NCBI GenBank assembly: GCA_944368065.1
Contig: CALVWV010000044.1
Span: 1 to 35,573, forward strand
DNA length: 35,573 nt
Direction: 5' to 3'
DNA from: an uncultured Clostridia bacterium
Lineage (GTDB): Bacteria > Bacillota > Clostridia > Christensenellales > Borkfalkiaceae
Shown here in pieces: positions 1 through 35,573 of the stretch. The notes under the pieces were generated by a model. The model did no database searches and had not been told where the DNA came from. It worked only from the letters and a program-made list of their open reading frames with translations. The position numbers were made by a program, and so were the translations under genes. Positions within the stretch are counted from its first letter, which is position 1, and each line of letters begins with the position of its first letter.

Positions 1-41
1 TAACCGGTTGGTCCGCGGTTCGAGTCCGTGAAGGCCCACCA
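1..41 (+). tRNA. tRNA-Met (elongator, CAU), 5'-truncated by window edge
   Basis: The window opens inside the anticodon loop. Visible are the 3' half of the anticodon stem, a 5-nt variable loop, a T-arm with GGTTCGAGTCC, the acceptor strand AAGGCCC, discriminator A and an encoded CCA. The last anticodon base is T. Identity as elongator Met is inferred from the acceptor/T-arm sequence and from the order Met-Asp-Phe-Thr-Tyr, known from Bacillus-type tRNA operons. Asn or Ile would also fit the visible anticodon base. Confidence 0.75.
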
Positions 42-50
42 CCCCTATTT

Positions 51-127
51 GGCCCGATAGCTCAGTTGGTTAGAGCGCCAGCCTGTCACGCTGGAGGTCG
101 ACGGTTCGAGCCCGTTTCGGGTCGCCA
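51..127 (+). tRNA. tRNA-Asp (GUC)
   Basis: Complete 77-nt cloverleaf. Acceptor strand GGCCCGA pairs with TCGGGTC, the anticodon GTC lies at 85-87, the T-loop is TTCGAGC, and CCA is encoded. It starts 9 bases after the preceding tRNA, in one operon. Confidence 0.97.
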
Positions 128-162
128 AACTTTTTTTCTGCCGCTTGACGCGCGGCATTCTC

Positions 163-238
163 GCCTTGGTAGCTCAGTTGGTAGAGCGCCGGACTGAAAA
201 TCCGTATGTCGGCGGTTCGATTCCACCCCAAGGCACCA
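163..238 (+). tRNA. tRNA-Phe (GAA)
   Basis: Complete 76-nt cloverleaf with anticodon GAA at 196-198, acceptor GCCTTGG pairing with CCAAGGC, T-loop TTCGATT and encoded CCA. The 35-base spacer before it carries a T-run and a small TGCCGC/GCGGCA stem-loop, possibly a processing site. Confidence 0.97.
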
Positions 239-256
239 CTATTTTTGTTGAGTTTT

Positions 257-332
257 GCTGGCGTAGCTCAACTGGCAGAGCAGCTGATTTGTAATCAGCA
301 GGTTGTGGGTTCGATTCCAATCGCCAGCTCCA
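257..332 (+). tRNA. tRNA-Thr (UGU)
   Basis: Complete 76-nt cloverleaf, anticodon TGT at 290-292 inside a GCTGA/TCAGC stem, acceptor GCTGGCG/CGCCAGC, discriminator T, encoded CCA. Confidence 0.97.
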
Positions 333-369
333 ATTTTTCCCGTCCACTTATGTGGGCGGGGTAAAAATT
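332..369 (+). other. Stem-loop between tRNA-Thr and tRNA-Tyr
   Basis: Inverted repeat with arms around CCCGTCCAC and GTGGGCGGG, a four-base loop and A/T-rich extensions on both sides. On the + strand no U-run follows, so it is more likely an RNA-processing or stability hairpin within the tRNA operon than a terminator. Confidence 0.5.
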
Positions 370-375
370 TAATAC

Positions 376-460
376 GGGCGGGTTGCAGAGTGGCCAAATG
401 CATCAGACTGTAAATCTGACGTCTCCGACTTCGGTGGTTCGAATCCACCCCCTCCCACCA
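376..460 (+). tRNA. tRNA-Tyr (GUA)
   Basis: 85-nt tRNA with a long variable arm and anticodon GTA at 410-412 (loop CTGTAAA), T-stem GGTGG/CCACC, encoded CCA. The acceptor strands GGGCGGG and CCCTCCC pair except at position 4, where C faces U. Last tRNA before the operon terminator. Confidence 0.95.
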
Positions 461-496
461 CGCAAAAAGCACAGCCTTTCGGTTGTGCTTTTTGCG
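461..496 (+). terminator. Terminator hairpin of the tRNA operon
   Basis: Starts directly after the CCA of tRNA-Tyr. A stem of about 16 bp (CGCAAAAAGCACA with TGTGCTTTTTGCG, plus GCC/GGT) closes a TTTC loop. The T-run lies inside the 3' arm rather than after it. Confidence 0.7.
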
Positions 497-590
497 TGGT
501 GCGGGGATGTTGCGCGCGAAGCACAGTTCGGACTTCCGCCAAAGGCGGAGTCCTGCCGAGGCTCCCGAAGGGAAACGGCAGTACCACCCC
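485..590 (+). repeat. 106-bp direct repeat, copy 1
   Basis: Identical to 603-708 except for one base (A583 versus G701). It begins with the 3' arm of the tRNA terminator and contains two internal stem-loops: GGACT...AGTCC around CCGCC/GGCGG, and TGCCG...CGGCA around a CTCCC/GGGA stem. No convincing coding content. With the second copy and the promoter at 784-812 it fills the gene-free stretch 461-858. Confidence 0.9.
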
Positions 591-602
591 CGACACACGT
601 CA

Positions 603-708
603 GTGCTTTTTGCGTGGTGCGGGGATGTTGCGCGCGAAGCACAGTTCGGACTTCCGCCAAAGGCGGAGTCCTGCCGAGGCTCCCGAAGGGAAACGGCAGT
701 GCCACCCC
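603..708 (+). repeat. 106-bp direct repeat, copy 2
   Basis: Second copy, offset 118 bases from the first. A sequence complementary to the terminator arm (AAAAAGCACAACC at 742-754) lies downstream, so the block is bounded by 13-bp inverted sequences (481-493 and 742-754). Function unknown; possibly a structured RNA or a small non-autonomous repeat. Confidence 0.9.
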
Positions 709-783
709 TTTCAGGCAAACACAACTTAAAGAGCGGGTTCAAAAAAGCACAACCAGACGGCGCAACATATTTACTGCGGGTAC

Positions 784-812
784 TTGAATATCTGTTGCTT
801 TTATAATATAAT
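784..812 (+). promoter_or_regulatory. Sigma-A-type promoter for the DUF3267 gene
   Basis: TTGAAT at 784-789 and TATAAT at 807-812 with a 17-bp spacer. It lies about 47 bases upstream of the start codon at 859. Confidence 0.65.
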
Positions 813-858
813 GACTATGTTAAGATAATTAACAGATTGAGGCATTGAGGAGCGCATA

Positions 859-1524
859 ATGAACAAACGTGATACTTTTGAAACTTCTCTTCCCGAAAAT
901 TATGTACTTGTAAAGCACGTAGACGCCAAAAACAACAGAAAACTGATTACCGCTTATTCCCTGTTATCATTCGTCCCGCTGCTTATAATCTTCCCCGTAC
1001 TGTGCGTAATCGCCTATTATTGCAGCGGATACAATATACTTGACAGATGGTACGAAGATTATGGAATCGTTGTGCTAATCGTATCATGCATCATACTTAT
1101 TCTTTACATAATTTTGCACGAGCTTACGCACGGCATTACTTATAAAATATTCACAGGCGCAAAACTTACTTTCGGACTGACGCTTGCCGTGGCTTTCTGC
1201 GGAGTGCCGGACATTTATGTACGCAAAAAAGCTTCCTTTGCCGCCCTGATTATGCCGTTTGCGGTTTTTACCGTCATTTTTGCAGGCATGACGGCGGGGT
1301 TATGGTTTGTATCGCCCTTATACGGAATATTCTCGGGCGCAATTCTTGCGATACATCTCGGCGGTTGCGTAGGCGATTTGCATTGGATACTGATGTACCT
1401 TACAACATATAAAAATTGCAACACGCTTATGCGCGATACGGGTCCCGAACAGTGGCTTTACATTCCCGAAGCAGAGGCGGAAAAACAGGGCATAAGCCGC
1501 ACAGGCGCGAACAATTTATCTTAA
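859..1524 (+). CDS. DUF3267-family putative zincin-like membrane protein
   Basis: 221 residues. The N-terminal part has two hydrophobic segments (about 31-54 and 68-88), followed by the HELTHG sequence (HExxH type) at the end of the second, then further membrane segments at about 123-168. The C-terminal MRDTGPEQWLYIPE-like stretch is typical of DUF3267 proteins. HExxH within or next to a membrane helix suggests a membrane zinc metallopeptidase, but activity is inferred and no substrate can be named. The start at 859 follows an AGGAG-like ribosome site. The next gene begins 33 bases downstream on the same strand, so the two are probably co-transcribed from the promoter at 784-812. Confidence 0.85.
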   Translation: MNKRDTFETSLPENYVLVKHVDAKNNRKLITAYSLLSFVPLLIIFPVLCVIAYYCSGYNILDRWYEDYGIVVLIVSCIILILYIILHELTHGITYKIFTGAKLTFGLTLAVAFCGVPDIYVRKKASFAALIMPFAVFTVIFAGMTAGLWFVSPLYGIFSGAILAIHLGGCVGDLHWILMYLTTYKNCNTLMRDTGPEQWLYIPEAEAEKQGISRTGANNLS

Positions 1525-1557
1525 CCATACATTATTGCTGAAATCAGGAGAAAAAAC

Positions 1558-1884
1558 ATGGCTATAACAGTAAATCTTTATTACACAGGCGAAAAAGACA
1601 ACGCAAGAAAATTTGCCGAGGAAATGACGGCGCGCGGGATAGTAAGCGATATACGCGCCGAAGAAGGCAACCTGAGGTACGAGTATTTCATACCCTTTGA
1701 CGACGGAAACACCATTCTGCTTATAGACAGCTGGAGAGACCAGCAATCGCTCGACGCTCATCACGCTTCGCCAATGATGGGGCTGATATCAGAGCTACGA
1801 AACAAGTACAACCTTACCGTGCGCGCGGAAAGATACGTCTCCGACCAGGACGGCATAACTGCAAACGACAAAAAATTTCTCTGA
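1558..1884 (+). CDS. Antibiotic biosynthesis monooxygenase (ABM) fold protein
   Basis: 108 residues, the usual size of single-domain dimeric alpha/beta-barrel proteins of the ABM/YgiN type. Visible family features are the N-terminal strand MAITVNLYY, the FxxLIDSWRDQQSLDAHHASP-like region (strand ending in W, then a helix with H-x-x-S/P) and a C-terminal strand VRAERYV. Relatives include quinol monooxygenases and heme-degrading enzymes, but many members have no known substrate, so only the fold is called. It has a clear AGGAG ribosome site and follows the DUF3267 gene in an apparent two-gene unit ended by the hairpin at 1894-1924. Confidence 0.85.
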   Translation: MAITVNLYYTGEKDNARKFAEEMTARGIVSDIRAEEGNLRYEYFIPFDDGNTILLIDSWRDQQSLDAHHASPMMGLISELRNKYNLTVRAERYVSDQDGITANDKKFL

Positions 1885-1893
1885 CGGTAATTA

Positions 1894-1924
1894 ATGCCGC
1901 CGCACTGTGTGCGGCGGCATTTTT
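1894..1924 (+). terminator. Terminator of the DUF3267-ABM unit
   Basis: A perfect 12-bp stem (ATGCCGCCGCAC/GTGCGGCGGCAT) with a 3-base loop is followed by TTTT. Confidence 0.85.
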
Positions 1925-1963
1925 AAAGCGCGCGTGCGGAAATTTCCGCACGCGCGCTTTAAA
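1922..1963. terminator. 42-bp perfect palindrome, probable terminator facing the asparaginase gene
   Basis: Perfect palindrome centred between 1942 and 1943 with TTTAAAGCGCGCGTGCGGAAA as the left arm (21 bp, first 20 shown are the core) reads the same on both strands. It lies between two convergent genes, directly behind the terminator at 1894-1924, and probably ends the leftward asparaginase transcript. Confidence 0.65.
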
Positions 1964-1990
1964 GTTTCAAATTAAAATACTTTCGGCAAA

Positions 1991-2980
1991 TCAGAAAATA
2001 TCCCTCTCTACGGGAGTATAGAACAGCTTTTCCGCCTCGTCACCCTTGGCAAAAGCCAGTATCCACATAAGTTTTGCAACGGTGGCTTCAAGCGTCATGC
2101 AGCGCGCTTCAAGCACCCTGCCGCAGGAACGGAGCCGCCTGCCGACGGCATACTTGTCGAGAGAGCTGCCCTCGTGCTCGGCCTGGGTAGTCAACACCGC
2201 CGTCTTGCCGCTTGCAAGAAAACGGGCAAGCCTTCTGAAAAACGCCCCGTCCTCATAATCGGGCAGTCCGCCCGCGCCGAAAGATTCTATTATAAGCCCG
2301 TCGCAATGCTCGTCAAGATAATCGAATATATCGGGGCGCAACCCGGGTATCATTTTAAGCACGAACACGTTGCGGTTAAGCAGATGGCTGAATTGCGGCT
2401 GTCCGGAAGGCTTCGGCTCCTCTATATAATAAAACGGTTTTCCGTCGCGCATTACAGCCACTGCGGGGAAATCTATGCTGGAAAACGCATTGAAGCTGCG
2501 CGTGCGCGTCTTTTTTGCGCGCGTGCCCAGAATCACGCTGCCGTCGAAAACTATTCTTACGCCGAACGCTTTGTCGTCCGCGCAGAAAAGAAAGGCGTCC
2601 GCAAGGTTTCTGCGCGCATCAGTATCGCGCGAGTAAGCCGACTTCTGCGAGCCCGTAAGCACAACGGGCTTTGACGAATTCTGAATCAGATAGGAAAGCG
2701 CCGCGGCTGTATATGCCATCGTGTCCGTGCCGTGCGTCACGACAAACCCGTCGTAAAGGGAATAATTTTCCTCTATTATGCGCGCTATTTCCAGCCAGTG
2801 CGGCGCGTAAAGATTGGTGCTGTCAAGATTGAACGGCTGAACGGTATGCACGCTGCACGCGGTGGCTATCTCAGGGACGCAATCGAGAAGTTCGCGCGAG
2901 GTAAGCGCGGGTGCGAGCCCTTCCTCCGTCTCCTTGGAAGCTATCGTGCCGCCCGTGGCAATCATTAAAATACGCTTCAT
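1991..2980 (-). CDS. ansA: L-asparaginase, type I (cytoplasmic)
   Basis: 329 residues, close to the usual length for bacterial type I asparaginases, with no signal peptide. It hydrolyses L-asparagine to aspartate and ammonia. Visible active-site elements: ATGGTIAS near the N-terminus (nucleophile Thr12), DST around 53-55, THGTDTMAYTA with Thr85-Asp86, and the RAKKTRT segment carrying the catalytic Lys at about 156-157. A GAAGGA ribosome site precedes the ATG at 2980. The upstream promoter (3079-3108) gives a leader of about 90 bases that contains one copy of the dispersed palindromic repeat. No partner gene (for example aspartase) is adjacent. Confidence 0.95.
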   Translation of the reverse strand: MKRILMIATGGTIASKETEEGLAPALTSRELLDCVPEIATACSVHTVQPFNLDSTNLYAPHWLEIARIIEENYSLYDGFVVTHGTDTMAYTAAALSYLIQNSSKPVVLTGSQKSAYSRDTDARRNLADAFLFCADDKAFGVRIVFDGSVILGTRAKKTRTRSFNAFSSIDFPAVAVMRDGKPFYYIEEPKPSGQPQFSHLLNRNVFVLKMIPGLRPDIFDYLDEHCDGLIIESFGAGGLPDYEDGAFFRRLARFLASGKTAVLTTQAEHEGSSLDKYAVGRRLRSCGRVLEARCMTLEATVAKLMWILAFAKGDEAEKLFYTPVERDIF

Positions 2981-3010
2981 ATAATTCCTTCGTACAGCGG
3001 ATAAAAATTA

Positions 3011-3043
3011 AATTGGTGCGGGGATATGCCGCAACTAACGAAA
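3011..3043 (+). repeat. Dispersed 33-bp imperfect palindrome, copy 1
   Basis: Member of a family with consensus AATTGACCCCG, two variable bases, ATATGCCGCAAC, then YAATG. This copy reads AATTGGTGCGG-GG-ATATGCCGCAAC-TAACG. It lies in the asparaginase leader and is flanked by a 10-bp inverted repeat, CGGATAAAAA at 2998-3007 and TTTTTATCCG at 3052-3061. Confidence 0.75.
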
Positions 3044-3078
3044 CCATCTGCTTTTTATCCGAAAAAATTTTCACGCTA

Positions 3079-3108
3079 ATTATACACGCTCCGCGCGCGC
3101 GCCGTCAA
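3079..3108 (-). promoter_or_regulatory. Promoter of the asparaginase gene
   Basis: On the minus strand TTGACG (3108-3103) and TATAAT (3084-3079) are separated by 18 bp, with predicted start near 3072. Confidence 0.65.
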
Positions 3109-3178
3109 CAAAATTCAATGCCGCTTTAAAAGTTTTGAATTGCATACATAATGCCGTCCGCATTCTGATTTCAAGGTA

Positions 3179-3208
3179 TTGACAACGCTTTTGCCGACAT
3201 AGTATAAT
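3179..3208 (+). promoter_or_regulatory. Promoter of the serpin gene
   Basis: Consensus TTGACA (3179-3184) and TATAAT (3203-3208) with an 18-bp spacer, followed by AAGGAG at 3221 and the ATG at 3236. Confidence 0.8.
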
Positions 3209-3235
3209 TGAAGTACATTCAAGGAGAAAACGGAA

Positions 3236-4537
3236 ATGAAAAAGACAGCTTTTGCGATTGCAGCGGCCACGATTTTTGCCGCAGGCGCGGTTTTTTCCGC
3301 TTGCGAAAACGCGGGGGAAAGCCAGCTTCTGGGCGAACCCGCAAAGCCGCAGACTTTTACCTATGAAGAAAGCAGAACGCAGGGGTTTAACTCTCTCAAT
3401 GCCGCCGCAGGCGACTTTGCCGCCGATTTTGCGGCGGAAGCTTACGCCTCATACAGCGGCAAAGAAAATTTTGCCGTTTCGCCCGTTTCTGTATTTTCCG
3501 CCCTCGCCCTCGCCGCTGAATGCGCGGAAGGCGACACCCTGACGGAAATTTTAAAGGCGCTCGGCACAGATTATGGCACGCTGTCCGAAAACTACCTCAG
3601 CCTTTACCGCTCCGTGCAATACGAAAGCGAAACAGCGCTTTCCGCGATGAGCAACTCCGTATGGATTGACAGCGGAGTGCAGGCGGACTCCGCGCAGATA
3701 GCCGACCTTGCGGATAATTACGGGTGCTACTCCTACTCCGCCGACTTTTCCGGCAACAACAAAAACGCCAACCTTGCAGTAAAGAATTTCATAAAGGAAC
3801 AGACCCGCGGGCTTATAGACAAGGATGTAAACCTCGGCGAAGATACTTTGTTTACGCTTATAAATACTCTTTACCTTAAGGACAACTGGAACCTGTTCGG
3901 CGATGAACTTAAGCTTACAGAAAAAACTTATAACTTTGCCCAATCCGACGGAAGCGTAAAAGATACAAAACTCATGCAGAGCTATTATCAGACCATACGC
4001 GCATTCGACGGAGAAAACTTTACCTCGTGCTACGCAGAAACTTACGCGGGATACAAACTGACTTTCATTGTGCCCGACGAAGGACATACTCTTAAAGAGG
4101 TTTTCACCGCCGAAAACATTTCAGCCGCGATGAACGCCGACTATTCGGGCACAGACCACGAGGCTAAAATTCATTATCACACGCGCTGCCTCTTCCCCGC
4201 GTTTACTGCGGGATATGACGGCGACGTCAAGGACGCCCTGAGGAGACTTGGCATAAATTCGCTGTTCGAAGAGTACGCGTGCGACCTTTCAAAACTCGTT
4301 CCTTCGGGCGCGAAAGGCGGAATTTACTGCCCCGAAGTGCGGCACGTTACGACCCTTACGGTAGACCGCAGAGGCATCGAGGGCGCAGCCTTAACAATTA
4401 TACCCGGCGCAACAAGCCCCGGACCGGACGGTTACGAGAATGTTTACCTCGATTTCGTAATAGACAGAGCGTTCGGTTACGTAGTGACAAACTCCTACGG
4501 CACTGCCCTTTTTTCGGGTACGGTAGGCAATATTTAA
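3236..4537 (+). CDS. Serpin-family protease inhibitor, predicted lipoprotein
   Basis: 433 residues, normal serpin length plus a leader. The N-terminus is a lipoprotein signal peptide (MKKTAFAIAAATIFAAGAVFSAC) with Cys23 as likely lipidated residue, so the protein should sit on the outer face of the membrane. Serpin features in order: an AVSPVSVFSALALAAECAEG-like helix B region, NSVWIDSG, NTLYLKDNW, TKLMQSYYQ, LTFIVPDEG, a reactive-centre hinge reading RRGIEGAALTIIPGATSPGP, and the C-terminal strand FVIDRAFGYVVTNSYGTALFSGTV. Counting from the hinge Gly (P15) places P1 near the Ser of GATSPG, so the target protease class is uncertain. Hinge position P14 is Ile rather than the usual small residue, so inhibitory behaviour should not be taken for granted. 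It has its own promoter and terminator. Confidence 0.9.
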   Translation: MKKTAFAIAAATIFAAGAVFSACENAGESQLLGEPAKPQTFTYEESRTQGFNSLNAAAGDFAADFAAEAYASYSGKENFAVSPVSVFSALALAAECAEGDTLTEILKALGTDYGTLSENYLSLYRSVQYESETALSAMSNSVWIDSGVQADSAQIADLADNYGCYSYSADFSGNNKNANLAVKNFIKEQTRGLIDKDVNLGEDTLFTLINTLYLKDNWNLFGDELKLTEKTYNFAQSDGSVKDTKLMQSYYQTIRAFDGENFTSCYAETYAGYKLTFIVPDEGHTLKEVFTAENISAAMNADYSGTDHEAKIHYHTRCLFPAFTAGYDGDVKDALRRLGINSLFEEYACDLSKLVPSGAKGGIYCPEVRHVTTLTVDRRGIEGAALTIIPGATSPGPDGYENVYLDFVIDRAFGYVVTNSYGTALFSGTVGNI

Positions 4538-4544
4538 AATACTG

Positions 4545-4586
4545 ACCCTGCGACCGCAGAAAACGCGCGGACGCAGGGTTTATTTT
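4545..4586 (+). terminator. Terminator of the serpin gene
   Basis: Stem ACCCTGCG (4545-4552) with CGCAGGGT (4572-4579), an inner CCGC/GCGG stem, then TTTATTTT. Confidence 0.65.
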
Positions 4587-4706
4587 GGCGTGCGGCAAAC
4601 AAACGCACAAAGCTTAAGCCGCGCCACAAAAACTTTTCTGCCGCCAATACAGAATCAGGCTTATAGTCAGGCGCAAAAAAATAACTGTATATCTTCATGC
4701 AAAATG

Positions 4707-4735
4707 TTGCCTGAAAACAAAAAAAGATATACAAT
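4707..4735 (+). promoter_or_regulatory. Promoter of the GH43 gene
   Basis: TTGCCT (4707-4712) and TACAAT (4730-4735) with a 17-bp spacer, 61 bases ahead of the start codon. Confidence 0.6.
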
Positions 4736-4796
4736 AGATAAGCGGCTGCAAAAAAGGGCGGCCGACGATTCAGCACAGCAATATTGAGAGGAAAAT

Positions 4797-6233
4797 ATGA
4801 AAAAGCAGTCATTCAATCCCTACCTGCCCGAGGGCAAATATTTCCCCGACGGCGAGCCGCACGTATTCGGCGACAGGGTTTACGTTTACTGCAGTCAGGA
4901 TAAATTCGGGGCTAACAGGTTCTGCATGGGCGACTACGAAGTGTGGTCCGCCCCTTTGAGCGACCTTTCCGACTGGACGTGCAAAAAAATTGCACTGCCC
5001 AGAAAAAATGCATACAATAAAAGCGGTTTCAAATGCATGTGGGCGCCCGACTGCACCCGCGGCGCGGACGGATTGTACTACCTTTACTTCTGCTTCGGTT
5101 TTGAAAACAGAATATGTGTTGCGCGCAGCAGCGAGCCCGACGGACCTTTTGAACTTTACGGCGTTGTAAAGCACGCCGACGGCAAAATATACGGAACGAA
5201 AAAGGGCGATTTTATGTGCTTCGACCCCGCCGCCTTTACAGCGGAGAACGGTCAGACCTATCTTTATTCCGGCTTTGCACCCGGCAGAGCCATACGCATG
5301 GGACTGAAGCTTAAGGGACTTAAAAACGTAGGCGGAAAAGGCGGACAGGTTTTCAGACTGAAACCCGACATGCTGACGCTTGACGGCGAGCCCAAACTCA
5401 CCGCACCCGGATGCCAGAACAGCAAGGGAACGGGCTTTGAAGGACACGAGTTTTACGAAGCTTCTTCCATGCGCGAAATTAACGGAAAATACTACTTCGT
5501 TTACTCCACGATAAAGAGTCACGAAATTGCTTACGCCTTTTCAGACGCGCCCGACGGTCCGTTCACCTTCGGCGGAGTTATAATCTCCAACGGCGACTTC
5601 GGCATGGGCGATGAACCGGAAAAGGCAAAAACTTACTGGGGAAACAACCACGGTTCGCTTGTAAAACTCAACGGTCAGTGGTACATCTTTTATCACAAGC
5701 AGACAAACAAGACCGAGCAGTCGCGCCAGGGCTGCGCAGAGCCTGTGCAGATTGACGCCGACGGCAGAATACAGCAGGTTGAAACGACGAGTTGCGGACT
5801 CAACGGCGGTCCCCTTGAAGGCGAGGGCACATACCCCGCTTACATCGCCTGCAATTTAAGGAGCGCCAAAGGCGCATGCAAATGTGCGTACGGACCTTTC
5901 AGACGCTGGACATACGGCAACCACCCCTGCATTACTCAGGAAGGCAACAGGGAGTACATACAGAACCTGAGAAGAGGCGCCGTAGCCGTATTCCGCTATT
6001 TTAAAACCGAAGAGCTTAAGGGCATTTCCGCGACCGTTCGCGGCGGCGAGGGTGCTATTGAAGTGTTTGCCGACGGAAGAGATAAGCCGTTTGCCAAAAT
6101 CCCGATAAGAAACGAAGACGGCTGGGCAGAATTTTCAGCCAAATGCGTGCTTGACGACGGAGTGCATTCGCTCAGCTTTACATATAACGGCGAAGGCTCT
6201 TGCGATTTGCTCGAATTCAAGCTTAAAAAATAA
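4797..6233 (+). CDS. Glycoside hydrolase family 43 enzyme (beta-xylosidase / arabinofuranosidase type), cytoplasmic
   Basis: 478 residues without a signal peptide, so probably acts on imported oligosaccharides. Residues 1 to about 310 form a five-bladed propeller: YFPDGEPHVFGDRVYVYCS carries the general-base Asp, WAPDCTRGADGLYYLYF the second blade, CFDPAAF the pKa-modulating Asp, and HEFYEASSMREINGKYYFVYS the acid Glu. WGNNHGSLVKLNGQWYIFYH is also typical of GH43. The last ~120 residues look like a beta-sandwich carbohydrate-binding module (CBM6-like), by inference. The substrate is probably xylo- or arabino-oligosaccharide but cannot be fixed from sequence. Monocistronic, with a GAGAGG ribosome site. 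Confidence 0.9.
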   Translation: MKKQSFNPYLPEGKYFPDGEPHVFGDRVYVYCSQDKFGANRFCMGDYEVWSAPLSDLSDWTCKKIALPRKNAYNKSGFKCMWAPDCTRGADGLYYLYFCFGFENRICVARSSEPDGPFELYGVVKHADGKIYGTKKGDFMCFDPAAFTAENGQTYLYSGFAPGRAIRMGLKLKGLKNVGGKGGQVFRLKPDMLTLDGEPKLTAPGCQNSKGTGFEGHEFYEASSMREINGKYYFVYSTIKSHEIAYAFSDAPDGPFTFGGVIISNGDFGMGDEPEKAKTYWGNNHGSLVKLNGQWYIFYHKQTNKTEQSRQGCAEPVQIDADGRIQQVETTSCGLNGGPLEGEGTYPAYIACNLRSAKGACKCAYGPFRRWTYGNHPCITQEGNREYIQNLRRGAVAVFRYFKTEELKGISATVRGGEGAIEVFADGRDKPFAKIPIRNEDGWAEFSAKCVLDDGVHSLSFTYNGEGSCDLLEFKLKK

Positions 6234-6318
6234 AATGCACTAAAAAAACGTCATATGTGCGGGCTAATAGTAAATTTCGCAATATATAAGCATTTACTTA
6301 TAAATTTTAATTATTGGC

Positions 6319-6332
6319 GCACATATATGTGC
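6319..6332. other. 14-bp perfect palindrome in the gap after GH43
   Basis: GCACATATATGTGC is self-complementary and sits in an A/T-rich stretch. It resembles the dispersed 33-bp repeat only in its ATTGG-CATATATG core and is not counted as a copy. The rest of the 337-base gap 6234-6570 holds the terminator below and several scattered CAGCC motifs without clear order. Confidence 0.4.
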
Positions 6333-6349
6333 ATATTTTCAAATATGTT

Positions 6350-6391
6350 AAAAGCGGCGGACAGAAAAATTTTTCTGTCCGCCGCTTTTTT
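6350..6391. terminator. Bidirectional terminator between GH43 and the fructokinase gene
   Basis: A perfect 40-bp palindrome (6350-6389; arm starts AAAAGCGGCGGACAG) with A-run and T-run ends lies between convergent genes and can stop transcription from both sides. Confidence 0.85.
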
Positions 6392-6570
6392 ATTACAAGC
6401 CATATCAAAAGTCTGATGATACAGCTTTATACTAACCTTTTTCCGTCTTACAGCCGAAAGTATTTTTACAGCCAAAGGCTGAACAATGCAAATATGTACA
6501 CCTGACGCCATGCACATATCAGCCACTAAGTGTGCACCTGCCGCCACAAAGGCATCAGCCGAGGCGTACA

Positions 6571-7506
6571 TCAGCCGAAAATTTCTTTGTGGGAAGGCAT
6601 TGCGGAAATTGCGCCATATTGTTCGGTCACGCGGCCGCCGACCTTGTTGGCAACCGCAAGATATTCCTCGAGCTCCGCCCCCATTTCGGCGAGCTTGCCG
6701 CGGACAATCCCGCTTTCAAGAATTTTATATAGCATGGCGCCCGTAAAGCCGTCGCCCGCGCCCGTAGTATCCTTTATGGCGCACTTTTTTGCGGGAGCCG
6801 AATACACGCCGCCCTGCGCGGTATAGACCGAAGAGCCGCGCGCGCCGCGCGTAACAAACAGAAGCTTTACATCGCCGCGGAACATGAATTTTACTGCGGC
6901 CGCCTCATCCCGCATGCCAGAAATTGCAAAAAGCTCTTCCTCGCTGACCTTCACTATATCGGAAAGCGGCAGAAATGCGTTTACTGCGGAAATCATTTCC
7001 TCTGCGCTCTTCCAGAGATTGCCCCTAAGATTGGGGTCGAAGCTTACAGTTGCACCCGCAGCCTTAGCCCTGCGTATAGCCGCAAGATGCGCCTTGCGTA
7101 CGGGATAATCCACGAGGTCAACGCTGCCGAAATGCAGTATGTCGCCGCGGACGAAGGGTATCCATTCCACCTCTTCCTCCTTCAGAAGCATGTCTGCAGA
7201 AGGGTTGCGGTAGAAGGTGAACGAGCGCTCGCCGTCTGCACTCAGGCTTACAAATGCAAGCGCGGTGTTTGCCTCGCTGGTGCGGAAAATATACTGCGTT
7301 TCCACTCCGTTTTCCGAAAGGGTGCTTTCAAGAAAGTCGCCGAACATATCGCGCCCGAGCTTGGTGATAAGCGCGGCAGGCGCGCCGAGTTTTGAAGCGC
7401 ACACCGCAACGTTTGCGGGAGCTCCGCCTGCATTGCGGCAGAACACGCCTTCTCCCTTCGGCGTGAAATCCACAATAGCTTCGCCTATGCAATAGAGTTT
7501 ATTCAA
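6571..7506 (-). CDS. PfkB-family sugar kinase, probable fructokinase
   Basis: 311 residues, typical for ribokinase/PfkB kinases; fructokinase would make fructose 6-phosphate from fructose with ATP. Family signatures are the N-terminal GEAIVDFTP, GGAPANVAVCASKLGAPAAL (substrate lid and GG motif), SFDPNLRGNLW, and near the C-terminus DTTGAGDGFTGA, containing the anion-hole glycines and the catalytic Asp. The start codon is TTG, not ATG: AAGGAGG stands 8 bases upstream, and the next residues (NKLYCIGEAIVDF) fit the family N-terminus. Sugar specificity is inferred from similarity to fructokinases; other hexoses remain possible. It has its own promoter, with a short CAAGG/CCTTG hairpin near the predicted transcript start. 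Confidence 0.88.
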   Translation of the reverse strand: MNKLYCIGEAIVDFTPKGEGVFCRNAGGAPANVAVCASKLGAPAALITKLGRDMFGDFLESTLSENGVETQYIFRTSEANTALAFVSLSADGERSFTFYRNPSADMLLKEEEVEWIPFVRGDILHFGSVDLVDYPVRKAHLAAIRRAKAAGATVSFDPNLRGNLWKSAEEMISAVNAFLPLSDIVKVSEEELFAISGMRDEAAAVKFMFRGDVKLLFVTRGARGSSVYTAQGGVYSAPAKKCAIKDTTGAGDGFTGAMLYKILESGIVRGKLAEMGAELEEYLAVANKVGGRVTEQYGAISAMPSHKEIFG

Positions 7507-7582
7507 TTTTTTTGCCTCCTTATTTCAAAGCGACGGAATTTTATTCCGCGCCGCAAAAAACGCAAGGTTTTAATCCTTGAAC

Positions 7583-7612
7583 ATTATAGCACCGCGCGGC
7601 GAAACATGTCAA
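7583..7612 (-). promoter_or_regulatory. Promoter of the fructokinase-like gene
   Basis: On the minus strand TTGACA (7612-7607), an 18-bp spacer and TATAAT (7588-7583). Confidence 0.8.
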
Positions 7613-7626
7613 ACACGGCGGTCTGA

Positions 7627-7662
7627 AAAAAGAAAAAAGCCCGCTATTTGCGGACTTTTTGA
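7627..7662 (-). terminator. Terminator of the cupin gene
   Basis: On the minus strand AAAAGTCCGC and GCGGGCTTTT pair with one mismatch around a short loop and are followed by a long T-rich tail. Confidence 0.6.
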
Positions 7663-7761
7663 ACTATGTTTTAACTATGCATTTTTTATATCGTACGCTT
7701 CTTTTTATAGCCTTATTTGATAACAGGAGCACGGCTTGAAATTAATAATTTCACTTTCAGT

Positions 7762-8184
7762 TCAGCCTAGCTTTGAATATTCTTCATCGCCGACGGCTTC
7801 AAGCCATTCATTGGAAGAGCCTTCCGCAGGTACTTCAATGGCGATATGCGCAAACCAGCTGTTTTTTGCCGCACCATGCCAGTGCTTTACTTCGGGCGGA
7901 ATGTTAATGACGTCGCCCGCGCGCAGCTTAACCGCAGGCTTGCCCCACTCCTGATACCAGCCTTCGCCGCCCGTAACAAGAAGAATCTGTCCGCCTTTGT
8001 GATGTATGTGCCAGTTATTGCGGCATGCCGGTTCAAACACCACGTTAGCCACGGGCACGCGCTCCGTTGTGAGCATTTTAAGGTAGCTGTTGCCTGTAAA
8101 ATATCTGGCATATGCCGTATTGAGTCCACCTACTTCAAATACCGCTCCGCCGCCCAAATCTTTTTTCATCCCTTCCGTATTCAT
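7762..8184 (-). CDS. Cupin-domain protein
   Basis: 140 residues forming one cupin barrel. The metal-binding motif 1 reads NNWHIHHKGGQILLVTGGEG, and motif 2 INIPPEVKHWHGA, so a His-rich metal site is complete. Proteins of this type are often annotated beside carboxymuconolactone decarboxylase or aldo/keto reductases; no reaction can be assigned. A GGAGG ribosome site precedes the ATG at 8184. The 229-base gap to the aldo/keto reductase stop is A/T-rich and shows no gene; whether the cupin is co-transcribed with that upstream gene is unclear. Confidence 0.88.
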   Translation of the reverse strand: MNTEGMKKDLGGGAVFEVGGLNTAYARYFTGNSYLKMLTTERVPVANVVFEPACRNNWHIHHKGGQILLVTGGEGWYQEWGKPAVKLRAGDVINIPPEVKHWHGAAKNSWFAHIAIEVPAEGSSNEWLEAVGDEEYSKLG

Positions 8185-8413
8185 ATCAGAACCTCCGCAA
8201 AGTTATATTAGCATATTGTTAAGTTATATTTGCATATATTTATTATTTTTACAAGTATTGTTTACTTATAGTTTATTTTCTTTAAATTTTAAAGTCATCG
8301 TACCTGAATATCCGCGGCTGAAAAATCAAAAAACAATGACCGCCTCCGACAACCACAGAACACACATCAAAACCGCCGCAGAATGCCATGCAACAAATAC
8401 TATCCGACTGATG

Positions 8414-9559
8414 TTATCTACCGAACACAGTTTTAGCTTCAGCCATGTTCTGTATTACCTGCACTCCGAACGGGCAGCGCTTTTCGCACGCACCGCAGGC
8501 TATGCAGTCGCCGCCGTGAGCTGTAAGTGAAGCGTAGTGTTCGCGCACAGTTTCGGGCACAGCGCCCTGAGCTTTGGCAAGGTTTAAAAATTTTGTGACC
8601 GTCGCTACGTCAATGCCCTCAGGGCAGGGCGCACAATGACCGCAATACATGCAGTGACCCTTCCAGCTCATTTTGGGAAATGAGGCGAACGCTTCGGCAA
8701 AATCGCGCTCTTTGTCCGACGCGCTTTCATAAGCGAGCGAAGACATAAGCTCAGACTCCGAATGCACGCCGCTCATAACGCACGCGACGGCGGGGCGGGT
8801 AAGCGCATAGTGAATGCACTGCACGGCGGTAAGCGCTTTCCCCGCGGGGGAATTCTCCGTAAGAAGGTCGCCGCCGCCGAAAACTTTCATCACATCGATG
8901 CCCACACCCTGCCGCTGACAGGTTTCGTACAGCTTTTCGCGCGAAGGCTCTATATTAAAAAGGGGCGCGGAATAACTTTCTTCGCTCCAGAGCGCTTCGC
9001 AGTCCTCACCCGCGGGCAAAAGGTCGTAGCAGGGATTGACGGAAAACATCAGAACTTCGATAAGCCCGCTTTCAACTGCCTTTAACGCAACTTCGGGATT
9101 GTGAGAGCTCATGCCGATATGCCTTATTGTGCCCTGACGCCTGAGCTTAAGCGCGTAGTCGGCGATGCCGCCGCTCAGAATTTTTTCAAGAAGCGCAAGA
9201 CTGTCCACATAATGTATCATGCCGACGTCTATATAATCGGTTGCAAGGTTTTTCAGCGAACTTTCAAACGCCGTCTTCACCGCTTTGAGATTGCGCGTAG
9301 CCCTGTACTGACCGCCCGACCACTCCGTGCATAAATGCGACTGAAGCACAAATTTTTGTCTGTGCGGTTTTATGGCTTCGCCTACAAGTTTCTGAAGGTC
9401 GGGATTTGGACTGTACAAATCCATGCAGTTGACTCCGCTTTCAAATGCAAGAGAAAACATTTTGTCCGCTTCCGCCCTGCTTTTGCCGATAAAACCTTCG
9501 CACCCCAGCGCTATTTCGCCTACTTCAAGTCCCGTATTGCCTAATCTGCGATAATTCAT
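8414..9559 (-). CDS. Aldo/keto reductase-family protein with C-terminal 2x[4Fe-4S] ferredoxin domain
   Basis: 381 residues. Residues 1 to about 290 are an AKR barrel (YRRLGNTGLEVGEIALG start, TDYIDVGMIHYVD, RHIGMSSHNPEV). The last 90 residues carry two clusters: CMYCGHCAPCPEGID and CIACGACEKRCPFGV. The AKR tetrad is unusual. Asp47 and His116 are in place, but the position five after Asp47, normally the catalytic Tyr, is Asn52, and the usual Lys after the FVLxT strand is His75. The protein is therefore probably not a standard NAD(P)H carbonyl reductase and may use electrons from its clusters; this is inference. It is divergent from a MerR regulator and has a MerR-type promoter. Confidence 0.88.
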   Translation of the reverse strand: MNYRRLGNTGLEVGEIALGCEGFIGKSRAEADKMFSLAFESGVNCMDLYSPNPDLQKLVGEAIKPHRQKFVLQSHLCTEWSGGQYRATRNLKAVKTAFESSLKNLATDYIDVGMIHYVDSLALLEKILSGGIADYALKLRRQGTIRHIGMSSHNPEVALKAVESGLIEVLMFSVNPCYDLLPAGEDCEALWSEESYSAPLFNIEPSREKLYETCQRQGVGIDVMKVFGGGDLLTENSPAGKALTAVQCIHYALTRPAVACVMSGVHSESELMSSLAYESASDKERDFAEAFASFPKMSWKGHCMYCGHCAPCPEGIDVATVTKFLNLAKAQGAVPETVREHYASLTAHGGDCIACGACEKRCPFGVQVIQNMAEAKTVFGR

Positions 9560-9689
9560 TTTACCACCATACTGACAAGTTTTATTTGTATTATTTGTTT
9601 AAATTATCAATTTAACATTGCATGTATATGCAAATCGGCGACAAAATGAATAATTTTAAGTGCAAAAAAATACTTGCATTCAAAATGCA

Positions 9690-9718
9690 TTGACAGGAAC
9701 GCCGCCAGAGTATATACT
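9690..9718 (+). promoter_or_regulatory. Promoter of the merR-type gene
   Basis: TTGACA (9690-9695) and TATACT (9713-9718), 17-bp spacer. The predicted start near 9725 coincides with the first arm of an inverted repeat, TTAAAGTATG at 9724-9733 and CATACTTTAA at 9755-9764, so binding there could repress the regulator's own gene. Confidence 0.75.
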
Positions 9719-9738
9719 TGCTGTTAAAGTATGATTAC

Positions 9739-9769
9739 ATTATATAAGTTAAACCATACTTTAAGTCAA
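9739..9769 (-). promoter_or_regulatory. MerR-type promoter of the aldo/keto reductase gene
   Basis: On the minus strand TTGACT (9769-9764) and TATAAT (9744-9739) are separated by 19 bp. MerR-family regulators are known to activate promoters with 19-20 bp spacers by untwisting them. The AAAGTATG/CATACTTT inverted repeat overlaps this element, and a merR-type gene is divergent and adjacent. Confidence 0.75.
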
Positions 9770-9797
9770 TATTTTTTATAAAATTTAAGGAGAGAAA

Positions 9798-10235
9798 ATG
9801 TTTTACACGATAGGCGAAGCCGCCAAAATTTTAGACGTAGCGCCCTCCGCGCTCAGATATTACGATAAGGAAGGGCTGCTGCCGTTCATTGAAAGAAGCG
9901 AAAGCGGGCTGAGAATGTTCAAGGAAAGCGACATCGACTGGCTTAAAATAATTGAGTGCCTGAAAGCTACGGGCATGCCGATTAAAGGCATCAGAAGATT
10001 CATTGAATGCGCGCGCGAGGGCGACGGCACAATAAAAGAAAGGCTGGAAATTCTTAAGACCCAGCGCGAAAACGTAATAAGACAGATTGAAGAGATTCAG
10101 GCGCATCTGGAAATGATAGATTATAAAGTTTGGTATTACTCTGAAGCGCTCAAAGCGGGCTCTACCGAGGCGCTTAAGGACTACCCCGAACAGAACATAC
10201 CGGAAAAGTTCAGACGATATTTCAGAAAATCATGA
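9798..10235 (+). CDS. MerR-family transcriptional regulator
   Basis: 145 residues. The N-terminus YTIGEAAKILDVAPSALRYYDKEGLLP is the winged-helix signature of MerR proteins, followed by a long dimerisation coiled coil at about 75-115 (KERLEILKTQRENVIRQIEE) and a short C-terminal tail without Cys, so a metal sensor of the classical type is unlikely. It resembles regulators paired with oxidoreductases. AAGGAG ribosome site. It is divergent from the Fe-S aldo/keto reductase and probably controls it through the 19-bp-spacer promoter between them. Confidence 0.92.
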   Translation: MFYTIGEAAKILDVAPSALRYYDKEGLLPFIERSESGLRMFKESDIDWLKIIECLKATGMPIKGIRRFIECAREGDGTIKERLEILKTQRENVIRQIEEIQAHLEMIDYKVWYYSEALKAGSTEALKDYPEQNIPEKFRRYFRKS

Positions 10236-10239
10236 ATTC

Positions 10240-10273
10240 AGACGTGCGGCGCAAGCAGCGCCGCACGTCTTTA
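10240..10273 (+). terminator. Terminator of the merR-type gene
   Basis: AGACGTGCGGCGC pairs with GCGCCGCACGTCT around a 5-base loop, followed by TTTAT. Confidence 0.75.
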
Positions 10274-10480
10274 TATCAATAAGAAGATTTGCGGCAGACC
10301 GCTGGTCAATATGAAGATGAGAGAAGCTGCGAAGACGATCAACTTTTAATAATATTTGAGCCGCGCTAAGTAAAAATAAAACAAATCGCGCCTTAATTCA
10401 GCGGAAGCGACGGCAAAATATATGAATAATGCGATTAAAAGTACTTTTTAAAGGCAAAAATCTTTAAGGAGGAATTTTTC

Positions 10481-11728
10481 ATGAACCCTTTTAAAGAACG
10501 AAGCAAAAGTCTTGAAAACAACTTTTTACCGCTGAAAAAGATGTATCCGAAAAGCTACAACAAAGAGCGCACCTCGCCGTACACGAAAACGCGCGTCATA
10601 CTTATGAACGGCACGGAGTTTGAGTCGGCATGGTTCATGCACCAGTTCGCAAGGCATTGCGACGTGCCCGAAATAAAACAGGCACTGGCTGTTGTGCGCA
10701 GACAGGAACAGCAACAGCAGAAGCGAATCAGCTGTTTAAAGCCGCTTAACGAAAGCATTCTGGAGACTACCATAGGCTACGAACAGCTCGCGGTTGACCT
10801 CACCGCCGCACTCGCCATACACGAAAAGGACGAAAACAATATAAAAGCGCTGAATTTTGCGCTTTTGGAGGACTTTGACCACCTCTACCGCTACGCCAAT
10901 CTTTTAAAGACGGATAAAGGCATAAACGCAGACGAACTTGTCGGGCAGTATACAGAAATAATGCCGGGGCGCCCCACCATTGCCGAACACCGCTTTCCCG
11001 CCGATGAAGTTAAGCCGCACATAGACTGCAAAACGGCGGATTTGTACAGCAAGCTTGTTGTGAACACCATCACCGCCGCTGAACAGCAGACGATGAATTA
11101 TTATATGAATATTGCGCAGTGGTACAAAAACGATTTGGGCAGAAAGCTTTACGCCGAGATTGCCATGATTGAAGAAGCTCACGTGACGCAGTACGAAAGT
11201 CTTAAAGACCCCAACGCCACCTGGCTTGAAATGTGGGTGATGCACGAATACACAGAATGCTGGCTGTACTACTCGTTGTACGAGGACGAAACGGACGAAA
11301 ATATCAAACGCATCTGGCTTGAGCACTACAAGATGGAAACAGCGCACCTTAAGACCGCGGCGGCGCTCCTTAAAAAATACGAAAAGAAGTCTTACGAAGA
11401 TGTTATATGCGGCGACGGGGAATTCCCCAGACTTCTGACGTTGGGGTCGAACAAGGAATATATAAGAAAAGTGCTTAAAGAGACAATTACGCTTACCATG
11501 AAGGACGAAGGATATTCTGAACTTTCCAGGTTGCCGGACGATTACCGCTTCTTTACTTTCCAGAAAAAGTTTTTGCAGGGCGGAGAAAGAACTCCTTCGC
11601 ACCTCGTGATACAGAAAGCTATAAAAGTGCTCGGCAAGGACTACCGCTATCAGGAGGGCGACCACCCCGTAAAGAGCCTCAGGGACAGGGAAACAGACAA
11701 CACGAGCGTGGCAAGATTAAAGCATTAA
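10481..11728 (+). CDS. Ferritin-like, probably diiron, all-helical protein
   Basis: 415 residues, almost entirely predicted helix. I cannot name the family with certainty. The carboxylate/His pattern is that of ferritin-like bundles and occurs twice: E46-E48-x5-H54, E95/E101, E130-DFDH134, then E201, E226, E231-E-A-H234, E256/E259, E281 and E286-T-A-H289. Two four-helix diiron bundles are a reasonable reading, suggesting peroxide or oxygen handling or iron storage in an anaerobe. The C-terminal ~110 residues have no recognisable motif. No signal peptide. Strong AAGGAGG ribosome site. It stands alone; the 245-base gap before it (10236-10480) contains the merR terminator but no clear promoter or gene. 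Confidence 0.6.
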   Translation: MNPFKERSKSLENNFLPLKKMYPKSYNKERTSPYTKTRVILMNGTEFESAWFMHQFARHCDVPEIKQALAVVRRQEQQQQKRISCLKPLNESILETTIGYEQLAVDLTAALAIHEKDENNIKALNFALLEDFDHLYRYANLLKTDKGINADELVGQYTEIMPGRPTIAEHRFPADEVKPHIDCKTADLYSKLVVNTITAAEQQTMNYYMNIAQWYKNDLGRKLYAEIAMIEEAHVTQYESLKDPNATWLEMWVMHEYTECWLYYSLYEDETDENIKRIWLEHYKMETAHLKTAAALLKKYEKKSYEDVICGDGEFPRLLTLGSNKEYIRKVLKETITLTMKDEGYSELSRLPDDYRFFTFQKKFLQGGERTPSHLVIQKAIKVLGKDYRYQEGDHPVKSLRDRETDNTSVARLKH

Positions 11729-11813
11729 AATGTTTGCAATAATGATTGCGTCTGTACGAAAAACAAGATAAAACCGTAATGAAAGTTGCAATCTGATTGC
11801 AATTCAGAAGTCC

Positions 11814-11988
11814 GCGCGGCGGACGGCTGCGACAGAAAGCTGTGGCGGACAACCGCGGGGACAATTTCGGCGGATAGCTGTAGCGGAAAACCGCGGCGGA
11901 TAGCTGTGGCATACAATTTCGGCGGATAGCCGCGGCGGACGGCTGTAGCGCGCAACCGCGGCGGGAAACCGCGGCGGACGGCGGCTGA
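11814..11988. repeat. GC-rich imperfect tandem repeat
   Basis: About 14 degenerate units of 12-14 bp alternate between CTGTGGCGGACA-like and ACCGCGGCGGATAG-like forms, giving a composite period near 25-27 bp. It occupies most of the 357-base gap between the ferritin-like gene and the zinc-ribbon gene. Open frames across it are low-complexity and lack ribosome sites. The first part of the gap (11729-11813) holds two TTGCAAT-type inverted repeats near 11737 and 11786. Confidence 0.75.
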
Positions 11989-12034
11989 GCATATCTTTAT
12001 ATGCTCCGCCGCAACATTTATAAATTTTTTGCCG

Positions 12035-12063
12035 TTGACAATAAAGCCGCGCTATGATATACT
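12035..12063 (+). promoter_or_regulatory. Promoter of the zinc-ribbon gene
   Basis: TTGACA (12035-12040) and TATACT (12058-12063) with a 17-bp spacer, directly behind the tandem repeat and 22 bases ahead of the ATG. Confidence 0.8.
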
Positions 12064-12085
12064 CTGCATAAGGAGAGAATATCAT

Positions 12086-12562
12086 ATGAGCGATAAAAAT
12101 AAGCACGAAAGGACAAAGCGCATATTTAAAATTACAGGCATTTGCCTTATAGTTGCAGGCGCAGCGTTTGCCATTACAGGCTTTATTGACTTCTTTACAT
12201 CTTTCGGTACGGGAGATATGCCGTCGCTTTTCTGGTGTCTGTTTATCGGTCTGCCAATGCTTGCGGCAGGCGCGTCCCTTACAGCTTTAGGTTTCAGGCG
12301 CGAAATCACGGGATACGTTAAAAACGAAACAATACCCGTCATAAACGAGGCGGGACAGGAAATCACCCCCGCCGTGAGCGCTATTGCCAAAGCCGTTAAA
12401 GGCGAAGAAAGTAATCTGTGCCCGATATGCGGCAAGCCTAACGACGAAGAAGCAAAGTTCTGCAGACATTGCGGCGCTGACCTTTTGGTAATATGCAAAA
12501 ACTGCGGCAAAAAAGTTAAAAGCGGAGCGTTCTGCTCCGAGTGCGGCGCAAAACTTGAATAA
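12086..12562 (+). CDS. Membrane protein with C-terminal double zinc ribbon
   Basis: 158 residues when started at the ATG preceded by AAGGAGAG; an in-frame ATG 57 bases upstream overlaps the promoter and is rejected. Two membrane helices (about 12-35 and 47-69) are followed by a soluble tail with paired Cys motifs: CPICGKPNDEEAKFCRHCG and CKNCGKKVKSGAFCSECG, each a zinc-ribbon of the type common in Firmicute membrane proteins. Function unknown; such ribbons usually mediate protein contacts. Monocistronic with a strong terminator. Confidence 0.85.
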   Translation: MSDKNKHERTKRIFKITGICLIVAGAAFAITGFIDFFTSFGTGDMPSLFWCLFIGLPMLAAGASLTALGFRREITGYVKNETIPVINEAGQEITPAVSAIAKAVKGEESNLCPICGKPNDEEAKFCRHCGADLLVICKNCGKKVKSGAFCSECGAKLE

Positions 12563-12568
12563 ATTATT

Positions 12569-12606
12569 AAGCGGCGCGGGCTTTAAAGCCCGCGCCGCTT
12601 TTTTAT
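12569..12606 (+). terminator. Terminator of the zinc-ribbon gene
   Basis: A perfect palindromic stem AAGCGGCGCGGGCTT/AAGCCCGCGCCGCTT with almost no loop is followed by a run of six T. Confidence 0.85.
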
Positions 12607-12693
12607 GCAAAAGCACTTTGCAAATCACATAACAACCTGATTTTTAAACAGATGTCCGAGTTTAAAAAGCTGATTTAGCGGCAACCTTTAAAT

Positions 12694-12960
12694 TCATACG
12701 CTGAAACATTCGACGGCGAGCCTTAATCCAAGTTTAAAGCCCATTTTAAAAAACTGTTCGCTTTCCTCTGCTATCATTCCGTCAAAGCATTCGCACATCT
12801 TTTTAAAATTTTCAAGCTCTTTCCCTTTTAGCTCCGAACAGAATTTTGTGTATAATTTATCTACATCGTCAAGAAGTTTTTCGTGCTCTTCAGTGCGTTT
12901 GAAGCATTCGCCTTCCTCCGACGCCCAACAACAAATTTTATCGATAACTGAATTTTTCAT
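12694..12960 (-). CDS. Small helical protein, DUF6809-like
   Basis: 88 residues, mainly two amphipathic helices, ending in FFKMGFKLGLRLAVECF. The C-terminal F-x-x-GF-x-LG pattern is what I associate with DUF6809 proteins of Clostridia, small proteins often found beside XRE regulators. No catalytic motif; five Cys residues (two adjacent) are scattered and do not form a clear zinc site. AGGAGG ribosome site. Divergent from the XRE gene, with which it shares a control region. Confidence 0.7.
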   Translation of the reverse strand: MKNSVIDKICCWASEEGECFKRTEEHEKLLDDVDKLYTKFCSELKGKELENFKKMCECFDGMIAEESEQFFKMGFKLGLRLAVECFSV

Positions 12961-12979
12961 CGTTAGTCCTCCTGCTTTT

Positions 12980-13009
12980 ATTATACTGATAATAATTGCA
13001 ATCAGTCAA
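12980..13009 (-). promoter_or_regulatory. Promoter of the DUF6809-like gene
   Basis: On the minus strand TTGACT (13009-13004) and TATAAT (12985-12980), 18-bp spacer. One arm of the inverted repeat at 12994-13026 lies inside the spacer. Confidence 0.7.
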
Positions 13010-13026
13010 GTAATTTGATTACAATT
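12994..13026. promoter_or_regulatory. Candidate operator for the XRE regulator
   Basis: AATTGCAATCA (12994-13004) and TGATTACAATT (13016-13026) form an 11-bp inverted repeat with one mismatch and an 11-base centre. It overlaps the DUF6809-like promoter and lies 17 bases before the XRE start, a usual place for autoregulation. Confidence 0.6.
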
Positions 13027-13042
13027 GTGATAATGTTCAGTT

Positions 13043-13246
13043 ATGGAAACATTTGCAGAACGGCTTAAAGAGCTGAGAAATGAAAAAGGACTTACTCAAA
13101 GAGCGCTTTCAAGGGAAACAGGTATCCCTCAATCTTCTATTGCATTATGGGAAAATGGCTCAAGAGTACCCGCCGCTACGGCGATTATAACGCTTGCAAA
13201 ATTTTTCTGTGTTTCGTCCGACTACCTTTTAGGACTGGAAGATTAA
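13043..13246 (+). CDS. XRE-family helix-turn-helix regulator
   Basis: 67 residues consisting of a single HTH_3 domain: FAERLKELRNEKGLTQRAL, then the turn and recognition helix GIPQSSIALWENGSRVP, and a closing LAKFFCVSSDYLLG. No Shine-Dalgarno is visible before the ATG; a GATAAT at 13029-13034 would place the transcript start almost at the start codon, so a leaderless message is possible. It probably represses itself and the divergent DUF6809-like gene. Confidence 0.92.
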   Translation: METFAERLKELRNEKGLTQRALSRETGIPQSSIALWENGSRVPAATAIITLAKFFCVSSDYLLGLED

Positions 13247-13310
13247 AGATATTTTCAAATGAATTTAATTTCTGCATATCAATTTATAACTTAATCTTTG
13301 TAAAAAAATA

Positions 13311-13340
13311 CCGCGGCGCTTTTACAGCGCCGCGGCTTAA
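13311..13340. terminator. Terminator between XRE and the glycyl-radical subunit gene
   Basis: CCGCGGCGCT and AGCGCCGCGG pair around TTTAC. It lies between convergent genes, with T-rich sequence on the minus-strand side (complement of the A-run 13302-13308), so it may end the PFL operon. Confidence 0.65.
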
Positions 13341-13365
13341 TTTATAAAATATGCGACTTGCAAAA

Positions 13366-13599
13366 TTACAGGCTTTCGTGTATGGTACGCGAAATTACGT
13401 CGTCCTGCTGCTCCTTGGTAAGCTTGTTGAAGTTTACCGCATAGCCAGAAACCCTTACCGTAAGCTGGGGATATTTTTCGGGATGAGCCTGAGCATCGAG
13501 AAGGGTATCGCGGTTGAATACGTTTACATTGAGGTGATGTCCGCCGTCTTCAACGTATGCGTCTATCATATTCACAAGGTTATCTACTCTGTCTGACAT
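13366..13599 (-). CDS. Glycyl-radical domain of pyruvate formate-lyase as a separate small subunit
   Basis: 77 residues started at the ATG preceded by AAGGAG; a start 39 bases upstream gives extra residues with no family match. The whole protein aligns with the C-terminal domain of [40 protein letters not shown] and [17 protein letters not shown]. Gly52 in RVSGYAV is the residue that PflA converts to a radical. The domain is normally fused to the PFL barrel, but here the preceding gene ends exactly at that boundary. It resembles the stand-alone GrcA/YfiD proteins that rescue oxygen-cleaved PFL, yet here it is the only such domain seen and is in the operon, so it is probably an obligatory subunit. 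Last gene of the operon. Confidence 0.92.
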
Positions 13600-13623
13600 A
13601 TTTTTAATCTCCTTAAAAATTTT

Positions 13624-13653
13624 TATTATTTGCGGCATATATGGCGTTCAATT
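13624..13653 (-). repeat. Dispersed imperfect palindrome, copy 2a
   Basis: Reads on the minus strand AATTGAACGCC-AT-ATATGCCGCAA-ATAAT. It lies just upstream of the ribosome site of the glycyl-radical subunit gene and faces copy 2b. Confidence 0.7.
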
Positions 13654-13677
13654 AATTGTGCAATTTTCCTTGCAAAA

Positions 13678-13709
13678 ATTATTGGTTGCGCCATATATGG
13701 GGGTTAAAT
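13678..13709 (-). repeat. Dispersed imperfect palindrome, copy 2b
   Basis: Reads on the minus strand ATTTAACCCCC-AT-ATATGGCGCAAC-CAAT and begins at the TGA stop of the PflB gene. With copy 2a, 24 bases away, it occupies most of the gap between the two PFL parts. The + strand core CCATATATGG is a 10-bp palindrome. Confidence 0.7.
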
Positions 13710-15748
13710 CAGTTTTTGCCGAGCGAATTGGGCGTTACAGAGAAGGTATTTGATATACCGTCGCGCGCGTATTCGTAAGGCAGTTTTGCAACAGATTCAA
13801 GCGACGCGAGCGCACCGTTCTTGTCCCTGCCGTGCATGGGGTTGGCGCCGGGCGCGAGGGGCTGTCCCGCCCTTCTGCCGTCGGGCGTGTTGCCCGTCTT
13901 TTTGCCGTAAACAACGTTGGAAGTTATGGTGAGCACGCTCATCGTGGGCACGCTCTGCCTGTATGTCGTGTGGCTCTTTATTTTGGTCATGAACGTCTTT
14001 ACAAGCCATACGGCGAGCTGGTCCACCCTGTCGTCGTTGTTGCCGTACCTGGGATAGTCGCCTTCGGTGCGGAAGTCGGTTATTATGCCGTCTTCATTGC
14101 GGATGGGATATACTTTTGCGTACTTGATTGCCGAAAGCGAGTCAGCCGCGCAGGAAAGTCCTGCAACGCCCGTTGCAAAGAAGCGGCGCACCTGGGTATC
14201 GTGCAACGCCATTTCAAGCGCTTCGTAGCAATATTTATCGTGCATATAATGAATAACGTTGAGCGTATTCACGTAAAGGCCTGCAAGCCAGTCCATCATC
14301 TGCTCGTACTTTTGCATTACGTCGTCGAAATCGAGAGGACCGTCGCCGAGAACGGGCATGAATTTAGGCGAAACCTGAAGGGGCTTGCCCGTTACCTTAT
14401 CCTTCATGAGCTCGTCAGCGCCGCCGTTGAGCGCGTACAGAAGGCACTTTGCAAGGTTTGCACGTGCGCCGAAGAACTGCATGTCTTTGCCGACGCGCAT
14501 GCAGCTTACGCAGCACGCTATGCAGTAATCGTCGCCCATTTCCTGGCGCATAAGGTCGTCGCTTTCATACTGTATTGCGGAAGTATTTATGGATACCTTT
14601 GCGCAGAACTTTTTGAAGTTTGCGGGGAGGTGCGTAGACCAAAGTACGGTGAGATTGGGTTCGGGTGCGGGACCTAAATTTTCCAGAGTGTGGAGCACGC
14701 GGAAGGAGTTTTTGGTGACAAGCGTTCTGCCGTCCACTCCCATGCCGCCTATCGATTCGGTTACCCACGTGGGGTCGCCCGAGAACAGCTCGTTATATTC
14801 CTTTATGCGCATGAACTTGACTATGCGCAGCTTCATTATGAACTGGTCGATTATCTCCTGAGCCTGTTCCTCGGTAAGGACGCCGCGCTTTAAGTCGCGC
14901 TCTATATAAATATCGAGGAATGTGGAGTTGCGGCCTATGGACATTGCCGCGCCGTTCTGCTCCTTTACCGCGCCGAGATAGCCGAAGTAGAGCCACTGCA
15001 CAGCCTCCTGCGCGTTTGAAGCGGGACGGGTGATGTCCTTGCCGTATGAAGCCGCCATCTTTGCAAGGTTTTTGAGCGCCTTTATCTGGTCGGCAAGCTC
15101 CTCTCTGTCGCGCACCTTTTCGGGCGACATGTCGCCGTTGATGTTGGCTTTGTCCCTTTCTTTGCATGCTACGAGGTAGTCCGTGCCGTAAAGCGCTACG
15201 CGGCGGTAGTCGCCTACTATTCTGCCTCTGCCGTAGGTATCGGGCAGACCTGTGAGAATATGAGCGCGGCGCGCAAGGCGCATTTCGGGTGTATATACGT
15301 CATAAACGCCGTCGTTGTGCGTTTTGCGGTACTTTGTGAATATCTCCTTGACTTCGGGAGCTATTTCGTAGCCGTACATATTGAGCGCCTGTTCAGCCAT
15401 CTTTATGCCGCCGAAAGGCTGGAGCGAACGCTTGAAAGGTTCGTCCGTCTGAAGTCCGACTATCTTTTCGAGATCTTTATCTATATAGCCCGCACCGTGG
15501 GACGTGAGCGTGGAAACTACCGCGGTATCGGCCTTTAAAACGCCGCCTGCGGCGCGTTCCTCGGCGGAAAGCTCCATTACCTTGTCCCAGAGTTTTTTGG
15601 TAGCGTCCGTCGCGGGGGCGAGGAAGCTGTCGTCACCTTCGTAAGGGGTGTAGTTGCGCTGAATAAAGTCGCGTACGTTTACCTCATCGTCGCTCCATTT
15701 TCCTGAAACGAAGCCCTCCCATTCGGGGCGCATTTTTTCATTTGCCAT
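13709..15748 (-). CDS. pflB: Pyruvate formate-lyase catalytic barrel, lacking the glycyl-radical domain
   Basis: 679 residues versus about 740-760 for normal PFL. The enzyme converts pyruvate and CoA to acetyl-CoA and formate. The N-terminal PFL domain is intact ([52 protein letters not shown]), and the active-site pair is Cys412-Cys413 in [15 protein letters not shown]. The protein ends [25 protein letters not shown] and a TGA, exactly where canonical PFL continues into the glycyl-radical domain; that domain follows as a separate gene 109 bases on, in another frame with its own ribosome site. Its start overlaps the stop of the thioredoxin-like gene by 11 bases, implying translational coupling. 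It should need the downstream subunit and PflA for activity. Confidence 0.95.
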
Positions 15749-16040
15749 CTTTATGCTCCTGTAATTTATATTCTATCCAGATATCGAGTATTTCCTGCGG
15801 CTGATAGCCGTGCGCCTCGGCAAAAGGCACGCCGCCGTCCGCAAGGAAGAGTGAGGGAACGGTTGAAACCTTCCACTCCTTTATAAGATTTTCCGCCTCT
15901 TCGGCGTCGAAATAGTAAAAGGGTATGCCCGCGTCAGCCGCCGCCTGCCTTGCCGCAGGCATAAGCTGATGACAGCCGGCGCAAGCCGAACCGCCTATTT
16001 CCACAAGGCAAAGACCTTTGAAGTCGAATGTTTTTGCCAT
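15738..16040 (-). CDS. Thioredoxin-fold protein in the PFL operon
   Basis: 100 residues, the length of a single thioredoxin domain. It has CAGC (Cys20 and Cys23) after a short VEIGGSA strand, and the cis-Pro segment [12 protein letters not shown]. The usual WCGPC context is replaced by SACAGC, so it is a divergent thioredoxin-like protein rather than standard TrxA. No signal peptide, so cytoplasmic. It lies between pflA and pflB and overlaps pflB by 11 bases. A plausible job is redox care of PFL or of the PflA cluster (reduction of the Cys412-Cys413 pair, for instance), but this rests on position only. The ribosome site (AAGG) is weak. Confidence 0.82.
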
Positions 16041-16060
16041 AGCTATTTACCTTATATTTT

Positions 16061-16093
16061 GTGCATTGGTTGGGGCATATACAGGGGTCAATT
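16061..16093 (-). repeat. Dispersed 33-bp imperfect palindrome, copy 3
   Basis: Reads on the minus strand AATTGACCCCT-GT-ATATGCCCCAAC-CAATG, 25 of 33 positions like copy 5. It sits in the 130-base gap between pflA and the thioredoxin-like gene, about 20 bases before the latter's start. I see no convincing promoter in the gap. Confidence 0.75.
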
Positions 16094-16170
16094 AAAATTT
16101 TTTTAATTTTTTTGCGCAAAAATTTTGGCAAGAAAATCAAAATCTGATTTTAAGGAAATTACCTTGAAAG

Positions 16171-16908
16171 TTATATCTCTTTCGCGGTGCAGAGTATCTC
16201 TTTCGCGCGCTCCACACTCTCCTTTTCGGGAGGGTTGACGCCCGCAAGCGGATAAGCAATGCCGAGGTTTTTATACTTTACCTCGCCCATTGTATGGTAT
16301 GGAAGCACCTCCACCCGCTTTACCGTTTTAAGCGTGTCAATGAATGCGCGCGTGCGCCTGAGATATTCTTCTCCGTCTGTAATGCCCGGCACGAGCACCT
16401 GCCTTATCCACATATCCTTGCCGTTTTCCGAAAGGTATTTTGCAAAGGCAAGCTCGTTTTTGTTGTCGAAACCCGTAAGGGCTTTGCAGCCTTCGGGGTC
16501 GATGTGCTTGATGTCGAGTAAAAAAAGGTCGGCATGCTTTATGAGCTCGGCGTGCTGCGCTTTGCTCTTTTCGCTCTCTTTGTTGAACGTCATGCCCGAT
16601 GTATCCACCGCGCAGTGCACGCCCTCCGCTTTGAGTATGCGGAAAAGTTCGGTGACAAACTCTATCTGAAGGAGCGGTTCGCCGCCGGAGACGGTAACGC
16701 CACCGCCGCCGCGCCAGTACTTTTTGTAGCGGAGCGCGTTGGACGCAACCTCTTCGGGGGAATATTCCTTGCCGCCGAAGACGTTCCACGTATCGGGATT
16801 ATGACAGTATTTGCACCTTAAGGGACAGCCCTGCATGAATACGACAAAGCGGATGCCGGGTCCGTCTACAGTGCCGAAACTTTCAAACGAATGAATTCTG
16901 CCAACCAT
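16171..16908 (-). CDS. pflA: Pyruvate formate-lyase activating enzyme (radical SAM)
   Basis: 245 residues from the Met of MVGRIHSFESFGTVDGPG, which matches the family N-terminus and has AAGG seven bases upstream; another in-frame ATG 36 bases further out (16944) is less likely. The cluster motif is CPLRCKYCHNPDTW (C-x3-C-x2-C, with the PflA HNPDTW signature), followed by GGGVTVSGGEPLLQ and the DTSG and LDIKH segments that bind S-adenosylmethionine and shape the barrel. It generates the glycyl radical on Gly52 of the small subunit encoded downstream. First gene of the operon, behind a ZTP-type riboswitch leader. Confidence 0.95.
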   Translation of the reverse strand: MVGRIHSFESFGTVDGPGIRFVVFMQGCPLRCKYCHNPDTWNVFGGKEYSPEEVASNALRYKKYWRGGGGVTVSGGEPLLQIEFVTELFRILKAEGVHCAVDTSGMTFNKESEKSKAQHAELIKHADLFLLDIKHIDPEGCKALTGFDNKNELAFAKYLSENGKDMWIRQVLVPGITDGEEYLRRTRAFIDTLKTVKRVEVLPYHTMGEVKYKNLGIAYPLAGVNPPEKESVERAKEILCTAKEI

Positions 16909-16979
16909 AAAACAGCCTTGAAATAATTCAATGCGGTAAAACATACTTTGGAATATGCCTTCACCGATTAACGGGGGTT

Positions 16980-17041
16980 AAAAAAAGGGCGGTTAACATT
17001 ATACTGCGGAAAATTATACCGCTTGAGTATAACGACTGCCC
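16980..17041 (-). terminator. Riboswitch-controlled intrinsic terminator ahead of pflA
   Basis: On the minus strand GGGC (17041-17038) pairs with GCCC (16990-16987), GTTATACT with AGTATAAT, and GCGG with CCGC, followed by seven T. The first GGGC is also the 3' end of the aptamer (CTGGGC), so aptamer folding and terminator formation exclude each other. Confidence 0.8.
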
Positions 17042-17130
17042 AGACGAACGACAAAAAAACCTTACGCCCCGCCGTTCCACCGCGGTTATGCCTGAAGGCT
17101 TTCCGCTTATATTCGTCAGTTGCGGCGGGC
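17038..17130 (-). promoter_or_regulatory. ZTP (pfl motif) riboswitch aptamer
   Basis: Reading the minus strand: P1 is GCCCGCCG with CGGCGGGGC (17130-17066); the junction carries ACTGACGAA, matching the ACUGGCGAA of known ZTP aptamers; P2 is GCGG/CCGC closed by a GCCT/AGGC hairpin; GGTGGAAC follows P2; and the 3' domain is CGTTCGTCTGGGC, matching the known CCGCCUGGGC. The pseudoknot covaries: GACGAA (17117-17112) pairs with TTCGTC (17048-17043), where the type sequence has GGCG with CGCC. ZTP signals low 10-formyl-tetrahydrofolate. PFL supplies formate for that cofactor, so switching pflA on with ZTP makes sense. Class assigned from memory of the consensus. Confidence 0.85.
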
Positions 17131-17149
17131 TTCTTTTCTTTACGAATTG

Positions 17150-17178
17150 ATTATATCAGCAGTATGCGCATAAGTCAA
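17150..17178 (-). promoter_or_regulatory. Promoter of the PFL operon
   Basis: On the minus strand TTGACT (17178-17173), a 17-bp spacer and TATAAT (17155-17150). Predicted start near 17143, just before the riboswitch. The rest of the 490-base region between pflA and clpC is A/T-rich sequence plus the clpC terminator. Confidence 0.8.
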
Positions 17179-17309
17179 GGGATTTTCCGTATTTTGTTTT
17201 AGCAATTTTTGTCAACCACAATATATTGTATATATAAAGATCTTACACACCAACACGAAAAACACAAAAATACTTATAAATTTTAAGGGTGCTGAAGCTT
17301 TAAATGATA

Positions 17310-17353
17310 AAGCCGAGCCGCTCTGCGCTGTTTTGCGCAGAGCGGCTCGGCTT
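17310..17353 (-). terminator. Terminator of the mcsA-mcsB-clpC operon
   Basis: A 19-bp perfect stem (AAGCCGAGCCGCTCTGCGC with its complement) closes a TGTTTT loop. The minus-strand side continues into TTTATCATTTAAA. Confidence 0.75.
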
Positions 17354-17435
17354 AAATTCATACAAACTCAATTATTCATTTGCTATATTTTGCTTTTTGC
17401 GAAAAACTGTCTTTGCCGACAGAAGTCAAAACTGT

Positions 17436-19955
17436 TCAGTCAGCGTTGACATTTTCAGACTTGAATACAAACTCGCCATCTTTGTTTACGTTGACGGTAA
17501 CTTTTTCGCCCGGAAGAACGTGACCTGCAAGAATTTCGTCGGAAAGTCTGTCTTCTATGCGCTTCTGCACCACCCTCTTCATGGGGCGGGCGCCGTAGTC
17601 TTCGCTGTAGCCTTCGGAAAGCAGTTTATCCATTGCCGCGGGCGTGATTTTGAGCGATACGTTTTTGACCTTAAGCTTTTCTTCAAGCCCCGCTATTATC
17701 TTTTCGCAGATTTTGCCCTGCTCTTCGCGCGTGAGCTTGCGGAAGATTATTATATCGTCCAGCCTGTTCAGAAATTCGGGCTTGAACTGCTCGCGCAAGG
17801 CTTCCATAATATTTTCACGCATGTCTACGTAGCCGTCGTCTTCATCCGAACGGAAACCGAAGTTGGACATCTTTTTAATCTGGCTAGCACCGACGTTGGA
17901 CGTCATTATTATTATGGTATTCTTGAAATTAATTACCCTGCCTTTGCTGTCCGTAAGGCGACCGTCGTCGAGTATCTGCAAAAGTATGTTGAATACGTCG
18001 GGATGGGCCTTTTCAATCTCGTCGAAGAGCACAACGCTGTAAGGCTTGCGCCTTATTTTTTCGGTAAGCTGTCCGCCGTTGTTATCGTCGTAACCGACAT
18101 ATCCCGGAGGCGCGCCGATGAGCTTGGACACGGTGTGCTTTTCCATGTATTCGGACATGTCAAGCCTTACCATAAGTTTTTCGTCGCCGAACATGCACTC
18201 GGCAAGCGCCTTTGCAAGGTCGGTTTTGCCCACGCCCGTAGGACCTACGAAAATGAAAGAACCTATGGGCTTGTTGGGCTCGTTGAGACCCGCCCTCGCC
18301 CTGCGGATTGCGCGCGCAACGGCAGATACAGCTTCGTCCTGACCGACTATGCGCTTATGCAGATTTTCTTCGAGATGCAAAAGTTTTTCGCTTTCCTGTT
18401 CGGTGAGCTTTGTTACGGGCACACCCGTCCAGCCGCTTACGATATCGGCAATTTCGTCCGAACCGATGCTCGGCGCGTTGGTCTGCGTGCCGCCCTTCCA
18501 GTCCTTTCTGGCGATGTTTATCTGCTGCTGTACGGCGTTGATTTCGTCCACAAGCTTCTGCGCCTGGGAATAATTTTCGTCCTTTGCCGCCTTGGTCTTT
18601 TCCATGGTAAGGCGCTTTAACTTATCTTCGAGCTCCTTTACCGCCTCGGGCATGTTGTAGCTGTTGAGACGGGCGCGCGACGCCGCTTCGTCGATAAGGT
18701 CTATGGCTTTGTCGGGAAGATATCTGTCCGTTATATATCTGTCTGAAAGCGTAGCCGCCGCAATTATCGCCTCGTCGGTGATGACTACTTTGTGGTGCGC
18801 TTCGTACTTGTCGCGCAGACCGCGCAGTATTTCAACGGTATCTTCAACCGAAGGTTCGTCCACCTGCACGGGTGTGAAACGGCGTTCGAGCGCAGCGTCC
18901 TTTTCTATATACTTCCTGTACTCTTCAAGCGTAGTTGCGCCTATAGTCTGAAGTTCGCCGCGGGCAAGCATCGGCTTTAAAATGTTTGCCGCGTCCATGC
19001 TGCCGTCGCTCGTCGCGCCTGCGCCGACTATCTGGTGAATTTCGTCTATGAAAAGTATTACGTTTCCCTTGTTTTTTACTTCGGTTATGGCGTTTTTAAG
19101 CCTTTCTTCAAAGTCGCCGCGGTACTTTGAGCCCGCCACCATGCTTGCAAGGTCGAGCGAAAATACTATTTTGTTTTTGAGAAGGTCGGGCACTTCGTTA
19201 TTTACTATCGCCTGGGCAAGCCCTTCCACCACCGCAGATTTGCCTACGCCCGGCTCGCCGATGAGCACGGGGTTGTTCTTGGTGCGGCGGGAAAGAACCT
19301 GTATTATTTTGTCAATCTCTTTCTTTCTGCCGATTACGGGGTCTATTTTGCCCTCGCGCGCCTTCTGCGTGAGGTTGACGCCGTACTTTTCAATCTCGCC
19401 GCCGAGAGATTCGCTCTTGCGCTCCTGACGGGAAGCGGGGCGGGGCTTTTCCGTACCCAACGAGGAAAAGAAGGACGCAAACGGGTTGCTTTCTTCAAAG
19501 TCGCTCTCCTCTTCGGTGAGCCCCTCGTGTATAACCACCTCGAGCTTTGAGGCGAGGCGGGTGACATTCACGCCCATGGCATTGAAAATGCGCATTGCAA
19601 GGCAGGTGGGCTCCGCCATTACGGCGTAAAGCATGTGTTCGGTGCCGGCGAGAGCGTCGTCGCCGCCGAGAGCTACCGCAAGTTCGACCGCCTGCATGAG
19701 CATGTGTTTTGTGCGGGGCGTAAAGCCCTTAATGTTTGACTGCTGGTCGATGGAGCGCGCGAAGTAAGCCCTGAAGGGCGCTTCTTCAACCCCGCACATC
19801 TCCATAACCTTGCACGCCGTGCACGCGGGCGTGTTGAGCATTGCAAAAACTATATGTTCGCTGCCTACGTAGCTCGAGCCGAAAAGATCGGCCGCGCTTT
19901 CGGCTTTGTCTATAACTTCGACAAGATTAGAAGTAAATTTTCCGTAATCTTCCAT
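17436..19955 (-). CDS. clpC: ATP-dependent Clp protease ATPase subunit ClpC
   Basis: 839 residues, full ClpC length. It unfolds substrates and feeds them to ClpP; in Firmicutes many substrates are arginine-phosphorylated by McsB. Order: double Clp_N repeat (about 1-145), a linker (146-190), AAA+ domain 1 with Walker A GEPGVGKS at 233-240 and [10 protein letters not shown] as Walker B, the coiled middle domain with a UVR-like part, AAA+ domain 2 with GPTGVGKT at 571-578, and the Clp D2-small domain near the end ([13 protein letters not shown]). The ATG follows AAGGAGG. It is third in the operon, 165 bases after mcsB; that gap holds repeat copy 4. Confidence 0.97.
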
Positions 19956-20049
19956 ATGGCTTTTTACCTCCTTTAAGGTGTGGCGGCGGAGCCTGAAGCG
20001 CCGCCTGCCGCAAGGCTGAAATTTTGCCGCAAATTTGCGGAAATTTTTG

Positions 20050-20082
20050 AATTGACCGCGATATATGCCGCAACGAATTCAG
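20050..20082 (+). repeat. Dispersed 33-bp imperfect palindrome, copy 4
   Basis: Reads AATTGACCGCG-AT-ATATGCCGCAAC-GAATT on the + strand, in the gap between mcsB and clpC, 38 bases past the mcsB stop. A small palindrome CCGCAAATTTGCGG lies next to it. Confidence 0.75.
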
Positions 20083-20120
20083 ATTGTACGCGCAGTCGCG
20101 GGCTTGTTTCTGTTTTTATT

Positions 20121-21137
20121 TTATCTGGCTGAGGCAAGTTTTTTTATGTGCGCGGAGGCGTACTCGGCGCGGTAAACGTCGCGCTCGCCAGCGGTGAGTT
20201 CCCTGCCCGCGGATATGTTCATGTTGTACGGCTGCATTCGCGCCACAAGGTCGTCTATGTCGGATACGTTGGCAATCGGGATATACCCGAGGCACGCGCC
20301 GAGCTTTATGTCTGCGGCAAGGCGGGTGAGCTCTACCGAAGAGAGCACCGCGCAATTTGTTGCCACGCCGTACGCGCGCAGGCATTTATCCTTTACGGTA
20401 AGCCTTGCCGAACCTGTTTTAAGCTTGTTCCTTTCGGCATTTTCAAGCGCGCATATCTTTTGCGCCACTTCGTCTACCTGGGAAATTATCTCGTCTTCGG
20501 AAACGCCTAAGGTGACCTCGTTGCTGACCTGATACATATACCCTTCGGCTTCGCTGCCCTCGCCGTATATGCCGCGCACGGTGAGCCCCAGACGGGATAT
20601 CGAACGCACCACCTCGCGCATGTTTCCGTTTAATGTAAGCGCCGGCAGAAAGAGCATTACGGAAGCCCTTAACCCCGTGCCGAGGTTTGTGGGGCAAGCC
20701 GTAAGATAGCCGAGCTGTTCGTCGTAGGCAAATTTTATAGACCTGCCTATCTTGCTGTCTATCGCCGAAAGCCTGTCGTACGCGCGCTTTAGGTGCAGCC
20801 CCTTTATTATGCACTGTTCGCGCAGATGGTCCTCCTCGTTAATCATTACCGATATGCTTCTGTCCGAATTTATGAGCGCCGCCGCGGAGCGCTTGCGCGC
20901 GATAAGGTCGGGGCTTATCAGGTGGTTTTCCTTTAAGGAATTGGCCTCCCACTCGGATATTCCGTCCATATAGTAAAGTTTGAAATCGTCCAGGCGGTTG
21001 AGCCCCGAGGATACGAGGCGGATTATCTCCTTAGCCTGCTTTTCGTCCTTTAAATGCGAGGGGAAAGGGTAACCTTCGAGATTGCGCGCAAGCCTTATGC
21101 GCGTCGATACGAGCGTTCCGTCTGAAATGTTGCTCAT
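20121..21137 (-). CDS. mcsB: Protein arginine kinase McsB
   Basis: 338 residues, normal for McsB (about 350). It phosphorylates arginines on proteins, marking them for ClpCP. Phosphagen-kinase features: STRIRLARNLEGYPFP at the N-terminus, MINEEDHLR with the catalytic acidic residues, GYLTACPTNLGTGLRASVMLFLPAL, and SRLGLTVRGIYGEGSEAEG. The start codon overlaps the mcsA stop by four bases (ATGA), and GGAGGG precedes it inside mcsA, so the two are translationally coupled. Its activator McsA is encoded directly upstream. Confidence 0.96.
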   Translation of the reverse strand: MSNISDGTLVSTRIRLARNLEGYPFPSHLKDEKQAKEIIRLVSSGLNRLDDFKLYYMDGISEWEANSLKENHLISPDLIARKRSAAALINSDRSISVMINEEDHLREQCIIKGLHLKRAYDRLSAIDSKIGRSIKFAYDEQLGYLTACPTNLGTGLRASVMLFLPALTLNGNMREVVRSISRLGLTVRGIYGEGSEAEGYMYQVSNEVTLGVSEDEIISQVDEVAQKICALENAERNKLKTGSARLTVKDKCLRAYGVATNCAVLSSVELTRLAADIKLGACLGYIPIANVSDIDDLVARMQPYNMNISAGRELTAGERDVYRAEYASAHIKKLASAR

Positions 21138-21628
21138 CTGTCGCCCTCCCCGCTTTCAGAAATGCGCCTGCGCACTTCCGATATTTTACTGTTTATTCTC
21201 TCCGCCGCAAGATACTTCTTTTCGCGCACCGCCTTTTCCAGCTCTTCCTGAAGTTTGGAAAGAGTGCGCGTAAGATCCTGTTCGCGCGCATTCTGTCCCA
21301 CCTTGCCTACGTGCGTAACCTTGCCCTGAATGCGCTCTATATAAGGCATGAGCTCTTCCTTGAAAACGTCGTAACACGCGGCGCAGCCTAAAAGCCCCGT
21401 CCGCTCGAAATCGGAATAGGATATGCCGCACACGGGGCAGGAGCGCACGCGCTTGTTTTCCGACTGACCGAAAAGGCCGGCAAGTATGTCGCCGTCGAGA
21501 GATGAATTGATTGTTCCGAACATTTCGGCATAACACTTTGCGCACAGATTGTAGCCTACCTTTTCGCCTTTGATAAGCTCTATGAAATTCATGGTGGCTT
21601 CCTGTTTTTTGCAGCGCTGGCAGAGCAT
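21134..21628 (-). CDS. mcsA: McsA, zinc-binding activator of McsB
   Basis: 164 residues when started at MLCQRCKK, which has AAGGA nine bases upstream; an in-frame ATG 42 bases earlier adds a basic stretch unlike the family. Four CxxC pairs are visible (CQRC, CAKC, CPVC, CAAC), giving two zinc sites, and a UVR motif ends the protein (REKKYLAAERINSKISEVRRRI). McsA activates McsB and guides it to substrates. In most Firmicutes ctsR precedes mcsA; here the operon starts with mcsA, and no CtsR-type gene is present in the window. Confidence 0.95.
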   Translation of the reverse strand: MLCQRCKKQEATMNFIELIKGEKVGYNLCAKCYAEMFGTINSSLDGDILAGLFGQSENKRVRSCPVCGISYSDFERTGLLGCAACYDVFKEELMPYIERIQGKVTHVGKVGQNAREQDLTRTLSKLQEELEKAVREKKYLAAERINSKISEVRRRISESGEGDR

Positions 21629-21749
21629 ATACCGTAGTCCTTCCGCCGCCCGCAGCAAGCGGCGGCGCATTATTTATTCCGCAGAGCCGCGCCGCAAATG
21701 TGCGGCGGATTTTTGCCGTACGCAAATGCGCAGACCCTGCCTGTATATT

Positions 21750-21778
21750 ATAATACACTATAATTATAATACTTTCAA
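21750..21778 (-). promoter_or_regulatory. Promoter of the mcsA operon
   Basis: On the minus strand TTGAAA (21778-21773), a 17-bp spacer and TATTAT (21755-21750). I see neither a CtsR heptad repeat (GGTCAAA type) nor a CIRCE element around it. Confidence 0.65.
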
Positions 21779-21871
21779 GCGGCAAGTAAACATAATCTTT
21801 TGCAACCGCAGTGTATTTTTTTGTAATATGGCATGTAACACGTATTTGCTCTTTTTGCAACACGGATGATA

Positions 21872-21900
21872 TTGAAATAAAGCCGGTTATGCAGTATAAT
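21872..21900 (+). promoter_or_regulatory. Promoter of the membrane protein / PstS-like unit
   Basis: TTGAAA (21872-21877), a 17-bp spacer and TATAAT (21895-21900), followed by AAGGAG and the ATG at 21937. Confidence 0.8.
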
Positions 21901-21936
21901 TATGACGTATTTAAAACCTTATTCAAGGAGAAAGCC

Positions 21937-22488
21937 ATGAACGACAATCGCGCGCACGACAAACAGAACGAAAGCGGCAAGGCGGACGCCGACATCAGAC
22001 GCCGGCGCAAGGGCGCAATTATTGCCGCGGCGGCATGCGCCGCCGCGGGGCTGCTTTTTATTATATTCGGGATTATCGTAAGCAACGAACCCTTAATCGG
22101 TCTGGGGCTGATATTTTACATTCCCGTCATAATAATAGCTTTATACCTTATCAACGCAACGCTCGCCTCGCGCACGCCGCCGCGCTCTGTACTGCCCTAC
22201 GCCGCGGTTATCCTTGACATAAGCTGCGTACCGCTTGCGTATATAACATACTTTCTTTCTTACGTCGGAGGCGGCGCGCTTTTCTTGGCACTGCCCCTTA
22301 TGCTCTGCATATTTATCGCGCCGGTTGAGGGAATAACCGCGGGCATAATAACCGTATGCGCGGGAAAGAATAAGCACGGCGCGGCGGGAATGGCTGCAGG
22401 CATAATTGCTATAGTTCTGCCTGTAATCATAGTCGGAACGATTATTTTGCTCATGAGCATGCGCGTCATAGTTATTTCGCTTATGTGA
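21937..22488 (+). CDS. Polytopic membrane protein of unknown function
   Basis: 183 residues from the ATG preceded by AAGGAG; the longer frame starting at 21811 overlaps the promoter and is rejected. A charged cytoplasmic N-terminus (NDNRAHDKQNESGKADADIRRRRKG, residues 2-26) precedes about five hydrophobic segments (around 28-50, 55-77, 88-110, 113-135 and 150-175). No family is recognised. It overlaps nothing but is followed 10 bases later by a PstS-like gene, so the two probably form one transcript and may work together. Confidence 0.75.
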   Translation: MNDNRAHDKQNESGKADADIRRRRKGAIIAAAACAAAGLLFIIFGIIVSNEPLIGLGLIFYIPVIIIALYLINATLASRTPPRSVLPYAAVILDISCVPLAYITYFLSYVGGGALFLALPLMLCIFIAPVEGITAGIITVCAGKNKHGAAGMAAGIIAIVLPVIIVGTIILLMSMRVIVISLM

Positions 22489-22498
22489 GGCGGCCGCA

Positions 22499-23692
22499 AT
22501 GAACAGAACTTTGAAATACTTAATGCTTGCCGCGCGCATAGCGGGAACATGCGCCGCGTTTGCCGCCGCTTTCGCAGTGCTTTACATTTTTGAATACCTG
22601 CAGCAATGGAATCAGGTGGACAACCTGACGGGCGCGCTACCCGTTGCGTTCGCATTTTTATTCGCGGGCGGATGCACTGCGCTTATATGGATGAAGCACA
22701 GCCGCCGCACGGCGCCAATCGCCATAGCGCTTGCCGTGACGATAGCGCTCTGCGCGGCGCTGTACCCCACCGCGCTCCGCGGCGACTGGTGGCTCGATTA
22801 CGAGCACACGACCGAAGGAGCGGGTCCCGACCTTACTCTTTACGCGCCGTTCAAAGAAGACGGCCTTGCCGTAAAACCCGAAGAAGAGCCTTCCCTTCAT
22901 CTTGAAAGCGACCTGCCCGCACTTGACGGAGCGACGGCGCTGTACCCCGTTTACGCCGCGTTCGCCCAGGCCGTATATGATAAAGACGCATTTGAGGAAA
23001 GCGACGTAAAATGCACCAACACGGCGGGGGCGTACAGAGCTATTATAAGCGGAGAAGCAGATATTATATTCGTAGCCGCGCCTTCAGAAAAGCAGCTTGA
23101 AGCCGCGCAGAACGCGGGCGTAAGCCTTGAATTTACCCCTGTCGGCAAGGAGGCATTCGTTTTCATTACAGGTAAAACCAACCCCGTCGGAAACCTTACA
23201 ACTCAGCAGATACGCAACATATACACCGGCAAAACGGATATGTGGAGCACGCTGGGCTGGAAAGACGGCGGCAGAATCATAGCTTTCAGAAGACCCGAAG
23301 GTTCGGGCAGCGAATCGGGACTTGCAAATCTTGTCATGGGCGGCAGACCGATATTTGCGCCGCAGCCGCTCCCGGATAAAAGCCTTGCGGGCACCAACAG
23401 TCTGATGCAACAGGTTTCGGTATGGTACAACGGCGTGCAGCCCGCGCTTGGGTATTCTTACCGCTACTTTGCCGGCACGATGTACGCAAACCCGGAAACA
23501 AAATTTTTAAGCGTGGACGGCTACGCCCCGACCGTGGAAAACATACAGAGCGGAAAATATCCCTTTATCGGAGAAGTGTACGCCGTAACCCGCGGCAAGC
23601 CGCAGGGCAACATAAAAAAGCTCATTGACTGGATACTCTCCGACCAGGGGCAGTACATAGTTGAAAAAACAGGCTATTCCCCTCTTTATTAA
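22499..23692 (+). CDS. Membrane-anchored PstS-like substrate-binding protein
   Basis: 397 residues. Three N-terminal membrane helices (about 6-30, 45-64 and 70-93) replace the usual cleavable signal or lipobox. The rest is a type-2 periplasmic binding fold like phosphate-binding PstS: LDGATALYPVYAAFAQAVY, CTNTAGAYRAIISGEADIIFVAAPS, NLTTQQIRNIYTGKTDMWSTLGW, FRRPEGSGSESGL and a C-terminal FIGEVYAVTRG...IDWILSDQGQYIVEKTGY. The oxyanion-binding Ser/Thr positions (GATALYP and GSGSESG) look kept. No ABC permease or ATPase lies nearby, so it may be a sensor or scavenging partner rather than a transporter part. A terminator follows. Confidence 0.82.
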   Translation: MNRTLKYLMLAARIAGTCAAFAAAFAVLYIFEYLQQWNQVDNLTGALPVAFAFLFAGGCTALIWMKHSRRTAPIAIALAVTIALCAALYPTALRGDWWLDYEHTTEGAGPDLTLYAPFKEDGLAVKPEEEPSLHLESDLPALDGATALYPVYAAFAQAVYDKDAFEESDVKCTNTAGAYRAIISGEADIIFVAAPSEKQLEAAQNAGVSLEFTPVGKEAFVFITGKTNPVGNLTTQQIRNIYTGKTDMWSTLGWKDGGRIIAFRRPEGSGSESGLANLVMGGRPIFAPQPLPDKSLAGTNSLMQQVSVWYNGVQPALGYSYRYFAGTMYANPETKFLSVDGYAPTVENIQSGKYPFIGEVYAVTRGKPQGNIKKLIDWILSDQGQYIVEKTGYSPLY

Positions 23693-23697
23693 TTTTT

Positions 23698-23748
23698 AAG
23701 GCAGCTGACCGCGCAAAGAACTTTGCGCGGTCAGCTGCCTTTTTTTGC
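23698..23748 (+). terminator. Terminator of the PstS-like gene
   Basis: A perfect stem of about 21 bp (AAGGCAGCTGACCGCGCAAA and its complement) is followed by a run of T. Confidence 0.9.
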
Positions 23749-23863
23749 AATAAAAAATTTTTTTATTGCAGTTTTGATTTTATGTTTACTTTACCCGAAT
23801 AAAGCAAATAAAAAATATGGAAAATTTTTTACAAAGCTTAACCATTTTATCGCTCTTAAAATA

Positions 23864-23892
23864 TTGATTATCCGAATGTTTTGTGCTATAAT
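23864..23892 (+). promoter_or_regulatory. Promoter of the scaffold / GGGtGRT unit
   Basis: TTGATT (23864-23869), a 17-bp spacer and TATAAT (23887-23892), predicted start near 23899. Confidence 0.75.
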
Positions 23893-23909
23893 CTCATACG
23901 GAAAAACAA

Positions 23910-23948
23910 GCGGCGGAAAAAAAATTGACAGGTATGCACGTCCGCCGC
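23910..23948 (+). other. Leader hairpin before the IscU-like gene
   Basis: GCGGCGGA (23910-23917) pairs with TCCGCCGC (23941-23948) around a 23-base loop. It lies in the ~78-base leader and ends before the ribosome site GGAGG. It could stabilise the message or serve control; no known riboswitch class is recognised. Confidence 0.45.
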
Positions 23949-23976
23949 GGCGAATTAATAAACGGAGGAACACAAA

Positions 23977-24702
23977 ATGCAATATTCAAAAGACGTTGAA
24001 AATATGATTTGTGTTGCCAAGGGCGTTTCCGGCAGATTCGAACACGGTCCCGCCCCCATTCCCGAAGAAGGACAGTGGATTCAGGCAAAAGAAATCAAAG
24101 ATATCAAAGGTCTTACCCACGGCGTAGGTTGGTGCGCTCCTCAGCAGGGCGCGTGCAAGCTCACGCTCAACATAAAGGACGGCATAATCGAAGAAGCCCT
24201 CGTTGAAACCATAGGCTGCTCCGGCATGACCCACTCTGCGGCAATGGCTTCGGAAATTCTTCCCGGCAAAACCGTGCTCGAAGCGCTCAACACCGACCTC
24301 GTGTGCGACGCCATCAACACCGCCATGCGCGAACTCTTCCTTCAGATTGCTTACGGCAGAAGCCAGTCCGCTTTCTCCGAAGGCGGCCTCGTAATCGGCG
24401 CAGGTCTTGAAGACCTCGGCAAGGGACTCCGCTCCCAGGTTGGTACCATGTACGGCACCAAATTGAAGGGCACAAGGTACCTTGAAATGGCTGAAGGCTA
24501 TGTCCTTGCAATGGCTCTCGATAAGAACAACGAAGTATGCGGCTACAAGTTCGTTTCCCTCGGCAAAATGACCGACTTCATAAAGAAGGGTCTTACCCCC
24601 AACGAGGCATACGAAAAATCTATCGGCACCTACGGCAGGTATACCAAGGAACAGGGCGCCGTTAAGCATATCGACCCCAGGACCGACAAGGAGGTTGACT
24701 AA
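23977..24702 (+). CDS. IscU/NifU-like Fe-S scaffold-domain protein
   Basis: 241 residues, longer than the ~130 of IscU. Residues 45-110 are IscU-like: GVGWCAPQQGACKLTLNIKDGIIEEALVETIGCSGMTHSAAMASEIL, with Cys53, Cys60 and Cys81. The third IscU cysteine (Cys106 there) has no counterpart at the usual site, though Cys110 is present. The C-terminal ~100 residues are not recognised. In many anaerobes a gene annotated as an Fe-S assembly scaffold of this type precedes a GGGtGRT protein, as here. Its biochemical role is unknown; it need not serve general Fe-S assembly. GGAGG ribosome site, own promoter. Confidence 0.85.
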   Translation: MQYSKDVENMICVAKGVSGRFEHGPAPIPEEGQWIQAKEIKDIKGLTHGVGWCAPQQGACKLTLNIKDGIIEEALVETIGCSGMTHSAAMASEILPGKTVLEALNTDLVCDAINTAMRELFLQIAYGRSQSAFSEGGLVIGAGLEDLGKGLRSQVGTMYGTKLKGTRYLEMAEGYVLAMALDKNNEVCGYKFVSLGKMTDFIKKGLTPNEAYEKSIGTYGRYTKEQGAVKHIDPRTDKEVD

Positions 24703-24704
24703 CA

Positions 24705-25706
24705 ATGGCACTTTTTGAAGGATTCGAAAGAAGAGAAAAGAAAATTTTAGGCGTACTCAAAGAATACGGCATCAACAGCATTGAAGAATGCAAGGATATC
24801 TGCCTTTCCAAGGGCGTTGACTGCGACAAAATAGTCCGCGGCACACAGCCCATCTGCTTTGAAAACGCCGTTTGGGCATACACCGTAGGCGCGGCAATCG
24901 CCATAAAGAAAGGCTGCACCAAGGCTTACGACGCAGCTGCCGCAATAGGCATCGGCCTTCAGAGCTTCTGCATCCCCGGCTCCGTTGCCGAAAACAGAAA
25001 AGTTGGCCTCGGCCACGGCAACCTCGGCGCAATGCTTCTTCACGACGATACCGACTGCTTCTGCTTCCTTGCAGGTCACGAATCTTTCGCGGCGGCAGAA
25101 GGCGCAATCAAAATTGCTGAAAACGCAAACAAAGTGCGCAATAAGCCTTTAAGAGTTATCCTTAACGGCCTCGGCAAAGATGCGGCTTATATAATTTCCA
25201 GAATCAACGGCTTTACCTATGTAAAGACCCAGTTCGACCCCTACACCGAAACCGTAAAAGTTACCGACACCATTGCTTTCTCCGAAGGCAGCAGGGCAAA
25301 GGTTAAGTGCTACGGCGCAGACTCCGTTCCCGAAGGCGTTGCCATCATGAAGATGGAAAACGTTTCCGTATCCATTACGGGTAACTCCACCAACCCCACC
25401 CGCTTCCAGCACCCCGTTGCAGGCACTTACAAAAAATGGTGCGTTGAAAACGGCAAGAAGTACTTCTCTGTTGCTTCGGGCGGCGGCACGGGCAGAACGC
25501 TTCATCCCGACAACATGGCTGCAGGTCCCGCAAGCTACGGCATGACCGATACGATGGGCAGAATGCATTCCGACGCGCAGTTCGCAGGTTCCTCCTCCGT
25601 TCCCGCGCACGTTGAAATGATGGGTCTTATCGGCATGGGCAACAACCCCATGGTAGGCGCAACGGTAGCTGTTGCAGTTGCCGTTCAGGAAGGCATGACC
25701 AAGTAA
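24705..25706 (+). CDS. GGGtGRT protein
   Basis: 333 residues, a conserved anaerobe family named for the motif, which here reads SGGGTGRTLHPDNMA. It is rich in Gly, Ala and Cys with no signal peptide. Other visible features are SVAENRKVGLGHGNLGAMLLHDDTDCFCF-like and VEMMGLIGMGNNPMVGATVAVA segments, suggesting cofactor- or cluster-binding glycine loops, but no fold can be assigned with confidence. Only two bases separate it from the scaffold gene, whose last codons contain its AAGGAGG ribosome site, so the pair is tightly coupled. Function unknown. Confidence 0.9.
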   Translation: MALFEGFERREKKILGVLKEYGINSIEECKDICLSKGVDCDKIVRGTQPICFENAVWAYTVGAAIAIKKGCTKAYDAAAAIGIGLQSFCIPGSVAENRKVGLGHGNLGAMLLHDDTDCFCFLAGHESFAAAEGAIKIAENANKVRNKPLRVILNGLGKDAAYIISRINGFTYVKTQFDPYTETVKVTDTIAFSEGSRAKVKCYGADSVPEGVAIMKMENVSVSITGNSTNPTRFQHPVAGTYKKWCVENGKKYFSVASGGGTGRTLHPDNMAAGPASYGMTDTMGRMHSDAQFAGSSSVPAHVEMMGLIGMGNNPMVGATVAVAVAVQEGMTK

Positions 25707-25735
25707 TCAGAATGATTTTAAGGCATGATTTACGG

Positions 25736-25768
25736 AATTGACCCCGCAATATGCCTTAACTAATGAAA
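25736..25768 (+). repeat. Dispersed 33-bp imperfect palindrome, copy 5
   Basis: Reads AATTGACCCCG-CA-ATATGCCTTAAC-TAATG, 29 bases past the GGGtGRT stop and just before the terminator. It faces copy 6 across that hairpin. Confidence 0.78.
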
Positions 25769-25775
25769 TTACAGC

Positions 25776-25811
25776 GCGGCGCGCAAGGTTTTACCTTGCG
25801 CGCCGCTTTTA
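25776..25811. terminator. Terminator between the GGGtGRT and Crp/Fnr genes
   Basis: GCGGCGCGCAAGGT and ACCTTGCGCGCCGC pair around TTT, followed by TTTTAT. Convergent genes on both sides. Confidence 0.85.
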
Positions 25812-25850
25812 TATTTTTATATGTTTATGCTTGCCGCAAATTAAAAAAAA

Positions 25851-25883
25851 CTGCATTGGTTAAGGCATATGCCGTACCCTTTT
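25851..25883 (-). repeat. Dispersed 33-bp imperfect palindrome, copy 6
   Basis: Reads on the minus strand AAAAGGGTACG-GC-ATATGCCTTAAC-CAATG. The right half is near-identical to copy 5, the left half has drifted. Core GGCATATGCC is a perfect 10-bp palindrome. It ends 9 bases from the Crp/Fnr stop codon. Confidence 0.7.
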
Positions 25884-25892
25884 GATTTTTTG

Positions 25893-26552
25893 TTAATTAT
25901 CCTTATTGAAACCCGTAAGGGTAAACTTGTTTTTGCAAAAGTCAATCAGCCCTTCCTTGCGCATTCTGCCAAGCTCTTTGGAAAGCGCGCTGCGCTCCAC
26001 GTTGAGATAGTCCGCCATCTGCTGGCGGTCGAACGGAATTGTGAACTGTTTAGACCCCGCGCGCACCGCTTCCGCCGAAAGGTACGTCATCACCTTTGTC
26101 CTTATCCCCTTTGACGATATGCAGAATATCCTGTCCGTCAGAACAAGGTTTTTGTTGGCGGAAAATGAAAGAAGATTGTAAACAAGTTTTTCGCGCCACG
26201 TTTTGCCTTTGGTCGACTCTGAAAAGAGCACGTCGAGGTTGACCATAAGCACCTTGCAGTCCGCCTCCGCCGTTGCGTTCACCATTACCGGCACATTGCA
26301 GAAAGCGTACGTTTCGGCAAACGACCCTCCGACCCCGACATTGTGCAGTATTATTCTGTTGCCCCACAGGTCGATGTTTTCTATATGAATTTTGCCTGAT
26401 ATCAAAATGCCGAACTCGCGGGTGACGTCGCTGGTGCGGAAAATCACCCTGTCCTTTCTGTACTCTGCAACGCGCACGCAGCCGCAGGATAAAAGCTCTT
26501 CGTACTCCTCATCGGTCACGCCCATAAAAATTATGTGATTGATGTGCGACAT
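25893..26552 (-). CDS. Crp/Fnr-family transcriptional regulator
   Basis: 219 residues: an N-terminal cyclic-nucleotide-binding-type barrel (REFGILISGKIHIENIDLWGNRIILHNVGVGGSFAETYAF) and a C-terminal winged helix (DRQQMADYLNVERSALSKELGRMRKEGLI). There is no Fnr-type N-terminal Cys cluster; two Cys in LLSCGCVRV are present, but the effector is not predictable. It is divergent from a ferredoxin-type gene, and a perfect palindrome of Crp/Fnr style lies between them, so autoregulation and activation of the divergent operon are likely. Ribosome site weak. Confidence 0.92.
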   Translation of the reverse strand: MSHINHIIFMGVTDEEYEELLSCGCVRVAEYRKDRVIFRTSDVTREFGILISGKIHIENIDLWGNRIILHNVGVGGSFAETYAFCNVPVMVNATAEADCKVLMVNLDVLFSESTKGKTWREKLVYNLLSFSANKNLVLTDRIFCISSKGIRTKVMTYLSAEAVRAGSKQFTIPFDRQQMADYLNVERSALSKELGRMRKEGLIDFCKNKFTLTGFNKDN

Positions 26553-26581
26553 AAAATTTACCCGTTAAAATTTATCGGTTT

Positions 26582-26597
26582 TGTGGTTATAACCACA
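26582..26597. promoter_or_regulatory. Crp/Fnr-type operator
   Basis: TGTGGTTATAACCACA, a 16-bp perfect palindrome centred at 26589.5 in the divergent region of the Crp/Fnr gene and the ferredoxin-type operon. Confidence 0.75.
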
Positions 26598-26618
26598 TAC
26601 TTATTTTACACATTGTAC

Positions 26619-26624
26619 TATACT
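26619..26624 (+). promoter_or_regulatory. -10 element of the ferredoxin-cupin operon
   Basis: TATACT at 26619-26624 predicts a start near 26631. No good -35 is found at the right distance, but the palindrome centre is then about -41.5, the class II activator position of Crp/Fnr proteins. Confidence 0.6.
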
Positions 26625-26652
26625 TTTTATGTAAAAATCAAGGAGGAAGCAT

Positions 26653-27345
26653 ATGATACGCAAAATTATTCATATAGACGAGGAAAAATGTAACGGCTGC
26701 GGCGCGTGCGCCGCGGCGTGTCACGAAGGCGCTATTCAGATGGTTGACGGCAAAGCAAAGCTTATGCGCGACGACTACTGCGACGGATTAGGCGACTGTC
26801 TGCCGGCGTGCCCCACAGGCGCGATTACGTTTGTGAAGCGCGAGGCGGCGCCCTATAACGAAAAAGCCGTAGCCGAAAACAAACTTAAAAGCAAGTCCGC
26901 GCCCCGCCATTCGGGTTGCCCCGGCATGCATTTAAGGCATATGAGCCCCGCCGAAGACAGACCCGCGCCTTTAATGCGCACGTCACAGCTCAACCAGTGG
27001 CCCTGCCAGATTAAGCTTGTGCCTGTAAACGCGCCCTATTTTGACGGTGCAAAACTGCTTATAGCCGCCGACTGCACGGCCTTTGCATACGCAAACCTGC
27101 ACGAAGAATTCATGCGCGGCAAAATTACGCTTATAGGCTGCCCCAAACTGGACAGCGAAGATTACAGCGAAAAGCTGGGAGCAATTATCGGCAACAACAA
27201 TATTTTAAGCGTGACCGTAGTAAAAATGGAAGTACCCTGCTGCGGCGGACTTGAGTATGCCGTAAAAAAGGCGCTTAAAAACAGCGGCAAATTTATACCC
27301 TGGCAGGTTGTTACCATAACCGTGGACGGCAATATCGCCGACTGA
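26653..27345 (+). CDS. Ferredoxin-type iron-sulfur protein with unassigned C-terminal domain
   Basis: 230 residues. The N-terminal ~60 residues are ferredoxin-like. Cluster 1 is complete (CNGCGACAAACHEGAI; Cys13, 16, 19, 23). Cluster 2 has only three ligands in the usual places (CDGLGDCLPACPTGAI; Leu46 stands where a Cys would be), so it may be a [3Fe-4S] or have an outside ligand. The C-terminal ~130 residues (LNQWPCQIKLVPVNAPYFDGAKLLIAADC..., ITLIGCPKLDS, VPCCGGLEYAVKKAL) form a conserved domain with several Cys, known to me only as a companion of such ferredoxins in Clostridia. Probably an electron-transfer or redox-sensing role. AAGGAGG ribosome site. Confidence 0.88.
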   Translation: MIRKIIHIDEEKCNGCGACAAACHEGAIQMVDGKAKLMRDDYCDGLGDCLPACPTGAITFVKREAAPYNEKAVAENKLKSKSAPRHSGCPGMHLRHMSPAEDRPAPLMRTSQLNQWPCQIKLVPVNAPYFDGAKLLIAADCTAFAYANLHEEFMRGKITLIGCPKLDSEDYSEKLGAIIGNNNILSVTVVKMEVPCCGGLEYAVKKALKNSGKFIPWQVVTITVDGNIAD

Positions 27346-27363
27346 AAAAAAAGGAGATTATTT

Positions 27364-27696
27364 ATGGATATTAAAATCAAAAACATAGAAAAATCGCAGG
27401 TACTTTTGCTCAGAGAGCAGATTGAATGCCGCAAAGGTCAGGTTGTGAGCAAGACTCTTGCCCAGAACGGCGCTGTCAGCGTTACCCTTTTTGCTTTTGA
27501 CAAGGGCGAGGAGATAAGCACCCACCAGTCGGGCGGCGATGCGCTCGTCACCTGCCTTGAAGGCACGGGGAAAATTACAATAGACGGCACGGATTACATT
27601 CTTTGCGAAGGGCAGTCCATAGTCATGCCCGCGGGACACCCCCACGCCGTTTTCGGCGAAGAGCAGTTCAAGATGCTGCTTGTCGTCATTTTCTGA
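27364..27696 (+). CDS. Small cupin-domain protein
   Basis: 110 residues, one cupin barrel with FAFDKGEEISTHQSGGDALVTCLEGTGKI (motif 1) and IVMPAGHPHAVFG (motif 2). Metal ligands are one His in motif 1 (THQ) and two in motif 2, so the site is partial. It follows the ferredoxin-type gene by 18 bases with an AAGGAG ribosome site and should share its operator. Function unknown. Confidence 0.88.
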   Translation: MDIKIKNIEKSQVLLLREQIECRKGQVVSKTLAQNGAVSVTLFAFDKGEEISTHQSGGDALVTCLEGTGKITIDGTDYILCEGQSIVMPAGHPHAVFGEEQFKMLLVVIF

Positions 27697-27719
27697 CGCG
27701 TACTCTGCATCTTTCAATA

Positions 27720-27766
27720 AAATAAGAAGCGGCGGCGGGATATTCCCGCCGCCGCTTCTTATTTTA
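27720..27766. terminator. Bidirectional terminator between the cupin gene and the giant protein gene
   Basis: ATAAGAAGCGGCGGCGGGA and its complement form a 19-bp stem around TAT, with A/T-rich ends on both strands. Next to it, 27770-27833 holds a ~30-bp direct repeat (CATCCAWATTTGCTTTG...) whose second copy leads into a 14-bp hairpin at 27820-27850 without a T-run. Confidence 0.8.
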
Positions 27767-27878
27767 TGCGCATCCATATTTGCTTTGCGCGCCCGCAAAG
27801 AAAGCATCCAAATTTGCTTTGTGCGCCCGCAAAATCTTTGCGGGCGCACAATACAGCCGATGTTTTATGACAGACCAA

Positions 27879-30800
27879 TCAATCGGGCAGAATCTGAAGC
27901 TCGCCCAACGATTTTTCTATATTGTAATTTTCTGTTACGTCGTTGCCGTCCTTATCGGTTATTACAATTTTTCCTATAGTGTTTTCCGTCTTGCCTATAT
28001 CGGTTATGGCACCGGTAACCTCTACCGTAATTTCATGTCCTTCGGCGAGGCTGCCGCTCGATATCCAGTAGTAGCCGTTGGCAAGCGGACTGCCGTCGTA
28101 CTTTTTGGAATCGGAAACCGTGGATATCGTTATAGGGCGCCTGTCTACAGACAGCACATCTTTGCCCGCAAACTCTACCACGAAGTCTGTGCCTTCAATA
28201 AGCCTGGTATCGCCGTTGTAAACTTCTATCGGCAGATTCTTTAAAGTATTAGTGGTCAATACGCCCGCATCGGTAAGGCTTACCCCCTCCAAACTGAATA
28301 ATAAACTCCAGCCGTCGGGCAGTCCCGTTACATAGTAATCATCCGCATTGTATTCAAGCACCTTGCCGTCGTAATACTTCTGCAATATGTAAGGATGTAT
28401 TGTTATTATAGGACATCCCACCACTTCAAGGCTGCCAGGAATCAAGGTGAGGTCCAGCGCTTTGACCTCGCTGCCGTCAGGGGCGTACAGCTTAAAGGAA
28501 GAGATATAGCTTTCTGTTTTACCGACTTCGGTTATGCTGCCCGAATATTCCACTTCGTAGGTGTAACCTTCGGCAACAAGCTCGCGCAAAAGAAGTCTGC
28601 TTTCGTTATCTGCGCCCTCAAAAGAATCAGCCACGAGGGGCAGACCGTCATAAGTCTTTATCTTATCTTCGGGCTTCAACATCAGTTCAATCTTCTGCTC
28701 GTCAATCGTGCCCGAGCCGCCCGAACCTGAACCGCCTGCGCCTGCACCCGTTACTTCAACCTTTACCCAGCCCATGCCGTCTATGTATACTTCTACCCAG
28801 GCGTGAGCGGTGTTAGGGCCGACCTCCGTCCAGGAGCCTGCGGAAGTAGTGCCTACGTAACCTATGGAATAGCGCGCGGGTATTCCGAGGGCTCTGTAAA
28901 GAAGCGTTGCCGCACTCGCATAGTGCTGGCATATGCCTTCGTGATACTTTGAAAGGAATGCAACTACTATGTCGTCCTCTTTATCCAGTCCCTTGTCATA
29001 ATCGAGATTGTATGTCGCAGCGTTCTGTATGTACGCGGCAACTTCAGCAATTATATCGGAATTGGTTACCGAGAAGCCGTTCTGACGTATAAGCTCGTCA
29101 AGATAACTTCTCGTGCCGTCAGGAACGTTCAGGTAATTTGCATACACATAGTCTCTGTACGCGCGTTCGGCCTGCGTAAGGTAACCGTCAAGCGAAACCG
29201 TTACCGCGCCGTCTGTAACATAGTCGTACACATAGCAGTAGAACGAATATATCGAAGATACATCGCCCTTGTACCATACGTCGCTCGTCTGAACGGTGTA
29301 ATCAGGTTCAGTACCTTCCCTTTCAGCAGCCATATAATACGGAAGCAGATAGTCTGACGTGAGCATCTGTATGCTCATATACGTACTTCCGACCCCTGCC
29401 GACCCCAAGACCATGCCCGTAAGATAGTTGTATCCGTATTTTCCGTCAAGCAACAGCCCGTAGTCCTGAGCTTTGCTCCAGCTCTTTCCGCTGTAATCGC
29501 CGAAGCTCATAAGTCGGAAATAGAAAGTTCCGCTTGCATCGGAATATACGCGGAAGGTTACGGCATCGCCACTTCCGCCCGAGCCGCCGCCTGCTATTAT
29601 GCCGCTTGTATCAAGGTCGCTCGCTTCGCCCGAGCCGTCTTCGCTAGAGCCGCCTTCGCCCGAGCCGCCTTCACCCGAGCCGCCTTCACCCGAGCCGCCG
29701 CCCGAACCGTCTCCGCCCGAGCCGTCTTCGCCCGAACCGCCTTCGCCCGAACCGCCTTCACCCGAGCCGCCTTCACCCGAGCCGCCGCCCGAACCGTCTC
29801 CGCCCGAGCCGTCTTCGCCCGAGCCGCCTTCAGACTCTTCAACGATTGTAAGCGTACCGAATTCGTATGTTATCGAATAGTTGTCAGTTACATCGTTTTC
29901 GCCATCGGGCGCGCCTTCAATAAATATTGTGACCGTGCAACTGTTTTCCTTGCTTCCGACATCGATTATGACAGCGAAATCATCAGCCGAATAATCGTGC
30001 CCCGAAACAAGGTCATAATATTGTCCGTTGTATTCGCCGGGCTTAATGAAACACTCCTCCCAGCTGTGGGGCAAGCCATCATATTTCCACTGATAACTTT
30101 CAGTGACTACAATTATGGGGCGGGGTATAACTTCAAGTTTTCCGTAAACGACATCTATATGCGCAAACGCCGTCATGTCCTGTCCGTCTGCAGAATAAAC
30201 TTTTATTTCCGCAGTATTTGAAACAGAACCCGCATTTACAATGTAACCCTCACAATTTACTGTATAGGTGAATTCAAGATTTTCAAATCCGGCGCCCAAA
30301 GTACTCGTTGCCGTGTACTCGCTGTTAGTGAGCGGAGTTGCATCGTAAACCTTTTCGGCGCTTCCTGTTGTCACCACAAGTTCGCCAGGAATCATTACTA
30401 TAAGCTGACCTTCAGAATCACAGACATAATAATTTCGGGTGACGTCCCTGTCGCCGTCCGTTATTTTTACGCTGTCAAGGTCGACATAATTCACGCCCTT
30501 TCCTATCTCTGTCTGACTGCCGTATGTTTCGGCATACAGAGTATGTCCTTCCACGAGCCTGAGCTCGGAAGTTACTTCATACAATTCACAGGTAAGAGGC
30601 GTACCGTCGTAATCTTTGGTTGCGTCCCCCGCTTTTATTGTTATCGGACGCGCGATTACCGTGAGCGTGCCGTCTTCGCAGGTTATTTCGTAGTTGGCTG
30701 TTACGTCTTTTCCGTCCGCGGCAGTTATCTTTATGGAATCTTTTATTACGGAATTAGGACTCGTGCCTACATCCGTCTGACTGCCGTCTGCTTCAAAGTA

Positions 30801-33800
30801 AAGGGTATGACCTGCCACTATTCCGAGCTCGGATACTATGATGTACTGCGTGCTCGTGAATGGTTCGCCGTCGTATACTCTGCTTACATCGTCAAGCTTT
30901 ATCGTGACGGGGCGCGCGGTCACCGTGAGCGTGCCGTCCTTGCAAGTTATTTCGTAGTTAGCCGTTACGTCTTTGCCTTCTGCGTCTGTTACATTTAAGG
31001 TGTCTTTTATAACAGAATTAGAGCTTGTGCCCACATCCGTCTGGCTGCCGTTTGCTTCAAAGTAAAGGGTCTGACCCGCCACTATTCCGAGCTCGGATAC
31101 TACGCTGTACTGCGTGCTCGTGAATGGTTCGCCGTCGTATACTCTGCTTACATCGTCAAGCTTTATCGTGACGGGACGCGCGGTCACCGTGAGCGTGCCG
31201 CATATGCAGCTGATTTCGTAGTTAGCCGTTACATCTTCTTCGCCATCATATACTTTAAGCTCAAGTTCATTTGCTGCAGTTCCGACGTCCGTTATGCTTG
31301 CGCATGTTTCAACGACTGTTTTTTGCCATTCAACAAAGCCATACAGACTTTCCGATGACACTTCATAATCTGTCTTGCTGTGAGCCTCGCCGTCATATAT
31401 CCACTCTCCGTCCGCCGTAATTACCGTTACGGGGCGAGCGGTTACTGTGAGCGTGCCGTCTTCAAAGGTTATTTCGTAGTTTGACGTTACATCTTTGCCG
31501 TCGGGCGCCGTTATTTTTACAATTTCTTCCGAAATGCTGTTAGTGCTGCTGCCGGCTGCCGTCTGACTGCCGTTTGTTTCGGCATACAGAGTATGTCCTT
31601 CCACGAGGCTGAGCCCGGAAGTTACTTCATACAATTCACAGGTAAGAGGCGTTCCGTCGTATACTTTGGTTGCGTCGCCAGCTTTTATTGTTATCGGGCG
31701 GGCGGTCACCGTGAGCGCGTCGGATACATAACTTATACTGTAATTTGAAGTTACTTCTGTATTGTCTTCGGCAAAAATCCTGACAGTTAAAATATTTTGC
31801 GTGCTGCCGACGTCGGTTATCGTTGTAAACGTATCTACAACAGGCTGATGACCTTCAACAAAGCCGTAAGGACTGTCTTCCGTCAACACAATCTCCGTAT
31901 TGCTGTGAGGCTGTCCGTCGTACACCCACTCACCGCCTGAATAATGCAAGATTACAGGTCTGCGCTCTACGGTAAGCGTGCCTGCTTCATACGTAACGGC
32001 GAAATTGCCCGTTATATCGTTGCCGTCCCCGTCCGTTATCTTTAAACTTCCTTCCACAACGGTATTAAAGCTTGTGCCTGCATCTGTCTGGCTGCCGCAT
32101 GTTTCGGCATAGACATCCGCAATTCTTATCGCCGATATAAAGGTAATAGTGCCGCACGTCAGAGGAGTGCCGTCGTATACTTTTGACGCGTCGTCTGCCT
32201 TTACGGTAGCGGGGCGGGCAGTCACCGTAAGAGTGCCGTATATGTAGCTGATATCGTAATTTGCAGTCACATCCCTGTCGCCTGCCGATATGCCGACAAC
32301 AAGGACGTTATCAATCACAGAAACATCTTTAATCGCCGCGCTGTCGCTTACAACAGTTGTGTGTCCCTCTACAAGACCGTATTCGCCGTCATCGGAAACG
32401 TAGTGCCCCTTCTGGCTGTGAGCCTCGCCGTCATACATCCATTTGCCGTCCGATGTTACGACAGTTACAGGGCGGGCAGTCACCGTGAGCGCGCCGTTTA
32501 TGTATGTAATCGAATAATTTGACGTTACATCATTACCGTCGCCGTCCGCAACCGCAAGTCCGAGCGCGTTTTCCACGCTTCCGACATCGGTAATGCTCGT
32601 TTGTTCTGCGACTGAGACGCTGTGACCAGATATAAAACCGTATTCGGCATAGCCGCTGACAAGCTCGCCTTCCGTTACGACCTCGAATTTATCGCTGCCG
32701 TGAGTCGCACCGTCGTAAACCCAACCGCCTTCAGACGTCTGCACAACGACGGGTCGTGCGGCAACTGTGAGAGTGCCCGCCTTTAAAAATACCGAATAGT
32801 TTGAAGTTACGTCATTTCCGTCGCCGTCTTTGATAATAAAGCTGAGTAAATTTTCCGTTTGTCCAACGCCTGTGATTTCGGCATAATCGGACACGGTTAT
32901 CGTATGACCTTCGACTAAGGAAGAATCCTCCGAAAGCTGATAATCTTCGGAATCCGCGCACGAAAGAGCCTGCCCGTTGTAAACTTTTTCGGCATCGGAC
33001 GAGGTTATGTACAGCGGGCGTTTTTCTACCGTAAGGATACCCGCCTGAATGTTAATGTTGTAATTGCCCGTAACTTCGACTTTGCCGTCGTCCGTGTTGC
33101 GGTAAATTTTTATTTCGGGCAGATTTTCAACCTCGCCCGCGTCGGTGATGTTGTCATCAAATACGGCATACAGTTCGTCGCCTTCGGCGAGCGGCGTTTC
33201 TGAAGACAGCTCGTACTCGCTGCTTTCAAAACGGTTGCCGTCGTAAACTGCAGAACCGTCGCTTACAATCACATCTATGTCGCGCTTTACAAAATCTATT
33301 ATGCCGCCAACGGGATTGATTTTGTACGACGCGGTTACGTCGTTGCCGTGAGAGTCGGTAATTTTTATGCCGCTCTTGTCGGGCAGAACTGATGTGGACT
33401 GAGCTGTTATGTCATCGTATATGAACGAGGTGCACTCTATGGTGTCGCCGTATTCGAGCTCGGCTGTCACCGAAGGGTCAACGCCGTATTTTACCGAAGT
33501 CTGGTCTATCGCAACGTTTATGCTTTTGGGTTCTATGACAAACGCATAAGCTTCGCCGTAGCGCTTGCCGCCGAAAATATTAGAAGAAACTGCCCTGACC
33601 TGGTAACTGCCGGCAGTTACGGGCTGCTCCTCCGACCATTCGTCGCTGCCATCGGCGCGGTATTCGTAGTATACGCTTCTGAAAACTGCATTGGCGCGGT
33701 AGCTTACAGACTGACCGTAAGTTAACTGCGAGGGACATTCAACCACATCATATACAATTCCGCACACGGCAAAGAACGCCGCAATGATGCACAGCGCGGC

Positions 33801-33896
33801 TGCGAGCAACGAAATTATAAGTATGCGGAAACGCTTTATTGTTTTTAATATGTCCGCAAATTTTATTACTTTTTTGCGATATTTTTCGTAAAGCAT
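27879..33896 (-). CDS. Giant membrane-anchored YDG/MBG-repeat protein with transglutaminase-like domain
   Basis: 2005 residues. One N-terminal membrane segment (about 28-50) with a basic start anchors it. Then come about 14 repeats of 75-95 residues in the MBG/YDG style, each with a VYDG-like start, a VEGHT/GSQTDVGT middle, a GNDVTSNY segment and a GTLTVTARPV end. A Gly/Ser/Glu linker follows, then a domain shared with the neighbouring gene, then a transglutaminase core with Cys1656 (GICQHYAS) and His1698 (NTAHAWVEV), another Gly/Ser linker, and three more repeats. The third catalytic position, Asp in the usual WxxVDPT, is Glu1714 here. A surface role in crosslinking or adhesion is inferred. 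The start has an AGGGGA ribosome site, 39 bases after the paralogous gene. Confidence 0.9.
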   Translation of the reverse strand: MLYEKYRKKVIKFADILKTIKRFRILIISLLAAALCIIAAFFAVCGIVYDVVECPSQLTYGQSVSYRANAVFRSVYYEYRADGSDEWSEEQPVTAGSYQVRAVSSNIFGGKRYGEAYAFVIEPKSINVAIDQTSVKYGVDPSVTAELEYGDTIECTSFIYDDITAQSTSVLPDKSGIKITDSHGNDVTASYKINPVGGIIDFVKRDIDVIVSDGSAVYDGNRFESSEYELSSETPLAEGDELYAVFDDNITDAGEVENLPEIKIYRNTDDGKVEVTGNYNINIQAGILTVEKRPLYITSSDAEKVYNGQALSCADSEDYQLSEDSSLVEGHTITVSDYAEITGVGQTENLLSFIIKDGDGNDVTSNYSVFLKAGTLTVAARPVVVQTSEGGWVYDGATHGSDKFEVVTEGELVSGYAEYGFISGHSVSVAEQTSITDVGSVENALGLAVADGDGNDVTSNYSITYINGALTVTARPVTVVTSDGKWMYDGEAHSQKGHYVSDDGEYGLVEGHTTVVSDSAAIKDVSVIDNVLVVGISAGDRDVTANYDISYIYGTLTVTARPATVKADDASKVYDGTPLTCGTITFISAIRIADVYAETCGSQTDAGTSFNTVVEGSLKITDGDGNDITGNFAVTYEAGTLTVERRPVILHYSGGEWVYDGQPHSNTEIVLTEDSPYGFVEGHQPVVDTFTTITDVGSTQNILTVRIFAEDNTEVTSNYSISYVSDALTVTARPITIKAGDATKVYDGTPLTCELYEVTSGLSLVEGHTLYAETNGSQTAAGSSTNSISEEIVKITAPDGKDVTSNYEITFEDGTLTVTARPVTVITADGEWIYDGEAHSKTDYEVSSESLYGFVEWQKTVVETCASITDVGTAANELELKVYDGEEDVTANYEISCICGTLTVTARPVTIKLDDVSRVYDGEPFTSTQYSVVSELGIVAGQTLYFEANGSQTDVGTSSNSVIKDTLNVTDAEGKDVTANYEITCKDGTLTVTARPVTIKLDDVSRVYDGEPFTSTQYIIVSELGIVAGHTLYFEADGSQTDVGTSPNSVIKDSIKITAADGKDVTANYEITCEDGTLTVIARPITIKAGDATKDYDGTPLTCELYEVTSELRLVEGHTLYAETYGSQTEIGKGVNYVDLDSVKITDGDRDVTRNYYVCDSEGQLIVMIPGELVVTTGSAEKVYDATPLTNSEYTATSTLGAGFENLEFTYTVNCEGYIVNAGSVSNTAEIKVYSADGQDMTAFAHIDVVYGKLEVIPRPIIVVTESYQWKYDGLPHSWEECFIKPGEYNGQYYDLVSGHDYSADDFAVIIDVGSKENSCTVTIFIEGAPDGENDVTDNYSITYEFGTLTIVEESEGGSGEDGSGGDGSGGGSGEGGSGEGGSGEGGSGEDGSGGDGSGGGSGEGGSGEGGSGEGGSSEDGSGEASDLDTSGIIAGGGSGGSGDAVTFRVYSDASGTFYFRLMSFGDYSGKSWSKAQDYGLLLDGKYGYNYLTGMVLGSAGVGSTYMSIQMLTSDYLLPYYMAAEREGTEPDYTVQTSDVWYKGDVSSIYSFYCYVYDYVTDGAVTVSLDGYLTQAERAYRDYVYANYLNVPDGTRSYLDELIRQNGFSVTNSDIIAEVAAYIQNAATYNLDYDKGLDKEDDIVVAFLSKYHEGICQHYASAATLLYRALGIPARYSIGYVGTTSAGSWTEVGPNTAHAWVEVYIDGMGWVKVEVTGAGAGGSGSGGSGTIDEQKIELMLKPEDKIKTYDGLPLVADSFEGADNESRLLLRELVAEGYTYEVEYSGSITEVGKTESYISSFKLYAPDGSEVKALDLTLIPGSLEVVGCPIITIHPYILQKYYDGKVLEYNADDYYVTGLPDGWSLLFSLEGVSLTDAGVLTTNTLKNLPIEVYNGDTRLIEGTDFVVEFAGKDVLSVDRRPITISTVSDSKKYDGSPLANGYYWISSGSLAEGHEITVEVTGAITDIGKTENTIGKIVITDKDGNDVTENYNIEKSLGELQILPD
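29632..29833. repeat. Tandem DNA repeat encoding the Gly/Ser/Glu linker
   Basis: Inside the giant gene. A 9-bp motif (Gly-Gly-Ser / Gly-Glu-Gly units) is organised in a larger period of about 87 bp (29 residues), present twice with few changes plus a partial third. Such sequence can change copy number by slippage or recombination. Confidence 0.8.
30640..31190. repeat. Nearly identical adjacent YDG-repeat units
   Basis: Two neighbouring domain repeats in the giant gene are almost the same at DNA and protein level (both begin ARPVTIKLDDVSRVYDGEP and differ at about a dozen residues), pointing to a recent in-frame duplication. Confidence 0.75.
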
Positions 33897-33935
33897 TGAA
33901 TAAGTCCCCTGCCGTTATGCCTGTCGCGGCAAGCG

Positions 33936-35573
33936 TTAAGGCGTTACCTTAAGCACTCCGTCAACAAGTATTATTTTATACTGCGAGGTAACGTCATTGC
34001 CCTCGCTGTCCTTAATTACTACCTTTTTGATTACGTTCGCGCTGTAACCTATCTGAGTCTGCGAACCTTCAACGGTGACCGTTTCAGTTTGGCCGTCAGC
34101 CAAAGCGCTTTCGTATGCGGAAGTTATTGTATAGCCGTCGATTTGCGCAACTGAACCGTAAGATACCTCCGCACTTGCCGCGGTTATGGTTATTTCGCGC
34201 GGAAGAACTTTCAGAATGCCGTATATGCCGTTTATTTTGTACATATACGTCACATCATTGCCAGACTCGTCGGTAATGACCACGGTAAATCCGTTTATGC
34301 TGTAGCCTACCGTCGTCTGACTGCCCGTAATCTGAACGGAAGATATGCTGTGCCCTGACAAAAGATTTACAGAAATATCATAATCGGCATTTGTGAGCGC
34401 CGTACCGTCGTAAATGCGTTCGCCGCCGTACGTGGTTACGGTGAGTTCTTCAAGGTAAACCTGAAGCCTGCCGACAGAATAGGTTATATCAAAAAGTTCG
34501 GTAACGTCGTTGCCGCTCGGGTCATAGAGCGTGAACGACTCTATAGTGCTCTCGCTTATTCCCACAACTCTCTGCTTGCCAGAGACAACCGCCTCATAAC
34601 TGTAACCCTTTGCGATAAGGTCGCTCAACCCCTGCAACGCACCGGAAGGTCTGAGCGTGTTCTGCTCGCCGTAGCGCATATATTCGTTTACGGGTTTTAG
34701 GTTAAGTTTGCCCTGAATCTGGTCGGGCAGGTTGCCGCCCGAACCGCCTGAACCGCCGACAGAGCCGGAACCTGAGCCGCCGGAAAGTCCCGGACCGCCG
34801 CCCGTGACTTCAACATTTATCCAGCCCATGCCGTCCATGTACACCTCTACCCACGCATGAGCATTTTCAGAAGTTATGTCAACCCACTCTCCCGCCTTTG
34901 TGTCGCCGACATAGCCTATCGTGTAGCGCGCGGGGATGCCAAGTTTGCGGAAAAGAAGGGTCGCCGCGCTCGCGTAGTGCTGGCATATTCCCTCTTTGTA
35001 AACAGTCAGAAAGTCAAGCACAATATCTGCGCTGTTATCAAGCGCTCTGTCATATTCGAGGTTGTATTCTGCGGAGCTCTGTATGTACGCCGCAACATCT
35101 GATATGAGCCTGGCAATATCGGTATAAGACGAAAAGCCGTTTTCAGTTATCACCTGATTAAAATAGTTGTCAAGCTCAACGCTCATGCCGTCGGTCGCAA
35201 GATAATGCTGATACACAAAAGAGCTGTAAGCGCTTTCCGCAGCAGAATATGCGCCGAGATTTATATCAACCGCGCCGTCTTTGGTTATGTCGTACAGATA
35301 GTAGTAAAGCGAGTATATTTCAGATGTGTCGCCTGAATATTTAACGTCGTCTGTCTGTATCTCATAATCGCCGAGCGTTCCTGTTTCGGCATAGTACGGA
35401 ATGTAATAATCGGTGCCATTAACGTCGAGGCGGACAAGATAACTTTCGTAGCCCGCATTGCCGAGGGCTATGCCCGTCATATAGTTAAGGCTGTAAGCAT
35501 CGTCAATTTTTCCGCTGTAAGCCAATGCCGTTCCCCAGCCTTTGCCGCTATAATCGCCGTAGCTCATAAGGCG
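33936..35573 (-). CDS. Paralogous transglutaminase/YDG-repeat protein, 5' end beyond window
   Basis: 545 residues visible; the frame runs through the window edge, and the paralog shows that the in-frame Met near the edge is internal (FRLMSFGDYSGKSW there, RLMSYGDYSGKGW here). Order: the shared domain before the core, a transglutaminase core with GICQHYASAATLLFRKLGIP and ENAHAWVEVYMDGMGWINVEV, a Gly/Ser linker, and three YDG-type repeats ending DGVLKVTP. As in its neighbour, Glu replaces the usual catalytic Asp (NVEVT instead of xVDPT). It is upstream of and in the same direction as the 2005-residue gene, so the pair probably arose by duplication and is co-transcribed. Confidence 0.88.
   Translation of the reverse strand, partial: RLMSYGDYSGKGWGTALAYSGKIDDAYSLNYMTGIALGNAGYESYLVRLDVNGTDYYIPYYAETGTLGDYEIQTDDVKYSGDTSEIYSLYYYLYDITKDGAVDINLGAYSAAESAYSSFVYQHYLATDGMSVELDNYFNQVITENGFSSYTDIARLISDVAAYIQSSAEYNLEYDRALDNSADIVLDFLTVYKEGICQHYASAATLLFRKLGIPARYTIGYVGDTKAGEWVDITSENAHAWVEVYMDGMGWINVEVTGGGPGLSGGSGSGSVGGSGGSGGNLPDQIQGKLNLKPVNEYMRYGEQNTLRPSGALQGLSDLIAKGYSYEAVVSGKQRVVGISESTIESFTLYDPSGNDVTELFDITYSVGRLQVYLEELTVTTYGGERIYDGTALTNADYDISVNLLSGHSISSVQITGSQTTVGYSINGFTVVITDESGNDVTYMYKINGIYGILKVLPREITITAASAEVSYGSVAQIDGYTITSAYESALADGQTETVTVEGSQTQIGYSANVIKKVVIKDSEGNDVTSQYKIILVDGVLKVTP

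Follow-up and report, generated by a model that had tools for sequence, protein, structure and literature searches.

A pyruvate formate-lyase encoded by two genes in an uncultured Clostridia bacterium, with the glycyl-radical domain on a small chain of its own

Results

Organization of the locus

The stretch of DNA analysed here (the window; 35,573 nucleotides, contig CALVWV010000044.1 of assembly GCA_944368065.1) comes from a gut bacterium and carries the genes of a pyruvate formate-lyase (PFL) in two pieces. PFL, which is usually one protein, converts pyruvate and CoA to formate and acetyl-CoA; in many anaerobes it is a main route by which sugar is turned into acetyl-CoA, and oxygen destroys its glycyl radical. 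The following features make up the locus:

13366-13599, minus strand: small subunit S, a stand-alone glycyl-radical domain of 77 aa (PF01228, 85 bits; NF038360; TIGR01255 positions 662-744)
13600-13708, minus strand: spacer of 109 bases, with a dispersed-repeat hairpin followed by an AAGGAG ribosome-binding site
13709-15748, minus strand: pflB, large subunit L, the PFL barrel of 679 aa without the radical domain (TIGR01255 positions 1-662)
15738-16040, minus strand: thioredoxin-like protein of 100 aa with a CAGC motif, overlapping the pflB start by 11 bases
16171-16944, minus strand: pflA, the radical-SAM PFL-activating enzyme (TIGR02493, 307.6 bits; cut-off 231.75)
17031-17133, minus strand: ZMP/ZTP riboswitch (pfl RNA motif) ahead of pflA (RF01750, 47.6 bits; gathering score 39)

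A first-pass annotation, made from the letters of the window, had claimed that pflB stops at the end of the barrel and that the radical domain follows as a separate 77-residue gene, 109 bases on, in another frame and with its own AAGGAG and ATG. Both observations held. The large open reading frame (ORF) ends in SLGKN-TGA after 679 aa, and the ORFs of the window place L and S in different frames with exactly 109 bases between them. The mechanical ORF list gives S as a 90-aa version, starting at an ATG 39 bases upstream of the 77-aa start.

The spacer folds with -24 kcal/mol (z -3.6). Its hairpin belongs to a dispersed palindromic repeat with the core CATATATGGCG, for which 41 matches were found in the organism's own genome (E up to 1, the spacer copy included, many of them weak). 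Copies in the window lie at 13600-13708, 16062-16108, 20050-20085 and 25852-25898, between longer ORFs or at their edge. We considered whether the spacer repeat was an insertion that broke pflB, and rejected this: spacers of 20-24 bases in relatives of the same genus leave no room for the hairpin, so the repeat is not required for the split.

Other features of the window were recorded in passing. Adjoining the PFL genes (17436-21137, minus strand) are a Clp-family ATPase, whose best NCBIfam matches, ClpB and ClpA, are both under cut-off, and a McsB-like arginine kinase (366.9 of 385 bits). An ORF of 2005 aa with internal repeats of about 264 bases occupies 27879-33896 (minus strand); that it encodes a surface protein is a guess. 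At 11817-11988 there are short tandem repeats whose spacing is a multiple of 13 bases.

The two chains together cover a canonical PFL

The large chain by itself exceeds the TIGR01255 cut-off (1093.1 vs 994.2 bits) over positions 1-662 of the 744 in the model, and aligns to residues 4-676 of E. coli PFL. It lacks the radical glycine of PFL. The Cys412-Cys413 site, described as intact in the first-pass annotation, is so, and is invariant in 27 aligned large chains. The glycyl-radical loop is present on the separate small gene, with Gly52 in RVSGYAV; S covers TIGR01255 positions 662-744 and aligns to residues 683-758 of E. coli PFL. Laid end to end, the chains therefore cover the model from 1 to 662 and from 662 to 744, in agreement with the earlier claim that little or nothing is missing. 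Since L ends at E. coli residue 676 and S starts at 683, the interruption is confined to a linker of about six residues. In a PFL the barrel and the radical loop usually share one polypeptide; the window enzyme has them in two ORFs, and we do not hold a single polypeptide to be necessary for function.

The predicted structure of L had a mean pLDDT of 78.4, with values below 50 at residues 609-634, 642-647 and 664-679 and in four shorter stretches. Its best fold match was 2pfl in a structure library reaching to 8 April 2026, and the PDB entries 38la and 38lb, discussed below, were not among the best 50 fold matches listed from that library. For another large chain, one that has a C-terminal tail, the AlphaFold model was of low quality (mean pLDDT 58.6) and was not used.

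Scored against models of autonomous radical domains, S lies over the GrcA3 cut-off (NF038360; 160.3 vs 158 bits) and under those of GrcA (TIGR04365; 98.3 of 170 bits) and GrcA2 (NF008341; 103.2 of 145 bits). Other small genes reach 166.7 (Lancefieldella) and 164.1 bits (R. flavefaciens) against NF038360, and the best fused radical domain in a sample of 299 genomes reaches 143.5 bits. A similar domain also occurs in 1539 of 50697 phage records.

No other PFL was found in the genome

The genome that contains the window is a draft of 1.70 Mb in 52 contigs, 83% complete. PF02901 gave one match in it. PF01228 matched the split pair and one protein on another contig, which is the anaerobic ribonucleotide reductase NrdD, and the GrcA model gave no match besides S, itself below cut-off. 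The earlier suggestion that the separate domain is the only one thus stands for the portion of the genome that is assembled, and the second full-length pflB that had been named as the finding to speak against it did not turn up. Because of the 83% completeness, absence of a second PFL is likely, not certain. In a relatives set of 61 genomes, a second full-length PFL was found in 0 of the 21 split genomes, the window's own included. An intact PFL to repair, with which GrcA/YfiD proteins co-occur, was accordingly found neither in this draft nor in the 21 split genomes.

Relatives within and beyond the genus are split at the same point

Among 37 genomes of the same genus, all drafts, 20 had the split form, 9 had a fused gene (two of these being fragments with an intact junction) and 8 had no PFL match. 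A genome of another family in the relatives set (G045) was also split, and SLG(K/R) comes right before the end of the large chain in all 21 split genomes. The stop-to-start spacer measured 20 to 353 bp in the 20 split loci of the genus, and 1 to 446 bp over 99 split loci overall. With the same boundary in 20 of 37 genomes of one genus, the split cannot be chance.

Split forms were then looked for at greater distances. In an order-level sample of 396 evenly drawn genomes, they occurred in at least three families (f1, f10 and f32) among the matches listed. In a phylum-level sample of 299 genomes, two were over the GrcA3 cut-off, the window's own and one other (G650); thus the split is rare at that sampling depth. 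Among public species genomes, of which at least 582 encoded a relative, the best 80 matches to S were kept; as best matches to a split protein, they indicate the distribution of split forms and not their frequency. In none of the 80 did S share an open frame with a large chain (the locus L088 starts at a contig edge). A shortened large gene lay directly upstream in 67, and the remaining 13 had none in the retrieved stretch. The taxa include Clostridia, Ruminococcus, Erysipelotrichaceae, Anaeroplasmataceae, Collinsella, Olsenella, Lancefieldella and Gastranaerophilales, and so span Bacillota, Mycoplasmatota, Actinomycetota and Melainabacteria. Both genes are present at four loci recorded under strain names rather than as MAGs, in Lancefieldella rimae ATCC 49626, Collinsella sp. 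An2, Olsenella uli An733 and Ruminococcus sp. YE71, and no second TIGR01255 match over cut-off was found in any of these four.

Genomes of 12 of the 13 loci without an upstream large gene were searched (L088 was left out). In 9 of these 12 (G727-G733, G735 and G738), which had been chosen because their best S lay apart from L, there was a second, separate S besides one adjoining L. The large gene was a fragment in 2 of the 12. In G737, L and S are on different contigs, with no small gene in the 1500 bp after L.

Split loci fall into two types by tail length. Type I, to which the window belongs (59 of 99 loci), usually has the order pflA, thioredoxin-like gene, L, S, and its large chain ends 1-7 residues after LG(K). 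Type II (40 of 99) is found in Ruminococcus, Coriobacteria, Gastranaerophilales and others. Its large chain (e.g. L077, L092 and L112) has a tail of 15-50 residues, often containing VFxGDLDI or a variant and, in 21 of the 40, a cysteine; pflA, where found, is downstream of S. One broken reading of L (L096) was left out of these counts.

Both genes evolve under constraint and diverge together

The median dN/dS over the 20 split loci of the genus was 0.054 for S and 0.083 for L (190 pairs, of which a pS below 0.7 kept 133 for S and 173 for L). In 8 fused loci the radical domain gave 0.083 and the barrel 0.082 (28 pairs, 23 and 26 of them used). By these ratios the small gene is under strong purifying selection. 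Of 100 split loci, 99 have RVSGYAV and one has RVSGYAI. The CC site is present in 96, and the remaining four are fragments beginning beyond that site; 4 of the 100 loci are repeat entries of identical sequence. The distances among large chains and among small chains were correlated (0.683 over 92 loci, vs a maximum of 0.115 in 1000 permutations). A ribosome-binding-like motif preceded 96 of 99 small-gene starts in a loose scan that is biased toward such starts.

These results bear on the earlier claim of a clean domain-boundary split rather than decay, and on its proposal that relatives be searched for the same split. The boundary found in 20 of 37 genomes and the S ratio of 0.054 both support that claim. 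Judged from this record, the split two-gene PFL is neither decay nor an assembly error.

Fused genes lie within a split clade

Large-chain trees were built from 146 rows (FastTree) and 65 rows (IQ-TREE, quick). The split proteins fall into two groups in them. Inside the first split group lie ten fused genes from the window's family, with 79-84% identity to the window L; two others of the family, about 61% identical, lie outside it. A single clade of all split rows was rejected (p 5.6e-5), the group tested having been defined after inspection of the first tree. The 65-row tree can be explained by 4 changes when re-fusion is permitted, and forbidding it calls for 14 separate splits, all at one position; several branches bearing on re-fusion have support below 95.

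The nesting of fused genes in a split clade, new here, suggests re-fusion within the genus, and a history of one old split followed by a few re-fusions is favoured. Since the linker has its usual seven residues in 11 of the 12 fused family genes lying close to the window, repeated splitting or recombination may also account for the pattern. Besides the window, 4 of 14 split loci and 8 of 10 fused loci have the ZTP riboswitch ahead of pflA, but 0 of 5 loci of the second split group do; the same locus seems to hold the gene in either form. The fused forms in the same genus show that this niche can be occupied without the split.

A thioredoxin-like gene accompanies the split gene in the window's clade

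The small protein encoded ahead of pflB has a thioredoxin domain (PF00085, 32.1 of 23.5 bits) and a CxxC motif, and falls below the TrxA model (TIGR01068, 25.2 of 96.8 bits). In 25 aligned relatives both cysteines of CxxC and a GxQPxEI motif are invariant. A profile of these 25 gave strong matches (106-135 bits) in 19 of the 61 genomes, all of them split and all beside L, and the next-best match scored 55 bits; as 11 of the 25 profile rows came from the searched genomes, the strength of the matches is partly built in, but the absence elsewhere is not. Of the 21 split genomes 19 thus have the gene next to L, as against 0 of the other 40 genomes, an association brought out by this analysis. The two split genomes without it are G022 (67% complete, its contig cut inside L) and G023.

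In 17 single-genome searches, G023 again included, the gene was found in 3 of 7 type I genomes (G727-G729; absent from G023, G181, G218 and G749) and in 0 of 10 type II genomes. Over 51 loci, it lay beside L in 36 of 41 split loci (35 by search, one by eye) and in 0 of 10 fused loci. A test on independent pairs, which offered 2 to 4 contrasts, gave no significant association between the split and the gene.

Discussion

A probable two-subunit enzyme and its alternatives

We consider it very probable that L (PflB-L) and S form a two-subunit pyruvate formate-lyase. The sequence supplies the parts, the exact boundary, the lack of any other PFL match, purifying selection on both genes, distances of L and S that correlate, and the presence of pflA in the same gene row, downstream of a ZTP riboswitch. 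In the proposed mechanism, L would hold the substrate barrel and the catalytic cysteine pair, and S would carry the glycine that the activase PflA turns into a radical. S would dock on L at the site taken by the C-terminal domain of an ordinary PFL, and the radical would pass from Gly52 of S to Cys412-Cys413 of L. That the two can form an active complex is suggested by an engineered E. coli pair, a PFL truncated to residues 1-695 (tPFL) with a truncated YfiD (truncYfiD). Once activated, this pair had a wild-type-like turnover, with an apparent kcat of 204 vs 105 per second for PFL, according to the excerpts of PMC8683613 on which we draw. In the same excerpts the radical of this pair, whose cut comes nearest to the one in the window, amounted to 2.7 uM vs 17.2 for PFL, binding between tPFL and YfiD was too weak to measure, and tPFL:YfiD was activated 32-fold less than cPFL:YfiD. 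For comparison, the KD of cPFL:YfiD is 14 uM. Since these tPFL pairs bind and activate poorly, a working split enzyme would need an adaptation.

A further step is plausible, namely the exchange of S after oxygen damage. The excerpted text of PMC8683613 describes how oxygen cuts E. coli PFL at Gly734 and how YfiD restores activity; by analogy, and as the first-pass annotation had proposed, an S cleaved by oxygen at its glycine could be swapped for a fresh one, so that 77 residues rather than the whole enzyme would be replaced. The exchange step is what a permanent two-chain enzyme would lack. In that account, which shares the two-subunit reading and denies exchange alone, the gene broke at a harmless loop and the pair co-evolved. 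We regard it as a serious contender, somewhat short of an even chance. The adjacency of the genes in 67 of the best 80 loci and the correlated divergence of L and S fit it, and the fused genes nested among split ones in the genus suggest that either form works. The second, separate S in 9 of the 12 chosen genomes and the unlinked genes of G737 count for exchange and against this account. Retention of the split across several phyla also speaks against it, as do the small gene's own start, its ribosome-binding-like motif in the loose scan and spacers of 1-446 bp, which would allow S to be made in excess.

If S were a spare part alone, with L working in some other way or S serving another glycyl-radical protein, the name of NF038360, 'autonomous glycyl radical cofactor', and the passing of the PFL cut-off by L alone would be readily understood; yet L has no radical glycine, no intact PFL was found for S to repair, and S scores below the GrcA and GrcA2 cut-offs, which together leave this account very improbable. 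Decay or misassembly in one metagenome bin might be suspected in a draft of 52 contigs at 83% completeness, but recurrence of the boundary in 20 genomes of the genus and in named strains, together with a dN/dS of 0.054 for S, makes it almost negligible, and the assembly error that the first-pass annotation had held out as fatal to its claim is rejected by this recurrence. Just as scant is the chance that programmed ribosome bypass or frameshifting, guided by the spacer hairpin, joins both ORFs: the spacer does fold well (z -3.6), but the hairpin is a dispersed repeat, spacers over the 99 split loci range from 1 to 446 bp with varied content within the genus, and 96 of 99 small genes have a start and a ribosome-binding-like motif of their own by the loose scan.

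Within the two-subunit reading, the thioredoxin-like protein may keep the active-site cysteines of L reduced, since the absence of S would leave them exposed. More speculatively, and with a chance that we set rather low, PFL in the window's clade could be a three-part enzyme, in which a barrel is joined by an expendable radical subunit and a dedicated thioredoxin-like protein. The last would keep the exposed cysteine pair reduced, or chaperone the barrel, while S is away; its gene would have been lost on re-fusion. The type II tail, with a cysteine in about half of the loci, may serve the same protective end in cis.

Relation to known systems

The window pair shares with ordinary PFL (PflB, TIGR01255; E. 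coli 1h16 and 2pfl) the barrel, the CC site, the glycyl-radical loop and the activase PflA. It differs from E. coli PFL in being two polypeptides, cut in the linker between residues 676 and 683. With YfiD/GrcA (TIGR04365; 6owr) it shares a stand-alone RVSGYAV domain, residues 18-77 of S aligning to 68-127 of YfiD. Unlike YfiD, S lacks a disordered N-terminus of 60 residues, its own N-terminus aligning to the PFL stretch just before the radical loop, and no intact PFL for it to repair was found. S passes the NF038360 (GrcA3) cut-off, whose name implies a repair cofactor, whereas here it is the only radical subunit of PFL found. The engineered tPFL(1-695):truncYfiD(61-127) of PMC8683613, as far as the excerpts go, is likewise a catalytically competent PFL cut before the radical loop with a separate domain. 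The laboratory pair is cut about 18 residues later and shows poor binding and activation, whereas the window pair is natural and carries the stretch ahead of the radical loop on S.

Two PDB entries listed as 'Formate acetyltransferase' resemble L. The chain of 38lb matches the Lancefieldella large chain all the way through the C-terminal tail and is therefore a native split large chain. The other, 38la, ends two residues after LGK, like the window L, and is probably one as well, although its end may be engineered. No small chain of either was among the PDB matches of S. Thus the small family is already known in NCBIfam as GrcA3, and at least one large chain of this kind is in the PDB. Neither these two points nor the wide occurrence of the arrangement, the thioredoxin-like gene and the ZTP riboswitch figured in the first-pass annotation. 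We found no description of a native two-chain PFL in the open-access literature searched, including the excerpts of PMC11528403 and PMC12338860.

Significance

A natural and widespread split that places the vulnerable part of the enzyme on a separate chain makes subunit-swap repair of radical enzymes directly testable in anaerobes. The genus provides a case of domain fission with apparent re-fusion, and with it natural pairs for the comparison of one-chain and two-chain enzymes. The split PFL also points to a thioredoxin-like partner.
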